Shown here piece by piece: positions 1 through 64,000 of a DNA stretch of 64,000 nucleotides. The notes beneath the pieces are model-generated. The model was not told the origin of the DNA, ran no database searches, and saw only the letters and a list, made by a program, of their open reading frames with translations. Both the position numbers and the translations under genes were made by a program. The number at the start of each line of letters is the position of its first letter. The stretch's first letter is position 1. The stretch is taken from contig NZ_SJRW01000001.1 of NCBI RefSeq assembly GCF_004352825.1, positions 1,302,001 to 1,366,000 on the forward strand, given 5' to 3'. The stretch comes from Luteimonas arsenica. Lineage in GTDB: Bacteria > Pseudomonadota > Gammaproteobacteria > Xanthomonadales > Xanthomonadaceae.

Positions 1-1254
1 CGCAACCTGGCCTCGTTCGCGACCGGCGAGCCCGACGAGCGCTTTTCGCGCACGCACGAAGTCTGGCCGGGGCTGCGAAAGCCGGAGCTGCTGCTGCTGG
101 CCGGCCTGTTCCACGACATCGCCAAGGGCCGTGGCGGCGACCATTCCGAACTCGGCGCGGTCGACGCGCGAGCCTTCTGCGAGGCCCACGGCCTGGGCGA
201 GGCCGACACCGCCCTGGTCGAGTGGCTGGTGCTGCGCCACCTGCTGATGTCGGTGACCGCGCAGAAGCAGGACATCGCCGATCCGGCGGTGATCCACCGC
301 TTTGCCACCGAGGTCGCCGACCGCGAGCGCCTGGACTATCTGTACCTGCTGACCTGCGCCGACATCGCCGGCACCTCGCCCAAGCTCTGGAACGCGTGGA
401 AGGACCGGCTGCTGGCCGACCTGCGCGATGCCACCCGGCTGGCGCTGCGCCGCGGGCTGGAACATCCGGTGGCCGCCGCCGAGCGCATTGCCGAAGCTCG
501 CTTCGCGGTGGCGGCGATGCTGGCCGGCGAAGGCATCGATGCCGCCGCCACCGAGGTCCTGCTGGACCGGTTCCCGGCCGCCAGTTTCCTGCGTGCCCGC
601 CCGGAGCAGGTCGCATGGCAGGCCCGGGCCCTGCACGAGGCCACCGGCGAGGATCCGGAGCGGATGGTGGTCAAGGTGCGCCTGGTCGCGCCCGGCAGCG
701 CGGCGATGGAGGTGTTCGTCCACGGCCCCGACCGCGACGGCCTGTTCGCGGCGATCGTGGTGACGCTGGACCGGCTGGGGCTGGCGATCCAGCAGGCGCG
801 CGTGCTCGACGGCCCCGGCGGCGCGGTATTCGACAGCTTCCAGGTGCTGCCCGGTGACAGCCGCGCCGACTGCGACCCGCAGGTGGTGGCGCGCAAGCTG
901 GCCGCGGTGCTCGCCGGGCCGCTGGATCGCGTGCGCCCGGCGCAGCGCACGCAGCCGCGGCACTTGCGCCATTTTCGCATCGTGCCCCAGGTCGGTTTCG
1001 ACACCAGCGGCGACGGCACCGCCACGGTGCTGAGCCTGGTGAGCACCGACCGGCCCGGCCTGCTGGCCGACGTCGCACACGTGCTGCGCAGCGAGGGCCT
1101 GCGCGTGCACGACGCGCGCATCGCGACCTTCGGCGCCCGTGCCGAGGACGTGTTCCGGGTGACCGGTGAAGACAAGCAACCGCTCGGCGAGGCGGCGTGC
1201 GCGAGGCTGCGCGACGCCCTGCTGGCAAGGATCGATGGAGAAGCACAACGATGA
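1..1254 (+). CDS. glnD: [protein-PII] uridylyltransferase GlnD, C-terminal part (5' end outside window)
   Basis: This is the C-terminal 417 codons of the bifunctional uridylyl-removing/uridylyltransferase that senses glutamine and modifies PII proteins. The open frame runs in from base 1. It begins in the HD phosphohydrolase domain, with the motif [18 protein letters not shown] near residues 34-51 of the visible part, followed by the helical region. Two ACT domains close the protein; the second is recognisable as [19 protein letters not shown] about 70 residues from the end. The nucleotidyltransferase domain must lie upstream. The stop codon overlaps the dapD start (ATGA). The family is clear; only the missing N-terminus limits the call. 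Confidence 0.95.
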
Positions 1255-2300
1255 GTACCGGCAAGAAGGTGGCGGCGAAGAAGGTTGTCGCGAAGAAGGC
1301 GGCCACGAAGAAGACCGCCGCCACAAAAGGGGGGGCGAAGAAGGCGCCAGCGAAGAAGGCCGCGGTGACGAAGGTGGCCGCGAAGAACGTTTCCGCGGTG
1401 AAGCCTGCGACGAAGCTGGCGAAGAAGCCCGCGGTGAAGCTGCCGGCCTCTCCGAAGCCGGCGGATGCCGACCGCGAACTCGCCTTCATGATCGACAGCG
1501 CCTGGGAGCGCCGTTCGATGCTGACGCCGGAGGAGATCGAAGGCTCCACCCGGCCCCTGGTCGAGCAGGCGATCGAGGGCCTGGAGGCCGGCCGCCTGCG
1601 CGTGGCCGAGCCCGATGGCGCCGGCGGCTGGATCGTCAACGAATGGTTGAAGAAGGCGGTGCTGCTGTACTTCCGCGTGCAGGAGATGGAGGCCGGCGAG
1701 CAGTATCCGGCGCCGTACTGGGACAAGATCCCGATGCGCTTCGCCGACTTCGACGAAGCCGCCTTCCGCAAGCTCGGCGCGCGCGTGCTTCCGGGCGCGA
1801 TCGCACGCCGCGGCGCCTACATCGGCCGTGACGTGGTGCTGATGCCGTCGTTCGTGAACATCGGCGCGTGGATCGGCGAGGGCACCATGGTCGATACCTG
1901 GGCCACGGTCGGCTCCTGCGCCCAGGTCGGCAGGCACTGCCACATCTCCGGCGGCGCCGGCATCGGCGGCGTGCTGGAGCCGCTGCAGGCCGCGCCGACG
2001 ATCATCGAGGACCACTGTTTCATCGGCGCGCGCTCGGAAGTGGTGGAGGGCGTGATCGTCGGCCACCACAGCGTGATCGGCATGGGTGTGTTCCTGGGGC
2101 AGTCCACGCGCATCTACAACCGCATGACCGGCGAGACCAGCTACGGCGTGGTGCCCCCGGGCAGCGTGGTGGTGGCGGGTTCGCTGCCGGCCGCGGACGG
2201 CTCGCATTCGCTCTATTGCGCGGTGATCGTGAAGCAGGTCGACGCGAAGACGCGTGCCAAGACCTCGGTCAACGACCTGCTGCGCGGCCACGCGCTCTGA
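1251..2300 (+). CDS. dapD: 2,3,4,5-tetrahydropyridine-2,6-dicarboxylate N-succinyltransferase DapD with Lys/Ala-rich N-terminal extension
   Basis: DapD transfers succinyl from succinyl-CoA to tetrahydrodipicolinate in lysine/diaminopimelate synthesis. Residues 73-349 match the usual 274-residue enzyme throughout, including [43 protein letters not shown] and the left-handed beta-helix hexapeptides. Residues 1-72 are an added tail made almost only of Lys, Ala, Thr and Val ([17 protein letters not shown]), resembling histone-H1/AlgP-type nucleic-acid-binding tails. The start at 1251 overlaps the glnD stop, suggesting translational coupling. An in-frame ATG further upstream lies inside glnD and is less likely. 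The role of the tail is unknown. Confidence 0.95.
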
Positions 2301-2316
2301 GCCGGGAGGAAGGCCG

Positions 2317-2679
2317 ATGACGACCACGCTCTATGGACTGAAGAACTGCGACACCTGCAAGAAGGCGCGGAAGTGGCTCGACCGCTTCGGCGTCGAACAC
2401 GCCTTCGTCGACTACCGCGACGACAAGCCCTCGCCGGAAACGCTGGTGGAATGGGCCGGGAAGCTCGGCGGCTTCGAGGCCATGGTCAACAAGTCCTCGA
2501 CCACCTGGCGCCAGCTGCCCGACCACCGCAAGGCCGCGGGTTCGGACGCGGAATGGAAGCTGCTGCTGCGCGAGTACCCGCAGCTGGTCCGCCGCCCGCT
2601 GGTGGTGACCGGCGACGGCGGCGTGAGCCAGGGCTTCAGCGACAACGGCTTCAAGCAGCGCTTCGGGATCGGGGGATGA
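2317..2679 (+). CDS. ArsC/Spx-family (YffB-like) thioredoxin-fold protein
   Basis: This 120-residue protein has an arsenate-reductase/Spx thioredoxin fold. The N-terminus reads [16 protein letters not shown], giving the CxxC pair at residues 10 and 13 typical of YffB/Spx-like proteins, and the C-terminal half carries the RRPLVV segment of the family. A good ribosome-binding site (GGGAGGA at 2303-2309) precedes ATG 2317. It lies between dapD and dapE and overlaps dapE by four bases, so it is almost certainly co-expressed with the diaminopimelate genes. The same order occurs in other gammaproteobacteria. The biochemical role of YffB-type proteins is poorly defined; arsenate reduction should not be assumed. 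Confidence 0.85.
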
Positions 2680-3806
2680 GCGAGGTGCTGGCGCTGGCCG
2701 GCGAGCTGATCGCGCGGCCTTCGGTGACGCCGGAGGATGCCGGCTGCCAGGCGCTGCTGGCCGCGCGGCTCGGGCGCGCGGGCTTCCGCTGCGAGCAGCT
2801 GCGCTTCGGCGAGGTCGACAACCTCTGGGCCACGCACGGCGAAGGCGGCCCGGTGCTGGTGCTGCTCGGCCACACCGACGTGGTGCCGCCGGGCCCGCGC
2901 GAGGCCTGGGCCAGCGACCCCTTCGTGCCGGAAATCCGCGACGGCGTGCTGTACGGCCGCGGCGCCGCCGACATGAAGGGCAGCGTGGCCGCCTTCGTCG
3001 TCGCCCTGGAGCGCTTCGTGGCCGCGCATCCCGCGCATCCAGGCACGGTGGCCCTGCTGCTGACCTCGGACGAGGAGGGCGACGCCATCGACGGCGTGCG
3101 CCGCGTGGCCGAAGAGTTCCGCCGCCGCGGCCAGGGCATCGACTGGTGCATCACCGGCGAGCCTTCGTCCACCGCGCGGCTGGGCGACCTGCTGCGCGTC
3201 GGGCGCCGGGGTTCGCTGACGGCCGCGCTCACCGTGCGCGGGGTGCAGGGCCACGTCGCCTACCCGGAGAAGGCGCGCAATCCCGTGCACCAGGCGCTGC
3301 CGGCGCTGGCCGAACTTGCGGCGCGGCGCTGGGACGAGGGCTACGAGACGTTCCCGCCGACGAGCCTGCAGATCAGCAACGTCGGCGCAGGCGCCGGCGC
3401 GAGCAATGTCATCCCCGGCGAGCTGCGGGTGGGCTTCAACCTCCGCTACAACCCGCACTGGGATGCGCCGCGGCTGGAGTCGGAGATCGAGGCGATGCTG
3501 GCACGGCACGGCCTGGACTTCGAACTGCGCTGGCACCGCAGCGGCGAGCCGTTCTTCACGCCTGAAGGTCCGCTGCGCGCCGCGGCGCGGGCAGTGCTTG
3601 CAAACGTGGCGGGTGAGCCGCCCGAGGAGAGCACCGGCGGCGGTACCTCGGATGCGCGCTTCATCGCGCCCCTGGGAGCGCAATGCATCGAGGTCGGCCC
3701 GGTGAACGCGAGCATCCACAAGGTGGATGAACATGTGTCCGTCGCCGACCTCGAGGCGCTGCCGGAGGTTTACCTGGCGCTGATGGAAAGGCTGCTGATG
3801 GGTTAG
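2676..3806 (+). CDS. dapE: Succinyl-diaminopimelate desuccinylase DapE
   Basis: DapE is a dinuclear zinc hydrolase that removes succinate from N-succinyl-LL-diaminopimelate, two steps after DapD. The 376-residue length equals that of the Escherichia coli enzyme. Visible M20 motifs are HTDVVPPG (H66, D68), GAADMKG (D99), [11 protein letters not shown] (E133/E134), a dimerisation domain with [16 protein letters not shown], and a C-terminal [11 protein letters not shown] followed by [11 protein letters not shown], which supplies the last metal-binding His. The start codon overlaps the preceding stop (ATGA), so dapD, the ArsC-like gene and dapE form one translationally linked unit. Confidence 0.96.
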
Positions 3807-3889
3807 GCGGCGGAGTCGGGGGGCGCAGCTTTTTCGCTCCGGTCACCACCGAAGTGGGTCACGGGGGCAATCCCGCGCAAACCCCTTCC

Positions 3890-3919
3890 TTGCGACCCCC
3901 CGGGTCTCCCTGCTACGTT
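3890..3919 (+). promoter_or_regulatory. Candidate promoter of the asn leader/asnB transcript
   Basis: TTGCGA (3890-3895) and TACGTT (3914-3919) are separated by 18 bases. The -10-like box ends six bases before the leader-peptide ATG at 3926. That is the same geometry as TACAAT-N6-ATG at rnr and TAGAAT-N6-ATG at nfuA in this window, so transcription would start at or beside the A of the ATG and give a leaderless message. No Shine-Dalgarno sequence precedes the ATG. The match to consensus is only moderate. Confidence 0.4.
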
Positions 3920-3925
3920 CGCCAC

Positions 3926-4021
3926 ATGCACCGCCACTCCACCTCCGCCAACGCCCGCAACGACCGCGCCAACAACCGCGGCTCGAACAATCGCGCGCGC
4001 CCGGCGTGGGCGGGAGGCTAG
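3926..4021 (+). CDS. Asparagine-rich leader peptide upstream of asnB
   Basis: This 31-codon frame (ATG 3926, TAG 4019-4021) begins MHRHSTSANARNDRANNRG. It contains six asparagine codons, at residues 9, 12, 16, 17, 21 and 22, two pairs of them adjacent. It ends 24 bases before a strong intrinsic terminator and 105 bases before the asparagine synthetase start. This is the arrangement of ribosome-mediated attenuators, in which the leader is rich in the codon of the amino acid that the operon makes. The peptide itself probably has no function beyond regulation. It is too short to be judged by homology; the call rests on codon content, position and RNA structure. Confidence 0.75.
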   Translation: MHRHSTSANARNDRANNRGSNNRARPAWAGG

Positions 4022-4077
4022 GCGGCGGCAACCGCGATACCCCCCGAAACCCGCGCCCGGCGCGGGTTTCGCTTTTT
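3952..4077 (+). promoter_or_regulatory. Putative asparagine attenuator (alternative RNA pairings)
   Basis: Three competing helices can be drawn. Terminator: 4045-4057 (CGAAACCCGCGCC) with 4059-4071. Antiterminator: 4003-4010 (GGCGTGGG) with 4050-4057 (CCCGCGCC), eight pairs including one G-U, which uses the left arm of the terminator. Anti-antiterminator: 3952-3958 (CGCCCGC) with 4006-4012 (GTGGGCG), seven pairs with one G-U. A ribosome stalled at the Asn codons (3950-3991) would leave 4003-4010 free and favour read-through. One that reaches the stop at 4021 would cover 4003-4010 and allow termination. The pairings are seen in sequence; the mechanism is inferred. Confidence 0.65.
4045..4077 (+). 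terminator. Intrinsic terminator in the asnB leader
   Basis: The arms CGAAACCCGCGCC (4045-4057) and GGCGCGGGTTTCG (4059-4071) are perfectly complementary; in practice this is an 11-bp stem with a CCCGG loop. TTTTT (4073-4077) follows immediately. It lies between the leader peptide and asnB on the same strand, so it can only act as a regulated (attenuating) terminator for asnB. Confidence 0.85.
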
Positions 4078-4126
4078 CCGCGCAGGGAGCATCCATCGCC
4101 GGCCGTCCGGCACAAGGAGCCCCATC

Positions 4127-5854
4127 ATGTGTTCGATCCTCGGGATCTTCGACCTCCGCCGCGGCGCCGATGTCTCGGTGCTGCGTCCCCTCGCACTGTC
4201 GCTGTCCGCGCTGCAGCGCCACCGCGGCCCCGATTGGAGCGGCGTGCACGCCGATGCCAACGCGCTGCTGGTGCACGAGCGCCTGGCCATCGTCGATCCG
4301 CTGGGCGGTGCGCAGCCGCTGCGCTCGGCCGATGGCCAGCTGGTGCTGGCGGTCAACGGCGAGATCTACAACCACCGCGAGCTGGAGGACGCGACCGGCG
4401 ATGGCTATGACTTCCAGAGCGGCTCCGACTGCGAGGTGATCAATGCGCTCTACGCCGCAACGATGGACGGCGTGGAGGGCCGTCGACGGGCTGCCTGCGA
4501 GGACATCGGCGCATGGCTGTCGCGCCTCAACGGCATCTTCGCCTTCGCCCTGTGGGATCGCGACCGCGGCCGAGCGATCATCGCCCGCGACCCGATCGGC
4601 GTCTGCCCGCTGTACTGGGGTCATGACGGCGATGGCCGGCTGTGGGTGGCTTCCGAGATGAAGGCGCTGGCCCGCAGCTGCGCCGACGTCGAGGTCTTCC
4701 CGCCGGGGCACTGGTACGACACCGCCACCGGCGAACTTCGCCGCTACTACGAGCGTCCCTGGCGCGAGCGCGGGGCCACGCTGGGCCGCCGCGTCGAACC
4801 GGCGGCGCTGCGCGAGGCCTTCGAAGCCGCCGTGCACCGGCAGATGATGGCCGACGTGCCCTATGGCGTCCTGCTTTCCGGCGGCCTCGATTCCTCGCTG
4901 GTCGCAGCCTGCGCCGCGCGTTTCGCACGTCGCCGCATCGAGGACGACGATGCCTCCGAAGCCTGGTGGCCGCGCCTGCACTCCTTCGCCATCGGCCTGG
5001 AGGGCTCGCCCGACCTGGCCGCGGCCGAGGTCGCGGCGAAAGCGCTGGGCACGGTGCACCACGGCTTCACCTACACGCTGGAGGAGGGCATCGACGCCCT
5101 GCCGGAGGTGATCCGCCACATCGAAAGCTTCGACGTCACCACCGTGCGCGCGTCGACGCCGATGTACCTGCTGGCGCGCCGGATCAAGGCCATGGGCGTG
5201 AAGATGGTGCTGTCCGGCGAGGGCAGCGACGAGGTCTTCGGCGGCTACCTCTACTTCCATCGCGCGCCCGACGCCGACGCCTTCCACGAGGAAACCGTGC
5301 GCAAGTTGGACGCCCTGCACCAGTACGACTGCCTGCGCGCCAACAAGTCGATGATGGCCTGGGGCGTGGAGGCGCGCGTTCCGTTCCTGGACCTGGAATT
5401 CCTGGAGCTGGCGATGGGCATGGACGCGGAGGCGAAGATGGTCGCGCCGCGCCCTAACGGCCGCCCGCCGATCGAGAAGGCGGTGCTGCGCGAGGCCTTC
5501 GAAGGCGTGCTGCCGGCGTCGATCCTGTGGCGGCAGAAGGAACAGTTCAGCGACGGCGTCGGCTATGGCTGGATCGATGCGCTGAAGGCGCGGGCCGCGG
5601 AGGTCGTGGGCGATGCCGCCTTCGCCGATGCCGCGAAGCGTTTTCCGCACGACCCGCCGGTCACGCGCGAGGCCTACTGGTACCGCAGCCTGTTCGAAGC
5701 CGCGTTCCCGGGCCAAGCCTGCGCGCGGACGGTGCCGGGCGGGCCGTCGATCGCCTGTTCGTCGCCGGCGGCGATCGCCTGGGACGCGGCCTTCGCGGCT
5801 GCGGCCGATCCTTCCGGGCGGGCGGTGGCCGGGGTGCACGCGGCGGCGCTATAG
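4127..5854 (+). CDS. asnB: Asparagine synthetase B (glutamine-hydrolysing)
   Basis: AsnB converts aspartate, glutamine and ATP to asparagine. After the initiator Met comes Cys2 (MCSILGIFDL), the nucleophile of the glutaminase domain. RHRGPDWSG, HERLAIVDP and NGEIYNHREL are class-II amidotransferase motifs. The synthetase domain has the pyrophosphate loop SGGLDSS near residue 251, LSGEGSDEVFGGYLYF, and EARVPFLDLEF further on. The 575-residue length is normal, with a slightly long Ala-rich end. The ribosome-binding site AAGGAG (4114-4119) is seven bases before ATG 4127. The upstream leader peptide and terminator suggest control by asparaginyl-tRNA supply. Confidence 0.96.
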   Translation: MCSILGIFDLRRGADVSVLRPLALSLSALQRHRGPDWSGVHADANALLVHERLAIVDPLGGAQPLRSADGQLVLAVNGEIYNHRELEDATGDGYDFQSGSDCEVINALYAATMDGVEGRRRAACEDIGAWLSRLNGIFAFALWDRDRGRAIIARDPIGVCPLYWGHDGDGRLWVASEMKALARSCADVEVFPPGHWYDTATGELRRYYERPWRERGATLGRRVEPAALREAFEAAVHRQMMADVPYGVLLSGGLDSSLVAACAARFARRRIEDDDASEAWWPRLHSFAIGLEGSPDLAAAEVAAKALGTVHHGFTYTLEEGIDALPEVIRHIESFDVTTVRASTPMYLLARRIKAMGVKMVLSGEGSDEVFGGYLYFHRAPDADAFHEETVRKLDALHQYDCLRANKSMMAWGVEARVPFLDLEFLELAMGMDAEAKMVAPRPNGRPPIEKAVLREAFEGVLPASILWRQKEQFSDGVGYGWIDALKARAAEVVGDAAFADAAKRFPHDPPVTREAYWYRSLFEAAFPGQACARTVPGGPSIACSSPAAIAWDAAFAAAADPSGRAVAGVHAAAL

Positions 5855-5890
5855 CGCCTTGCGTCGCGATGTTGCCGCGGTCGCTGCGCG

Positions 5891-5963
5891 GAATGCACCA
5901 GCAGGCTGCCGCCCTCGGGCACCGCCACGATGCGGTCGCCCTCGACGCTGGTGACCGGCGCGG
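5891..5963 (-). pseudogene. Relic of parC (two separated pieces of its 3' region fused)
   Basis: Bases 5891-5913 are identical to 9395-9417 inside parC, and bases 5925-5963 match 9562-9600 of parC with two differences. The two parC pieces lie about 145 bases apart in the intact gene, so the relic has an internal deletion. Read on the minus strand it gives [20 protein letters not shown], a fusion of two ParC C-terminal blade segments ([10 protein letters not shown] and [10 protein letters not shown]) joined at a shared VAV. It sits between asnB and a gene block that ends next to the intact parC. It is too short to be functional. Confidence 0.7.
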
Positions 5964-5976
5964 GGCCCGGAACGCA

Positions 5977-6002
5977 GACGGCCACCGCGGGCGGTGGCCG
6001 TC
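5977..6002 (-). terminator. Hairpin beyond the 3' end of the Asn/Gly-rich protein gene
   Basis: GACGGCCACCGC (5977-5988) and GCGGTGGCCGTC (5991-6002) form a perfect 12-bp stem with a two-base loop, 20 bases past the stop of the minus-strand gene at 6023. Neither strand shows a clear T-run after it, so termination is plausible but not certain. Confidence 0.5.
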
Positions 6003-6022
6003 GTCGGATCGGCGATGGTGGC

Positions 6023-6685
6023 TCAGTCCTTGCCGCGGCCCTTGCCGTTGTTGCCATTGTTGCCGCGGCCCTTGTTGCCGTTGCCACTGTTGCCGCGATC
6101 ATTGTTGCCGCTGTTCCCACGGCCGCTGTTGCCATTGTTGCCACGGTTGTTGCCGCCGTTGCCGTTGCCCTTGTGGCCATGGTCGCGACCGGGGCTGTGG
6201 CGCGACCAGTCGACCCGCACCGGGCGATCGATCACCACGGTCTGGCCCCAGCGGCCATAGGTGTCGACCTGGCCGCGCTTGAGGGCGTGGAAGGCCGCGG
6301 ACCCGGGCTTGATGCCCATGCGCTGCGCCACCGCGCCCCAGCCCTGGCCCGGGTTGCGATCGTATTCGTGCACGACGTCCAGGCAGGGCACCCCGAGTGC
6401 ATGCGCGATGGCACAGGCGTAATAGACATCGCCAGGCGCCCAGCCACGGCGGTCGAGCAGGTCGACCAGCAAGGGGCGCGGGGCACCGTAGTAGCCGTGC
6501 ATCTCGTCGATGAACGGATCGCGGTAGCGTCGGCCATAGTCGTTGATCTCGCCCAGGCGCGCGTCGACCCAGACGTCGCCGGTGCGGACGTTGTAGCCGA
6601 CGGTCTGCGCCGCGGCGGCCGTCGCCGCGCTTGCAAGGCCGATGCCGAGCGCAAGCGCCAGGATGTCGAGTCTGCGGATCGCCAT
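6023..6685 (-). CDS. Secreted protein with Asn/Gly/Arg low-complexity C-terminal tail (unknown function)
   Basis: This 220-residue protein starts with a signal peptide (positive RR at residues 4-5, hydrophobic core to about residue 26, AAAQ cleavage region). A globular part of about 145 residues follows, with conserved-looking segments RTGDVWVDARLGEINDYG, YGAPRPLLVDLLDRRGWAPGD and GQGWGAVAQRMGIKPGS. Residues from about 170 are an almost pure Asn/Gly/Arg/Lys tail (NNRGNNGNSGRGNSGNN). The start is supported by AAGGAG upstream. The encoding DNA is a GTTGCC-type repeat, so the tail length may vary between strains. I recognise no function; the same layout is common in unannotated Xanthomonadaceae proteins. 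Confidence 0.8.
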   Translation of the reverse strand: MAIRRLDILALALGIGLASAATAAAAQTVGYNVRTGDVWVDARLGEINDYGRRYRDPFIDEMHGYYGAPRPLLVDLLDRRGWAPGDVYYACAIAHALGVPCLDVVHEYDRNPGQGWGAVAQRMGIKPGSAAFHALKRGQVDTYGRWGQTVVIDRPVRVDWSRHSPGRDHGHKGNGNGGNNRGNNGNSGRGNSGNNDRGNSGNGNKGRGNNGNNGKGRGKD

Positions 6686-6771
6686 GGTGGGCTCCTTCGA
6701 GTGGTCGGGACGATGCGGAACACTTTCCGCATGCGTGATGAATCCGCGGTGATCGTCCTTGACGGCCGCCC

Positions 6772-9234
6772 TCAGCGCCTCTCCAGCACGAGGGAATGGC
6801 GTGCCGGGCCGGGCAGGAACGGCGACGGCCGTCCCGACACCCAGTCCTCGTGCCCGGCGCCCCAGAACGGCGACAGCGGGTGTCCGCTCTGGCCCCCGGG
6901 CTGGTGGATGATGCCCTCGGCTTCACGGCCCGGTGCGACCACCATGCGCTGCGAGGCGCCCATCGCCGGTGCCTGCACGCGTGGCATGTGGCTGTCGCCG
7001 GGCAGCGGGTCGGCCGGCATGCACAGCGCTTGGCGCAATGGTCCCGGCAGGGCCTGGGCCAGCGGATGGCAGATGCGTGCGGTGTTGGCCTCGCCCCAGC
7101 TGCGCTCGGCCAGCGGCCCGGCCGGCGCGAGCTCGTCGCGCACGGCGGCCGCGGCCTGCTCGAACAGCGCGTCCCAATCCGCGTAGTGCGACGGCAGCAG
7201 GTGCGGCGGACGCTGCATCACCAGCGGCCAGGCCACACCCTCCAGCTGGGGCAGCGCCGGCATCTCGAACGCATCGCCAAGGGCGGCGCGCGCGGGCCCC
7301 AGCAGTCCGAGGGCGATGCGCTCGTTGACCGCGAGGCGCCAGGCCCGCACCAGCCGGTAGCCGGTGGAGTCGACCGATGCGCGTCCATCCCAGTCGGCGC
7401 TGGCATCGGCCAGTGCCCGGAGGGCGGGGGCGTCCTGCGCGCGCGCGCGCTCGAGCAGCAGCACGTGCCAGCGCTCGAGGAACAGGGCGCGGTCATCGAG
7501 CTGGATGGCCAGCAGGTCGCGTTCGTCGAAACGCTCGCGCGCCCTCAGCGCGTCGCGGATCTGCGCGCCGCGCGCGCCCAGGGCATAGCCGCCGTCGCCG
7601 ATGGCCGCCAGCGCCGGGCCGCCGACCACGCGCGCGTTCGCGGTCCAGATGCGGTCCGCGGTGGGCGAGGCGACGGTGGGGCCGCGGCGGGTGCTCATCG
7701 TCCAGGGCGGGCACGCGGCCGCCGCAGCGCCTTCCATCGGCGCGGTGGCGTCGCAGGCCTCGGCGCGCTGTGGCATCGGCCCGACCAGGCGCCAGGCGAT
7801 GCGGCCGTTGCGGTCGCCGATCACCAGGTTCTGGTTGGGCAAGGCGATCCCGCGCGCCAGCACCAGGGCGCGCTCCACGTCGGGCATCCGCGCCATGCCG
7901 GTGAGGCCGAGGTTGATCGCGCCGGGCAGGTGTGCGGTCCAGCGCAGGCTGAGCACGCGGCCGTCGTCGCTGCGGTGGAGCACCGGCCCCCAGTCCGATT
8001 CCTCGATGTCGAGGGCCACGGGTTCGCCGCCGGCGACCTCGATCGTCTCGCGGTGGCGCACGAGGTGGACGCAGTCTTCGTCATCGCCATCGCCGTCCAC
8101 GGCCGGCTGCGCGGCATCGCCCGCGCAGGGCGTCTCCAGCTTCCAGTCCAGGTAGTCGCCGTAGCTGTTGGTGAAGCCCCAGGCGACGTGGCCGTTGCTG
8201 CCGACGACCACCGCCGGGAGGCCGGGCAAGGTGAAGCCGGAGACGTCGACGCGGCCGCCGGGCGCGCGCTCGTCCGCGTAGGCCAGGCGCGCGCGGAACC
8301 AGATTCCCGGCGCGCGCAGGCCCAGGTGCATGTCGTCGGCGACCAGGGCGGCGCCATGCGCGGTGAGCGCGCCGGCGACGGCGAAGTTGTTGCTGCCCGG
8401 CGCTTCGGGTTCGAGTGCGGCGGCAATCGCGGCCCGACGGCCTGCGTCGATGGCGCCAGCCCCAGGGATTGAAGCCTGCCCGGGACTGTGGGTTTCCGCC
8501 GCATCGACATCGGGCGACGGCAGCAGGCGCAGGTCGAGCGCGTCCGCTCCCGGCAGTACGGCATCGCCCACCGCTGCGCCCACCAGCGGTGAATCCCAGC
8601 TCGATCCCGCGTGCGCGAGCAGCGCATACAGCGTTTCGGGCAGGTGCGGACGCGCCTTCCACAGCGCCAGTTCGCGCGCGTTGCCGGCGTCCTGCAGGTC
8701 GAAGTACATGGCGTGGCCGACCAGCACCGAGTCTTCCGGGCGCCAGGGTTCGGGCGTGGTGCGCAGCAGCAGGTAGGGCCAGGGGCGCGCGCGGAGGGCT
8801 TCGCGGCCCGCGTTGGCGCCATCGGCATAGGCCTGGAGCAGGGTGCGCTCGGCTTCGGGCGCGGCGGTCACCTCGGCTGCGGCACGGGTACGCATGCGAT
8901 GCAGACGCTGCCGGCGGTCGGTGTCGAGCGCGATCGGGCCGAACAGTGCGGCCAGCTCGCCCGCCGCCGAGCGCCGCATCAGGTCCATCTCGAACCAGCG
9001 CTCCTGCGCGTGCACATAGCCCAGCGCACGCATCGCGTCGATCTCGTCCGCGGCCTCGATGCCGACCACGCCCAGCGCATCGCGGGAGACGCTGGCAGGT
9101 GCGGACAGCCCCGTCAGCGGGGCGTTGCCGTCAAGCCGCGGCAGGCTCCCGCGCAGCGCCCACCACGCGGCCAGGGCCAGCAGCGCGGCGATCACTCCAA
9201 GCAGCAGCGCGATGCGCAGGATCCAGCGGACCAT
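6772..9234 (-). CDS. Penicillin acylase family protein (Ntn-hydrolase)
   Basis: This 820-residue member of the penicillin amidase family (S45) hydrolyses amide bonds of compounds such as beta-lactam side chains or acyl-homoserine lactones. The N-terminus carries a membrane or signal segment (residues 5-28), placing it in the periplasm. ALGYVHAQERWFEMDLMRR is the family alpha-subunit motif. The self-cleavage site is visible near residue 280 as EAPGSNNFAVAG, where the Ser after Gly becomes the N-terminal nucleophile. NGHVAWGFTNSYGDYLD is the oxyanion/Asn region of the beta subunit. A GGAGAGGAT sequence precedes ATG 9234. The natural substrate cannot be told; quorum-signal degradation is one possibility. 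Confidence 0.9.
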   Translation of the reverse strand: MVRWILRIALLLGVIAALLALAAWWALRGSLPRLDGNAPLTGLSAPASVSRDALGVVGIEAADEIDAMRALGYVHAQERWFEMDLMRRSAAGELAALFGPIALDTDRRQRLHRMRTRAAAEVTAAPEAERTLLQAYADGANAGREALRARPWPYLLLRTTPEPWRPEDSVLVGHAMYFDLQDAGNARELALWKARPHLPETLYALLAHAGSSWDSPLVGAAVGDAVLPGADALDLRLLPSPDVDAAETHSPGQASIPGAGAIDAGRRAAIAAALEPEAPGSNNFAVAGALTAHGAALVADDMHLGLRAPGIWFRARLAYADERAPGGRVDVSGFTLPGLPAVVVGSNGHVAWGFTNSYGDYLDWKLETPCAGDAAQPAVDGDGDDEDCVHLVRHRETIEVAGGEPVALDIEESDWGPVLHRSDDGRVLSLRWTAHLPGAINLGLTGMARMPDVERALVLARGIALPNQNLVIGDRNGRIAWRLVGPMPQRAEACDATAPMEGAAAAACPPWTMSTRRGPTVASPTADRIWTANARVVGGPALAAIGDGGYALGARGAQIRDALRARERFDERDLLAIQLDDRALFLERWHVLLLERARAQDAPALRALADASADWDGRASVDSTGYRLVRAWRLAVNERIALGLLGPARAALGDAFEMPALPQLEGVAWPLVMQRPPHLLPSHYADWDALFEQAAAAVRDELAPAGPLAERSWGEANTARICHPLAQALPGPLRQALCMPADPLPGDSHMPRVQAPAMGASQRMVVAPGREAEGIIHQPGGQSGHPLSPFWGAGHEDWVSGRPSPFLPGPARHSLVLERR

Positions 9235-9273
9235 CGGTCATCCTCTCCCCGGCGGACGCCCCATGATGCGGGC

Positions 9274-11517
9274 TTATTCGATCGAAAGCGCGTCCACCTT
9301 CTGCCAGCCGCGCGGCAGCAGGCCGCCGCGGCTGCCACGCGCGCCGAGGTAGGCTTCGAGGTCGCGCCAGGACAGCGTCATCGTGCGCGCGCCCGAATGC
9401 ACCAGCAGGCTGCCGCCCGCCGGTACCGCGGCCACCGCGACCACGCGCTCGGTACCGCGCTTGGCCTTGGGGATCTCGATGATCTTGTTGCCCTTGCCGC
9501 GGTCGAGCTCGGGCAGCTCGGACACCGGGAAGGCCAGCAGGTGGCCGGCGCTGGTCACCGCCACGATGCGGTCGCCCTCGACGCTGGCGACCGGTGCGGG
9601 CTGCAGCACGCGCGCACCTTCGGGCAGGGTGAGCATGGCCTTGCCGGCCTTCTGCCGACCGACCAGGTTCTCGAAGCGGGTGACGAAGCCGTAGCCGGCC
9701 GAGGACGCCAGCGTGAAGCGCGCGTCGGCCTCGCCGCTGGCCATGGCCACGAACGAGGTGCCGGCCGCCGGCGAGAAGCGCGCGGTCAGCGGCTCGCCGT
9801 TGCCGCGCGCCGAAGGCAGGCCGTGGGCCAGCGTGGAATAGGCGCGGCCGCTGGAATCCAGGAAGGCCACCTGCTGCGTGCTGCGCCCGCGCACCGCCGC
9901 CAGCAGGCCGTCGCCCTCGCGGTAGGACAGGGTCGAGGCATCGACGTCATGGCCCTTGGCCGCGCGCACCCAGCCCTTCTGGCTGAGCACCACGGTGACC
10001 GGCTCGCTGGCGACCAGGTCGGTCTCGGCCAGGGCCTGCGCCGCGTCGCGGGCGACCAGGGGCGAGCGGCGCTCGTCGCCGAATTTCTTCGCGTCCGCCA
10101 GCAGTTCGTCCTTGATCAGCTTGCGCAGCTTCGCCTTGCTGCCCAGCGTGGCGATCAGCTGGTCGCGCTCGCGGTCGAGCTCGTCCTGCTCGCCGCGGAT
10201 CTTCATTTCCTCCAGTCGCGCCAGCTGGCGCAGCCGGGTCTCGAGGATGTAGTCGACCTGGTCGTCGCTGAGTTCGAAGCGCGCCTGCAGCACCGCGCGC
10301 GGCTCGTCCTCGGTGCGGATGATGCGGATCACCTCGTCCAGGTTGAGGAAGGCCACCAGCAGGCCCTCCAGCAGGTGCAGGCGGCGCTCGACCTTGTCCA
10401 GGCGGTGCTGCAGGCGGCGGGTGACCGTGTCGGAGCGGAACGACAGCCACTCCAGCAGCAGGCTGCGCAGGTCCTTGACCTGCGGCCGGCCGTCGCGGCC
10501 GATGATGTTGAGGTTGACCCGGTAGCTCTTCTCAAGGTCCGTGGTCGCGAACAGGTGGCCCATCAGCTGGTCCACGTCGATGCGGTTGGAGCGCGGGATC
10601 AGCACCACGCGCACCGGGTTGGCGTGGTCGGACTCGTCGCGGATGTCCTCCAGCCAGGGCAGTTTCTTGGCGCGCATCTGCGCCGCGATCTGCTCGATCA
10701 CCTTGCCCGGGCTGACCTGGTAGGGCAGCGCGGTGACCACGATGTTCTGGCCTTCCTTCACGAAGGTGGCGCGGGCGCGCACGCTGCCGTGGCCGGTCTC
10801 GTACATGGCGCGCAGGTCGGCGGCCGGGGTGATGATCTCGGCCGCGGTCGGGTAGTCGGGCCCGCGCACGTGCTCGCACAGGTCGGCAACGGTCGCCTCG
10901 GGGTCGTCGAGCAGGCGCACGCAGGCGCTGACCACTTCGTTGAGGTTGTGCGGCGGCACGTCGGTGGCCATGCCCACGGCGATGCCGGTGGTGCCGTTGA
11001 GCAGCAGGTGCGGCAGGCGCGCGGGCAGCCAGGTCGGTTCTTCGAGCGTGCCGTCGAAGTTGGGGGTCCAGTCGACCGTGCCGTGTCCGAGCTCGCCCAG
11101 CAGCACCTCGGCGATCGGGGTCAGCTTCGACTCGGTATAGCGCATGGCCGCGAACGACTTCGGGTCGTCGGTGGAGCCGAAGTTGCCCTGGCCCTCGATC
11201 AGCGGGTAGCGGTAGCTGAAGGGCTGGGCCATCAGCACCAGGGCCTCGTAGCAGGCGCTGTCGCCGTGGGGATGGAACTTGCCGATCACGTCGCCGACCG
11301 TGCGCGCCGACTTCTTGGGCTTGGCCGAGGCGTTGAGCCCGAGCTCGCTCATCGCGTAGATGATCCGCCGCTGCACCGGCTTCAGGCCGTCGCCGATGAA
11401 GGGCAGGGCGCGGTCGAGCACCACGTACATCGAGTAATCGAGGTAGGCGCGCTCGGCGTATTCGCGCAGGGGAATCTGTTCGAAACCGTGGAAGACGGGG
11501 CGTACGGGGTCGTTCAT
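9274..11517 (-). CDS. parC: DNA topoisomerase IV subunit A ParC
   Basis: ParC is the DNA-cleaving subunit of topoisomerase IV, which decatenates daughter chromosomes with ParE. The 747-residue protein has the catalytic tyrosine in [10 protein letters not shown] (Y127). The quinolone-resistance region [11 protein letters not shown] keeps Ser87 and Glu91, equivalent to the wild-type Escherichia coli S80 and E84. The C-terminal beta-pinwheel repeats (for example [21 protein letters not shown]) are shorter than in GyrA and lack an obvious GyrA box, supporting ParC over GyrA. A TAGAAT -10-like box lies at 11546-11551, about 30 bases before the start. A truncated copy of its 3' end survives at 5891-5963. 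Confidence 0.95.
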
Positions 11518-11589
11518 CGGGACTGCAGTGGCATCGGGACGGGTGATTCTACCGGGCGCGCGGAGGTTGCCGCCCCCGCGGCACCGGAG

Positions 11590-13077
11590 TCAGTCGATGC
11601 CGACGATGTCGTGGATGCCGGTGTCCTCGATCCGGCCCACGGCGTTGACCGCCGCGAGCACGTCGCTGCGTGCCAGCAGCGACGCCCGGGCCTCGCGCAG
11701 CGGCACGCGGCCGGCCAGTGGCTCCGAACCCAGGTAGTCCTGGCACCAGGCGAGCGCTTCCGCGCGGCGATCGGGATCGTCCAGCAGTTCCGCCAGCCAG
11801 TTCGCGGCCTCGTCCTCGTGGCCGGCGAGGAGCAGGGCCTCAAGGTGCAGGATCGTTCCCTCGTCGCGGCCATCGCGGATCCGCTGCAGCCAGATGGCCG
11901 CGTCGTCGTCGCGGCCCATCTGCCGGTAGGCCCGCAGGCGCACCATCGACTGCACGAGGAGGCCATAGCCGCTCATGCCGTCGACGCGGGCGATGGCGGC
12001 CAGGGCCTGTTCGGGGCGCTCCATGTCCACAAGCAGGGTCCCGAGGTTCAGCGTCTGGCTGACGTTGGCCTGGCCGGACTCGTCCATCGCGGCGGCGGCA
12101 GTCAGCGCGGCCAGGGCCTCGTCGGTTCGCGACAGGCGCCGCAGCGCAATGGCGCGCTGGTTGGCCATCCAGTGCAGGTCGTCGGTGTCGTCGAAGCGTC
12201 CCGGATCGGCCAGTGCCTGCTCGGCCAGCGCAAGCGCCTCGCCGGGGCGTCCCGCGACGAGCAGCGAATAGGCCAGTTCGCGCTGCAGGGCCAGCGACGA
12301 CGGGGATCCGGCGGCCCGGCCACGGAGCGTGTCGACCTCGGCCGCGGCCGCCTTCCGGGGCTCGTAGCGGGGATCGTCGCGCTTGATCAGCGCATCGAAG
12401 CGCCGGTCGCTGCGCAGCCAGGTGATGACGGTTGCCGAAGTGACGCCGGCCAGCGCGGCGCGGGCGCCGTCGTGGTCGCCGCGGTCGGCGCGCATCAGCG
12501 CCAGCCGGGCCCACGCATGGTCCGGTTCGATGCCATCTACGGTCCAGTCGGCTGCATACAGGGCCTCCAGGAGTTCCAGGGTCTGCGGCGAGGTGACGCC
12601 CAGCCTGTGCAGCAGTGGATTGACCAGCTCCGTGCGCAGGTGCCCCACGAGCGCGGGCCAGGTGGACGCCAGGTGGGCCAGCGCCCGGGCGGCGGTCTCG
12701 TCCTGGCCCTGGTCCGCGGCCAGCTGTCCCAGCAGGAACCAGGCATCGGGGTCGTTGCCCTCGGCATCGACGGCGGCCTGCGCAAGCCTGTGCGCACGAG
12801 GCATGTCCCTGGCTTCGGTGGCCAGCCATGCCGCGCGCAGCAGGTAGGCCGAACGTTCGTTGGCCTCCAGCGCCCCGAAGTCGGCGTGCGATGCCACCGC
12901 CTCCATCGCGATCGCCGAGGTGCCGGGGTCGCCGCGTTCGAAGATCGCTTCGGCCGCGCGGACCGCTTTGCGCAGTTCGGGAGTGAGGGGCGACGCGTTC
13001 TTGTTCGCATCGGCGGGGAAGGCCAGGACCCCGGCCATCACGAGGGCGGCGATCCATGCGGTGCGCAGTGCGCGCAT
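11590..13077 (-). CDS. Secreted helical-repeat (TPR-like) protein, unknown function
   Basis: This 495-residue protein has a signal peptide (MRALRTAWIAALVMAGVLAFP, with cleavage expected near residue 24). A series of Ala/Leu-rich helical pairs of TPR/Sel1-like pattern follows, for example AHRLAQAAVDAEGNDPDAWFLLGQLAADQG and EALALAEQALADPGRF. No catalytic motif was seen. The gene lies between parC and a divergent flavoprotein with its own 5' gap, so it is probably monocistronic. A scaffold or adaptor in the periplasm is the most that can be inferred. Confidence 0.75.
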   Translation of the reverse strand: MRALRTAWIAALVMAGVLAFPADANKNASPLTPELRKAVRAAEAIFERGDPGTSAIAMEAVASHADFGALEANERSAYLLRAAWLATEARDMPRAHRLAQAAVDAEGNDPDAWFLLGQLAADQGQDETAARALAHLASTWPALVGHLRTELVNPLLHRLGVTSPQTLELLEALYAADWTVDGIEPDHAWARLALMRADRGDHDGARAALAGVTSATVITWLRSDRRFDALIKRDDPRYEPRKAAAAEVDTLRGRAAGSPSSLALQRELAYSLLVAGRPGEALALAEQALADPGRFDDTDDLHWMANQRAIALRRLSRTDEALAALTAAAAMDESGQANVSQTLNLGTLLVDMERPEQALAAIARVDGMSGYGLLVQSMVRLRAYRQMGRDDDAAIWLQRIRDGRDEGTILHLEALLLAGHEDEAANWLAELLDDPDRRAEALAWCQDYLGSEPLAGRVPLREARASLLARSDVLAAVNAVGRIEDTGIHDIVGID

Positions 13078-13195
13078 TTCGGGCTCCGGGGCAGTCGGGT
13101 CGTGGCAGGGAAGGGAAGCCTAGCCGCAGCGGCGTCGGTTCCGCCATGCCCGGTACTCACGCGGGCTTGCCGATCCGGTGGACGAGAATGCGCGG

Positions 13196-14107
13196 ATGGA
13201 CATCGACGTGATCGTGGTCGGCGGCGGTCCGGCCGGACTGACCGCGGCAGCCTACCTGCGGCGCTTCCACCGCTCCTGCCTGGTGCTCGACGCCGGTGAC
13301 AGCCGGGCGCGCCGGATCCCGGAGAGCAACAACTGCCCCGGCTTCCCGCACGGCGTGTCCGGCACCGAGCTGCTGCGGCGCATGCGCGAGCAGGCTCGCG
13401 CGGTCGACGCCGCGTTCGAGAGCGCCGTGGTCGATGGACTCGCACTCGTGGACGGAGGCTTCGAGGTGCGGGCCGGTGGACGACGCTGGCGGGCGCGAAA
13501 GGTGATCCTCGCCACCGGGCTCAGCGATCGCCTGCCGGGGGACGACTGGATCGAGGCCGCCGTGGGCTGCGGCGCCCTTCGCCTGTGTTCGATCTGCGAC
13601 GCCTACGAGGCCAGCGACCTCGCCATCGGCGTGTACGGGCCGAGCGAGGGGCTGGGTGGCCATGCGCTATTCCTGCGCGGCTACTCGGCCTCGGTGCATG
13701 CCCTCCCCACGGACGACGGCGACGGTGGCGAAGACGGCGATGCATCGCGCGGGGCGGGCGTGCAGTGGCTGCAGGGCGGCGGGCGCCTGGCCTTCGACGG
13801 GCAGCGCTGCAGCTATGCGCCGCCGGGCGGCGAGGCCGTGGCCTTCGACACCGTCTATGCCTACCTGGGGTCCGACACCAGCGCCGGGATCGCGGCGGCG
13901 GCCGGCGCCGGGCTCACGCCGGAGGGCGAGATCATCGTCGATGCCGACCAGCAGACGCGGCTGCCGGGGCTGTACGCCATCGGCGACGTCGTCAGCGGGC
14001 TGAACCAGATCTCGGTGGCGGTGGGGCACGCCGCGATCGCGGCCACCCATGCCCACAACGCGCTGCCGTTCGTGCCGCGCGGTGGCGATGGCGCGGGCGC
14101 CCGCTGA
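13196..14107 (+). CDS. NAD(P)/FAD-dependent oxidoreductase, thioredoxin-reductase-like
   Basis: This 303-residue pyridine-nucleotide-disulfide oxidoreductase has the FAD dinucleotide-binding motif IVVGGGPAGLTAAAYL at the N-terminus, a CxxC pair in LCSICDAYE near residue 130, and the closing FAD motif GLYAIGDVVSGLNQISVAVGHAAIAA. The NADPH-binding glycine motif is weak (IGVYGPSEGLGGHA). This is the layout of small TrxR-like proteins that are not necessarily true thioredoxin reductases. GAGAAT at 13184-13189 ends six bases before ATG 13196, the leaderless geometry seen elsewhere here. That supports ATG 13196 over an in-frame GTG at 13178. Confidence 0.85.
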   Translation: MDIDVIVVGGGPAGLTAAAYLRRFHRSCLVLDAGDSRARRIPESNNCPGFPHGVSGTELLRRMREQARAVDAAFESAVVDGLALVDGGFEVRAGGRRWRARKVILATGLSDRLPGDDWIEAAVGCGALRLCSICDAYEASDLAIGVYGPSEGLGGHALFLRGYSASVHALPTDDGDGGEDGDASRGAGVQWLQGGGRLAFDGQRCSYAPPGGEAVAFDTVYAYLGSDTSAGIAAAAGAGLTPEGEIIVDADQQTRLPGLYAIGDVVSGLNQISVAVGHAAIAATHAHNALPFVPRGGDGAGAR

Positions 14108-14160
14108 TACCCCAGCGCATGGCGGGGTGACAGGCGGCCGCGCGACACCTCCGGGCACAA

Positions 14161-14185
14161 AAAACCCCGCTTTCGCGGGGTTTCT
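14161..14185 (+). terminator. Intrinsic terminator between the flavoprotein gene and tRNA-Leu (usable on both strands)
   Basis: AAAACCCCGC (14161-14170), loop TTTC, GCGGGGTTTC (14175-14184). An A-run precedes the stem and a T-rich stretch follows it, so it can stop both the plus-strand oxidoreductase transcript and the minus-strand tRNA transcript. The two genes converge on this point. Confidence 0.85.
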
Positions 14186-14227
14186 TGTCATCGCTGGATT
14201 CCGGTGGTGACCGCCGGAACCCGAAGA

Positions 14228-14314
14228 TGGTGCCCAGAAGAGGACTCGAACCTCCACGGAGTTGCCCCCGCTAGCACCTGAAGCTAGTGCGTCTACCAAT
14301 TCCGCCACCTGGGC
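14228..14314 (-). tRNA. tRNA-Leu (anticodon CAG)
   Basis: The reverse complement begins GCCCAGGTGGCGGAATTGG and ends TTCTGGGCACCA with CCA encoded. The acceptor stem pairs fully with one G-U. The anticodon stem CTAGC/GCTAG encloses TTCAGGT, giving anticodon CAG, which reads CTG, the main leucine codon of this GC-rich genome. The long variable arm and the GGTTCGAGTCC T-arm are typical of tRNA-Leu. It is 87 nt long. Confidence 0.97.
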
Positions 14315-14400
14315 AGGTGGGCGCGTATGGTGCAGCGCGGCGACGAGTCTGTCAACGGTGTTTCACAAACTTCGCCAACGGAGCGTCCACGGCGGCCGCG

Positions 14401-14412
14401 TACAATCGCCGG
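14401..14412 (+). promoter_or_regulatory. Leaderless promoter -10 box of rnr
   Basis: TACAAT (14401-14406) is followed by six bases and then ATG 14413, so the transcript should begin at or within a base of the start codon. No Shine-Dalgarno sequence is present and no good -35 hexamer is visible. Confidence 0.6.
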
Positions 14413-16995
14413 ATGACGAAGACCACCGGCAAGCGCGGCACCGGCCGCGGCAAGACGCCTGCGAAGGCGGGGGCGGAGAAGGGCGCATCGGGCGCTGGCA
14501 GGAAGGCGGCCGCGGCGCCGGCGAAGAAGGCTGGCGGACGCGGTCCGGGCGGCGGCAAGGCGAAGTCGGGCGCGCTGCCGGGGTGGATGCCCGATCCCGG
14601 TCTGCTGCGCGCGATGAAACCGCGCGGCCCGGTTGCTGCCGACACGAATCGCGCCCCTCCGGCAGAACCCGCGGCCCGCACGCCCGTGGCGAAGAAGGCC
14701 GGCACGGCCCCGCGCCCTGGTGGCGCTGCCGGCAAGACCCGGGGTTACAGCGATCCCCAGGCCGCGCGCGAGGCCGACCGCTACGAGAACCCGATCGCCA
14801 GCCGCGAAGCGATCCTCCAGGTGCTGTCCGACGCCGACGGTCCGCTGGACGCGGAAAAGCTCCAGCAGGTGCTTGGCCTGGCCGAGCCCGAGCGCGCCGT
14901 GGCGCTGGACAAGCGCCTGGCGGCGATGCTGCGCGACGGCCAGGTGCTGAAGAACCGCCGCGGCGGCTTCGTGCCGGCCGCGCGCGCGGACCTGATCCCC
15001 GGCACGGTCATCGCCAATCCCGAAGGCTTCGGCTTCCTGCGCCCCGAAAGCGGCGTCGGCGACGACCTGTTCCTGCCGCCCTTCGAAATGCGCAAGGTCA
15101 TGCACGGCGACCGCGTGCTCGGCAGCGTCACCGGCGTCGACCGCCGCGGCCGCCGCGAAGGCGTGATCGTGGAAGTGCTGGAGCGTCGGGTGACGCGCCT
15201 GATCGGCCGCTTCGCGCTCGAGCATGGCATCAGCTACGTGGTCCCCGACGACCGCAGGATCCAGCGCAACGTGCAGATCCCGGCCGACGAGCGCCTGGAC
15301 GCGCGCGACGGCCAACTGGTGGTCTGCGAGATCGTGACGCCGCCCGACAACCACCGGCCGCCGATCGGCCGCGTGCTGGCGGTGCTGGGCGACCGGCTGA
15401 CCGCCTCGATCGCGGTCGAGGCCGCGATCCACGGCCACGACATCCCGCACGAGTTCCCGCCCGAGGTGCTCGACGCCGCGGCGCGGATCCCGGTGGAGGT
15501 CGATGCCGCCACCGCCAACCGCCGTCTCGACCTGCGCAAGCTGCCCCTGGTGACCATCGACGGCGAGGACGCCAAGGACTTCGATGACGCGGTGTACTGC
15601 GAGCCCAACCGCGAGGGCTTCCGCCTGATCGTGGCCATCGCCGATGTCTCCAGCTACGTGCTGCCCGGCGACCCGCTCGACGTCGAGGCGCAGAACCGTG
15701 CGACCTCGGTGTACTTCCCCGGCTACGTCGTGCCGATGCTGCCGGAGACGCTGTCCAACGGCATCTGCTCGCTGAAGCCGAAGGTCGACCGCCTGTGCTT
15801 CGCCTGCGACATGCAGGTCGACCGCCGCGGCCAGGTGGTGTCGTATTCCTTCCATGAGGCGGTGATGCATTCGCACGCGCGCCTGACCTACACCCAGGTC
15901 TGGAACGCGGTCGGCGACGGCATCCCCGACGCCGATCGCGAGGCCGCGCAGGCCTTCATCGGCCCGCAGATGGAGCAGGTCAGGCGCCTGCACCAGCTGT
16001 ACAAGGTGTTCGACAAGGCGCGCCAGCAGCGTGGCGCGATCGACTTCGAGACCTCCGAAGTGCGCTTCGTGCTCGGCCCGCAGGGCGAGGTCACCCAGGC
16101 CGGCATGATCCAGCGCAACGATGCCCACAAGCTGATCGAGGAATGCATGATCGCGGCGAACGTCGCGGCCGCGCATGCGCTGCTGGAATCCGGCATCCCG
16201 GCGCCGTTCCGGGACCACGACCGCCCGCCGGAGGGCAAGTACGCCGACCTGCTGGAGTTCCTGAAGGAGTTCCAGCTGCGCCTGCCGACCTGGCAGAAGG
16301 TACGGCCCAAGGATTTCCGCAAGCTGCTGGAGGCCGTGCGCGAGCGCCCCGATGCGGCGCTGCTGGAGTCGGTGCTGCTGCGCAGCCAGTCGCTGGCGGT
16401 GTACTCGCCGGACAACATCGGCCACTTCGGCCTGGCGCTGGAGGCCTACGCGCACTTCACTTCGCCGATCCGCCGCTACGCCGACCTGCTGGTGCACCGC
16501 GCGATCAAGCACGCGCTGCGCGGCGGCAATGCGGTGCAGTACAAGTACAGCGCGCACGAGATGGCGGCGCTGTCGCTGCAGTGCTCGGAGCGGTCGCGCC
16601 GCGCCGACGAGGCCCAGCGCGAGGTCGACGAGCGCTACCGCGCGGCCTGGATGGAGGAACACGTCGGCCGCGAGTTCGACGGCGTGGTCAGCGGCGTCAC
16701 CAGCTTCGGCCTGTTCGTGGAACTCGACGAGTCCAAGGTCAACGGCCTGGTGCACGTGACCCAGCTGCCCAACGACTTCTACCACTTCGACCCGATCCGC
16801 AAGACGCTCACCGGCCAGCGCTCCGAGCGTGAGTACCGGCTGGGCGACCGTGTGCGCATAGTGGTGCTGAAGGCCAGCGTGGAAGAGCTGAAGATCGATT
16901 TCAGGCTGGTGGAAGAGGGCCAGCGCCAGAAGGGCGAGCCCAGGCCGCCGACCCCGCGCGGCCAGCCGGCCAAGCGCGCCAAGAAGAAGTACTGA
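14413..16995 (+). CDS. rnr: Ribonuclease R with basic N-terminal extension
   Basis: RNase R is a 3'-5' exoribonuclease that degrades structured RNA. After a roughly 125-residue N-terminal extension rich in Lys, Ala, Gly and Arg come a winged-helix segment (NPIASREAILQVLSDADGPL), cold-shock domains (GTVIANPEGFGFLRPE), and the RNB catalytic core with TIDGEDAKDFDDAVYCE, whose Asp cluster binds the metals. ALEAYAHFTSPIRRYADLLVHR is also in the core. A C-terminal S1 domain (FDGVVSGVTSFGLFVEL) and a basic tail ending RAKKKY complete it. The 860-residue length exceeds the usual 750-820 because of the tails. rlmB follows 13 bases later, the conserved rnr-rlmB pair. Confidence 0.96.
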   Translation: MTKTTGKRGTGRGKTPAKAGAEKGASGAGRKAAAAPAKKAGGRGPGGGKAKSGALPGWMPDPGLLRAMKPRGPVAADTNRAPPAEPAARTPVAKKAGTAPRPGGAAGKTRGYSDPQAAREADRYENPIASREAILQVLSDADGPLDAEKLQQVLGLAEPERAVALDKRLAAMLRDGQVLKNRRGGFVPAARADLIPGTVIANPEGFGFLRPESGVGDDLFLPPFEMRKVMHGDRVLGSVTGVDRRGRREGVIVEVLERRVTRLIGRFALEHGISYVVPDDRRIQRNVQIPADERLDARDGQLVVCEIVTPPDNHRPPIGRVLAVLGDRLTASIAVEAAIHGHDIPHEFPPEVLDAAARIPVEVDAATANRRLDLRKLPLVTIDGEDAKDFDDAVYCEPNREGFRLIVAIADVSSYVLPGDPLDVEAQNRATSVYFPGYVVPMLPETLSNGICSLKPKVDRLCFACDMQVDRRGQVVSYSFHEAVMHSHARLTYTQVWNAVGDGIPDADREAAQAFIGPQMEQVRRLHQLYKVFDKARQQRGAIDFETSEVRFVLGPQGEVTQAGMIQRNDAHKLIEECMIAANVAAAHALLESGIPAPFRDHDRPPEGKYADLLEFLKEFQLRLPTWQKVRPKDFRKLLEAVRERPDAALLESVLLRSQSLAVYSPDNIGHFGLALEAYAHFTSPIRRYADLLVHRAIKHALRGGNAVQYKYSAHEMAALSLQCSERSRRADEAQREVDERYRAAWMEEHVGREFDGVVSGVTSFGLFVELDESKVNGLVHVTQLPNDFYHFDPIRKTLTGQRSEREYRLGDRVRIVVLKASVEELKIDFRLVEEGQRQKGEPRPPTPRGQPAKRAKKKY

Positions 16996-17008
16996 GGACC
17001 CAGGCCGG

Positions 17009-17770
17009 ATGGCAGGCAACAAGCAGAACCAGTGGATCGTCGGCATCAACGCCGTGGCCTCGGCGGTCGAGCACGACGCCGACAACGTGCGCGAAGTGCT
17101 GCTGGAGGCGGGTGCTAAGAACCCGCGCATCGGTTCGATCGAGGACGAGGCGCGGCGTCGCGGCATCGACGTGCGCCGGGTCGCCCAGAACGCGCTCGAC
17201 GGCGTCGCCGGCGGCCTGCGCCACCAGGGCGCGGTCGCGCGCTACGCCGCGGCGAAGACCCATGACGAGGACGACCTGCCGGGCCTGGTCGAGTCCGCCG
17301 AAGGCCGCGCCCTGCTGCTGGTGCTCGACGGCGTTCAGGACCCGCACAACCTCGGCGCCTGCCTGCGCAGCGCCGCCGCGGCTGGCGTGACCGCGGTGGT
17401 GATCCCCAAGGACAAGGCGGTGCAGGTCAACGCCACCGTGCGCAAGACCTCGGCCGGCGCCGCCGACAGCATCCCGGTGGTGCGCGTCACCAACCTCTCG
17501 CGCAGCCTGCGCGAGCTGCAGAAGCAGGGCGTCTGGATCTACGGCCTGGCCGGCGAATCCGAAGCCTCCCTGTACACCGTCGACCTGCGCGGCAACGTCG
17601 CCCTGGTCCTGGGCGGCGAAGGCGAAGGCCTGCGCCGCCTGACCCGCGAACACTGCGACCAGCTCGTCGCCCTGCCGATGCCCGGCGCCGCCGAAGCCGG
17701 CGTCGAAAGCCTCAACGTCTCCGTCGCCGCCGGGGTATGCCTCTTCGAAGCCGTCCGGCAGAGGCTCTAG
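17009..17770 (+). CDS. rlmB: 23S rRNA (guanosine2251-2'-O)-methyltransferase RlmB
   Basis: RlmB methylates the 2'-O of G2251 in 23S rRNA using S-adenosylmethionine. The 253-residue protein has the N-terminal substrate-binding domain (VGINAVASAVEH) and a SPOUT knot domain. The SPOUT motifs are VLDGVQDPHNLGACLRSA, where the Asn and Arg are catalytic, LVLGGEGEGLRRL, and IPMPG-like LPMPGAAEAGVESLNVSVAAGV. It starts 13 bases after rnr, and the two are likely co-transcribed. Confidence 0.95.
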   Translation: MAGNKQNQWIVGINAVASAVEHDADNVREVLLEAGAKNPRIGSIEDEARRRGIDVRRVAQNALDGVAGGLRHQGAVARYAAAKTHDEDDLPGLVESAEGRALLLVLDGVQDPHNLGACLRSAAAAGVTAVVIPKDKAVQVNATVRKTSAGAADSIPVVRVTNLSRSLRELQKQGVWIYGLAGESEASLYTVDLRGNVALVLGGEGEGLRRLTREHCDQLVALPMPGAAEAGVESLNVSVAAGVCLFEAVRQRL

Positions 17771-17785
17771 GCGGGGCGCCGGGAA

Positions 17786-18078
17786 AGCTTTTGCCACGGA
17801 TTTACGCGGATAACGCGGATTTACACGGATAAAGCAGAAGCAGGAGAAAACGCTCTTTAGCCACGGATTTGGCGGATTACGCGGATCTGGCCGAGGCAAG
17901 ATTGACGCCAGAAAGCCCACCTGAAAAGAGCAGGTGCAGTGCGTGGTGCATGCACTGGCCTCAGCCAGATCCGCGTAATCCGCGCAAATCCGTGGCCAAA
18001 AAAGCTTTCCGCTTTTTCTGCCTTTTCCGCTCTATCCGTGTAAATCCGCGTTATCCGCGTAAATCCGTGGCAAAAGCT
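17786..18078. repeat. Nested long inverted-repeat element (GCGGAT-rich), intergenic
   Basis: The 338-base gap between rlmB and rnt holds no gene. It is a nested palindrome. The outer arms 17786-17831 and 18033-18078 are perfectly complementary over 46 bases. The inner arms about 17860-17897 and 17958-17996 match over about 38 bases with one indel and one mismatch. Each arm repeats a CGGAT core with short spacers (CCACGGATTTACGCGGATAA), with segments of diverged complementarity between them. The centre holds a small CACCTG/CAGGTG hairpin. It encodes no transposase; frames crossing it are repetitive and look spurious. The CCACGGATTTACGCGGAT-type motif is familiar as a dispersed intergenic repeat in several bacteria. 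Confidence 0.85.
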
Positions 18079-18108
18079 CTTCCACACGCCCTCCCGCAGC
18101 CGAAGCCC

Positions 18109-18765
18109 TCAGGTTGCGGGGGTCGCGAAGCGGCCGCAGGTGTTGGCGATGGTGCAGAAGAGCTGGGCGGTGCGTTCGGTGTCGTAGACGGCGGAGTGGG
18201 CGTCGTCGCTGTTCCACTCCAGGCCGGCGGCCTGCACCGCGCGGGCGAGCACGGTCTGGCCGTAGGCCAGGCCGGCCAGGGTGACGGTGTCGAAGACGCT
18301 GAAGGGGTGGAAGGGGTTGCGCTTGTGGCCGCTGCGGGCGACCGCAGCGTTGACGAAGTTCAGGTCGAAGTGGGCGTTGTGGCCGACCAGGATCGCGCGT
18401 TGGCAGCCGTGCTTCTTCACTGCGGCGCGCACGGTCGTGAACACGTGCTCGAGCGCGTCGCGCTCCTGCTTGGCGAAGCGGAAGGGGTGGTCGAGGTCGA
18501 TGCCGGTGACCTGCAGCGACTTCGGGTCGATGTCGGTGCCGGGCGCGGGAACGACGTGGGCGCTGGCGCCTTCGCCGGGCACGTAGCGGCCCTGGTCGTC
18601 GAGGTCGATCGGCAGCACCGCGATCTCCAGCAGCGCGTGCCGGTTCCAGTCGAAGCCGCCGGTCTCCACGTCCACGACCACGGGCAGGTAGCCGCGGAAG
18701 CGGGTGGCCATGGGGGCGAAGGCGGGGGTGGCCTGGTCGGCCTGGGGCGGGGGCTGGCTGGTCAC
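18109..18765 (-). CDS. rnt: Ribonuclease T
   Basis: RNase T is a DEDD-family 3'-5' exoribonuclease that trims the 3' ends of tRNA and other stable RNAs. Motifs follow the family order: [19 protein letters not shown] (Exo I, D and E), [13 protein letters not shown] (Exo II), [25 protein letters not shown], and [17 protein letters not shown] (Exo III, H and D). I place the start at GTG 18765 because a TAGACT box (18773-18778) lies seven bases upstream, and the start gives 218 residues, close to the usual 215. An internal Met at MATRFRG is an alternative. The gene runs away from the hvf operon on the same strand. Confidence 0.93.
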
Positions 18766-18799
18766 CGGCGCTAGTCTAGCCGAGCCGGGCGGCGCGGCC

Positions 18800-19567
18800 T
18801 CATGCGCGAATGCCCGGCACGATGCCCTCGCGGTGCCAGCGCAGCAGCATCGCCACGCCCTGTTCGATGAACACCGCGTCCGCGGCGGCACCGGCTTCCA
18901 CCGCCAGCGCGTCCAACTGCGCACGGCCGGTGAGCTCCGGTGCTTCGTCCAGCCGCTGCAGCAGGCGCCACGCCAGCGGACTGGGTGCGTGGAAGCGCAC
19001 GCGGCCGTCCCCGCCGCGGTGCAGGAGCAGGAGCGTCGGCGCCTCCGGCGGCGCCTCGGGCAGGAACTCCGGGCCGATGCGGTGCACCGGCCAGGTGTAG
19101 GCGAGGGGCCAGGCCAGCGGCGAAAGCAGGGGACGGCCGTCGAGCAGCGCGGCGGCGGCGTCGGTGTCGGGCGCATCCAGCCGGTCGTGCGCGACATCGT
19201 CCAGGCGCGCCTCGCTGATCTGCAGCGCCAGCTCGATCCACTCGTAGTGCGCCAGCTCCGGCAGCCAGGGCTCGCGGCCACCACTGTCCGCCAGCCAGCG
19301 CAGGAATTCGCGCGGCAGCTCCGGGAACAGCGGCGTGCGGCAGCCGTGGCCGCGGTAGAAATCGCGCACCAGCGCCGCCCAGGCGTCGCCATGGATGCGC
19401 CGGATCACCGGGAAGTTGCCGGCCAGCAGGCTGGATACGTTGTTGAAGAACAGGTCGCGGTAGACCTGCATCCGCCGCGGGTCCACGCCGGGCGGCGGCG
19501 GGTGGCGCTCGGGGTCGCGGATGTGGGCGGTGAAGGCCTCCTGCTGCGCGTGCAGGTCAGGCGACAT
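18800..19567 (-). CDS. hvfC: HvfC/BufC-type partner protein (DUF2063) of the MNIO enzyme
   Basis: This 255-residue protein has an N-terminal DUF2063 domain, with [16 protein letters not shown] near residue 3, [17 protein letters not shown], and [26 protein letters not shown]. Proteins of this family bind the precursor peptide and partner with the MNIO (DUF692) enzyme in metallophore-like RiPP maturation. The start at 19567 overlaps the upstream enzyme gene by 11 bases, indicating translational coupling. An in-frame ATG at 19585 is possible but deeper in the overlap. The role is taken from the family and from the adjacent DUF692 gene and cysteine-motif precursor. Confidence 0.88.
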
Positions 19568-20447
19568 GGCTGCGTGCCGGTGCATGGGCCAGGTGGCCGC
19601 GGACGATGTCGAGTTCGCCCAGCAGCTCTTCGAACGGCGGGAAGTCGAAGTCGCGCTCCAGCAGGGTCGGCCGCGGGCCGAACAGGGCGTAGGCCTCGGC
19701 CAGCAGCGCCCAGACCGGATCGGCGACCGCTGCGCCGTGGGTGTCGATCTTCAGCCCCGGCTCCTCGTCGCGGTGGCCGGCGACGTGGATGCAGGCCACG
19801 CGTGCGCCGGCAAGCCCTCGCAGGAAGCCGCTGGCGTCGTAGCCGTGGTTGGTGGCGTTGACCACGATGTTGTTGACGTCGAGCAGCAGGTCGCAGTCGG
19901 CTTCGGCAAGCACGGCGTCGACGAATTCGAGTTCGGTCAGCGGTGGCGAGCCCGCAGGATCCTGATGGATGGTCGCGTAATAGGAGATGTTCTCGACCGC
20001 GATGCGCCGGCCGAGGATGTCCTGCGCGCGCCGGATGCGGCTTGAAACGTGGCGCACCGCCTCATCGCTGAAGGGCAGCGGCAACAGGTCGTAGAGCTGG
20101 CCCATGCGGTCGCCGCAGGCGCTCAGGTGTTCGCTGTAGAGCGCCACATGGTGCGTGTCCAGGAAGCGCCGGAGCCTGTGCAGGAAGGTTTCGTCCAGCG
20201 GTGCCGGGCCGCCGAGCGAGAGCGACAGCCCGTGGCAGGCCAGCGGGTGCTTCGAGGCGAGTTCGGCGAAGGCATCGCCAAGGGCGCCGCCGACCCCGAT
20301 CCAGTTCTCCGGCGCGGCTTCGAGGAAATCGAAACTGCCTGGCTTCGCGGCGCGAAGCCCGGGCAGCAGGGCGCGGCGCAGGCCAAGGCCGACGGCGCGC
20401 GGATGCAGCGGTGTCACCACGGCCGGGCGGCACGCGCGGGTGCGCAC
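19557..20447 (-). CDS. hvfB: MNIO-family (DUF692) multinuclear iron oxidase, HvfB/BufB type
   Basis: This 296-residue TIM-barrel enzyme of the DUF692 family uses iron to modify cysteines in precursor peptides. Metal-ligand segments are visible in order: [77 protein letters not shown] and LLERDFDFP. The neighbours are a precursor with three EG(K/R)CG motifs upstream and a DUF2063 partner downstream, the hvfABC arrangement. The start is uncertain: GTG 20447 is used here, 18 bases after the precursor stop. In-frame GTG codons 20-25 bases further in would remove the first eight or so residues, and none has a clear ribosome-binding site. Confidence 0.9.
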
Positions 20448-20465
20448 ACCGCGATCAAGGCCGGC

Positions 20466-20882
20466 TCAGGCAGCGCCGCCGCCACACTTGCCTTCGCCGC
20501 ACTTGCCTTCGTGTGCGGCCTTGTCGGCGTCCTTGTCGCCCGATCCGGCCTTTTTCGTGGCGTGGTGGGCGTCGTGTTCGGCCTGGTCGATGAAGCCATC
20601 GCCGTTGGTGTCGATGCCGGCGAAGTACGAGGGATCCTTCTCCGGATGGGCGGCGGCGAATTCCGCGGCCGAGATGCGGCCGTCGCCATCGCTGTCCGCG
20701 CGCTCGACGCCGCAGCGGCCTTCGGCCTTGTCCGCCTTGCCGTCGTCGGCCGCAGCCTCGGGGGCGGCAACCATGTAGCCGCTGGCCAGCGGCGTCATCG
20801 CGAAGACGGCGCCGGACAGCGCGATGCCGCCCAGGGCGGTGGCCACGGCCAGGGCGACGGGTTTGGCAGGGGACTTCGACAT
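20466..20882 (-). CDS. EF-hand bufferin/HvfA-like precursor peptide with EG(K/R)CG motifs
   Basis: This is a 138-residue secreted precursor. A signal peptide spans roughly residues 1-28 (hydrophobic core VALAVATALGGIAL). EGRCG lies at 54-58. Two canonical EF-hand loops follow: DSDGDGRISAAE (63-74) and DTNGDGFIDQAE (91-102), each with acidic or polar residues at 1, 3, 5 and 12 and Gly at 6. The C-terminus is EGKCGEGKCGGG (125-136). In HvfA-type peptides the cysteines of EGKCG motifs are converted to copper-binding heterocycles by the DUF692 enzyme, and that enzyme gene is 18 bases downstream. The joining of a calcium-type EF-hand pair to the cysteine motifs is the unusual feature. GAGGA precedes ATG 20882 by about eight bases. 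Confidence 0.85.
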   Translation of the reverse strand: MSKSPAKPVALAVATALGGIALSGAVFAMTPLASGYMVAAPEAAADDGKADKAEGRCGVERADSDGDGRISAAEFAAAHPEKDPSYFAGIDTNGDGFIDQAEHDAHHATKKAGSGDKDADKAAHEGKCGEGKCGGGAA

Positions 20883-20970
20883 GCTGGCGCTCCTCATTGG
20901 TGCGGCCGGACGACCGCTGGGGCGCCAGTATGCCCAAGCCATGTTCACGCCATGTCGACGCGTTGCCTGT

Positions 20971-21675
20971 TCAGGCGGTGGTGTTGGTTTCGTCGGCCTT
21001 TTCGCGTGGCGGCAGGTTGTCGTCGCCGTGCACCAGGAACCAGATGTTCTCGGCGATGTTGGTGGCGTGGTCACCGATGCGCTCGAGGTTCTTGGCCATG
21101 AACAGCAGGTGGGTGCAGCCGGTGATCGCGCGCGCATCCTCCATCATGTAGGTCAGCAGCTCGCGGAACAGGCGGGTGTACTCGGCGTCCAGGGCGGCAT
21201 CGCGGTCGCGAACGGCGTGAGCGGCCTCGGGATCCAGGTCGCGGTAGGCGGCGAGCACGTCGCGCACCTGGCGCACGGCCAGCGTGCCCAGGTGGGCCAG
21301 GCCGCCGGCCACCGGCAGCGCCGGCGCCTGGTTGAGCGCGATCGAGCGCTTGGCGATGTTCGCCGCGTAGTCGCCGATGCGCTCGATGTCGGAGACGATG
21401 CGCAGGGCCGCGAGCACCTCGCGCAGGTCGCGCGCCAGCGGGCCGCGCAGCGAGAGCTTCATGACGTCGTGGCTGACCACGCGCTCGAGTTCGTCGATGG
21501 CCTCGTCGTTGGCGACGATGTGGCCGGCGGCGCGGTCATCGCGGCGCTCGACCACGTCCAGCGCGGCCTCCAGCTGGGCGGCGGACAGCTCGCCCATGCG
21601 CAGGATCTCGCCGATCAGGCGCTCGCGCTCTTCGTCGTGGCTGCGAACGATGTGGTCATGGGGCTGGTTGTTCAT
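20971..21675 (-). CDS. phoU: Phosphate signalling protein PhoU
   Basis: PhoU links the Pst transporter to the PhoR/PhoB two-component system and keeps the Pho regulon off when phosphate is plentiful. The 234-residue protein has the two three-helix repeats of the family, each with its metal-binding motif: [19 protein letters not shown] and [20 protein letters not shown]. The start (ATG 21675) overlaps the pstB stop as ATGA, so PhoU is made from the pst transcript. The C-terminal tail is polar. Confidence 0.95.
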
Positions 21676-22544
21676 CCGAACCGTCCGGTGATGTAGTCCT
21701 CGGTCTGGCGCTTCGAGGGATTGGAGAAGATGGTCTCGGTCGTATCGTGCTCGATCAGGTCGCCGAGGTACATGAAGGCGGTGTAGTCCGAGACACGCGC
21801 GGCCTGCTGCATGTTGTGGGTGACGATGACGATGGTGTAGTCGACCTTCAGCTCCTCGATCAGCTGCTCGATGCGGCTGGTCGAGATCGGATCGAGCGCC
21901 GAGGTCGGCTCGTCGAGCAGCAGCACCTCCGGCTTCAGCGCCACCGCGCGCGCGATGCACAGGCGCTGCTGCTGGCCGCCGGACAGGCCCAGGGCGCTCT
22001 GGCCCAGCTTGTCCTTGACTTCGTCCCAGAGCGCGCCCTGGCGCAGCGCCGACTCCACCCGCGCGTCCATCTCCGCCTTCGACAGCTTCTCGTGGTGGCG
22101 GATCGCGTAGGCGATGTTCTCGTAGATGGTCATCGGGAACGGCACCGGCTTCTGGAACACCATGCCGACCTTGGAGCGCAGGCGGTTCATCGGGTACTTC
22201 GGCGAGAGGATGTCCTCGCCGTCGAGCAGGATGCTGCCGCTGGCGACCTGGCCCGGGTACAGGGCGTAGATGCGATTGAACACCCGCAGCAGGGTCGACT
22301 TGCCACAGCCCGAGGGGCCGATCAGCGCGGTCACGCGCTTTTCCGGGATCTCCATGTTCACGCCCTTGATGGCGTGGAACTTGCCGTAGTGGAAGTCCAG
22401 TCCGCGCACCGAGAGCTTCACCGGCGCGGGGCCGGCATCGACACGGCGCGGGGTGGCGGTGGACAGCGTAGCGCGTCCGGTTTCGATGGGGGCGTGGCTG
22501 TCGTTCATCGGCGGGATCCGTGGGACGGTGGTCGACTCAGTCAT
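21672..22544 (-). CDS. pstB: Phosphate ABC transporter ATP-binding protein PstB
   Basis: PstB is the ATPase of the high-affinity phosphate importer. The protein has Walker A (GPSGCGKST), Q-loop ([19 protein letters not shown]), signature LSGGQQQRL, Walker B ([11 protein letters not shown]) and the switch His ([17 protein letters not shown]). The start is uncertain. ATG 22544 ([11 protein letters not shown]) overlaps pstA by eight bases. ATG 22508 (MNDSHAPIE) gives a start outside pstA with a weak GGAT upstream. The core begins near [13 protein letters not shown], so either start leaves an unstructured N-terminal stretch of 40-50 or 30-40 residues. Confidence 0.95.
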
Positions 22545-23418
22545 GGGAAACACGGTTGCGCAGCAGCAGCGCACGTGCTGCCAGGCTGATCAGGAGGACG
22601 AAGGTGGTGAGCACCAGCGCACCGGCCCAGGCCAGCTGCTGCCAGCTTTCGTAGGGGCTGCCGGCGAACTGGTACATGACCACCGGCACGCTGGCCATCG
22701 GCTGGGTGACGTCGCTGTTCCAGTACAGGTTGCCGAAGGCGGTGAACAGCAGCGGCGCGGTCTCGCCGCTGATCCGCGCCAGCGACAGGAGGATGCCGGT
22801 GACGATGCCCGCCGAGGCGCTGCGGTAGAGCACCTGCACGATCACCTTCCACTGCGGGACGCCCAGCGACAGCGCCGCTTCGCGCATCTGCGCCGGCACC
22901 AGGCGCAGCATCTCGTCGGTGGTGCGCAGGACCACCGGCAGCACGATGAAGGCCAGTGCCACCGCGCCGGCAAGCGCGGAGAAGTTTCCACCCGAATGCA
23001 TCACCAGCAGGGTGTAGACGAACAGGCCGAGCACGATCGACGGTGCCGACAGCAGGATGTCGTTGACGAAGCGCACGACGATGGCGGTGCGGCTGTTGGC
23101 GCCATACTCGGCCAGCCAGGTGCCGGCGGCGACGCCCAGCGGAGCACCGATCAGGATCGCCAGGCCGCACATCACGGCGGATCCGAACAGCGCGTTGCGC
23201 AGGCCGCCTTCAGCCATCGGCGGCGGTGTGTCCTTGGTGAACAGGTCCCAGTTGATGCCGGTGATGCCCTTGGACACCAGGGTCCACAGGATCCAGCCCA
23301 GGAACAGCAGGCCGACCACGGCGGCGACGCACGACAGCGCCAGCGCGGCGACGTTGACGATGCGGCGGCGCAGGTACAGGCCGTCGGCTGCGTGGACTGC
23401 GGGAGGCGCGGCGGACAT
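22537..23418 (-). CDS. pstA: Phosphate ABC transporter permease PstA
   Basis: PstA is one of two inner-membrane permeases of the Pst phosphate importer. The 293-residue protein has six predicted membrane segments, the first at [20 protein letters not shown]. The EAA-type cytoplasmic loop that contacts PstB reads [23 protein letters not shown]. The start codon overlaps the pstC stop (ATGA). Confidence 0.95.
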
Positions 23419-24386
23419 CAGTTGCCCTCCTTGCGCGCGAGCCGCGCCAACATCAATCGTGCGAGCGCCAGCACCACGAAGGTGACGATGAACAGCACGA
23501 AGCCCAGCAGGAGCAGCGCCGAGCGGTAGGTGTCGGTGGCCTCGCCGAAGTCGTTGGCGATCAGCGCGGCGATGGTGGTGCCGGGCTCGAGCAGCGAAGG
23601 CGTCAGGCGCACGCTGTTGCCGACGACGAAGGCCACCGCCATGGTCTCGCCGAGCGCGCGGCCGAGGCCCAGGAACACGCCGCCGATCACCGCCGAACGG
23701 GTGTAGGGCAGGACGATGTCCCAGGTCACTTCCCAGCGCGTGGAGCCCAGCGCGTAGGCCGACTCCTTCAGCCGCGTGGGCACGGTCAGGAACACCTCGC
23801 GCATCACCGAGGTGATGAAGGGCACGACCATGATCGCCAGCACCAGGCCGGCGGTGAGCACGCCGATGCCCAGCGGCGGCCCCTGGAACAGGATGCCCAG
23901 GCCCGGGATGGTGCCCAGGTGCTCGTTGAGCCAGGGCGTGACGTGCGCGGTCATCACCGGCACCAGCACGAACAGGCCCCACATGCCGTAGATGATCGAG
24001 GGGATGCCGGCCAGCAGCTCGATCGCCGCGCTCACCGGGCCCCGCATCCAGCGCGGTGCCACCTCGGTCAGGAACACCGCGATGCCGAAGCTCAGCGGCA
24101 CCGCCAGCAGCATGGCGATGATCGCGGTGACCACGGTGCCGTAGATCGGCGCCAGCGCGCCGTAGCGGTTTTCGACCGGGTTCCACTCGGCCGACAGGAA
24201 GAACGACAGGCCCTGCGACTGCAGGGCGTCGCGACCGCCCCAGAGCATCGACAGCGCGGCACTGGCGAGCGCCAGCAGCACGAAGGCGACGGTGCCGACC
24301 AGGGCATAGCGGAACCAGCGGTCGGCGCGGGCGTCACGCTGGTCGCGGCGGCTGGGGGCGATGGCGGGAACGGTGGTGGCGTTCAT
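23418..24386 (-). CDS. pstC: Phosphate ABC transporter permease PstC
   Basis: PstC is the partner permease of PstA. The 322-residue protein shows a first membrane span at ALVGTVAFVLLALASAALSML, the LLAGIPSIIYGMWGL segment and the PstB-contacting loop KESAYALGSTRWEVTWDIVLP. GRALGETMAVAFVVGN is also typical of the family. It follows pstS after 54 bases, and all downstream pst genes overlap, so the operon order pstS-pstC-pstA-pstB-phoU is intact. Confidence 0.95.
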   Translation of the reverse strand: MNATTVPAIAPSRRDQRDARADRWFRYALVGTVAFVLLALASAALSMLWGGRDALQSQGLSFFLSAEWNPVENRYGALAPIYGTVVTAIIAMLLAVPLSFGIAVFLTEVAPRWMRGPVSAAIELLAGIPSIIYGMWGLFVLVPVMTAHVTPWLNEHLGTIPGLGILFQGPPLGIGVLTAGLVLAIMVVPFITSVMREVFLTVPTRLKESAYALGSTRWEVTWDIVLPYTRSAVIGGVFLGLGRALGETMAVAFVVGNSVRLTPSLLEPGTTIAALIANDFGEATDTYRSALLLLGFVLFIVTFVVLALARLMLARLARKEGN

Positions 24387-24440
24387 GGGCTTCCCGGAGC
24401 GGTGGGGCGGCCCGCAGCGGCGGCTGCGGGCCGGGGCGCC

Positions 24441-25499
24441 TTACTTGAACTCGGCGGCCCAGTAGGCCTCGACCTGCTCGACCAGTTCCTCGGGAAGCGG
24501 CACGTAGTGCAACTCGCTGGCCTGGGCCTGGCCTTCCTCGAAGGCCCACTTGAAGAACTCCAGGGCGGCCTGGCTGCGCGCCGGATCGCGCGGCTGCTTC
24601 GGCATCAGCATGAAGTTGGTGGCGGTGATCGGCCAGGCATCCGCGCCCGGGGCGTCGGTGATCACGAGATTGAAGTCGCTGGCCGAAGCCCAGTCGGCGG
24701 TGCGCGCGGCGGCGGCGAAGCTCTCGGCGCTGGGCTCGACGAAGTTGCCGGCGGAGTTCTGCAGCGAGGCGTAGGGCATGGTGTTCTGCAGCGCGTAGGC
24801 GAGTTCGACGTAGCCGATCGCGCCCTTGATCTGCTGCACGTAGGACGCGACGCCCTCGTTGCCCTTGCCACCCACGCCCAGCGGCCAGGACACCGAGGTG
24901 CCTTCGCCGACGCGCTGCTTCCAGTCCGGGCTGACCTTGGACAGGTAGTTGGTGAAGTTGAAGCTGGTGCCCGAGCCGTCGGAGCGATGGACGATGCTGA
25001 TCTTGGCGTCCGGCAGCGCCAGGCCGGGGTTGAGGGCGGTGATCTCCGGCGCGTTCCAGGTGGCCACCTTGCCGAGGAAGATGTCCGCCAGCAGCGGGCC
25101 GGTGAGCTTCAGCGCGCCGGGCGCCAGCCCTTCGATGTTGACCACCGGCACCACGCCGCCGATCGCCGACGGGAACTGGCCCAGGTTGGCCTCGGCGAGT
25201 TCCTCGCTCGACAGCGGCTTGTCGCTGGAGCCGAAGTCGACCGTGCCGGCCTTGACCTGGGCGATGCCGCCGCCCGAGCCGATCGACTGGTAATTGACCT
25301 GGCGGCCGGTGGCGGCGTTGTAGTCGGCCGACCACTTGGAGACCAGCGGATAGATGAACGAGGCGCCGGCCCCGGAAACCTGTGTCGAGGCGCTGCCGGT
25401 GGTGCCGTCCGCGGGCTTGTCGCCCGAAGGCTGGCAGGCGGCGGCGAGCAGGGCCGTGGCGAGCGCGAGCGAAGCGATGCGCAGCTTGGGAAGGGTCAT
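24441..25499 (-). CDS. pstS: Phosphate-binding protein PstS (lipoprotein)
   Basis: PstS captures inorganic phosphate in the periplasm and passes it to PstCA. The 352-residue protein has a lipobox (LLAAAC, Cys22), so it is probably a lipoprotein rather than a soluble protein as in Escherichia coli. Phosphate-binding loops are visible as GAGASFIYPLVSKW, SIGSGGGIAQVKAG, DFGSSDKPLS and HRSDGSGTSFNF. The upstream region contains two Pho boxes. Start ATG 25499 follows a weak TGGA sequence. Confidence 0.95.
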   Translation of the reverse strand: MTLPKLRIASLALATALLAAACQPSGDKPADGTTGSASTQVSGAGASFIYPLVSKWSADYNAATGRQVNYQSIGSGGGIAQVKAGTVDFGSSDKPLSSEELAEANLGQFPSAIGGVVPVVNIEGLAPGALKLTGPLLADIFLGKVATWNAPEITALNPGLALPDAKISIVHRSDGSGTSFNFTNYLSKVSPDWKQRVGEGTSVSWPLGVGGKGNEGVASYVQQIKGAIGYVELAYALQNTMPYASLQNSAGNFVEPSAESFAAAARTADWASASDFNLVITDAPGADAWPITATNFMLMPKQPRDPARSQAALEFFKWAFEEGQAQASELHYVPLPEELVEQVEAYWAAEFK

Positions 25500-25547
25500 G
25501 TCGGGGTTCCAGTGTGGGCAGGCGCCGCGGGCGGCGTGCGGACATTG

Positions 25548-25577
25548 GATGATGTTTTTATGACCGCTTCATGACAC
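25548..25577 (-). promoter_or_regulatory. Pho box upstream of pstS (proximal)
   Basis: On the minus strand the sequence TGTCATGAAGCGGTCATAA contains two TGTCAT-like repeats 11 bases apart, the pattern of PhoB half-sites, followed by a CATCAT half-site at the same spacing. It ends about 50 bases before the pstS start. PhoB activation of pstSCAB-phoU under phosphate limitation is the expected consequence. Confidence 0.8.
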
Positions 25578-25615
25578 TGCCCGGATCGGGACCGCGGCCG
25601 GCGGCGGAGAATCGC

Positions 25616-25642
25616 AAAAAAGAACGGGCCCCGAAGGGCCCG
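25616..25642 (-). terminator. Intrinsic terminator between the two Pho boxes
   Basis: CGGGCCC (25625-25631), loop of four, GGGCCCG (25636-25642). On the minus strand the stem is followed by TTC and six T residues, a good rho-independent terminator. It lies downstream of the distal Pho box and upstream of the proximal one. It could end a short PhoB-driven transcript, or the transcript of the gene at 25796-26776. Confidence 0.8.
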
Positions 25643-25722
25643 AAGCGAAGCTGGAAGCAATGTCAGGAGAGGAGGAGTTCGGCAGGCGGGTGCGCGCTGC
25701 ATGTCGCGCACGCCGGCTTCGG
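25616..25722 (-). ncRNA. Candidate PhoB-controlled small RNA upstream of pstS
   Basis: A minus-strand transcript starting below the distal Pho box (a TTGAATATG sequence near 25724-25732 could serve as -10) and ending at the terminator near 25616 would be about 100 nt. The segment holds no convincing gene; the one small frame, starting MRRSRRARHAAR, runs through the terminator. The alternative is that this is only the 3' trailer of the upstream membrane-protein gene. Only the flanking signals support the call. Confidence 0.3.
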
Positions 25723-25742
25723 CGCATATTCAAGGCGCGCGC

Positions 25743-25783
25743 GGTGACCCGATGATGTCGTTCCGGTGACTGCTTCGTGACAG
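25743..25783 (-). promoter_or_regulatory. Pho box array (distal)
   Basis: On the minus strand four half-sites follow one another at 11-base spacing: TGTCAC, AGTCAC, CGACAT and GGTCAC, beginning CTGTCACGAAGCAGTCACC. This is a longer array than the proximal Pho box and lies about 245 bases before pstS, just past the end of the Mrr-like gene. It may drive a separate short transcript or act as a second PhoB site for pstS. Confidence 0.7.
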
Positions 25784-25795
25784 CGCCGCGTGGCT

Positions 25796-26776
25796 TCAGT
25801 AGCTGCGGCACTGGCGGAAGCGGACCGGCTTGCCGCTGTCCGCCGGCGGCGTCAGCTGGATGCGCGACGAGGCCAGGGCCGGATAGCGCTCGACCAGCGG
25901 GCAGATCGCCGCGACCGGATCGTCGCTGGTATCGCCGAGGAAGATCTCCAGGGTCGAACTGCTCGTCCAGATCGCTCGCAGGACCATCGGGAGCGTAGCC
26001 ACCGTGCTGGCCAGCTCGCGACGCTGGGCCTCCAGGGTCGCCGCGTCCGGGTTGGCGTCGGGAGCGGCACCGGGGGCCTCCTGCTTCGGCGCCGCGGCAT
26101 CGTCGGTGCCGTCCGTCGCGGTCTGGCCGGCGGGCGCGTCCATGGCCGCCGCGGCGGCGGGAGGCGAAGGCGTTGCGGTGGCGGGCGCGGACGGCGACAG
26201 GAAGCCCAGGGAGAACACGCCCACGCCCACGAGCAGCGCCAGCAGCCAGCCCGCCAGGCTGCGCTCGCGCGCGTGCTTGGCGGCCGAAGCCACGATCGGC
26301 GACACCACCGATCCCGGCAGCAGTGGGCGGAGCCACGGCCAGAGGACGGGACCATCAAGCAGTTCGATCGGCCGGCCCTTGGCAGCCGCGCGGCCGTCGT
26401 CGTCGATCGCTCCCTGGGTGACCAGCAGTCCCCCGACCGCGCCGGCCAGGCTCATGGCCGCAGCCAGTTCGTTCACCGACGGACGGCCGAGCACGTAAGC
26501 GCTGCCGTGTTTGGCCGACAGCAGCCAGTGTTCGCCGTCGCGGACAAGGGTGTAGTCCGCGTCGCCGCTGGGATTGCCGCGATCGTCCACGCGCTGGTAG
26601 CCACGCTTGGACAGCGCTTCAAGGACGATGCCGGTGAACTCGCGCCAGGACAGCGCCGAAAGCGCGGCGATGCCGGCGGCGGTCTCGTCGCGGCGGCGCA
26701 GCGGGCCTTGCGCCAGCCAGGTGGCCAGACCGCCCACGGCGAGGGTCGCCAGGATCGCGGATAGCCACTGCAGCAT
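25796..26776 (-). CDS. Membrane-anchored protein with degenerate Mrr-type restriction endonuclease domain
   Basis: This 326-residue protein has a membrane segment at residues 3-22 and a second near 173-192. The domain between them begins LSALSWREFTGIVLEALSKRGYQ, the Mrr_cat entry motif. It continues with SGDADYTLVRDGEHWLLSAKHG, corresponding to the D...(E/Q)xK catalytic strand. Asp72 and Lys89 are present, but the middle E/Q position is Ser87, so nuclease activity is doubtful. A Pro/Ala-rich linker and a C-terminal domain of about 90 residues (ELASTVATLPMVLRAIW) follow. Possible roles are DNA binding or envelope stress; no neighbouring methylase suggests restriction. Function is unknown. Confidence 0.7.
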   Translation of the reverse strand: MLQWLSAILATLAVGGLATWLAQGPLRRRDETAAGIAALSALSWREFTGIVLEALSKRGYQRVDDRGNPSGDADYTLVRDGEHWLLSAKHGSAYVLGRPSVNELAAAMSLAGAVGGLLVTQGAIDDDGRAAAKGRPIELLDGPVLWPWLRPLLPGSVVSPIVASAAKHARERSLAGWLLALLVGVGVFSLGFLSPSAPATATPSPPAAAAAMDAPAGQTATDGTDDAAAPKQEAPGAAPDANPDAATLEAQRRELASTVATLPMVLRAIWTSSSTLEIFLGDTSDDPVAAICPLVERYPALASSRIQLTPPADSGKPVRFRQCRSY

Positions 26777-26850
26777 GCGTATTACCTCGTAGTCCGATGC
26801 GAAGAAGGATAGATGGTGCCGGCGTGAAGGCGCGGGCAGGGCGGCGGCGG

Positions 26851-27126
26851 TCAGGCGAAATGCTTGTCCAGCACGCGCCGGATCTCGGCTTCGATCGGGC
26901 CCTGCATGGCGGACAGCAGGAAGCCCAGCTGGGCCTGCACGCGCACCGTTCCGGGGTCCACGGCGATGTTGCCGTCGACGCCGGCCCCATTGAAGGACAG
27001 CACGTCACCCTGCCAGCTGCAGTCCACCCCGAAGCGCTCGACCAGCTTGTCGGCCAGCTGCTGCACCGCCTCGCGCGCCTGCGGCATCGAAAGCCGATGA
27101 GGGTGGTTGATGTCGATGCCGGCCAT
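26851..27126 (-). CDS. Polyhydroxyalkanoic acid system family protein
   Basis: This 91-residue protein fits the small PHA-granule-region family (annotated as 'polyhydroxyalkanoic acid system protein'). The pattern is an N-terminal INHPHRLSMPQAREAVQQLADKL, a central FGVDCSWQGDVLSFNGAGVDGNIAV and a C-terminal helix ending RRVLDKHF. Family members are steroidogenic-domain-like small proteins often found away from PHA synthases. It lies alone between the Mrr-like gene and the divergent FHA gene. No phaC is in the window, so a role in PHA metabolism is only a family label. Confidence 0.8.
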   Translation of the reverse strand: MAGIDINHPHRLSMPQAREAVQQLADKLVERFGVDCSWQGDVLSFNGAGVDGNIAVDPGTVRVQAQLGFLLSAMQGPIEAEIRRVLDKHFA

Positions 27127-27210
27127 GGCGGGTTCCGTGGAAAGGGGCGGACATTCTGGGTGCGTGGCGGCCGCGATCCAAGGGGGCGCGCGTGATAGAT
27201 TCCCCGGCGC

Positions 27211-27993
27211 ATGAATACCCTCAGGCTCCGATTTGATTCCGATGGCGACGAATACCCGCTGGCCGCGGGCGTTCACGGCATGGGTCGGGTGGGGTCGGGG
27301 GCCGGGCTCGGGCCGGTGGATGCGTCGCCGCTGGTCAACTTCTGCGTCGATCGCCGCGGCGTCTGGCTGACGGTGCCCGACGGCACCCGGGGCGTGCACG
27401 TGAACGGGCGGCCGGTGCAACGCATGGCGATGCTGCGGGTGGGCGACGCGGTGTTCGTGGACGGCAGCGGCATCCGCCTGGTGTCGGCGCGGCCGCCGCG
27501 GCAGCCCGAGGCCGGCTTCGGCGACAGCACGGGCGAAGCCGGCGACGTGCGTGTCGTGCTGCGCGGCGTCGGCGGCCATTACCACGGCCGCAGCTTCACC
27601 CTCGAGCGTCCGCGCCTGGTCGGACGGGCCCCGGAGGCGGACATCCGCATCGACGAGGCGGCCTTCGCCGAGCGCCACGCGCGGCTGGAGGTCCTGCGTG
27701 GCGAGGTCGTGCTGCGAGACCTCGGCTCGGCCGAGGGCAGCCTGGTCAACGGCGAGCCGGTGCGCGACGCCGTGCTGCAGCCGGGCGACCAGGTGGTGTT
27801 CGACGCCCACCACCGCTTCGTGCTGGAGGCCCCTTCGAGTGCATCCACGCAGGAGGCCGGGTCGATGGAGCCGGTCGTCGCGAACGACGAACCGGTCCGC
27901 CGCGGCGGCGCCATGCGCCTGCCCTGGCTGGTCATCGTGGCTGCGCTGCTGGCGGGGCTGCTGGCCCTGCTACTGCTGTTCGGCGCCGGCTGA
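27211..27993 (+). CDS. FHA domain-containing membrane protein
   Basis: This 260-residue protein has an FHA (phosphothreonine-binding) domain at about residues 117-205. The core is RPRLVGRAPEADIRIDEAAFAERHARLEV, then LGSAEGSLVNGEPV, carrying the expected GR, S/R-H and N positions. A poorly conserved FHA-like first half (residues 1-95, VNGRPVQ) and a C-terminal membrane span (LPWLVIVAALLAGLLALLLL) complete it. A TAGATT box at 27196-27201 lies nine bases before ATG, giving at most a very short leader. The 3' end overlaps the convergent msrQ gene by 24 bases. No kinase or type VI secretion gene is nearby, so the partner is unknown. Confidence 0.85.
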   Translation: MNTLRLRFDSDGDEYPLAAGVHGMGRVGSGAGLGPVDASPLVNFCVDRRGVWLTVPDGTRGVHVNGRPVQRMAMLRVGDAVFVDGSGIRLVSARPPRQPEAGFGDSTGEAGDVRVVLRGVGGHYHGRSFTLERPRLVGRAPEADIRIDEAAFAERHARLEVLRGEVVLRDLGSAEGSLVNGEPVRDAVLQPGDQVVFDAHHRFVLEAPSSASTQEAGSMEPVVANDEPVRRGGAMRLPWLVIVAALLAGLLALLLLFGAG

Positions 27994-28608
27994 AGCCGCT
28001 GGGCGCGGGCGCGGGTCCGCGTGGCGCCGCCGCCTGGCAACGCGCCAGCCCAGGAGCACCGCCAGGATCACGGCGTACAGCAGCGGCTCGCGGAAGTCGG
28101 ACTTCACCACCCACCAGAAGTGCAGCACCGCCAGCGCCGCGATGGCGTAGACCAGGCGGTGCAGGCGGCCCCAGTGGCGCCCCAGCCGCCGCATCCAGCC
28201 GCGGGTCGAGGTCACGGCCAGCGGCACCAGCAGCAGCCAGGCGGCGAAGCCGACGGTGATGTAGGGTCGTTCGACGATGTCGGCGAACACCTGGCCCCAC
28301 CAGCCGCGCAGGTCGAGCACCAGCCAGGCCATGAAGTGCAGGCTGGCGTAGGCGAAGGCCCAGAGCCCGAGCATCCGCCGGAATCGCAGCAGCTGCGGCT
28401 GCCCGGTGAGCTGGCGCAGCGGCGTCACCACCAGGGTGACCAGCAGCAGGCGCAGCGCCCACAGCCCGAGTTCGTGTTCGATCGCGGTCACCGGGTCGGC
28501 GCCCAGCGCGTCGAGGTCGGTACCGCTGCCGACCTGCCAGGCCTTCCAGCCCAGCAGCACGAGCGGAACCAGCACCAGCGCGTGCAGGGCGGCCTTGGCC
28601 GCGACCAT
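27970..28608 (-). CDS. msrQ: Protein-methionine-sulfoxide reductase heme-binding subunit MsrQ
   Basis: MsrQ is the inner-membrane b-type heme subunit that passes electrons from the quinone pool or flavin reductase to periplasmic MsrP. The 212-residue protein has six membrane segments of the ferric-reductase-like domain, with conserved histidines in ASLHFMAWLV, WGRLHRLVYAIAALAVLHFWWVVKSD and the RRMLGLWAFAY segment. It begins 16 bases after the msrP stop. Its 3' end runs 24 bases into the FHA gene on the other strand. Confidence 0.95.
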   Translation of the reverse strand: MVAAKAALHALVLVPLVLLGWKAWQVGSGTDLDALGADPVTAIEHELGLWALRLLLVTLVVTPLRQLTGQPQLLRFRRMLGLWAFAYASLHFMAWLVLDLRGWWGQVFADIVERPYITVGFAAWLLLVPLAVTSTRGWMRRLGRHWGRLHRLVYAIAALAVLHFWWVVKSDFREPLLYAVILAVLLGWRVARRRRHADPRPRPAASAGAEQQ

Positions 28609-28624
28609 CGCGCCCGCGCCGCGC

Positions 28625-29596
28625 TCAGTACCAGCGCGCAAGGTCCATGCCCTGGTAGAGCGACGCGACCTGCGCCGCATAGCCGTTGAAGGGCTGGGTG
28701 GCGATGCGGTCGGCGAACAGGCGGTTGCCGTCGCCGGCGATCCGGCGCTCGCTCTTCTGGCTCCAGCGCGGGTGGTCGACCGCCGGGTTCACGTTGGCGA
28801 AGAAGCCGTACTCTCGCGGCTGCATGTCGTTCCACGAGGTGCGCGGCGCCTTGCGCGTGAACTCGATGGCGACGATCGACTTGATGCCCTTGAAGCCGTA
28901 CTTCCACGGCACCACCAGCCGCAGCGGCGCGCCGTTCTGCTGTGGCAGCGGCCTGCCGTACATGCCGGTCACCAGCAGGGCCAGCGGATGCATGGCCTCG
29001 TCGATGCGCAGGCCCTCGCGGTAGGGCCAGTCCAGGATCGGCGCACGTATGCCGGGCATCTGCCGCGGATCGGCGAGGGTGGTGAAGGCGACGTACTTCG
29101 CGTCCGACGAGGGCTCGAAGCGCTTGAGCACCTCGCCCAGCGGCACGCCCAGCCAGGGGATGACCATCGACCAGCCCTCGACGCAGCGCATGCGGTAGAC
29201 GCGCTCCTCCGGCACCAGGCCCTTGAGCAGGGTTTCCAGCGGCACGGTCCCGGGCTTTGCGCATTCGCCGCCTACGGCCACCGACCAGGGCGAGGTGACC
29301 AGGGTCTTGGCCGCGCGCGAGGGATCGGCCTTGCCGCTGCCGAACTCGTAGAAGTTGTTGTAGCTGGTGGCGTCCTCGTAGCGGGTCAGCGGCCCGGCGG
29401 CATCCGCGCCGGTGCCGGTCGCGTCAGTCCCGGCGGCGCGCGGGATGTCCTGCGGAGGTGGCGGTTCGCCGCGGCAGCCGGCCACTGACAGGGCCGGCGC
29501 CAGGGCCAGGGCCTTGAGCAGGCGGCGGCGGTCGCGATAGACCGCTTCGCCGGTGATCTGGGACGCTGGCGTGGGGGGCAGGCGGCATCGGGACAT
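28625..29596 (-). CDS. msrP: Protein-methionine-sulfoxide reductase catalytic subunit MsrP
   Basis: MsrP is a periplasmic molybdopterin enzyme that repairs methionine sulfoxide in envelope proteins. The N-terminus carries a twin-arginine signal ([17 protein letters not shown]) for folded export. The sulfite-oxidase-type core shows [15 protein letters not shown], the molybdenum-ligand Cys in [15 protein letters not shown] (about residue 137), and [17 protein letters not shown] 29596 has GAGGAA upstream and gives 323 residues, the normal size. An in-frame ATG 87 bases further upstream lacks support. A Cys follows the signal (VAGC), so lipid modification cannot be excluded. Confidence 0.95.
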
Positions 29597-29715
29597 GCGC
29601 GCATTCCTCGTGAGGAGATCACGCCCGATCCTACGGCAGCGCCTGTTATGGACACGGCGTGCGCCAGTGCTGCATTGCGGCATACTGGATTGCTCCCACC
29701 CACCGAGGATCCACC

Positions 29716-30822
29716 ATGTCGCGCGCCTACAACTTCAGCCCCGGACCCGCCATGCTCCCGGAGTCCGTGCTGCTCGAGGCGCGCGAGACGATGCTCGAGT
29801 ACGGCGATGCCGGCGCCTCGATCGCGGAGATCAGCCATCGCGGGCCCGAATTCCTGGACATCGCGGCCCGCGCCGAGGCCGACCTGCGCGAGCTGCTCTC
29901 GATCCCGGCCGACTACGCCGTGCTGTTCCTGCCCGGCGGCGCCACCACCCAGCAGGCGCTGCTGCCGCTGAACTTCGCCGCCCCCGGGCAGCGCGCGGAC
30001 TACGTGCTGACCGGCCATTGGGGCGCGACCGCGACCCGTCAGGCCGCGCCCTACGTCGACCTGAACGTGGCCGCCAGCAGCGAAGCCGACGGCTACCGCA
30101 GCATCCCGGCGGTGGATGAGTGGAAACTGTCCGCGAACGCGGCCTACGTCCACGTCACCGCCAACGAGACCATCCACGGCGTCGAGTTCCGGCCGCCGGC
30201 TCCGGGCGGCCACGCCTTCCCGGACACCGGCGAGGTGCCGCTGTTCGCCGACTTCAGCTCCAGCATCGCCTCCGAGCCGGTCGACGTCTCGCGCTTCGGG
30301 GCCATCTACGCCGGTGCGCAGAAGAATCTCGGTCCGGTCGGCATCGGCGTGGTGATCGTGCGCCGCGACCTGCTCGAGCGCGCCGGCCAGCCGCGCGCGG
30401 ACATCTTCGACTACCGCCTGCAGCTGGCGGCCGAGTCGATGCTCAACACGCCGCCGACCTGGAACTGGTACGTCGCCGGCCTGACCTTCCGCTGGATGCT
30501 CGACGAGGGCGGGGTGGAGGCCTTCGCGCGCCGCAGCGACGAGAAGGCGAAACTGCTGTACGCGGCCATCGACGGCTCCGGCGGCTTCTACCGCAACGAG
30601 GTCGACCCGGCGGTGCGCTCGCGCATGAACGTGCCATTCTTCCTGCCCGACCCGGCGTTGGACGCGGCCTTCCTCGCCGGCGCGCGCGATGCCGGGCTGG
30701 TCGGCCTCAAGGGCCATCGCGTGGTCGGCGGCATGCGCGCCTCGATCTACAACCCGATGCCGCTGGAAGGCGTGCAGGCGCTCGTCGACCACATGAAGGA
30801 ATTCCAGCGCAGCCATGGCTGA
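29716..30822 (+). CDS. serC: Phosphoserine aminotransferase SerC
   Basis: SerC is a PLP enzyme that makes 3-phosphoserine in serine synthesis and also acts in pyridoxal phosphate synthesis. The N-terminus [17 protein letters not shown] is typical. The PLP lysine lies in [13 protein letters not shown], near residue 202. [19 protein letters not shown] near the C-terminus is a family motif. Start ATG 29716 has GAGGAT upstream and gives 368 residues, close to the usual 360. pheA overlaps its end by eight bases, so serC, pheA and aroA form one operon. Confidence 0.96.
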
Positions 30823-31909
30823 GAACGAGAAAAAGCCCGACCTGGCCGCGGTGCGCGCCCAGATCGACGGCATCGACCGCGAGATCCAGGCCCTGATCGC
30901 CGAGCGTGCGCTGTTCGCGCGCCAGGTCGGCCGCGCCAAGGGCAAGCTGGCCGCCGCCATCGACTACTACCGCCCCGAGCGCGAGGCGCAGGTGCTGCGC
31001 CGCGTGGTCGACCGCAACGACGGCCCGCTGCAGGACGAGGTGCTGGTGCGCCTGTTCCGCGAGATCATGTCGGCCTGCCTCGCCCAGCAGGAGCCGCTGA
31101 AGGTCGGCTTCCTCGGGCCCGAGGGCACGTTCTCGCAGCAGGCGGTGCACAAGCACTTCGGCCACTCCGCGCGCGGGCTGCCGCTGGCCAGCGTCGAGGA
31201 GGTGTTCGACGAGGTCGCCTCCGGCGCCGCCGACTTCGGCGTGGTGCCGGTGGAAAATTCGGGGCAGGGCACGATCCAGTCCACGCTCGACATGTTCCTG
31301 ACCTCGCCGCTGATGATCTGCGGCGAGGTCGAGCTGCGCGTGCACCAGTACCTGATGTCGCGCACCGGCCGGATCGAGGACGTCGAGCGCATCTACTCGC
31401 ACGGCCTGTCGCTGGCGCAGTGCAGGAACTGGCTGCGCCAGCACCTGCCGCTGGCGGAGAAGGTGGCGGTGTCGAGCAACGCCGAGGGCGCGCGCCGGGC
31501 ACGCAACGCCGACGACGCGGCCGCGATCGCCGGCGACACCGCCGGCCATGTCTACGGGCTCAAGGTCGTGGCCGGCCCGATCGAGGACCGCAGCGACAAC
31601 ACCACGCGCTTCCTGGTGCTGGGACGCGCCGCGTTTCCGCCTTCGGGGCACGACCGCACCTCGCTGATGGTGTCGATCCGCGACCAGCCCGGTGCGCTGT
31701 ATCGGATCCTGGAGCCGCTGGCGCGCCACGGCATCAGCATGAACCGCATCGAGTCGCGGCCGGCGCACGGCGCGCTGTGGGAGTACGCCTTCTTCATCGA
31801 TGTCGGCGGCCACGTCGAGGAGTCGCCGCTGAAGGACGCGCTGGCCGAGATCGATGCCTTCGCCGGCGAGGTGCGGGTGCTGGGCTCGTACCCGGTGGCG
31901 GTGCCGTGA
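30815..31909 (+). CDS. pheA: Bifunctional chorismate mutase/prephenate dehydratase (P-protein) PheA
   Basis: PheA turns chorismate into phenylpyruvate for phenylalanine synthesis. The 364-residue protein has an AroQ-type mutase domain (residues 8-95: [35 protein letters not shown]). The dehydratase domain follows with [31 protein letters not shown] and the catalytic segment [14 protein letters not shown]-terminal ACT regulatory domain has [19 protein letters not shown] and the ESRP phenylalanine-binding motif ([10 protein letters not shown]), so feedback inhibition is expected. It overlaps both neighbours, which implies translational coupling. Confidence 0.96.
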
Positions 31910-33249
31910 GTGGAGCGGCCGGCCCGGGGTCGGCGCACGAGGCCGCGGAGCGGTCCTGGATCGCCTCGCGCGGCCGTGCGCTTTCGGGCGACCTCAGCGT
32001 GCCCGGCGACAAGTCGGTGTCGCATCGCGCGGTGATGTTCGCCGCGCTGGCCGACGGCCGCTCGCGCATCGATGGCTTCCTTGAAGGCGAGGACACCCGC
32101 GCCACCGCGGCGATCTTCTCGGCGATGGGCGTGTGCATCGAAGCGCCGTCGCCTTCGTGCCGCATCGTCCATGGCGTCGGCATTGACGGCCTGCGCGCGC
32201 CCGCGGACGTGCTTGACTGCGGCAACTCCGGCACCGCGATGCGCCTGCTGGCGGGCCTGCTCGCCGGGCAGCGCTTCGACTGCGTACTCGCGGGCGACGC
32301 TTCGCTGTCGAAGCGGCCGATGCTGCGGGTGATGGCGCCGCTGCGCGAAATGGGCGCGACGATCGATTCGGATGACGGCGAGCGCCCGCCGCTGCGGATC
32401 TCCGGCGGCCGGCCGCTGCGCGGCATCGCCTTCGATTCCCCGGTGGCCAGCGCGCAGGTGAAGTCCGCCGTGCTGCTGGCGGGGCTGTACGCGCAGGGCG
32501 AGACCGCGGTTCGTGAGCCGCGGCCCACGCGCGACTACACCGAGCGCATGCTCGCCGCCTTCGGCTGGCCGGTGGAGTTCGCGCCGGGCGAGGCGCGGTT
32601 GTCGGGCGGACATCGCCTGCAGGCCCGGGACATCGAGGTTCCCGGCGATTTCTCCTCGGCGGCCTTCTTCATCGTCGCCGCGACCCTGGTGCCGGGGTCG
32701 TCGCTGCGGCTGCGCTCGGTGGGCGTGGATCCGCGCCGCACCGGGCTGCTGGAGGCGCTGCGCATGATGGGCGCCGACATCCGCGAGACCGGGCGCCGCG
32801 ACGGCGTCTGTGGGCCGGTGGCCGATATCGAGGTGCGGCACGCGCCGCTGCACGGCATCGACCTGCCGGAAGCGCTGGTCGCCGACATGATCGACGAGTT
32901 CCCCGTGTTCGCGGTGGCCGCGGCCTGCGCCAAAGGCTGCACCCGCGTCACAGGTGCCGGCGAGCTCCGGGTGAAAGAGTCCGACCGCATCCATGCCATG
33001 GCTTCGGGCCTGGCGGCCTTGGGCGCCCGCGTGGAGGAAACCGCCGACGGCATGCTGCTCGAAGGCGGCCGGCTGGGCGGCGGGCGGGTCGACAGCCTGG
33101 GCGACCACCGCATCGCGATGGCCTTCGCGGTGGCGGCGCAGCAGGCGGAAGGCGAGGTCGGAATCGACGACGTCGCCAATGTGGCGACGTCGTTCCCTGG
33201 ATTCGAGGCGCTGGCGCAGGCCGCGGGATTCGGCCTGCGCCAAGCCTGA
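31906..33249 (+). CDS. aroA: 3-phosphoshikimate 1-carboxyvinyltransferase (EPSP synthase) AroA
   Basis: AroA joins phosphoenolpyruvate to shikimate-3-phosphate in the shikimate pathway. Motifs: SVPGDKSVSHRAVMFAALA, DCGNSGTAMRLLAGLLAG, AQVKSAVLLAGLYA, PGDFSSAAFFIVAA, DEFPVFAVAAACA, GAGELRVKESDRIHAM and LGDHRIAMAFAVAA. It starts at GTG 31906, overlapping the pheA stop, because the in-frame ATG codons upstream lie inside pheA. The 447-residue length includes a roughly 20-residue N-terminal extension. It lacks the Escherichia coli-type LPGSKS start and has PGDKS, closer to class II-like variants, so herbicide sensitivity should not be assumed. Confidence 0.95.
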   Translation: MSGAAGPGSAHEAAERSWIASRGRALSGDLSVPGDKSVSHRAVMFAALADGRSRIDGFLEGEDTRATAAIFSAMGVCIEAPSPSCRIVHGVGIDGLRAPADVLDCGNSGTAMRLLAGLLAGQRFDCVLAGDASLSKRPMLRVMAPLREMGATIDSDDGERPPLRISGGRPLRGIAFDSPVASAQVKSAVLLAGLYAQGETAVREPRPTRDYTERMLAAFGWPVEFAPGEARLSGGHRLQARDIEVPGDFSSAAFFIVAATLVPGSSLRLRSVGVDPRRTGLLEALRMMGADIRETGRRDGVCGPVADIEVRHAPLHGIDLPEALVADMIDEFPVFAVAAACAKGCTRVTGAGELRVKESDRIHAMASGLAALGARVEETADGMLLEGGRLGGGRVDSLGDHRIAMAFAVAAQQAEGEVGIDDVANVATSFPGFEALAQAAGFGLRQA

Positions 33250-33258
33250 GAAGCCGCC

Positions 33259-33840
33259 TCAGCGGTCGATGCGGAAGGTCACCGGAACCTGCACGTCGGA
33301 GGCGATGGCCTGGCCGTCGCGGACGGCAGGCTCGAAGGTCCATTGGCGCACGGCGTCCAGGGCGGCCTGGTCGAGCTCGCGTGAGCCGCTGCGACGGACG
33401 ACCTGGACGTCCAGCGGCTTGCCGGCGGCGTCGATGCTGGCGCCGACCAGTACGGTGCCTTCCTCGCGCTTGCGGTAAGCCTCGACCGGATACTCCGGCT
33501 CGACGCGGGTCAGCGGGGTGGCTTCGCGGTCGGCGCCGGCCACGGGTGCCGGCGTCTCGGCCCGGGCGCGGGCATCGGCCTCTCGTGCGGCACGGCGTGC
33601 ATCGTCGGCGGCGCGCTCACGCTCGGCGGCCGCGTCCTGACCGTCGCCGATGTCGGCGGCCGGCGGCGGCAGCGTTTCCGGAGCGGTGGTGACGCCCGAT
33701 CGCTGGCTGTAGATCAGCCAGCCGAACGCGAGCAGGGCCAGCAGCAACAGGATCCAGATGAGCGGCGAGGCGGTCTTGCGTTCCGGCTCGTGCGGCGGCG
33801 GCGGGGACTGCGGGGGAATGTTCGGGTTGGGATCGGCCAT
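33259..33840 (-). CDS. Energy transducer TonB-like protein (first of a tandem pair)
   Basis: This 193-residue protein has a proline-rich cytoplasmic start, one membrane span (PLIWILLLLALLAFGWLIY, about residues 26-44) and an Ala/Arg/Glu-rich linker. A C-terminal TonB domain follows: RVEPEYPVEAYRKREEGTVLVGASIDAAGKPL, then RSGSRELDQAALDAVRQWTFEP. AAGGAG is upstream of ATG 33840. No exbB/exbD genes accompany it. With the neighbouring paralogue it looks like a local duplication. Whether it energises outer-membrane receptors or serves another envelope role is unknown. Confidence 0.85.
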   Translation of the reverse strand: MADPNPNIPPQSPPPPHEPERKTASPLIWILLLLALLAFGWLIYSQRSGVTTAPETLPPPAADIGDGQDAAAERERAADDARRAAREADARARAETPAPVAGADREATPLTRVEPEYPVEAYRKREEGTVLVGASIDAAGKPLDVQVVRRSGSRELDQAALDAVRQWTFEPAVRDGQAIASDVQVPVTFRIDR

Positions 33841-33919
33841 GGCGTGCTCCTTGTCTGCGGGTGCAGTACCGGGAGCCTTCCATGAACCGGGTCGACGCCG
33901 CGTGTGCACGCGGCCCTGT

Positions 33920-34537
33920 TCAGCGGGGGCTTTCGAAGGTGATCGGCACGTTCACCACCCCGGCCACCGGGTTGCCGTCGCGCATGGCGGGGCGGAAGCG
34001 CCAGCGCCGGGCAGCGGCCTGGGCCGCCCGGTCCAGGTCCCGCGAGCCGCTGGTGGACGCGACGTCGACCTGTGCGGGCACGCCGCGTGCGTCGACATGG
34101 ATCCGGAGCAGCACTTCGCCGGATTCGCCGCGGCGCAGGGCGCGCGAGGGGTAGCGGGGGCCGGGCGATTCGATCGGCACCGGCGAACTCGCCGAAAGCT
34201 CGGTCGGCGCGGTCTCTGCCGGCGGCGGCGTGGCCGCCGGCGCGGGACCGGCAATCGGCGGCGGCGCAGGCGGTTCCTCGATGCGTGCCCCGGATTCGGG
34301 CGGCTCGGGCATGGTCGGCCCGCCGGACACCCCCGACGTGGGCGGCGCAGGTAGCGGCTGGAACACCGGGGCGGCTGCCGCGGGTGGCTGCTCGTCGGGG
34401 CGCCAGGGCGTGCTGTCGCGCTGGCCCAGCCAGAGCGCGAGGAAAACCAGCAGGCCGACGGCGATGCCACCGGCCACCAGCCACCAGCCGCGGCCGGTGG
34501 GAAGGGGCAGGGGACGGCGTGGGGATGGTGCGGACAT
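33920..34537 (-). CDS. Energy transducer TonB-like protein (second of a tandem pair)
   Basis: This 205-residue paralogue of the adjacent gene has a membrane span at LVAGGIAVGLLVFLALWL (about residues 19-36), a long Pro/Ala linker and the same C-terminal domain. The domain reads SPGPRYPSRALRRGESGEVLLRIHVDARGVPAQVDV and GSRDLDRAAQAAARRWRFRP. Linker composition differs from its neighbour's, while the YPxxA..R...GxVxL core is shared, consistent with an old tandem duplication. The 79-base gap between the two holds only the neighbour's ribosome-binding site. Confidence 0.83.
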   Translation of the reverse strand: MSAPSPRRPLPLPTGRGWWLVAGGIAVGLLVFLALWLGQRDSTPWRPDEQPPAAAAPVFQPLPAPPTSGVSGGPTMPEPPESGARIEEPPAPPPIAGPAPAATPPPAETAPTELSASSPVPIESPGPRYPSRALRRGESGEVLLRIHVDARGVPAQVDVASTSGSRDLDRAAQAAARRWRFRPAMRDGNPVAGVVNVPITFESPR

Positions 34538-34634
34538 GGAAAGCCTTGCGCGTGTGTTGGCCCGATTCTGCCACGCTGCCGCGCAGCAAACCCTGCCGTG
34601 ACACGCGATAATGGCCGATCCAGACACTGCCTGA

Positions 34635-35936
<1,302 letters not shown>

Positions 35937-36078
35937 GCGGCGATACCGGCGGTTTGCGGCAATCGCGGCGGCCGCGGGCGCTGTCATTCCCGGGACGTGT
36001 GCCCGGTCGCGGCGCATAATTCTGACCATCGCGGTCCTGTTTCGTTGCGTTTTTATCGGTTTGCTGGTCAAATTGCGG

Positions 36079-36094
36079 CCAATTGTTCTATTGG
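36079..36094 (+). promoter_or_regulatory. Palindrome overlapping the ribosome-binding site of the LysR gene
   Basis: CCAAT-N6-ATTGG (36079-36094) overlaps the GGAG (36093-36096) that precedes ATG 36105. A wider imperfect dyad (ATTGCGGC ... GCCGCGGCAAT) surrounds it. It could be an autoregulatory LysR operator or an RNA hairpin that hides the ribosome-binding site. Confidence 0.45.
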
Positions 36095-36104
36095 AGCCGC
36101 GGCA

Positions 36105-37091
36105 ATGCAGGATCTGAACGATCTCTATTACTTCGCCATGGTCGTGGACCACGGCGGTTTCGCCGCGGCCGAGCGCGCGCTGGGCATCCCCAAGTCACGG
36201 CTTTCGCGGCGCATCAGCCAGCTCGAGACCGAACTGGGCGTGCGCCTGCTCCAGCGTTCCACGCGTCGCTTCGCGGTGACCGACGTGGGTCAGAGCGTGT
36301 ACCGGCATGCGCAGTCGATGCTGGCCGAGGCCACCGCCGCGCGCGAGGTCGTCGACCGCCTCAGCGCCGAGCCGCGGGGCGTGGTGCGTGCCAGCGTGCC
36401 GGTGGGCCTGGCGCAGCAGCAGATGCCGCAGCTGCTTCCCGAATTCCTCGCGCGCTACCCGCAGGTGCGGGTGCAGATGCACGTCAGCAACCGCCGCGTG
36501 GACGTCATCAACGAAGGCTTCGACGTCGCCATCCGCGTGCGCAACAAGCTCGACGACGACGGCAGCCTGGTGATGCGCAGCTTCGGCCAGATCCAGGAGC
36601 TGCTGGTCGCCAGCCCGACGTATCTCGATCGCGCCGGCCGTCCGACGACCCCCGAGGAGCTCAACGACCACACCACGATGACCATGGGCGAGGACGAAGT
36701 CCGCCAGCGCTGGGAGCTGCAGGGCGCGGACGGCGAAGTGCGCCGGATCGACCTCAAGCCGCGCGTGGCGGGCGGCGACTTCCCGATGCTGATGGCGCTC
36801 GCACGCCAGGGCCTGGGCATCACCATGCTGCCGGAAACGCTGTGCGCCGAAGCCGTGCGCAACGGCGAGCTGGAGGTGGTGCTCCCGCAATGGCACCTGC
36901 CGCAGGGCATCGCCCACCTGGTGTTCGCCTCACGACGCGGCCTGCTGCCGGCGGTGCGGGTGTTCATCGACTTCCTGGCCGAGAAGCTGCCTCCGCTGAT
37001 CGAGTCCTCGCGCCTGGACTGCCAGAGCTGCCACGAGCGCGAAGAGGGGCGGCGCGAAGCGGATGCACGCGAGGCAGCCGCAGCGGCCTGA
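36105..37091 (+). CDS. LysR-family transcriptional regulator
   Basis: This 328-residue regulator has an N-terminal winged helix-turn-helix (residues 1-60: DLNDLYYFAMVVDHGGFAA, then IPKSRLSRRISQLETELG) and a periplasmic-binding-protein-like effector domain from about residue 90. The opening MQDLNDLYYFAMVVDHGGF is typical of a LysR subgroup found widely in Xanthomonadaceae and Pseudomonas. The C-terminus carries a short CQSCHEREEG stretch and an Ala-rich end. There is no divergent target gene, so its regulon cannot be read from context. Confidence 0.9.
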   Translation: MQDLNDLYYFAMVVDHGGFAAAERALGIPKSRLSRRISQLETELGVRLLQRSTRRFAVTDVGQSVYRHAQSMLAEATAAREVVDRLSAEPRGVVRASVPVGLAQQQMPQLLPEFLARYPQVRVQMHVSNRRVDVINEGFDVAIRVRNKLDDDGSLVMRSFGQIQELLVASPTYLDRAGRPTTPEELNDHTTMTMGEDEVRQRWELQGADGEVRRIDLKPRVAGGDFPMLMALARQGLGITMLPETLCAEAVRNGELEVVLPQWHLPQGIAHLVFASRRGLLPAVRVFIDFLAEKLPPLIESSRLDCQSCHEREEGRREADAREAAAAA

Positions 37092-37183
37092 GCGTCCGGC
37101 GTGCGACAATCGCCGTCGCGTGGCGACCCGCGCGTCGGCCTGGATGTCCGGCGGGCTGTAGGGCATTGCCGCGAGGATGTTCC

Positions 37184-37271
37184 GGAAGAGTGGCCGAGCG
37201 GTTGAAGGCACCGGTCTTGAAAACCGGCAAAGGGCAACCTTTCGTGGGTTCGAATCCCACCTCTTCCACCA
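37184..37271 (+). tRNA. tRNA-Ser (anticodon TGA)
   Basis: The sequence starts GGAAGAGTGGCCGAGCGG and ends CCTCTTCCACCA with CCA encoded. Acceptor arms GGAAGAG/CTCTTCC pair perfectly. The anticodon stem CCGGT/ACCGG encloses CTTGAAA, giving anticodon TGA. A long variable arm (AAAGGGCAACCTTTC) confirms a class II tRNA, and GTGGGTTCGAATCCCAC forms the T-arm. It is 88 nt long. Confidence 0.97.
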
Positions 37272-37426
37272 CTGAATGCGGGGTTTTTGCGGTTCCACCG
37301 GGATCCTGTTCGCGCCGTCACACTGCGTGTGGAACTGCGTCCGCGATCGGCTTGCGGCGTACTGGTGTCGGGGTTAGCCTCGCTCACCGGAACAGGGGGT
37401 CACGAAGGTGTCATGAGGGGACAAGG

Positions 37427-38077
37427 ATGACCATCAGGGTCTACGTGGTGGATGACCACGCACTGGTACGCGCCGGGATGCGCATGATCCTGTCGGCAGA
37501 GGCCGACATCGAAGTCGTGGGCGAAGCGGAATCGGGCGAGGATGCGCTGCCCGAGATCCGGGCACTCAAGCCCGACATCGTGCTCTGCGACCTGCACCTG
37601 CCCGGCGTCAGCGGGCTGGAGGTCACCGAGCGCATCGTCCGTGGTGAGTACGGGCCGAGGGTGATCGTGGTGTCGGTGCTGGAGGACGGGCCGATGCCGC
37701 GGCGGATGATCGCCGCGGGCGCCGCGGGCTACGTCGGCAAGGGTGGTGACGCCAAAGAGCTGCTGCGCGCGGTGCGCGAGGTTGCGAGCGGCCGTCGTTT
37801 CCTGGCGAGCCGGGTCGCCCAGTCCCTGGCGCTGTCGGGGCTGGACGCCGACCAGTCGCCGTTCGATTCGCTGTCGCCGCGCGAGACCGAAGTCGCGATG
37901 CTGCTGATCCAGGGCATGCGCCAGGAGGAGATCGCGCGTCGGCTGAGCCTCAGCGCCAAGACCATCAACACGCACAAGACGCGGCTGTTCGAGAAGCTGC
38001 AGGTACACGACAGCATCGCGCTCGCGCGCCTGGCCAGCCAGTACGGCATGGCCGATCCCGCCCACGCCATCATCTAG
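37427..38077 (+). CDS. LuxR-type response regulator, GacA/UvrY-like
   Basis: This 216-residue response regulator has a receiver domain with acidic pocket VVDDH (residues 8-11), phospho-acceptor D55 in LCDLHLPGVSG and the VGKGG lysine region. A C-terminal LuxR helix-turn-helix follows (LSPRETEVAMLLIQGMRQEEIARRLSLSAKTINTHK). The length and the RVYVVDDHALVRAGMRMIL opening fit the GacA/UvrY/LetA group that activates Csr-type small RNAs. The sensor kinase is not adjacent, as is usual for this group. A GGGGACAAGG ribosome-binding sequence precedes ATG 37427. GacA identity is likely but not proven. Confidence 0.85.
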   Translation: MTIRVYVVDDHALVRAGMRMILSAEADIEVVGEAESGEDALPEIRALKPDIVLCDLHLPGVSGLEVTERIVRGEYGPRVIVVSVLEDGPMPRRMIAAGAAGYVGKGGDAKELLRAVREVASGRRFLASRVAQSLALSGLDADQSPFDSLSPRETEVAMLLIQGMRQEEIARRLSLSAKTINTHKTRLFEKLQVHDSIALARLASQYGMADPAHAII

Positions 38078-38121
38078 CTGTCGCCGGCAACGGGCCGGCT
38101 GATCGTTCCGTCATGTCGTCA

Positions 38122-38151
38122 CTCCCGCACACGCGTTCGCGTGTGCGGGAG
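38122..38151. terminator. Convergent hairpin between the response regulator gene and rne
   Basis: CTCCCGCACACGCG (38122-38135) and CGCGTGTGCGGGAG (38138-38151) are perfectly complementary over 14 bases. It lies between two convergent genes, 45 bases past the response-regulator stop and 12 bases past the rne stop. There is no T-run, so it may work as a structural or rho-assisted end. Confidence 0.6.
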
Positions 38152-38162
38152 CTGCGCCATGG

Positions 38163-41100
38163 TCAGGCGCCGGTAGGCGCCTGGTCGTCGTCCTGGCTCG
38201 CAGCCTGGGCGGCGGCGGCCGCATCCGCGGCCTTGGCGGCCGGGGCAGGGGACTCGTCGTCTTCAGGCTGGGCTTCCGCTTCCGGCGCGGATACGGCGTC
38301 AGCGGGTTCGGCTGCATCCACGTCGGCTGCGGCGATGGCCGCTTCTTCCGCGGGCGACGCGGCTTCGGTTCCGGCGGCAACCGGCTCCTGGGTCGCCATC
38401 AGTGCCGGGCCCGCCTTCGCTGCCGAAGTCTCCGGTTCGAGGCCATCGAACAGTCCAGGCGATTCGGGTGCCGCCTGCACCGAGGACGGTGTCTGCGCCG
38501 GAGCCGGCTCATCAATCGTGACGGGAGCGGTCACGGGTTCGGCTTCCACCTCGGGAGCCGCTGCTGCCGGAGCGGGAGCCGGAGCCGGAGTCGGAGCGGG
38601 TGCAGGCGCAGCGGCCTGGACCACGGTCGCGGTTTCCGGGCTGCCTGCCTTGCCAGCCTCGGAGCGGTCTTCCGTCACGTTGGCACTGGCCGCAGCTGCG
38701 CTGGCCGATGCGGCCACGGCGGCTGTCGTCGCCACGGTCGCGGGCGTCGCGGAGGTGGACGCGGCGGGGCGGCTGTCGCCGGCATCGTCCGCGAAGTCGA
38801 ATTCGGGCTGTGAGCTGCGGGCGACGGGCAGTTCGGCATCGCCGTCGGCGCCATCGCCATCACCGTCCACGACCGAGGCCGAGGCGTTTTCCGCGGCGCT
38901 GCCTTCGCCACCACCGCGACGGCGGCGGCGACCACCGCGGCGTCCACGGCGACGCTTCTGCGTGCCTTCGCCCGAAACATTGCCCGCATCTTCGTCACTG
39001 GCTTCGGGCAGGGCAGAGGCATTGGCATCGCTGCTGTCCGATTCCTGCCTGGCGCGGGTCTCGTCGGCTTCGGTCGCCGCCGGCACGGGGGGAGGCGCCT
39101 TCCGCTGAGCTTCCGTGTCCGGCACCGGAGCGTCGGTTTCGGTGCCCACGCCTTGAGCCACGGCCGTGGCGGTCGCCGAAGCGGCCGCGGCGGCGGTGGC
39201 GGCGAAGGCGGCCTTGTCGGTCACGTCCTGCGAATTGGCCGGGGTGGCCGTGGCTGCTTGTGACTGTTCACCGCCGCCACCGCGACGCTGGCGGCCCTGG
39301 CCGCCGCGCTCGCCTTCATTGCGCTCCGGGCGATCGCCGCGCTCACCGCGCTTGCCATCGCGCGCGGGCTTCTCGCGCGGCGGCTTCTGCGCCGTGGCCT
39401 TGCCGTTCTGGCCGTCATTCTGGTTGCCGGAGCGCGCCTGCTTGCCGCCACCCTGGCCAGCGTCGTCGGCGTTGCCGCCGCCGCGGCGCCCGCTGCGACG
39501 ACCGCCGTCGCGGCCGCCATTCCGGTTGCCACGGCCGTCGCGTTCCTGGCGCTGGCCGCGCTCGGCGCGACGCTGTTCGCCGTCGCTGCGGCCATCGCCG
39601 CGGGCAGGCGCTTCCACCGCAGGCTGCGCGCCGAACAGCGACTTCAGCCAGCCGACGATGCCGCCGCTTGCGGCCACGGGCGCCACCGCCACGACCGGCG
39701 CGGGTGCCGGTGCGGGAGCGGGTGCCGGTTCCGGGCGCGGCTCGCGCACGGGCGCCGGGCGCGCGTGCTGGACCTTGGTGACCGCGGCCGCGGGCACGTT
39801 GAGGTTGGCCTTCGTCAGGGCGATGGTCGCCACCTTGCGCGGGGTGCCGCGGCGGTAGCTCGGCTTCGCGGCTTCCTCGTCCAGCTCGTTCGCGCGCAGG
39901 CGGGTGACCTCGTAGTGCGGGGTGTGCAGCTGCTCGTCGGCCACGATCACGATCGGCGCGTCGTGGCGGGTCTCGATCTCGCGCAGGGCGCTGCGCTTCT
40001 CGTTGAGCAGGTAGTTGGCGATCTCCACCGGGGCCTGCACCAGCACCTGTCCGGTGTTGTCCTTCATCGCGTGCTCTTCGGCGAGGCGGATGATGGCCAG
40101 GGCCAGCGATTCCACGCTGCGCATGCGGCCGTGGCCCTCGCAGCGCGGGCAGACGATCTGGCTGGATTCGCCCAGGCTCGCGCGCAGCCGCTGGCGGCTC
40201 ATTTCCAGCAGGCCGAAGCGCGAGATGCGCCCCAGCTGCACGCGCGCGCGATCGTACTTGAGCGCGTTCTGCAGGCGGTTCTCGACCTCGCGCTGGTGCT
40301 TGTTCGACGACATGTCGATGAAGTCGATCACCACCAGGCCGCCGAGGTCGCGCAGGCGCAGCTGGCGCGCCACTTCCTCGGCCGCCTCCAGGTTGGTGTG
40401 GAACGCGGTCTCCTCGATGTCGCCGCCCTTGGTGGCGCGCGCCGAGTTGACGTCGACCGCGGTCAGGGCCTCGGTCTGGTCGATCACCAGCGCGCCGCCC
40501 GAGGGCAGGCGGATGGTGCGCTCGTAGGCGTTCTCGATCTGCGACTCGATCTGGAAGCGGTTGAACAGCGGGACGTCGTCGGTGTAGTGCTTGAGCTTGC
40601 GCAGGTTGTGCGGCATCACCTGCTCGACGAACTCGCGGGCCTCGGCATACATCTCGGGCGTGTCGACCAGGATCTCGCCGATGTCGGCGCGCATGTAGTC
40701 GCGCAGGGCGCGGATGATCAGGCGCGATTCCTGGTAGATCAGGAACGGGGCCGGCTTGGACAGCGCGGCCTCGGCCACGGCCTTCCACACCGACAGCAGG
40801 TAGTCGAGGTCCCACTGCAGCTCTTCGGCATCGCGGCCGACGCCGGCGGTGCGGATGATCACGCCCATATCGTCGGGGATCTGCAGGGCGTCCATCGCCT
40901 TCTTCAGCTCGGCGCGGTCCTCGCCCTCGATCCGGCGCGAGACGCCGCCGGCGGTCGGCGAGTTCGGCATCAGCACCATGTAGCGGCCGGCCAGCGAAAT
41001 GAACGTGGTCAGGGCGGCGCCCTTGTTGCCGCGCTCGTCCTTGTCGACCTGGACGACGACCTCCTGGCCTTCGCGCAGGAGCTCCTTGATGCCGGCCTTG

Positions 41101-41354
41101 TTGTGGTCGACGCCGGAGGCGAAGTAGTCGCGGGAGATTTCCTTCAGCGGCAGGAAGCCGTGGCGTTCGGCGCCGTATTCGATGAAGGCGGCTTCAAGCG
41201 AGGGCTCGATGCGGGTGATGCGGCCCTTGTAGATGTTGGACTTCTTCTGTTCCTTCGAGGGTTGCTCGATGTCGATGTCGTACAGCGTCTGGCCATCGAC
41301 GGTGGCGACGCGCAGTTCCTCTGCCTGCGTCGCGTTGATCAGCATGCGCTTCAT
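38163..41354 (-). CDS. rne: Ribonuclease E
   Basis: RNase E is the endonuclease that starts mRNA decay and scaffolds the degradosome. The 1063-residue protein begins [18 protein letters not shown]. The N-terminal catalytic half has the S1 domain ([24 protein letters not shown]), the metal-binding Asp segments [13 protein letters not shown] and VVIDFIDM, and the zinc-link [10 protein letters not shown]. From about residue 580 the protein is a disordered Ala/Pro/Arg/Gly-rich scaffold with Arg-rich blocks (for example [19 protein letters not shown]), likely RNA-binding and partner-binding. The start was chosen by homology; the frame is open further upstream without family similarity. The 450-base upstream gap fits the long autoregulatory leader known for rne. 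Confidence 0.96.
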
Positions 41355-41803
41355 TGTTGCGTTCCTCGCGCGCTCTCGCACGCGGAACGCCGGGGCGTTT
41401 CGCCTGGATGTGGCCTGCCGCCGGCGCGCGAGCGCCTGGCGACCCTGGTTGCTTCCAGCGCTGCACACCACGGCGGGCCGCGGGAGCGCTTGTTCCGTTA
41501 TTGCAGTCGTTTCGGGCCGGCGGCTGCGCAGGAACGCCCTGAAGAGGGCAGGCCTGCGCGCCGCGCGGGACATGTTCAGCGCCGGTGCCTGGGCACCGGG
41601 CGATCGCAGCACCTGCCGTCCAGCCGCTAACATGGCTGCCCCGGGGGCAGTGGCCGCGTACTGGACGAACCCGCGGAAGGCCGGCTTTTGGCCGGGGAAC
41701 TTCCTGCGAAATCAGGACCTTGGCTCGCTCATCGAGTGTAGCAGAAAAGCATTCGGCCCGGATGTCCGCGCCGGCCCCGGCACCACCCCACAGGAACCCG
41801 TGC
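41355..41803. promoter_or_regulatory. Divergent intergenic region holding the long rne leader
   Basis: There is no gene here. On the minus strand a TACACT box (41735-41740) would place the rne start site near 41728 and give a leader of about 370 nt, close to the 361 nt of Escherichia coli, where RNase E cleaves its own leader. Several hairpins can be drawn, including GCCGGTGCC/GGCACCGGG near 41581-41601. On the plus strand only the short promoter region of rluC is expected. Leader length is inferred from one -10 match. Confidence 0.5.
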
Positions 41804-42769
41804 ATGACCGACCCAGGCAAGACCCCAGCAACCGGCGGCGTGCGCCTGGTCCGCATCGCCGAGGACCGCGACGGCCAGCGGCTCGACAACTTCCTGCTCG
41901 GCTACCTGAAGGGGGCGCCGCGTTCGCTGGTCTACAAGATCGTGCGCAGCGGGCAGGTCCGCGTGAACGGGGGTCGGGTCCGCGCCGACCGGCGCCTGGA
42001 AGGGGGCGACGAGGTCCGGATCCCGCCGGTGCGGATCGAGGACCCCGCCGCCAAGGGCAGCCCCTCGCCGGGCCTGCTCGAGGCCATGGCCGCCAGCATC
42101 GTGTTCGAGGACGCGCGCCTGCTGGCGATCAGCAAGCCCTCGGGCATCGCCAGCCACGGCGGCAGCGGGATCAGCTTCGGAGTCATCGAGACCCTGCGCG
42201 CCCTGCGCCCGAACCAGGAGCTGGAGCTGGTCCATCGCCTGGATCGCGACACCTCGGGCCTGATGGTGGTGGCCAAGAAGCGCTCCGCCCTGACCGAACT
42301 GCAGGCGCTGATGCGCGAGGATCACGGTGCCGGCCTGCGCAAGCGCTATCTGGCGCTGCTGCTGGGCCGCATGCCTGACGGGGTGATGAGCGTCGATGCG
42401 CCGCTGCACGTCGGCCTGCGCCAGGGCGGGGAGCGCCACGTGCAGGTCGACCCGGCGGGCAAGCCCTCGCTCAGCCATTTCCGCGTGCTGGAGCGCCGCG
42501 GCGGGCATTCCTACTGCGAGGTGCGGATCGAGACCGGCCGCACCCACCAGATCCGCGTGCACGCCCGGCACATCGGCCACGCGGTCGCCGGTGACGACAA
42601 GTATGGCGACGCCGAGGCCAACCGCAGGCTGCGCGACAAGGTCGGCCTGCGCCGCCTGTTCCTGCACGCGACCTCGCTGGAGTTCGCACTGGACGGCGGG
42701 AAGACGCCTTACGTGCTCAACGCGCCGCTGGCGACCGACCTCGTGGATGCCCTGGACCGGCTGGGCTGA
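41804..42769 (+). CDS. rluC: 23S rRNA pseudouridine synthase, RluC type
   Basis: RluC makes pseudouridines 955, 2504 and 2580 in 23S rRNA. The 321-residue protein has an N-terminal S4 RNA-binding domain (QRLDNFLLGYLKGAPRSLVYKIVRSGQVRVNG) and the RsuA/RluA catalytic domain. The domain shows SKPSGIASHGG, LVHRLDRDTSGLMVVAKK with the catalytic Asp, and EVRIETGRTHQIRVH. ATG 41804 with AGGAA upstream is preferred over an in-frame ATG at 41762 that would add an unconserved stretch. It is divergent from rne, the arrangement known from Escherichia coli. Confidence 0.95.
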   Translation: MTDPGKTPATGGVRLVRIAEDRDGQRLDNFLLGYLKGAPRSLVYKIVRSGQVRVNGGRVRADRRLEGGDEVRIPPVRIEDPAAKGSPSPGLLEAMAASIVFEDARLLAISKPSGIASHGGSGISFGVIETLRALRPNQELELVHRLDRDTSGLMVVAKKRSALTELQALMREDHGAGLRKRYLALLLGRMPDGVMSVDAPLHVGLRQGGERHVQVDPAGKPSLSHFRVLERRGGHSYCEVRIETGRTHQIRVHARHIGHAVAGDDKYGDAEANRRLRDKVGLRRLFLHATSLEFALDGGKTPYVLNAPLATDLVDALDRLG

Positions 42770-42814
42770 ATCAGGCCGTACGGCGCCCGTGGCGGCGGGC
42801 GGCAGCGCCCGGGT

Positions 42815-43156
42815 TCAGGACGCCAGCTCGTCCGTGCGCGCGGCGCAGATGAAGTCGTTCTCGCTCAGGCCGCCGACGTCGTGGGTCGACCAGCGGACCT
42901 CGCAGCGGTCGTAGTGCACGCCGAGGTCGGGATGGTGGTCTTCGCGATTGGCCATGTGCGCCAGCGCATTCACGAACGACATCGTGTGCCGGTAGTCCGG
43001 GAAGCGGAAGGTGCGCACCAGGGCCTTGCCCTCCTCGGCCAGGGCCCATTCCGGCACCTCGGGCAGCAGCTCGCGCACGCGCGCGTCGGCCAGGCGGTGC
43101 TCGGAGCCGCGGCGCGGCAGGCAGTGGGCGCGGGCGAGCGGGATGAGGTCGGTCAT
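42815..43156 (-). CDS. phhB: 4a-hydroxytetrahydrobiopterin dehydratase (pterin-4a-carbinolamine dehydratase)
   Basis: This 113-residue enzyme regenerates pterin cofactor after aromatic-amino-acid hydroxylation. The signature histidine cluster is present: FRFPDYRHTMSFVNALAHMANREDHHPDLGVHYDRCEVRWSTHDVGG corresponds to the F...HxxxF...EHHPD.....V.......H family pattern, split here by its spacing. ATG 43156 has a GGAG upstream. No phhA hydroxylase is in the window. It is divergent from nfuA with only 35 bases between the two starts. Confidence 0.93.
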   Translation of the reverse strand: MTDLIPLARAHCLPRRGSEHRLADARVRELLPEVPEWALAEEGKALVRTFRFPDYRHTMSFVNALAHMANREDHHPDLGVHYDRCEVRWSTHDVGGLSENDFICAARTDELAS

Positions 43157-43179
43157 GGTCGGCTCCTGGGCGGGATGGA

Positions 43180-43191
43180 TAGAATACGCGC
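43180..43191 (+). promoter_or_regulatory. Leaderless promoter -10 box of nfuA
   Basis: TAGAAT (43180-43185) is followed by six bases and ATG 43192, with no ribosome-binding site. The transcript is expected to begin at the start codon. Confidence 0.6.
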
Positions 43192-43785
43192 ATGATCCAG
43201 ATATCCGATTCCGCACAGGCCCATTTCCGCAAGCTGGTCGAACGCGAGGCGGTGCCCGGCATGGGCGTGCGCCTGGCCGCCATGCGCGCCGGCACGCCGC
43301 AGGCCGACGTGCGCCTGGAGTTCGCCGCCCCCGACGAACTGAGTGGGGACGAATGGGCCGTGGACTGCGACGGCTTCACCCTGTGGCTGGACGCCGAGAG
43401 CGTGCCCTTCCTCGAGGGCGCCGAGATCGACTACGCGACCGCGGCCACCGGCGGCCAGCTGCAGATCCGCGCGCCGCGGATCAAGGGTGCGAAGCCCGAC
43501 GAGGCGGCCTCGCTGGTCGAGCGCGTGCGCTGGACGGTCGAACACGTGGTCAATCCGCAGCTGGCTTCGCACGGTGGGCATGTCGCCGTGCAGGAAGTCG
43601 GCGCCGACGGCGTGGTGGTGCTGCGCTTCGGCGGCGGCTGCCACGGCTGCGGCATGGCCGACGTCACCCTGAAGCAGGGCATCGAGAAGACCCTGATGGA
43701 ACAGGTACCGGGTGTGACCGCGGTGCGCGATGCGACCGACCACGACACCGGTGCGGCGCCTTACATCCCGCGCGCCTCGGCCTGA
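43192..43785 (+). CDS. nfuA: Fe/S biogenesis protein NfuA
   Basis: NfuA carries [4Fe-4S] clusters to target enzymes, especially under oxidative or iron stress. The 197-residue protein has a degenerate A-type N-terminal domain (residues 1-95, [16 protein letters not shown], without the A-type cysteines). The Nfu C-terminal domain carries the cluster-binding pair C150 and C153 in [16 protein letters not shown]. Length and domain order match Escherichia coli NfuA (191). Its start is preceded by TAGAAT and six bases, so the message is probably leaderless. Confidence 0.95.
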
Positions 43786-43812
43786 TCCCCCGGACCGCTT
43801 CGACCGCGACGG

Positions 43813-45567
43813 ATGTTCTCCTCCGCCGAACTGATCGAAGCCCTGCGCCGCCGCATGCGGCGCTCCCTGCGTCCCTTGCCGCCGCCGGGCGAATTCCCGC
43901 CCGCCTGGCGCGAGTGGTTCGCGGCCATGGCCTCGCGCCCCGGCCGGGTTTCGGGCGCATCTGCCGAAGACATGGTCGCGGCGATGGCCGCGCGCGAACC
44001 GTTGGTCCCGCCGCGGGCCCTGGAGGACCTGGGCCGCTGGCGCGCCTTCGCCACGCTGTGGCGCCAGGACTGGCAACCGGCCAGCAGCGACGAACGCTGG
44101 ACGCGCATCGCCTCGATGAGCGGCAGCCTGCTGCTGCACCTGCTGTTCCTGCTGGCGATAGTGTGGCTGATGCTCGTGCGCTTCCATTTCCCGGCGCCGG
44201 AGGCCGATGCCCGCGACGGCGAAGAGCACGTGCTGCAGGTCGAATACATCGGCGAGGGCACCCCGGCCGATGCCGGCGGCGGTGCGGCGGAGTCTCCGGT
44301 GGATATCCCGGATCCTGCCGAACCTTCGCCCACACCCGCGGCTGGGGCCGGGTTGGCCGGCGCCCCGCAACCTGAGGACCGGCCCGAGCCTGTTGCGGAG
44401 GCGACGCAGCCGCTGCCCGAGCCGCTCGCCGAGACCCAGCCACCCCCGGTGCCCGAGCGTGAGCTGGTGATCGAAGTGCCGACGCTGGCCGCGCCCGAAG
44501 TGCAGGTTGCGGCGCAGGCACTGCAGGTGACCGAGGTGGAGGTGGCCGACAGCCGCTTCGAGGTGCCGCCGCCGCGCGAGGTCGTGGTCGATGTGCCTGA
44601 AGCCCCCCGGGCGGCGGAGGTCAGCGTGCGCCGCCGCGACATCGACGTGGATGCGCAGGCCCAGGTCCAGGCGCCGTCCGCGCGCGCCCCGCGCGAAGTC
44701 GAGGTGTCGGTGCCCGAGGCCGCGCCGCGTGGGGTGTCGGTGGCCGAGCGCCGGATCGAGCTGGCCGAGACCCGCGAGGTATCCGCGGCCCGCACTCGCG
44801 ATCTGTCCACGATCCAGACCCGCGAACCGGGCGCCTCCGTGCCCGCCGTGCGTGAGCGCGCGGTGCCGATGCCTGCCGGGGCGCCGGCGGTGGAGCGCGG
44901 ACAGGCGCCATCGTCCGCGGCCAGCGCCAGTCCGGCCACGGGCGATGGCAGGGTGGCGGCGCCAGCGTCGACACCGCCGGGCGGACGTCCCGATGTCGCC
45001 GGCAGCGGCGCGCGCAGTGCCGATACCGCGCCGGGCGCAGGGCAACTCCAGGGCCAGCCGCCGGGGGCGCTGCCTTCCACGCGCGGCAGCGACGACTGGG
45101 GCGACTCCACGCGCAGCCAGCCGGGTCGCCAGGCCGGTACCCCGGGTGCTTCCGGGCTGTTCAACGCGGACGGTCGCCCGCGGCTGGCCGATGGCGGCCG
45201 GGTCGGCGGCGGCCTGCCGCCAGGCGCCATCACCGAGGACTTCGAGAACATCGACCGTCACGGGACCTGGCTCAAGCGGCCGCCCTACGACTACGAGCCG
45301 ACCGCCTTCGACCGGTTCTGGATGCCGAGCGAAACCCTGCTCGAGGAGTGGGTGCGCAAGAGCGTAACCGAGGTACGGATCCCGATCCCGGGCACCACCA
45401 AATCGATCCGCTGCGTCACCGTGATGCTGGCCCTTGGCGGTGCCTGCGACATCGTCGATCCGAACCTGCAGGAACAACCTGCGATGGCCCGTCCGCCGCC
45501 GGACGTGCCATTCAAGCGCGAACTGCAGGAAGACCAGGACAGCCTCGGGCCGCCGTCTGGCTCCTGA
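43813..45567 (+). CDS. 'Transmembrane repetitive protein' of Xanthomonadaceae (unknown function)
   Basis: This 584-residue protein has a basic cytoplasmic start of about 100 residues and one membrane span at residues 104-122 (GSLLLHLLFLLAIVWLMLV). About 330 residues of Pro/Glu/Val/Ala-rich low complexity follow, with recurring EVxVPEAxxR and REVEVSVPEA-like units. A C-terminal globular part from about residue 470 (TEDFENIDRHGTWLKRPPYDYEPTAFDRFWMPSETLLEEWVRK) contains CVTVMLALGGACDI, a likely disulfide pair. The span plus long proline-rich linker plus small folded end recalls a TonB-like periplasm-spanning architecture, but the C-terminal domain is not TonB. Homologues in Xanthomonas carry this descriptive name only. 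Confidence 0.8.
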   Translation: MFSSAELIEALRRRMRRSLRPLPPPGEFPPAWREWFAAMASRPGRVSGASAEDMVAAMAAREPLVPPRALEDLGRWRAFATLWRQDWQPASSDERWTRIASMSGSLLLHLLFLLAIVWLMLVRFHFPAPEADARDGEEHVLQVEYIGEGTPADAGGGAAESPVDIPDPAEPSPTPAAGAGLAGAPQPEDRPEPVAEATQPLPEPLAETQPPPVPERELVIEVPTLAAPEVQVAAQALQVTEVEVADSRFEVPPPREVVVDVPEAPRAAEVSVRRRDIDVDAQAQVQAPSARAPREVEVSVPEAAPRGVSVAERRIELAETREVSAARTRDLSTIQTREPGASVPAVRERAVPMPAGAPAVERGQAPSSAASASPATGDGRVAAPASTPPGGRPDVAGSGARSADTAPGAGQLQGQPPGALPSTRGSDDWGDSTRSQPGRQAGTPGASGLFNADGRPRLADGGRVGGGLPPGAITEDFENIDRHGTWLKRPPYDYEPTAFDRFWMPSETLLEEWVRKSVTEVRIPIPGTTKSIRCVTVMLALGGACDIVDPNLQEQPAMARPPPDVPFKRELQEDQDSLGPPSGS

Positions 45568-45696
45568 GGCGCCCGCCAGCCGGCGCGTCGCCGGACTGCA
45601 CGCGGCCAGACGGTATGTCGCCAGACAGCACGAAGCCCGCACATGGCGGGCTTCGCGTGGGATGGCCTGGCCCGGCGGCGTGCCGGGCGGGGTGAC

Positions 45697-46119
45697 TCAG
45701 TTGATGCTGTGCGCGCCGCGCAGGTCGCGGATCTGCGCCGGCCTCGAGGCGAAGTAGGCGGCGAGGTCGGCGATCTGCTGGTCGTCGAGGTCGGTGGCCT
45801 GGTTGGACATCAGCGCGTGCTCGCGGCTGCCCGAGCGGTAGGCCTGCAGCGCGTGCGCGAGATAGTCGCGGTACTGGCCGCCGATCTTCGGATAGGTCGG
45901 GTCCAGCGGGACGTTGCCGTCGGCGCCGTGGCAGTCGATGCAGGACTGGCCGGTGGCCGCGCCCTTGACGTTGGCCCTGGCCTCGCCTTCGGCGATGCGG
46001 CCTTCGGGCAGGGCGTTGACGGTGGTGGCGCGCGCCAGGCCCGGTTCGGCCGGCGAACCGCCGCAGGCGGACAGGAGGGCGGTTGCGCCGAGCGCGAGGA
46101 CGAGTGCGGGAATCTTCAT
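45697..46119 (-). CDS. Class I c-type cytochrome, lipoprotein (second of a pair)
   Basis: This 140-residue cytochrome c has a lipobox (LLSAC, Cys19), heme motif CIDCH (C60, C63, H64) and axial Met likely in REHALMSNQATDL. The motif YPKIGGQYRDYLAHALQAYRSG is typical of c4/c553 domains. It follows the other single-heme cytochrome after eight bases on the same transcript. Membrane attachment through lipid would let it pass electrons at the periplasmic face, for example to a terminal oxidase. Confidence 0.9.
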   Translation of the reverse strand: MKIPALVLALGATALLSACGGSPAEPGLARATTVNALPEGRIAEGEARANVKGAATGQSCIDCHGADGNVPLDPTYPKIGGQYRDYLAHALQAYRSGSREHALMSNQATDLDDQQIADLAAYFASRPAQIRDLRGAHSIN

Positions 46120-46127
46120 GGCGCGGC

Positions 46128-46463
46128 TCACTTCGTCAGGCCCGAGAGGAAGGCGGCGATATCGGCGATGTCCTGGTCGGAGAAGCTCTGCGCCTGGACT
46201 TCCATCGTGGGGTGCTTGCGCGTGCCGTTGCGGTACTCGGTGAGGGCATTCATCAGGTACTCGGTCGACTGGCCGCCGATCTTCGGCACGTGGTAATGCG
46301 GATAGGCGTTCTTGTAGCCCTCGATGCCGTGGCAGCCCACGCAGGTGTAGGTGAGCCCGCGGCCGGTCTCGGCGTTGCCCGTGACCTGCTGGGCGGTGGC
46401 TGCGGGCGCGTGCGCGGCAAAGGCGAGGGCGACGCAGGCGACGATCGGCAACGGGCGCATCAT
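46128..46463 (-). CDS. Class I c-type cytochrome, soluble periplasmic (first of a pair)
   Basis: This 111-residue protein has a signal peptide (residues 1-24, PIVACVALAFAAHAPAATA), heme motif CVGCH (C41, C44, H45) and VPKIGGQSTEYLMNALTEYRNGTRKHPTM, a c4/c553-type fold with the Met ligand near KHPTM. Together with its neighbour it resembles the two halves of a diheme cytochrome c4 encoded as separate genes. A near-consensus promoter lies upstream. An in-frame second Met at codon 2 is an alternative start. Confidence 0.9.
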   Translation of the reverse strand: MMRPLPIVACVALAFAAHAPAATAQQVTGNAETGRGLTYTCVGCHGIEGYKNAYPHYHVPKIGGQSTEYLMNALTEYRNGTRKHPTMEVQAQSFSDQDIADIAAFLSGLTK

Positions 46464-46544
46464 GTCGGGGTCCGATTCCTGTGGCTGTATGGCTGTGTGA
46501 GAATGGTCGTACCGGCGACATCCCCCGTCGCGGGCATCGACCCA

Positions 46545-46573
46545 GTATAGCGACCGACCGGAGGCCTGTTAAA
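46545..46573 (-). promoter_or_regulatory. Sigma-70-type promoter of the cytochrome pair
   Basis: On the minus strand TTAACA (46568-46573), a 17-base spacer and TATACT (46545-46550) form a near-consensus promoter. It predicts a start near 46538 and a leader of about 75 nt before the cytochrome start at 46463. It is the best promoter match in the window. Confidence 0.8.
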
Positions 46574-46651
46574 GGTCGCGATCCGCCGGGCCGACTCGCT
46601 TGCACCCACCCCAACATGCCGGATGCCAGCATGACCTTCGGCGCATACGCC

Positions 46652-46687
46652 ATGGTGGGGTGGTGATGTACATTCCTACCACACCAT
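46652..46687. promoter_or_regulatory. 36-bp centred dyad upstream of the RND efflux operon (putative operator)
   Basis: ATGGTG (46652-46657) pairs with CACCAT (46682-46687). GGT pairs with ACC inside it, and the exact centre is the palindrome ATGTACAT (46666-46673). Of 18 mirrored positions 14 match. It ends 14 bases before ATG 46702. The size and symmetry fit a TetR-type operator; no regulator gene is adjacent. Confidence 0.6.
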
Positions 46688-46701
46688 TCTGGCCCGCCCC
46701 A

Positions 46702-47832
46702 ATGCACGCTATCGATTCCCGTGTCCGACGCTCCTCCGCCGGCCCCGCCGCCCTGTTCGTGGCAGTGGGGCTCCTGCTTTCCGGCTGCGGCGGCAAGGCC
46801 GGAAATGCCGCGGCCGAAGAGACGGCGACGCCACCCGCGGTCACCGTCGAGGCGGTGGCCGCCGAGCCGCGTGCGATGGCCGCCAGCTACAGCGGCAGCG
46901 CTTCGCTGGAGGCGCGCGCCGAGTCGCAGGTGGTGGCCAAGACCTCCGGCGTCGCGCTCCAGGTGCTGGTGGAAGAGGGCGACGTGGTCCGCGCCGGCCA
47001 GCCGCTGGTGCGCATCGATGCCGACCGCGCGCGGCTCAGCGTGGCCCAGGCCGACGTGCAGGTGAAGAAGCTCGAAGCCAACTTCCGCCGCGCCAGCGAA
47101 CTGGTGAAGCAGCAGATGGTCAGCGTGGGCGACCACGACCAGCTGCGCTACGACCTGGAGAACGCGCGGGCCACGCTGCGCATGGCGCAGCTGGAGCTGT
47201 CCTACACCAATGTCGTCGCGCCGATTTCCGGCGTGGTCGCCTCGCGCTCGATCAAGCCGGGCAACTTCGTCCAGATCAACACCCCGATCATCCGCATCGT
47301 CGACAACTCGCGCCTGGAGGCCACGCTCAACGTGCCCGAGCGCGACCTGACCACGCTGCGCGCGGGGCTGCCGGTGCGCATGCAGGTCGATGCGCTGGCG
47401 GGCCAGGTGTTCGAGGGCGTGGTCGACCGCATCGCCCCGGTGGTCGATTCGGGCAGCGGCACCTTCCGCGTGGTCTGTGCCTTCGATCCCGACGACGGCG
47501 TGCTGCAGCCGGGCATGTTCGCGCGCATCGGCATCGACTACGACAGCCGAGCCGCAGCGCTGGCGATCCCGCGCGTCGCACTGCTGGAAGACGATGGCGA
47601 ACCCGCGGTCTACGTGGTCCGCGACGGCAAGGCCGTGCGTACGTCCCTCACCACCGGCTACGTCGACGGCGGCTTCGTCGAAGTGCGCGACGGCCTGGCC
47701 GAAGGCGATCGCGTGGTCACCGCCGGCAAGGTCGCGCTGCGCGACGGCAGCGCGGTGCAGGTGATCGGCGATGATCCGGTCGAGGTCGCCGAAGCGGGCG
47801 GCGACGCCAAGGCCGACGGCGAGCTGCAATGA
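46702..47832 (+). CDS. RND efflux periplasmic adaptor subunit (membrane fusion protein)
   Basis: This 376-residue adaptor links an RND pump to an outer-membrane channel. It has a lipobox (LLLSGC, about residue 29) and barrel-sandwich halves SQVVAKTSGVALQVLVEEGDVVRAGQPL and APISGVVASRSIKPGNFVQ around an alpha-hairpin of about 60 residues. Beta-barrel and membrane-proximal domains follow (VAVYVVRDGKAVRTSLTTGY-like). The start was placed at ATG 46702; an upstream ATG at 46666 sits inside the centred dyad. It overlaps the first permease gene by four bases (ATGA). No outer-membrane factor is encoded nearby, so a TolC-like protein elsewhere must serve. Confidence 0.93.
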   Translation: MHAIDSRVRRSSAGPAALFVAVGLLLSGCGGKAGNAAAEETATPPAVTVEAVAAEPRAMAASYSGSASLEARAESQVVAKTSGVALQVLVEEGDVVRAGQPLVRIDADRARLSVAQADVQVKKLEANFRRASELVKQQMVSVGDHDQLRYDLENARATLRMAQLELSYTNVVAPISGVVASRSIKPGNFVQINTPIIRIVDNSRLEATLNVPERDLTTLRAGLPVRMQVDALAGQVFEGVVDRIAPVVDSGSGTFRVVCAFDPDDGVLQPGMFARIGIDYDSRAAALAIPRVALLEDDGEPAVYVVRDGKAVRTSLTTGYVDGGFVEVRDGLAEGDRVVTAGKVALRDGSAVQVIGDDPVEVAEAGGDAKADGELQ

Positions 47833-50800
47833 GCGGCGCGCAGGGGGAGGGCATGGAACACGGCGTGGACGGCACCGTGCGTGCCGACGGCCTGGTCGGG
47901 TTCTCGGTGCGCCGCCGGGTGACGGTGGCGATGGTGACGGTCAGCATGCTGCTGTTCGGCCTGATCGCACTGGGCAATCTCAAGGTCAACCTGCTGCCGG
48001 ACATCAGCTATCCGACGCTGACGGTGCGCACGGAATACACCGGTGCCGCGCCGCAGGAGATCGAGACCCTGGTCAGTGAGCCGGTCGAAGAGGCCCTGGG
48101 CGTGGTCAAGGGCGTGCGCAAGCTGCGCTCGGTCTCGCGCACCGGCCAGAGCGACGTCGTGCTGGAGTTCGCCTGGGGCACCGACATGGACCAGGCCAGC
48201 CTGGAGGTGCGCGACAAGCTCGACACCCTGGCGCTGCCGCTGGAGGTCGAGCCGCCGGTGCTGCTGCGCTTCAATCCTTCAACCGAGCCGATCCTGCGGC
48301 TTGCGTTGAGCGCGGAGGAGGGCGAGGGCGACGCCACGCGCCAGCTGACCCTGCTGCGTCGCTACGCCGACGACGACCTGAAGAAGAAGCTGGAGCCGGT
48401 GACCGGCGTGGCCGCGGTCAAGGTCGGTGGCGGCCTCGAGGACGAAATCCAGGTCGAGCTCGACCTTCAGGCGCTGGCGCGCATCGGCCTGTCGGTCGAC
48501 GCGGTGGTGCAGCGCCTGCGCGAGGAGAACATCAACCTGTCCGGCGGGCGCCTGGAGCAGGGCACCCAGCGTTACCTGGTGCGCACGATCAACCAGTTCG
48601 CGAGCGTCGACGAGATCCGCGGGATGCTGGTCGCCACGCAGTCGGCCGGTGGCAGCGGCGGTGGTGCCGACGAGGTCGCGCGCATCGCGGCGGCCTCGGG
48701 CGACGCCTCGGTCATGGCCGCGGCGATGTCGGCGCAGAGCGCCGCGGCCTCGTCCAACCGGGCCGTGGCCGACGGCCGCGCGGTGCGCCTCGGCGACGTC
48801 GCCGAGGTGCGCCAGGGCTGGAAGGAGCGCGAGGCGATCATCCGTCTGGACGGCCGCGAGGCCGTGGAGCTCGCGATCTACAAGGAAGGCGACGCCAACA
48901 CCGTGGCCACCGCCGAGGCGGTCGAACAGCGCCTGCAGCGGATCCGCGGCGAGTTGCCGCCGGGCGTGCGCCTGGACGTGGTGGACGACCAGGCGCGCTT
49001 TATCCGCGCCGCGATCTCGGACGTGCGCACCGACGCCGTCTTCGGCGGCACCCTGGCGATCCTGGTGATCTTCCTGTTCCTGCGCAGCGGCTGGAGCACC
49101 TTCGTGGTCGGCGTCTCGCTGCCGGTGTCGATCGTCGCGACCTTCTTCTTCATGGACCGGATGGGGCTGAGCCTCAACGTCATGTCGCTGGGCGGCCTGG
49201 CGCTGGCCACCGGACTGGTGGTGGACGATTCGATCGTGGTGCTGGAAAGCATCGCCAAGGCGCGCGAGCGCGGGCTGGGCGTCATCGATGCGGCCATCGC
49301 CGGCACGCGCGAGGTCGGCATGGCGGTGGTGGCATCCACGCTCACCATCATCGCGGTGTTCCTGCCGCTGGTGTTCGTCGAGGGCATCGCCGGGCAGCTG
49401 TTCCGCGACCAGGCGCTGACCATCGCGCTGGCGGTGGGCATTTCGCTGGTCGTGGCGATGACCCTGATCCCGATGCTGAGCGGGCTGAAGTCGCAGGCGC
49501 CGATGGCCTTTCCGGAAGAGGCGCCGCACCCGCAGTGGCGGCCGGCGTCGCGCTGGCAGCGTCCGTTCGCCGCCGTGGCGCGCTGGATCGGGGCGGGCGT
49601 GCGCTGGGTGTTTTTCGCCATCGCTTGGGTGGCGATCCGCATCGGCCGGCTGCTGGCGTTGGTCGTCGGCAGGCCCATGGGCGCCGCCAGCCGGATCGCG
49701 ATGGCGCCCTACGATCGCGCCGAGCGCGGCTACCTGCGCGTGCTTCCCGGCGCGCTGGCGCGGCCGGGGCTGGTATTGGGAATCGCGGCGGCGGCCTTCG
49801 CGGTCGCCGTGGCGATCGTGCCGACCCTGGGCACCGATCTGATTCCGCAGCTGGCCCAGGACCGTTTCGAGATGACCGTGCGCCTGCCGCCGGGCACGCC
49901 GCTGCGCGAGACCGACGCCATGATGCGCCGCGTGCAGCAGGCGCACGCGGGCGACGAGGGCGTGTCCGTGCTGTTCGGTGTCAGCGGTACCGGTACCCGC
50001 CTGGACGCGAACCCCACCGACAGCGGCGAGAACATCGGCAAGCTTTCGGTGGTGATGGAGGGCGGCGGCAGCGCCGCGGTCGAGGCGCGCCTGACCGAGG
50101 GCCTGCGGCGCACGATGCAGGACCAGGCCGGGGCCCAGGTCGACTTCAGCCGGCCGGCGCTCTTCAGCTTCTCCAGCCCGCTGGAAATCGAGCTGCGCGG
50201 CTACGACCTCGACGCGCTGGCGGCCGCCGGCAACCGCCTGGCCGACCTGCTGCGCGACAACCCGCACTACGCCGACGTGAAGTCGACGGTCGAGCAGGGC
50301 GCCCCCGAGATCCGCATCGTCTTCGATCAGGAACGCGCCGGTGCCCTTGGCCTGACCACGCGCCAGGTCGCCGACGCGGTGGTGAATTCGGTGCGCGGCG
50401 AGGTGGCCACGCGCTACGACTTCCGCGACCGCAAGATCGACGTGCTGGTGCGCGCCCGCGAGTCCGAGCGCGACTCGGTGCAGGCGATCCGCGACCTGAT
50501 CGTGAACCCCGGCGCCGCGCGCCCGGTGCGGCTGTCGACGGTCGCCGACATCGTGGCGACCACCGGCCCCAGCGAGATCCACCGCGCCGATATGGGCCGG
50601 GTGGCCGTGGTCTCGGCCAACCTTCGCGGCATCGACCTGGGTGCCGCGGTGGAGGAAGTTCGCGCGCTGGTGGCCGCCAACCCGCTGGGCGCCGGCATCG
50701 GCATGCACGTCGGTGGCCAGGGCGAGGAACTGGCGGAGTCGATGTCCTCGCTGCTGTTCGCCTTCGGCCTGGCGATCTTCATGGTGTATCTCGTGATGGC

Positions 50801-51320
50801 CTCGCAGTTCGAGTCGCTGCTGCACCCCTTCGTGATCCTGTTCACCATCCCGCTGGCGATGGTCGGTGCGGTGCTGGCGCTGCTGTTGACCGGCAACACG
50901 ATCTCGGTGGTGGTGTTCATCGGCCTGATCCTGATGGTCGGCCTGGTGGTGAAGAACGCGATCATCCTGATCGACAAAGTCAACCAGCTGCGCGAGGACG
51001 GAATGGCCAAGCGCGAAGCCCTGGTCGAGGGCGCGCGCTCGCGCCTGCGCCCGATCGTGATGACCACGCTGTCGACCCTGTTCGGCTTCATGCCGCTGGC
51101 GCTGGCCTTCGGCGAGGGCGCCGAGGTGCGCTCGCCGATGGCGATCACGGTGATCGGCGGCCTGCTGGTGTCGACGCTGCTGACCCTGCTGGTGATTCCG
51201 GTGGTCTATGACCTGCTCGACCGGCGCGGCGATGCCTGGTACCTGGAGCGCGGTCGCCGCGCGCGCATCGCCGCGGGCGATGACCTCGACGATGATGATC
51301 GCGAGGGCCTGCCTGCATGA
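47829..51320 (+). CDS. RND efflux permease, first of two (AcrB/MdtB-like), with insertions
   Basis: This 1163-residue inner-membrane proton-drug antiporter has twelve spans in two homologous halves. The proton-relay acidic pair is visible as LATGLVVDDSIVVLES (near residue 466), and the second half has IGLILMVGLVVKNAIIL. It is about 110 residues longer than AcrB for two reasons. One is an Ala/Ser/Gly-rich insert in the first porter domain (about residues 271-315). The other is a basic, Trp-rich insert of about 75 residues in the central cytoplasmic loop (from about 553). It overlaps both the adaptor and the second permease by four bases. Substrates cannot be read from sequence. Confidence 0.93.
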   Translation: MSGAQGEGMEHGVDGTVRADGLVGFSVRRRVTVAMVTVSMLLFGLIALGNLKVNLLPDISYPTLTVRTEYTGAAPQEIETLVSEPVEEALGVVKGVRKLRSVSRTGQSDVVLEFAWGTDMDQASLEVRDKLDTLALPLEVEPPVLLRFNPSTEPILRLALSAEEGEGDATRQLTLLRRYADDDLKKKLEPVTGVAAVKVGGGLEDEIQVELDLQALARIGLSVDAVVQRLREENINLSGGRLEQGTQRYLVRTINQFASVDEIRGMLVATQSAGGSGGGADEVARIAAASGDASVMAAAMSAQSAAASSNRAVADGRAVRLGDVAEVRQGWKEREAIIRLDGREAVELAIYKEGDANTVATAEAVEQRLQRIRGELPPGVRLDVVDDQARFIRAAISDVRTDAVFGGTLAILVIFLFLRSGWSTFVVGVSLPVSIVATFFFMDRMGLSLNVMSLGGLALATGLVVDDSIVVLESIAKARERGLGVIDAAIAGTREVGMAVVASTLTIIAVFLPLVFVEGIAGQLFRDQALTIALAVGISLVVAMTLIPMLSGLKSQAPMAFPEEAPHPQWRPASRWQRPFAAVARWIGAGVRWVFFAIAWVAIRIGRLLALVVGRPMGAASRIAMAPYDRAERGYLRVLPGALARPGLVLGIAAAAFAVAVAIVPTLGTDLIPQLAQDRFEMTVRLPPGTPLRETDAMMRRVQQAHAGDEGVSVLFGVSGTGTRLDANPTDSGENIGKLSVVMEGGGSAAVEARLTEGLRRTMQDQAGAQVDFSRPALFSFSSPLEIELRGYDLDALAAAGNRLADLLRDNPHYADVKSTVEQGAPEIRIVFDQERAGALGLTTRQVADAVVNSVRGEVATRYDFRDRKIDVLVRARESERDSVQAIRDLIVNPGAARPVRLSTVADIVATTGPSEIHRADMGRVAVVSANLRGIDLGAAVEEVRALVAANPLGAGIGMHVGGQGEELAESMSSLLFAFGLAIFMVYLVMASQFESLLHPFVILFTIPLAMVGAVLALLLTGNTISVVVFIGLILMVGLVVKNAIILIDKVNQLREDGMAKREALVEGARSRLRPIVMTTLSTLFGFMPLALAFGEGAEVRSPMAITVIGGLLVSTLLTLLVIPVVYDLLDRRGDAWYLERGRRARIAAGDDLDDDDREGLPA

Positions 51321-54300
51321 CCGTCGCCGAGTTCAGCCTCAGGCGCCCTGTCACCACGGTGATGCTGTTCGTGTCGCTGGTGGTGGTCGGCCTGATCGCG
51401 GCTTTCCGGCTGCCGCTGGAGGCACTGCCCGACGTGTCGGCGCCGTTCCTGTTCGTGCAGTTGCCCTACGAGGGCTCGTCACCGGAAGAGGTGGAGCGCA
51501 ACCTGCTGCGCCCGGCCGAAGAGGCGCTGGCGACGATGACCGGCATCAAGCGCATGCGCGGCCAGGCCGACGCCAATGGCGCCGGCATCTTCATGGAGTT
51601 CCGCGACTGGGACCGCGACATTGCGATCACCGCCTCCGAGGCGCGTGAGCGCCTGGATGCGATCCGCGACGAGTTGCCCGACGATTTCCGCCGCTACTTC
51701 GTCTTCAAGTGGTCCAGCAGTGACCAGGCGATCCTGCGCGTGCGCCTGGCGGGCAACGTGGACCTGTCGGCGTCCTACGACCTGCTCGATCGCCTGCTCA
51801 AGCGCCGGTTGGAGCGCGTACCCGGTGTGGCCCGGGTGGAGATCAACGGCGCCCCGGCCAACGAGGTCGAGATCGCCATCGATCCCGATCGCCTCAACGC
51901 CCACGGCGTGGCGCTGAACACGCTTGCCGAGCGCCTGCGCGGGGTCAATTTTTCGGTCTCCGCCGGCATGGTCGAAGACGGTGGCGTGCGCCTGCGGGTG
52001 CAGCCCCAGGGGGAGATCGATTCGCTCGATCAGCTGCGCGGGCTGGTCATCGATGCCAGCGGCCTGCGCCTGGGCGACCTTGCCGAAGTCAGGTTGAAGC
52101 CCGAGCGCATCGACTATGCGCGCCGGCTCGACGGGCGCAAGGCGGTGGGGCTGGAAGTCTTCAAGGAGCGTGATGCCAACCTCGTGGAGGTCTCGCGTGC
52201 CGTATTGGCGGAAATGAACGCCGCCGGCCGCGATCCGGGCCTGGAGGGCATCGAGTTCAAGGTCATGCACGACATGGGCGATGAGGTGACCAGCTCGCTG
52301 GTCGAACTGGCCGAGGCCGGCGCCGTGGGCCTGCTGCTGTCAATCGTGGTGCTGTTCTTCTTCCTGCGCCACTGGCCGTCGACGCTGATGGTGACGCTCG
52401 CGATCCCGATCTGCTTCATCATGACGCTTGGCTTCATGCACTTCTTCGGGGTCACCCTGAACGTGCTCAGTCTGATGGGCCTGTTGTTGGCCGTCGGCAT
52501 GCTGGTCGACAACGCCGTGGTCGTGGTCGAGAGTATCTACCAGGAGCGCGAGCGGGACCCCGACAATCCGCTCAGGGCATCACTCATCGGCACCAGGCAC
52601 GTCGCCATCGCGCTGTCGGCCGGCACCCTGTGCCACTGCATCGTGTTCCTGCCGAACCTGCTGGGCGAGGTCAACAACATCAGCATCTTCATGGCCCAGA
52701 TCGCGATCACGATTTCGGTCTCGCTGCTGGCCTCGTGGCTGGTGGCGGTGAGCCTGATCCCGATGCTGTCCGCGCGCATGCGTACGCCGCCGGCGGTGGT
52801 CGAGAAGGGCGGGTTGATCCGTCGCCTGCAGGATCGCTACGCGCGGCTGCTGCGCTGGACCCTGGCACATCGCGGCTGGAGCGTGCTCGGCATCGTTCTG
52901 GTGGTGGCGGTCAGCATGGTGCCGATGAAGGGCACGAGCTTCGACATGTTCGGAGGCGGCGACTCCGGCGAGATCCAGCTCTACTACAAGTGGAAGGGCG
53001 GCTACACGCTGCCGCAGATGTCGGAGGAGGTCGCGCGCGTGGAGGCCTACCTCGATGCCAACCGCGAACGCTTCCGGATCATCCAGGTGTACTCGTACTT
53101 CAGCGAGGGCAACGAGGGTGGAACGATGATCACCTTCGAGGATGGCATAGCCGACGTCAGGCCGCTGTCGGAGGCGATCAGCAAGGACCTGCCGCGGTCT
53201 GCGCGTGCCGAGATCGGCGTGGCAAGCGCCGGTGGCCAGGGTGGTGGTGGCGGCGGCCTGGGGCAGAACGTCGGCGTGCAGCTGGTGGGTGACAGCGCGA
53301 CCGTGCTGCGCGAACTGGCCGCGGACATCGTTCCCATGCTCGAAGCGAGGCCGGAGCTGCGCGACGTCGCCATCGACGGCGGTACCCGTACCGACGAGCT
53401 GGCCGTGCGGGTGGACCGCGAGCGTGCAGCGGCGTTCGGGTTCAGTGCGGAACAGGTGTCGTCCTTTGTTTCGATGGCCCTGCGCGGCACCCAGCTGCGC
53501 GAGTACCGTCGTGGCGACTCCGAGGTCCCGGTATGGGTGCGTTTCAGCGGTGCCCAGCAGTACGGGCCCGCGGACATCGCCGGCTTCATGGTCCGCGCGC
53601 CGGACGGTCGCCAGGTGCCGTTGTCGGCCATGGTGTCGCTGGACGTGACGCCGTCGGCCACGCAGATCACCCGCCACGACCGGCAGACGGCGCTCGCCAT
53701 CCAGGCCAACCTGGAGGGCGGGGCGACCATGGAAGAGGCACGCAAGGCGATGGAAAGCGTCCTTGGCGCGGTGTCGCTGCCGCCGGGCTACGGCCACAGT
53801 TTCGCGGGCAGCAGCTTCGAGGACGAGCAGCAGGCCGTGAACCAGATGCTGTTCAACTTCGTGCTGGCGCTGGTGATGGTCTACGTGGTGATGGCGGCGG
53901 TGTTCGAGTCGCTGCTGTTCCCGTCAGCCATCATGAGCTGCGTGCTGTTCTCGATCCTGGGCGTGTTCTGGCTGTTCTGGATCACCGGCACCTCGTTCAC
54001 GATCATGGCCTTCATCGGCATCCTGGTGCTGATGGGCGTGGTGGTGAACAACGGCATCGTGATGGTCGAGCACATCAACACCCTGCGGCGGCGGGGCCTT
54101 TCCCGCACCGATGCGCTGGTGGAGGGCAGCCGCGAGCGCCTGCGTCCGATCCTGATGACCATGGGCACGGCGATCCTGGCGATGGTGCCGATCTCGCTCA
54201 GCGAGACCGTGGTGCTCGGCCTGGCTTACTCGCCGATGGCGCGCGCGGTGGCCGGCGGCCTGGCGTTCTCGACCGTGGTCAGCCTGCTGTTCCTGCCGAC

Positions 54301-54400
54301 GATCTACGCGATCCTCGATGATCTTGCCAACGGTACGTCGCGCCTGTGGCAGCGGGCGCGGCAGCGCAGAGGAGCGGCTCCAGCGCTCAGGGCGACGTAG
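51317..54400 (+). CDS. RND efflux permease, second of two
   Basis: This 1027-residue RND permease is of normal length. The opening VAEFSLRRPVTTVMLFVSLVVVG and the relay region LLLAVGMLVDNAVVVVES show a single Asp followed by Asn, where the first permease has two Asp. The second half has IGILVLMGVVVNNGIVMVEH. A Gly-rich loop (GQGGGGGGLG) lies in the second porter domain. The ATGA overlap with the first permease suggests a fixed ratio and a possible heteromeric pump of MdtBC type, in which one subunit does most proton transport. Confidence 0.93.
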   Translation: MTVAEFSLRRPVTTVMLFVSLVVVGLIAAFRLPLEALPDVSAPFLFVQLPYEGSSPEEVERNLLRPAEEALATMTGIKRMRGQADANGAGIFMEFRDWDRDIAITASEARERLDAIRDELPDDFRRYFVFKWSSSDQAILRVRLAGNVDLSASYDLLDRLLKRRLERVPGVARVEINGAPANEVEIAIDPDRLNAHGVALNTLAERLRGVNFSVSAGMVEDGGVRLRVQPQGEIDSLDQLRGLVIDASGLRLGDLAEVRLKPERIDYARRLDGRKAVGLEVFKERDANLVEVSRAVLAEMNAAGRDPGLEGIEFKVMHDMGDEVTSSLVELAEAGAVGLLLSIVVLFFFLRHWPSTLMVTLAIPICFIMTLGFMHFFGVTLNVLSLMGLLLAVGMLVDNAVVVVESIYQERERDPDNPLRASLIGTRHVAIALSAGTLCHCIVFLPNLLGEVNNISIFMAQIAITISVSLLASWLVAVSLIPMLSARMRTPPAVVEKGGLIRRLQDRYARLLRWTLAHRGWSVLGIVLVVAVSMVPMKGTSFDMFGGGDSGEIQLYYKWKGGYTLPQMSEEVARVEAYLDANRERFRIIQVYSYFSEGNEGGTMITFEDGIADVRPLSEAISKDLPRSARAEIGVASAGGQGGGGGGLGQNVGVQLVGDSATVLRELAADIVPMLEARPELRDVAIDGGTRTDELAVRVDRERAAAFGFSAEQVSSFVSMALRGTQLREYRRGDSEVPVWVRFSGAQQYGPADIAGFMVRAPDGRQVPLSAMVSLDVTPSATQITRHDRQTALAIQANLEGGATMEEARKAMESVLGAVSLPPGYGHSFAGSSFEDEQQAVNQMLFNFVLALVMVYVVMAAVFESLLFPSAIMSCVLFSILGVFWLFWITGTSFTIMAFIGILVLMGVVVNNGIVMVEHINTLRRRGLSRTDALVEGSRERLRPILMTMGTAILAMVPISLSETVVLGLAYSPMARAVAGGLAFSTVVSLLFLPTIYAILDDLANGTSRLWQRARQRRGAAPALRAT

Positions 54401-54471
54401 TTGAACGGCAACCGGGTGCGTGCAAGCATTCGGGCCGGCGCCATGGGCGCCTGTCAACCAAGGGAGTGGTT

Positions 54472-54618
54472 ATGTCCAGAATGAAAATGCCGCTGTTCGC
54501 AGTACTGCTGCTGGCATCCTTCCTCGCCGGCACCGCGAATGCGGAGGAGAAGAGCCCGCGCGACAAGGGCTTCTGCGAGATGTTCAAGATCGTCTGCGAC
54601 ATTATCGAGGCGCTGTAG
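54472..54618 (+). CDS. Small secreted two-cysteine peptide downstream of the RND operon (unknown)
   Basis: This 48-residue frame has a good ribosome-binding site (AGGGAG, eight bases upstream). It has a clear signal peptide (basic MSRMK, hydrophobic core LFAVLLLASFLAG, cleavage after Ala24 in TANA). The predicted mature peptide of 24 residues carries Cys35 and Cys42 in GFCEMFKIVCDIIEAL. The i, i+7 spacing puts both cysteines on one helix face. A strong hairpin follows the stop. It lies 71 bases after the last permease gene on the same strand. I do not recognise a family. It could be a pump-associated small protein, a signalling peptide or a bacteriocin-like peptide. Confidence 0.65.
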   Translation: MSRMKMPLFAVLLLASFLAGTANAEEKSPRDKGFCEMFKIVCDIIEAL

Positions 54619-54630
54619 CGGATCGCCGCT

Positions 54631-54670
54631 CCGGGCCTGTTTTGGCAATTGCATTGCCATGCAGGCCCGG
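54631..54670. terminator. Two-tier hairpin after the small secreted peptide gene
   Basis: CCGGGCCTG (54631-54639) pairs perfectly with CAGGCCCGG (54662-54670), and an inner GGCAA/TTGCC stem lies within the loop. It sits 13 bases past the stop of the small peptide and about 30 bases past the end of the convergent TraB-family gene. It has little T-run. It likely closes both transcripts. Confidence 0.6.
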
Positions 54671-54701
54671 GTGGTTTGCCGTGCCTCCCGGGGACGCGGG
54701 C

Positions 54702-55952
54702 TCAGACGAAGATGGTGCGGAGGATCCGCAGTCCGCCAGTCCACACGCCGATGGCGGTTCCGAGGCTGGTGAGGAAGAAGTTGAGCAGCACGCGCGCGAC
54801 ACGGTTTCGCCACCAGCCACGCGCGCTGTTGACGTCGTCGCGCAGGGCCATGAAGTCGGCATACGTCGGCTTGCGCAACATGGCCTCGACCACGGCGCTG
54901 ACCGTGCCCGAGGCGAGCGCGGGGTGCAGCGGCGTCAGCGGCGAGGCGACGAAGGCCGACAGGATGCTCAGCGGATGCCCGCCGGCGATCGCGCAGCCCA
55001 GCGCGCCCAGGCCGCCGGTGACCAGCACCCATTGCAGCATCAGGTCGGTGCCGACGTCGAAGCCGCCGCGCCAGAAGCCCCAGGCGAAACCGCCGATCAC
55101 GATCGTGCCGATGATGATCTCCATCCACGGCACGCGGGACTTCGGCTTCACCTGTTCCAGCGATCCGCGGACTTCCGACGGCGGCGTGGTGTCGGTGCGC
55201 AGGTGTTCGGCCAAGCCCTTGAGGTGGCCGGCGCCGACCACCGCAAGCACCTCGCGCGCGCCGCTGGGCGCTTCGCGCAGGCGCGCGGCCATGTAGCGGT
55301 CGCGCTCGGCGATGATCGTTTCATACAGCTCGGGCGTTTCGCCGGCGAATTCGGTAAAGCTCGATTCCAGCACGTCGCCCTGCTTCAGGCGTTCGATCTC
55401 CTCCTCGCCGACCTCGTCGCTGGAGAGCAGGCCCATCAGCAGGCTGGCGCCGAGCTTGGCGCGGCCCCACCAGCCCAGGCGCTGCATGGCGCGCTTGAAG
55501 GTGAGGCCGACATCACGGTCGATCAGCTCCAGAGGCAGGCCTGCGGCGCCGGCATCGGCGGCCGCGGCCTTGAGCTCGGCACCGGGCTCCACGCCCATCT
55601 GTTCGGCCAGCCGGCGCTGGTAGGCGGCCAGCGCCAGGTTGGCGGCGAACAGCGGGGTCTTGCCCTCGCGCAGCACCTTGACCAGGTCCAGGCGTGCGAG
55701 GGCGTCGGGATCGTTCATCGCCGCCAGCCGCTGCTCGTCGAGCTCGACGGCGACCGTGTCGTAGTCGCCGGTGGCGATCGCGGCACGGACCGCGTCCACG
55801 CTGGCGCGTGAGACGTGGGCGGTGCCTAGCAGGGTGTAGCGGATGCCGTTGCGCTCGACGATGGCGTGCGGCTGCTCCGCGAGGTCGAAGCCGGTAGTGG
55901 CCGGATCGGCGTGGTCGGTCCCCGCGGTGGGCGGGGTGGAAATCTCGGTCAT
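54702..55952 (-). CDS. TraB/PrgY-family membrane protein
   Basis: This 416-residue protein belongs to the TraB family (related to pheromone-shutdown and TIKI-type proteins). The catalytic-like N-terminal motif is YTLLGTAHVSRASVDAV, followed by YDTVAVELDEQRLAAM with conserved Glu. Further motifs are LIDRDVGLTFKRAMQRLGWWGR and LAVVGAGHLKGLAEHL with the second conserved His. Four membrane segments fill residues about 265-415 (MEIIIGTIVIGGFAWGFW, LSILSAFVASPLTPLHPAL). Related proteins are metal-dependent proteases in animals; the bacterial role is unproven. It precedes aguB on the same strand with a 37-base gap. Confidence 0.88.
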   Translation of the reverse strand: MTEISTPPTAGTDHADPATTGFDLAEQPHAIVERNGIRYTLLGTAHVSRASVDAVRAAIATGDYDTVAVELDEQRLAAMNDPDALARLDLVKVLREGKTPLFAANLALAAYQRRLAEQMGVEPGAELKAAAADAGAAGLPLELIDRDVGLTFKRAMQRLGWWGRAKLGASLLMGLLSSDEVGEEEIERLKQGDVLESSFTEFAGETPELYETIIAERDRYMAARLREAPSGAREVLAVVGAGHLKGLAEHLRTDTTPPSEVRGSLEQVKPKSRVPWMEIIIGTIVIGGFAWGFWRGGFDVGTDLMLQWVLVTGGLGALGCAIAGGHPLSILSAFVASPLTPLHPALASGTVSAVVEAMLRKPTYADFMALRDDVNSARGWWRNRVARVLLNFFLTSLGTAIGVWTGGLRILRTIFV

Positions 55953-55989
55953 GGGGATCCGGGAGGTCGGGTGCAGCGTGACGGCGCGC

Positions 55990-56874
55990 TCAATCGCGAT
56001 AGCGGCGCAGCAGGTCGCCGTAGGCGTCGATGCGGCGGTCGCGGAGGAAGGGCCAGATGCGGCGCACGTGCTCGCTGCGGCCGAGGTCGACTTCGCAGGT
56101 GAGGATCGTGGCGTCGCCGTCGGCCTCGGCGATGAACTCGCCCTGCGGGCCCAGCACGTGGCTGTTGCCCCAGAAGTCGATGCCGGCCGCGCCGAGCGGC
56201 GACGGCTCATGCCCGACGCGGTTGCAGGACAGCACCGGCAGGCCGTTGGCGACCGCGTGGCCGCGATGGCTCAGGATCCAGGCGTCGCGCTGGCGCTGCT
56301 TCTCGGCCGGGTCGTCGCCGGGGTCCCAGCCGATGGCGGTCGGGTAGAGCAGCAGTTCGGCGCCGGCCAGCGCCATCAGGCGCGCGGCTTCCGGGTACCA
56401 CTGGTCCCAGCACACCAGCACGCCGAGGCGGCCGACCGAGGTGTCGATCGGCTCGAAGCCGAGGTCGCCGGGGGTGAAGTAGAACTTCTCGTAGAACCCC
56501 GGGTCGTCCGGAATGTGCATCTTGCGGTACTTGCCGGCCATCGAGCCGTCGGCGTCGAAGACCACGGCGGTGTTGTGGTACAGGCCGGTGGCGCGCTTCT
56601 CGAACAGCGAACTGACCAGGACCACGCCGTGCTGCTTCGCCAGCGCGCCCAGGCGTTCGGTGCTCGGGCCGGGGATGGTCTCGGCGAGATCGAACTCGTC
56701 GACCGACTCGTGCTGGCAGAAATAGGGACCGTTGTGCAGCTCCTGCAGCAGGACCAGCTTCGCGCCCTGGTTTGCGGCCTCGGCCACGCGCGCCTCGATC
56801 ACCTCGAGGTTGGCCGCGGCATCGCCGTGGTTGCGCTCCTGGACGAGCGCGACGGGAAGGGTACGGGTCTTCAT
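55990..56874 (-). CDS. aguB: N-carbamoylputrescine amidase AguB
   Basis: AguB hydrolyses N-carbamoylputrescine to putrescine, the last step of the agmatine route. The 294-residue nitrilase-fold enzyme shows the catalytic triad: Glu in LVLLQELHNGPYF, Lys in YRKMHIPDDPGFYEKFYF and Cys in LGVLVCWDQWYPEAARL. ATG 56874 is 61 bases downstream of the aguA stop. An earlier in-frame ATG at 56913 is less likely. With aguA it forms the two-gene agmatine-to-putrescine unit. Confidence 0.95.
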   Translation of the reverse strand: MKTRTLPVALVQERNHGDAAANLEVIEARVAEAANQGAKLVLLQELHNGPYFCQHESVDEFDLAETIPGPSTERLGALAKQHGVVLVSSLFEKRATGLYHNTAVVFDADGSMAGKYRKMHIPDDPGFYEKFYFTPGDLGFEPIDTSVGRLGVLVCWDQWYPEAARLMALAGAELLLYPTAIGWDPGDDPAEKQRQRDAWILSHRGHAVANGLPVLSCNRVGHEPSPLGAAGIDFWGNSHVLGPQGEFIAEADGDATILTCEVDLGRSEHVRRIWPFLRDRRIDAYGDLLRRYRD

Positions 56875-56935
56875 CGGGACGGGCCTGCGGGGGTCATGCG
56901 TGGAGCCGGGCATTGTAGGCCGGCAATGCTGTCCC

Positions 56936-57967
56936 TCAGGTGAGGCCTTCGGGCAGTTGCATGGAAATGCAGTGCAGGCTGCCGTTCTGCCAGATCAGGG
57001 CGCGGCAGGGCACCTGGACCACTTCGCGACCGGGGTGGGCCTGGGCAAGCACGGCGGCGGCGGCATCGTCGGCGGGGTCGCCGTAGGCGGGCATCAGCAC
57101 CGCGCCGTTGATGACCAGGTAGTTGGCGTAGCTCGCGGCCAGCCGGCGGCCGTCGTCGATGATCGGTTGCGGCCACGGCAGCGGGAACAGCCGGTAGGGC
57201 TGGCCGTCGGCGGTGCGCAGCTCGGCGATCTCCGCGGCCATGGCGGCGAGTTCGGCGTGGTGCGGGTCGGCCGGGTCGTCGCAGGCCTGGAACACGATGG
57301 CGTCGTCGGGCGCGAAGCGGGCCAGGGTGTCGACGTGGGCGTCGGTGTCGTCGCCTTCGAGGTAGCCATGGTCGAGCCAGAGCACCCGGTCCTGGCGCAG
57401 CCAGTCGCGCAGGCGCCGGTCGAGTTCCTCGCGGCTGGCGTCGGGATGGCGCTCGTGCAGGCAGCGCCAGGTGGTCAGCAGGCTGCCCTGGCCATCGGTC
57501 TCGATGGCGCCACCTTCGAGTGCAAAATCAATGGATTGAAGCGAACTCTTGAGAAAGGTTCCAGCTTCGTGCAGGCGCTGCACCAGGAGGTCGTCCTCGC
57601 TGGCCTCGAATTTCCCGCCCCAGCCGGTGAAGCGGAAGTCGAGCAGCTCGAAACCGTTGCCGCCGGCCAGGGTGATCGGCCCGGTGTCGCGCAGCCAGGT
57701 GTCGTTGTAGGGCAGGGGGATGAAATCCACCCGGCCCATGTCGATCCGGTTCGAGGCCAGGCGCGCGCGCGCATAGGCCTCGACGTCGTCGTCGGCCACG
57801 CAGACCAGCACGCGCTGGAAGCGGGTGATCGCCGCCACGTGGGCGATGTAGGTTTCCTCGACCTCGGCCAGGCGCTCGGCCCAGTCGGTGCCGGCGTGCG
57901 GCCACGCCAGAAGGATCGCGGACTGGGGCTCCCACTCCGCGGGGAAACGCAGGGTCTTCTCGGTCAT
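56936..57967 (-). CDS. aguA: Agmatine deiminase AguA
   Basis: AguA converts agmatine to N-carbamoylputrescine. The 343-residue protein has the guanidino-modifying fold. It starts with FPAEWEPQSAILLAWPH. YNDTWLRDTGPI and DFRFTGWGGKF follow, and LEGGAIETDGQGSLLTTWRCL and LDHGYLEGDDTDAHVDTLARF carry conserved Asp and His. The nucleophilic Cys lies in NGSLHCISMQLPEG eight residues from the end. The gene lies upstream of aguB, so agmatine is taken fully to putrescine. Confidence 0.95.
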   Translation of the reverse strand: MTEKTLRFPAEWEPQSAILLAWPHAGTDWAERLAEVEETYIAHVAAITRFQRVLVCVADDDVEAYARARLASNRIDMGRVDFIPLPYNDTWLRDTGPITLAGGNGFELLDFRFTGWGGKFEASEDDLLVQRLHEAGTFLKSSLQSIDFALEGGAIETDGQGSLLTTWRCLHERHPDASREELDRRLRDWLRQDRVLWLDHGYLEGDDTDAHVDTLARFAPDDAIVFQACDDPADPHHAELAAMAAEIAELRTADGQPYRLFPLPWPQPIIDDGRRLAASYANYLVINGAVLMPAYGDPADDAAAAVLAQAHPGREVVQVPCRALIWQNGSLHCISMQLPEGLT

Positions 57968-57971
57968 CGGT

Positions 57972-58298
57972 TCAGCGGATGGGTGGCTTGGGGCCGGTCT
58001 CGCCCGGCGTGGCCTGGTTGGCGACGGCGTCGATCACGCGGCTGTTCTCGAAGTACACGGTGAAGCCCGGGTAGGACCAGCGGTTGATGGTCGGCCACTG
58101 GCGCTTCTGGCCGCCACGCGGGTCCAGGCGCTGGCTGGGGGCGCCGAAGCGCGCCTCGACCTGGGACATGCTCATGCCGCGGGTGGGCATGGGCGTGCCG
58201 GCCTCCTGCTGGACGCGGTCGATCAGCAGGGTGTCGGCGCTGACGCTGCCGGCGGTGGCGAGCAGGGCGGCGGTGGTCAGTGCAAGGAACAGGCGCAT
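57972..58298 (-). CDS. Small secreted protein, unknown function
   Basis: This 108-residue protein has a signal peptide (MRLFLALTTAALLATAGSVSA, cleavage near residue 21). A mature part with MSMSQVEARFGAPSQRL resembles the start of SmpA/OmlA-like folds (the 'MsxxxVxxxxGxP' pattern), followed by WSYPGFTVYFENSRVIDAV. GGGAG precedes ATG 58298. It ends four bases before aguA and may be co-transcribed with it, but nothing connects it to agmatine. A periplasmic or outer-membrane assembly-related protein is a guess. Confidence 0.75.
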   Translation of the reverse strand: MRLFLALTTAALLATAGSVSADTLLIDRVQQEAGTPMPTRGMSMSQVEARFGAPSQRLDPRGGQKRQWPTINRWSYPGFTVYFENSRVIDAVANQATPGETGPKPPIR

Positions 58299-58422
58299 GG
58301 TGGTCTCCCCGGAGTGCTGCATCGGTTGCAGCCGCAGCGTTTTAACAGATCGCGGGCCACTGCAGCGCGGACGGGGCCTGGAATCGGGGCCGCGGTCACG
58401 CCGCCGGGCGCGGCCGGAAACG

Positions 58423-58450
58423 CGGAAGGCCGCATTTCTGCGGCCTTCCG
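58423..58450. terminator. Strong hairpin between rpmJ and the small secreted protein gene
   Basis: CGGAAGGCCGCA (58423-58434), loop TTTC, TGCGGCCTTCCG (58439-58450): a perfect 12-bp stem. On the minus strand it lies about 50 bases past the L36 stop and is followed by CGTTTCC, a weak T-run. The remainder of the 58299-58502 gap shows nothing else. Confidence 0.7.
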
Positions 58451-58502
58451 GACGTTCCTGGCGGCCTTGCGTGCACGGGCACGCGGCTGCCGGGCGCTCA
58501 GC

Positions 58503-58628
58503 TCAGCGCTGGCGGGCCTTGAAACGGGGGTTGGACTTGCAGATCACGAAGACCTTGCCACGGCGACGAACGACCTTGCAGTCGCGGTGACGGGCCTTCG
58601 CCGACTTCAGGGAGGACAGGACCTTCAT
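58503..58628 (-). CDS. rpmJ: 50S ribosomal protein L36, zinc-independent (YkgO-like) form
   Basis: This 41-residue protein begins [20 protein letters not shown] and ends with [16 protein letters not shown]. The pattern matches the alternative L36 (YkgO/RpmJ2). The CxxC and the final His that bind zinc in standard L36 are missing; only two separated Cys remain (residues 17 and 29). In organisms with both forms this one is used when zinc is short. No Zur box could be identified upstream, and I cannot tell whether a second L36 gene exists elsewhere. Confidence 0.92.
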
Positions 58629-58758
58629 GACGAACCTCGGAAAAGGGTTGGGGCAAACAAGCCGGCAATTCTAGCGGGTACATCCGCCCCGGATCAAGTA
58701 CTTGCGGGGCTTCCGCCGCCATGCGGTCTAGAATGTTCGATCTTACCCGGAGCCCGCC

Positions 58759-59442
58759 ATGACCGAAGCCGCCATTCCCGTATTGACCATCGACGGCCCC
58801 TCGGGCTCGGGCAAGGGCACCATCAGTCGCGCGGTGGCCGCCCGCCTGGGCTGGCACTACCTGGATTCCGGCGCGCTGTACCGCGCCGTCGGCGTGGCCG
58901 CGGGCTGGGCCGACCTCGACCTCGATGATGCCGGGGCCCTGGTCCGCTGCGCCTTCGACACCGACATCGGCTTCCGCGACAGCGCCGACGGCGAGCCGCG
59001 GGTGCTGGTGAACGGCCACGACGCCACCGACGAGCTGCGCACCGAGACCGCCGGCGCCGCGGCCTCCGCGATCGCCGCCATTCCCGAGGTGCGCTCGGCG
59101 CTGAAGGAGCGCCAGCGGGTGTTCCGCCAACCCCCGGGCCTGGTCGCGGACGGCCGCGACATGGGCACCGTGATCTTCCCCGATGCCGCCATCAAGGTGT
59201 TCCTGACCGCCAGCGCCGAGGAGCGCGCCGAAAGGCGCTATAAGCAGTTGAAGGACAAGGGGGTTTCGGTTACATTGGATGGTCTGCTGCGGGAGATTCT
59301 GGCCCGCGACGCGCGCGATGCCAGCCGCGCGGTGGCGCCCTTGCGACCGGCCGAAGACGCCGTCCGCATCGATACCACCGGCCAGGGCATCGACGTCGTG
59401 GTCGAACGCGTCCTGGCCCTGGTGCCCGGCCGCGCGGCCTGA
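58759..59442 (+). CDS. cmk: Cytidylate kinase
   Basis: Cmk phosphorylates CMP and dCMP. The 227-residue protein has the P-loop [17 protein letters not shown] near the N-terminus, [12 protein letters not shown], the family motif [25 protein letters not shown] and the lid [15 protein letters not shown]. The Asp-Ser segment [25 protein letters not shown] is also typical. A TAGAAT box at 58729-58734 suggests a leader of about 18 nt with GGAG. It precedes rpsA, as in most proteobacteria. Confidence 0.96.
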
Positions 59443-59547
59443 AACCTCCGCAGCAGATGGTCCCGCGTGGCATGCCGCCGCGCGGATTTTCCTTTCCATC
59501 CAGCACTCACGGCAAGGCGCAATCCCGCGCACGCCGACAACGGGTGG

Positions 59548-59581
59548 ACCGGTTGCAAGCGCCGATGGGCGCCTCCCCGGT
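59548..59581 (+). promoter_or_regulatory. Structured leader of rpsA
   Basis: ACCGG (59548-59552) pairs with CCGGT (59577-59581), and an inner GCGCC/GGCGC stem (59559-59563 with 59568-59572) closes a GATG loop. rpsA has no good Shine-Dalgarno sequence (GAGTAACTACCTA before ATG). In Escherichia coli a folded, Shine-Dalgarno-poor leader is the target of S1 autoregulation, and a similar role is inferred here. The rest of the 59443-59608 gap shows nothing else. Confidence 0.45.
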
Positions 59582-59608
59582 CTGTTTCATCAACAGAGTA
59601 ACTACCTA

Positions 59609-61297
59609 ATGACCGAATCATTCGCAGAACTGTTCGAAGCCAGCCAGGCGAACCTCGCCAAGCTGAAGCCCGGCGCGATCGTCACCGGCACCGTGGTCCA
59701 GGTGCGCACCGACGTCGTCGTGATCAACGCCGGCCTCAAGTCCGAAGGCATCGTGCCGATCGAACAGTTCCGTAACGACGCCGGCGAGATCGACGTCGCC
59801 GAGGGCGACGTCGTCAAGGTCGCCCTCGACTCCCTCGAGAACGGCTTCGGCGAGACCGTGCTGTCGCGCGAGAAGGCCAAGCGCGCCATGGTGTGGGACG
59901 AGCTCGAGGAAGCCCTCGAGAAGAACGAGACCGTCACCGGCCGCATCAGCGGCAAGGTCAAGGGCGGCTTCACCGTCGACATCAAGGACGTCCGCGCGTT
60001 CCTGCCGGGCTCGCTGGTCGACGTGCGCCCGGTGCGCGACCCGGTGTACCTCGAGGGCAAGGAACTCGAGTTCAAGCTCATCAAGCTCGACCGCAAGCGC
60101 AACAACGTGGTCGTCTCCCGCCGCGCGGTGGTCGAGAGCGAGCACTCGGAAGAGCGCGAGCAGCTGATGGAGAAGCTGGTCGAGGGCGCCGTGCTCAAGG
60201 GCGTGGTCAAGAACCTCACCGACTACGGCGCGTTCGTGGACCTCGGCGGCATCGACGGCCTGCTGCACATCACCGACATGGCCTGGAAGCGCGTGCGCCA
60301 TCCGTCCGAAGTCGTGGAAGTGGGCCAGGAGCTCGACGTCCGCGTGCTCAAGTACGACCGCGAGCGCAACCGCGTCAGCCTGGGCCTGAAGCAGCTGGGC
60401 GAGGATCCGTGGGACAACATCGCCCGCCGCTACCCGTCCAACACCCGCGTGTTCGGCAAGGTCTCCAACGTCACCGACTACGGCGCGTTCGTCGAGATCG
60501 AGCCGGGCGTCGAGGGCCTGGTGCACGTGTCCGAGATGGACTGGACCAACAAGAACGTCAACCCGCAGAAGGTCGTGCAGGTCGGCGACGACATCGAGGT
60601 CATGGTGCTCGACGTCGACGAGGAGCGCCGCCGCATCTCGCTGGGCATCAAGCAGGTCACGTCCAACCCGTGGGAGACCTTCGCGGCCATCCACAAGAAG
60701 GGCGACAAGGTCGAGGGCCAGATCAAGTCGATCACCGACTTCGGCATCTTCATCGGCCTGGACGGCGGCATCGACGGCCTGATCCACCTGTCCGACATGA
60801 GCTGGAACACCAGCGGCGAGGACGTGGCGCGCGAGCTGAAGAAGGGCGACACCCTTGAGGCCGTGGTGCTGGCGGTGGACCCGGAGCGCGAGCGCATCAG
60901 CCTGGGCGTCAAGCAGCTCGAGCAGGATCCGTTCGGCCAGTTCATGGCGGCGCATCCGCGCGGCTCCAAGGTCACCGGCACCGTCAAGGAAGTCGACGCC
61001 AAGGGCGCGGTCATCGAGATCGCCGATGGCGTGGAAGGCTACGTGGCCGCCCGCGACATCTCCGACGAGCGCGTTGACGACGCCAGCCAGCACCTGAAGG
61101 TGGGCGACACGATCGAAGCCAAGTTCACCGGCATGGACCGCAAGGGCCGCAGCCTGCAGCTGTCGATCCGCGCCAAGGACGAGGCCGAGGTGGCCGAGAC
61201 CCTGGCCGAGTACAACCGTGCGGCGGCGGAAGCCTCCAGCGGCACCACCAAGCTGGGCGCGCTGCTGCGCGAACAGCTGGACAGCAAGTCCGAGTAA
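59609..61297 (+). CDS. rpsA: 30S ribosomal protein S1
   Basis: S1 binds mRNA and helps initiation on messages with weak ribosome-binding sites. The 562-residue protein has six S1 repeats, each recognisable by a GxVxxVxxxGAFVxLxxxxGLxHxSxM pattern, for example [45 protein letters not shown] and [23 protein letters not shown]. It begins [20 protein letters not shown], the S2-binding end. The start fits the family exactly. Many expressed genes in this window appear leaderless, so the balance between S1-dependent and leaderless initiation is of interest. Confidence 0.97.
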
Positions 61298-61312
61298 TAC
61301 CTGCGACAAAAG

Positions 61313-61346
61313 CGGTGGCGGCCTGGCGCGAGCCCGGCCGCCACCG
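61313..61346 (+). terminator. Hairpin between rpsA and ihfB
   Basis: CGGTGGCGGCC (61313-61323) and GGCCGCCACCG (61336-61346) form a perfect 11-bp stem with a 12-base loop, followed by TTCTG. It may end or attenuate the rpsA transcript before ihfB, which starts 28 bases later. Confidence 0.7.
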
Positions 61347-61373
61347 TTCTGTCCGGGGCCAGCCAAGGGCACC

Positions 61374-61676
61374 ATGACCAAGTCCGAGCTCATCGAAATC
61401 CTCGCCCAGCGCCAGGGGCACCTGAAGGCCGACGACGTCGACCTGGCGGTGAAGTCGCTGCTGGAGATGATGGGAGGCGCGCTGGCCAACGGCGAGCGCA
61501 TCGAAGTCCGCGGTTTCGGCAGCTTCTCGCTGCACTACCGCCCGCCACGCACCGGCCGCAACCCCAAGACCGGGGAAGCCGTCGCGCTGCCGGGCAAGCA
61601 CGTTCCCCATTTCAAGCCGGGCAAGGAACTGCGTGAGCGCGTCAGCGACGTCATGCCCCTGCCGGCCGACGACTGA
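61374..61676 (+). CDS. ihfB: Integration host factor subunit beta
   Basis: IhfB pairs with IhfA to bend DNA at specific sites. The 100-residue protein begins [17 protein letters not shown] and has [30 protein letters not shown], the DNA-intercalating arm with its conserved Pro. A C-terminal [11 protein letters not shown] follows. The order rpsA-ihfB-lapA-lapB is conserved in gammaproteobacteria, which supports beta rather than alpha or HU. Terminal residues MPLPADD are slightly extended. Confidence 0.96.
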
Positions 61677-61722
61677 CATCCACGGCTGACTGCGGGCCCC
61701 CGGCCGGCTAAGCTGTCCGCCC

Positions 61723-61971
61723 ATGCGTCCTCTCCGCGTCCTCATCGGCATGCTGTGCCTTGTCGCAGGCGTTGCGGTGGGCGCGCTCAATCCCCAGACG
61801 GTCGAGCTCGACCTCGGCCTGGTGGTACTCCGGCCGACGCTCGGCGTGGCCTTGCTCGCCACCCTCCTGTTCGGCGCCATCGCCGGTGGACTGGCGATCA
61901 TGGCTTCGGTGGTGCTGCCGCTGCGTCGGCGCCGCCAGGCGCTCCGCCCCCCTGCAACGGATGCGAACTGA
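61723..61971 (+). CDS. lapA: Lipopolysaccharide assembly protein A (LapA) domain protein
   Basis: This 82-residue inner-membrane protein has two spans (VLIGMLCLVAGVAVGALN and LGVALLATLLFGAIAGGLAIM) and a basic cytoplasmic tail (LRRRRQAL). It is the LapA/YciS partner of LapB, and in Escherichia coli the pair controls LpxC degradation and hence lipopolysaccharide synthesis. A TAAGCT box (61709-61714) eight bases before ATG suggests an almost leaderless start. lapB begins two bases after its stop. Confidence 0.9.
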   Translation: MRPLRVLIGMLCLVAGVAVGALNPQTVELDLGLVVLRPTLGVALLATLLFGAIAGGLAIMASVVLPLRRRRQALRPPATDAN

Positions 61972-61972
61972 C

Positions 61973-63151
61973 ATGGCTTTCGTCACCGAGTGGTTCTGGT
62001 TCTTCCTGCTCCTGCCGATCGCGGCGCTCAGCGGCTGGGTCATCGGGCGCCGCGGTGGCGAGCGCCACAGCGACAGCCAGGTCAGCAAGCTCTCCACCAC
62101 TTACTTCCGCGGCCTGAACTATCTGCTCAACGAGCAGCCGGACAAGGCCATCGAGCTGTTCCTGCATATCGCCGAGCTCGACAAGGACACCTTCGAGACC
62201 CAGGTCGCGCTGGGCCACCTGTTCCGGCGCCGCGGCGAGGTCGACCGCGCGATCCGCCTGCACCAGGGCCTGGTGCAGCGTCCCGACCTGAGCGACCAGC
62301 AGAAGGTCCAGGCGCTGCTGGCGCTTGGCGAGGACTACATGCGGTCGGGCCTGCTCGACCGCGCCGAGACCGTGTTCACCGAGCTCGCCGAAATCGACCA
62401 GCGTGCACCGCAGGCGCTGAAGCATCTGATCGGCATCTACCAGGCCGAGCGTGACTGGCCCAAGGCGATCGAGAACGCGACCCGCTACGAACAGGCCACC
62501 GGCGAGCCCATGGGCAAGCTGATCGGCCAGTTCGAATGCGAGCTGGCCGAGCGCCTGCGCGCTGCGGGCGAACGCGAGGGTGCGCGAGCCGCGGTGGCCC
62601 GTGCCTACGCCGCCGACTCCACCTCCGTGCGCGCGGGCATGATCGAGGGTCGCCTCGAGTTGGATGCCGGCAACGATCCGGCGGCGATCCGCGCCTACGA
62701 GCGCGCGGCCCGGCATGATCCCGACTTCCTGCCCGAGATCCTGCCGCCGCTGCGTTCGGCCTACGACCGGGTGGGCGACTCCCCGGGGGCGCGCGCCTTC
62801 CTGACCGAGATGAGCGAGCACTACCGCGGCGTGGCGCCGGTGCTGGCGTTGACGCGCCTGGTCGAGGCGGAGGAGGGCGTTCCCGCGGCCCGCCGATTCC
62901 TGGCCCAGCAGCTCAAGGACCGACCCTCGGTCCGCGGCGAGGCGGCCCTGATCGACCTCACCCTCGCCGAAGGCGGCCACGAGACCGCAACCCTGCACGA
63001 GCTCCGCCACATCACCGACCAGCTGCTGGTGCGCAACCCCGCCTATCGCTGCAACCGCTGCGGCTTCGGTGCGCGCAGCCATCACTGGCAGTGTCCCTCC
63101 TGCAAGGAGTGGGGGAGCATCAAGCCACTGCTGAACTACGCCGTGGTCTGA
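61973..63151 (+). CDS. lapB: Lipopolysaccharide assembly protein B (LapB/YciM)
   Basis: LapB is an inner-membrane heat-shock protein that presents LpxC to the FtsH protease and couples lipopolysaccharide to phospholipid synthesis. The 392-residue protein has an N-terminal membrane span (WFWFFLLLPIAALSGWVIGRR) and about six to nine TPR units (for example YFRGLNYLLNEQPDKAIELFL). A C-terminal rubredoxin-type metal site reads YRCNRCGFGARSHHWQCPSC, with two CxxC pairs. Start ATG 61973 is in the family position, two bases after lapA. Confidence 0.95.
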   Translation: MAFVTEWFWFFLLLPIAALSGWVIGRRGGERHSDSQVSKLSTTYFRGLNYLLNEQPDKAIELFLHIAELDKDTFETQVALGHLFRRRGEVDRAIRLHQGLVQRPDLSDQQKVQALLALGEDYMRSGLLDRAETVFTELAEIDQRAPQALKHLIGIYQAERDWPKAIENATRYEQATGEPMGKLIGQFECELAERLRAAGEREGARAAVARAYAADSTSVRAGMIEGRLELDAGNDPAAIRAYERAARHDPDFLPEILPPLRSAYDRVGDSPGARAFLTEMSEHYRGVAPVLALTRLVEAEEGVPAARRFLAQQLKDRPSVRGEAALIDLTLAEGGHETATLHELRHITDQLLVRNPAYRCNRCGFGARSHHWQCPSCKEWGSIKPLLNYAVV

Positions 63152-63156
63152 GCGCG

Positions 63157-64000
63157 ATGGCTGGAATGGACTGGACGGCTGCGCTGCCCTGGCTGGTGGC
63201 GGCCGCGGCAATCGCCGCCGCAGGCGCCTGGCTGGCCCGACGCCATGCGCTGCGCCACGGCCTGCTCGACCAGCCGGGCGAGCGCCGCAGCCACGTGGTG
63301 CCCACGCCCCGTGGCGGGGGCGTCGGCATCGTCGTTGCCTGGATACTCGCCTGCGCCGTGCTTGGCATAGCGGGTCGGCTGCCGGTGCCGCTGGCCGTGG
63401 CCGCGGTCTGCGGCACGCTGCTGGTAGGCGGCGCGGGATACGCCGATGACCATCGTCCGCTGTCCCCATGGCTGCGCCTGGCCGCGCATGTCGCCGCCGG
63501 CCTGGTGCTGGCCGCTGGCCTGCTCGGCGCGGGTGCCGCGCCCTGGCTGGCGCTGCTGGCGCTGGCCTGCGTGCCAGTGATGGTCAATGTCTGGAACTTC
63601 ATGGACGGCATCGACGGCCTGGCCACCAGCCAGGCGGGCCTGGCCGCATTGGGCTTCGCGTTCCTCTCGCACGGCCAGCAGGCGGCCATTCCGGCGTTGC
63701 TGCTGGTGGCTGCATGCCTCGGGTTCCTGCCTTTCAATTTCCCCAGGGCGCGAATCTTCCTCGGCGACGTCGGCAGCGGCGCTCTGGGCTTCGCACTGGC
63801 GACGCTGGCGATGCTGCTCCTGTTCGAAGCAGGGGAGGACGCTCTTCCGGGGATTCTGCCCCTGACTTTCCTGCCGGTGTCGGCTTTCCTGATTGACGCC
63901 TCCTTGACGCTGGCTTGGCGCATGGTGCGTCGCGAGAAGTGGTGGATCGCCCACGTCGAGCACGCCTACCAGCGGCTTGCCGCGAGGATCGGCTCGCATG
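63157..64000 (+). CDS. WecA/WbpL-like undecaprenyl-phosphate glycosyl-1-phosphate transferase (3' end outside window)
   Basis: This multispanning enzyme starts glycan synthesis by moving a sugar-1-phosphate to undecaprenyl phosphate at the inner membrane. The visible 281 codons show PTPRGGGVGIVVAW after the first span, the Asp pair AGYADDHRPLS, the catalytic NFMDGIDGLATSQAG and RARIFLGDVGSGALGF. The HxxH-type loop is WWIAHVEHAYQRLAARIGS. WbpL/WecA-type O-antigen or enterobacterial-common-antigen-like initiation is likely. The gene begins five bases after lapB and runs off the end. Polysaccharide-cluster genes may follow beyond the window. Confidence 0.9.
   Translation, partial: MAGMDWTAALPWLVAAAAIAAAGAWLARRHALRHGLLDQPGERRSHVVPTPRGGGVGIVVAWILACAVLGIAGRLPVPLAVAAVCGTLLVGGAGYADDHRPLSPWLRLAAHVAAGLVLAAGLLGAGAAPWLALLALACVPVMVNVWNFMDGIDGLATSQAGLAALGFAFLSHGQQAAIPALLLVAACLGFLPFNFPRARIFLGDVGSGALGFALATLAMLLLFEAGEDALPGILPLTFLPVSAFLIDASLTLAWRMVRREKWWIAHVEHAYQRLAARIGSH

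Follow-up and report, generated by a model that had tools for sequence, protein, structure and literature searches.

In Luteimonas arsenica, the asparagine synthase gene asnB is preceded by a short open reading frame (ORF) rich in asparagine (Asn) codons and by a hairpin with a T-rich tail. We analysed this arrangement in a stretch of 64,000 nucleotides, hereafter the window, and in its relatives. In window coordinates, the features of the locus are the following:

3890..3895, + strand: -35-like element TTGCGA, 18 nt before the -10-like hexamer
3914..3919, + strand: -10-like element TACGTT, 6 nt before the leader ATG
3926..4021, + strand: leader ORF, 31 codons with six Asn codons; predicted leaderless translation
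4003..4014, + strand: putative antiterminator 5' arm, within the last leader codons; core 4003-4010; duplex with 4043-4057
4043..4057, + strand: putative antiterminator 3' partner; core 4050-4057; overlaps the left arm of the terminator
4045..4077, + strand: intrinsic terminator; stem-loop 4045-4071, 12 pairs, loop of 3, tail CTTTTT; stem kept in relatives with compensatory changes
4114..4119, + strand: Shine-Dalgarno-like AAGGAG of asnB, read from the window letters
4127..5854, + strand: asnB, asparagine synthase B, 575 aa (NCBIfam NF006949, 797 bits, cut-off 499)

The leader (3926-4021) is translated as MHRHSTSANARNDRANNRGSNNRARPAWAGG up to its stop codon. Its Asn codons start at 3950, 3959, 3971, 3974, 3986, and 3989, among them two adjacent pairs; the earlier note on this DNA had likewise read six Asn codons with two adjacent pairs. 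In the number of Asn residues within the last 30 codons, it tops all 457 ORFs of 20 to 60 codons on both strands of the window (six, the runner-up having four), and the gene behind it (asnB, NF006949) makes the very residue that is enriched in the leader. An Asn-rich leader before asnB is confirmed as a real observation. The leader matches no NCBIfam family and no Rfam family at gathering score; hence, it has probably been overlooked in annotation. The best weak Rfam matches both lie over the terminator (rnk_pseudo, 32.3 bits with a cut-off of 55; Leu_leader, 20.3 bits with a cut-off of 50), and a match to CRISPR-DR20 at 4454-4489 (29.7 bits, cut-off 42) falls inside asnB and was taken as chance. 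Upstream of the leader, on the same strand, lies dapE (TIGR01246, 534.6 bits, cut-off 361.8). The genome encodes an asparaginyl-tRNA synthetase, asnS, at full score (TIGR00457, 638.6 bits, cut-off 342.6), so the charging of tRNA-Asn can draw on free Asn. Downstream of asnB, the minus strand holds a gene for a penicillin amidase family protein (6772-9234; PF01804, 438.5 bits).

The two main structures proposed for the region in the earlier note were borne out. The leader ends shortly before a perfect terminator stem of 12 pairs with a run of five T's (tail CTTTTT), and 49 nt separate the end of this run (4077) from the ATG of asnB, close to the 50 bases claimed. A terminator scan returned two overlapping sites where 0.4 were expected. 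The fold of 3926-4126 taken alone is mildly unusual (z of -1.88, with 10 of 200 shuffles equally good) and is uninformative by itself. The eight-pair helix between 4003-4010 and 4050-4057, which uses the left terminator arm, consists of eight contiguous pairs, one of them G-U, and the computed duplex extends further from 4011-4014 to 4043-4046; this helix covaries in relatives (see below).

How widely is the arrangement kept? We found asnB in 221 of the 247 genomes of the family. From the listed, closer asnB matches, 110 loci were sampled, 30 as returned and 80 hand-chosen for genus spread, and a leader was scored when a short ORF upstream of asnB had at least three Asn in its last 30 to 40 codons. 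Of these 110 loci with close AsnB, 109 have an Asn-rich leader ahead of asnB; L090 was dropped from the leader count because its sole candidate, with three Asn, is not leader-like. Two leaders (L018 and L024) end 341 and 422 nt upstream of asnB and were found by a wider look. A simple scan located a T-tailed hairpin within 300 nt in 106 of the 110 loci, and a hairpin follows the leader in all 109 when no T run is demanded. One genus had its terminator missed by the simple scan, and the four loci inspected there (L289, L291, L293, and L294) have it, with one bulged base. Leader and terminator are also kept in six loci (L018, L024, L068, L094, L204, and L205) despite a distance of 200 to 420 nt between leader stop and asnB; by eye, the intervening DNA of L018 and L068, for example, is repeat-like.

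Since the 110-locus sample favours close AsnB, we took 30 more genomes of the family, mostly from its distant end, and found the leader in 15 of them. The identity of AsnB is 68-78% in these 15 and 61-65% in the 15 without a leader (L297-L311). Among these 30, the leader is thus absent exactly where AsnB is divergent, and so it goes with one AsnB lineage. The loci without it, together with L237, carry a divergent AsnB lineage (61-65% identity to that of the window) and no leader, possibly a case of replacement by transfer.

Within the leaders, constraint falls on particular codons. Start codons were assigned by the promoter rule [TC]ANNNT (see below), which left 13 of the 109 loci unassignable and 96 leaders for the counts that follow. 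Asn makes up 18.2% of the codons of these 96 leaders, against 0.1% in each of the other forward frames and 2.1% in shuffles, and they average 6.0 Asn in 33.0 codons (316 AAC and 262 AAT). The peptide before the Asn run varies widely among relatives in both sequence and length. Besides the Asn run, the last codons are constant, with peptide endings such as LPRAGD, RPMRVCD, and RWRARA right before the stop, and it is these codons that hold the antiterminator arm.

The two alternative helices were followed in an alignment of 32 sequences (A1). For the terminator, 96.3% of the cells are paired, and 7 of 11 pairs are changed on both sides in some row. For the antiterminator (columns 60-69 with 115-125), 70.6% of the cells are paired, against 21.5-39.0% when the strands are slid; shuffles of A1 give 65.7 (SD 0.8), and none of 500 reaches 70.6%, kinship being ignored. 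Its covariation score is 0.175, against 0.106 in shuffles, with none of 500 as high (kinship is again ignored). At 65-119, 23 rows have G-C and 9 have A-U, and no row is unpaired. The helix of the window occupies columns 60-67 with 117-125, in the same register as the conserved helix. The numbers of antiterminator pairs changed on both sides (5 versus 4.4 in shuffles) and of further pair types (9 versus 9.8) show no excess. The outer pairs are unpaired in 20-24 of the 32 rows, being kept in some groups only, and pair 69-115 is unpaired in 16.

The arms also match their own targets. Over the 109 loci, an arm pairs with its own target at -18.2 kcal/mol and with the targets of other loci at -15.5, a difference reached in none of 5,000 permutations that ignore kinship. 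Taken one by one and ignoring kinship, own arm-target pairing is stronger than in shuffles of the same locus at p<=0.05 in only 73 of the 109 loci; outside the family of the window, the same holds for 19 of 21 loci, kinship likewise ignored. The hairpin picker used for the 109-locus test demands no T run, and in at least L003, L009, L022, L034, and L070 it chose a hairpin different from that of the T-tail scan. In the group L004-L007, the antiterminator is not above its own shuffles and the terminator tails are T-poor. As far as comparison of relatives goes, we regard as established the Asn run, its frame, the stop position, the terminator, the alternative pairing, the promoter-ATG spacing (see below), and the association with asnB.

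The spacing of these elements was measured over the same loci. Counted from the initial base of the last Asn codon before the arm, the distance to the arm has a median of 14 nt (quartiles 13 and 14; 14 in the window), that from the start of the arm to the stop codon 14 nt (13 and 18; 16 in the window), and that from the stop to the terminator 27 nt (25 and 29; 23 in the window). Given the footprint sizes generally attributed to the ribosome, which we used for this geometry, the distances fit a ribosome that, when waiting with its A site on the last Asn codon, would just spare the arm and that, at the stop codon, would cover the arm without reaching the terminator.

The earlier note had added a third helix, between 3952-3958 and 4006-4012, that would sequester the arm. 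We rejected it. By sequence, seven pairs, one of them G-U, are possible in the window. Across relatives, 44.6% of the cells are paired, and slid versions give 35.7-54.5%, so this helix is not conserved. On two of five measures it scores above most column shuffles (9 and 15 of 500 reach its value), and slid versions do equally well or better. The arm pairs with the upstream leader sequence as it does in controls with a shuffled 5' part (0.61 versus 0.60, 46 of 96 being higher). A sequestering helix is not needed, because a ribosome at the stop codon is itself expected to cover the arm. The conserved 1:2 pause or protector hairpin of enteric trp and his leaders has no conserved counterpart here. 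An alignment of relatives, as the earlier note had advised, keeps the Asn run, the stop position, the terminator, and the antiterminator with compensatory changes, and loses the third helix. Of the full his/trp/leu logic once claimed for this leader, the switch between terminator and antiterminator survives and the three-helix layout does not; the comparisons support a two-state switch of this kind rather than the layout of his and trp.

The leader had also been described as apparently leaderless, from the spacing TACGTT-N6-ATG, and the relatives agree. The pattern [TC]ANNNT precedes an in-frame ATG in 96 of the 109 loci, by 6 nt in 78 and by 7 nt in 18, and it stands 6-7 nt before only 13 of 739 ATGs of the window used as controls. 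A TTG lies 16-19 nt before the -10-like hexamer in all 96 loci tested, where shuffles predict 3.5%. Shine-Dalgarno-like motifs occur before 27 of the 96 leader starts, against 101 of 109 asnB starts, and many of these 27 could be the AGGA of CAGGAT. At spacings of 5-8 nt, [TC]ANNNT matched only 5 of 22 loci tried from outside and inside the family (one of the five from the family of the window), and the full promoter pattern matched 6 of 10 named loci tried. By eye, the second large family of the order has TTGC and hexamers such as TCTAGT or TTTAGT at similar distances. The constant spacing between promoter and ATG supports leaderless translation of the leader.

We propose that the asnB leader is very probably a ribosome-mediated transcription attenuator through which the level of asparaginyl-tRNA governs asnB; conservation, compensatory changes, and association with asnB in more than 100 relatives support this claim of the earlier note. 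Transcription would start on the leader ATG or no more than a few bases away from it, giving an mRNA that would be translated leaderless. With Asn-tRNA plentiful, the ribosome would reach the stop codon and cover the arm (4003-4014), the terminator (4045-4071) would form, and asnB would not be transcribed. With Asn-tRNA scarce, the ribosome would wait at an Asn codon, the last of them at 3989, and leave the arm free; by pairing with 4043-4057, the arm would tie up the terminator's left strand, and the polymerase would read into asnB. We infer the transcript start, the footprints, the switching, and the response to Asn from these patterns in the DNA.

Could the leader serve another purpose? Its transcript or peptide might act mainly in trans, with cis control of asnB secondary, like rnTrpL and peTrpL of Sinorhizobium meliloti, and the predicted short leaderless message ending at a strong terminator does resemble S. 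meliloti trpL as excerpts of PMC7298713 describe it. Such a role is very unlikely, given that the peptide, apart from its Asn run and the end that the arm encodes, is highly variable and that the element always stands before asnB in the leaders counted, although our tests addressed cis features only. A stalled ribosome could shield RNA from Rho, and stalling at Asn codons might therefore control asnB through Rho-dependent termination, or else through translation of asnB, with the hairpin swap not being the switch. What argues against it is that the intrinsic terminator is conserved and has, at a fixed spacing, an alternative partner that covaries with it, and we give this explanation equally little credence.

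We consider it less probable still that the hairpin serves only to end the transcript of dapE at its 3' side and that the Asn-rich ORF arose by chance from the base composition. In the window, dapE does lie upstream on the same strand, and it was found there in only 46 of the 109 loci; the other 63 loci, for which no dapE was found upstream, have the leader as well, which indicates that the element goes with asnB. Furthermore, Asn is limited to one frame, the leader has a conserved promoter of its own, and the antiterminator covaries. T-box riboswitches control asparagine genes in Firmicutes, and the direct control of asnB by a T-box or another RNA binding tRNA or a ligand is hardly credible here, as no Rfam family reaches its gathering score in 3500-4500, no T-box is among the six weak matches, and conservation tracks codons and ribosome spacing.

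Beyond the family, the attenuator proposed here was sought with a covariance model (R1) built from 32 asnB leaders. In the genome of the window, the asnB leader is its sole strong full-length match (79.6 bits; the next has 26.0 bits and covers the terminator part only). R1 matches 207 of 250 genomes of the order at E<=0.01, mostly weakly and including other families. Among the matches fetched in the order, 22 of 40 are Asn leaders before asnB: 19 of the 20 top ones, and 3 of 20 weaker or secondary ones, which also comprise 10 branched-chain leaders and 7 that are neither (L170-L173, L175, L176, and L179). Four genomes in which asnB was not found (G002, G076, G107, and G128) have no strong R1 match either. 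In a search reaching beyond the order, R1 matches 43 of 369 genomes of the class at E<=1e-4. In the class-wide search, the four matches of at least 61 bits are all in the family of the window, and the rest have at most 39 bits, many covering the terminator part only and several being nominally full length.

Among 80 named asnB loci, a set that overlaps with the unnamed one so that counts are not additive, the leader is present in 40. The genera are Xanthomonas, Stenotrophomonas, Luteimonas, Lysobacter, Pseudoxanthomonas, Thermomonas, Arenimonas, Dyella, Rhodanobacter, Fulvimonas, and Frateuria, plus several bins. It is absent from 39, including Vibrio, Shewanella, Ferrimonas, Photobacterium, Aeromonas, and Coralloluteibacterium (L237); also among the 39 are records with other labels (L200, L219, and L222; AsnB 72-76%) whose gene lacks the leader. 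Three loci (L256, L259, and L264) have ORFs with 5-7 Asn and no terminator and were excluded from the leader count.

One named locus, L239 of Rubrivirga, has a leader of another type. In the order of Rubrivirga, an Asn-rich short ORF and a terminator precede asnB in 5 of 11 loci examined (L272, which is the same gene as L239, L273, L274, L276, and L277), with three partial matches outside this count, and the leader sequence is unlike that of Lysobacterales. The antiterminator pairing beats shuffles at p<=0.05 in none of the five, so these leaders stay a lead, and a second origin is possible.

The branched-chain leaders matched by R1 come from other genomes of the order (L163-L169 and L180-L182) and have terminators; one example is LVLVLITSPTGAGR. 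The downstream genes of three fragments tested are ilvC (L165 and L182) and ilvD (L180). Like the asnB leader, these combine a codon run (here Leu/Val/Ile), a short coded arm, and a terminator; they differ in their amino acids and genes. In seven loci inspected, the start of a TTGACA lies 36-38 nt ahead of an in-frame ATG, a distance also seen in asnB leaders, which suggests that these leaders may be leaderless too.

Is an Asn attenuator new? A literature search returned no asnB or Asn leader-peptide attenuator among the matches listed, judged by title and start of the abstract; the surveys Lopatovskaya 2010 or Vitreschak 2004 could contain a case. Excerpts of PMC2965389, PMC1262725, PMC1183508, and PMC4833913 show no asparagine attenuator either. 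The features by which leader-peptide attenuators can be tested are found at asnB: a short upstream ORF rich in codons of the pathway amino acid (six Asn of 31 codons), an intrinsic terminator between leader and gene, a mutually exclusive antiterminator sharing a terminator arm (kinship ignored), and a spacing by which, given general footprint sizes, a ribosome would mask the arm at the stop and not at the key codons. Hence, with no Asn case in the literature searched, the leader appears to be new within a known kind, to which it adds Asn, with the reservation that an earlier prediction may exist.

If our reading is true, Asn joins the amino acids sensed by leader-peptide attenuation, and there is an explanation for how asnB is controlled throughout a large bacterial order, with plant and opportunistic pathogens among its members. 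Genomes carrying the asnB leader should then produce a short leaderless mRNA. The fixed start would be a natural test of the timing of ribosome and polymerase without a conserved pause hairpin. We suggest, with slightly more doubt than confidence, a leaderless type of attenuator in Lysobacterales: the transcript would begin at the leader ATG, the ribosome would load as soon as the first codons appear, and no use would be made of the 1:2 pause hairpin, which in enteric attenuators times ribosome and polymerase. The Asn leader would belong to a set of such devices, with the ilv leaders sharing its distance between -35 element and ATG, and Asn leaders may have arisen twice, the second time in the order of Rubrivirga.

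How does the asnB leader compare with known systems? The T-boxes of Firmicutes share with it the pathway and the sensing of tRNA-Asn charging that we propose; they differ in that their RNA binds tRNA directly, without leader translation, and no such match occurs in 3500-4500. In S. meliloti, the trpL attenuator transcript (rnTrpL) has its 5' end at the leader ATG, i.e., it is leaderless, according to excerpts of PMC7298713. This start is what we predict for the asnB leader, whereas the S. meliloti system concerns tryptophan and its RNA and peptide also act in trans. Leader-peptide transcription attenuators are found in the his, trp, leu, thr, phe, and ilv operons of enteric bacteria. Their general mechanism is treated in PMC1183508. 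They share with the asnB leader a short ORF in which codons abound for the amino acid that the next gene makes, an intrinsic terminator, an alternative antiterminator, and, as we propose, a choice decided by the position of the ribosome. The asnB leader differs from them in sensing, as predicted, Asn, in its putative leaderless start, in the lack of a conserved 1:2 hairpin, and in an antiterminator arm that is coded by the last codons of the leader itself.
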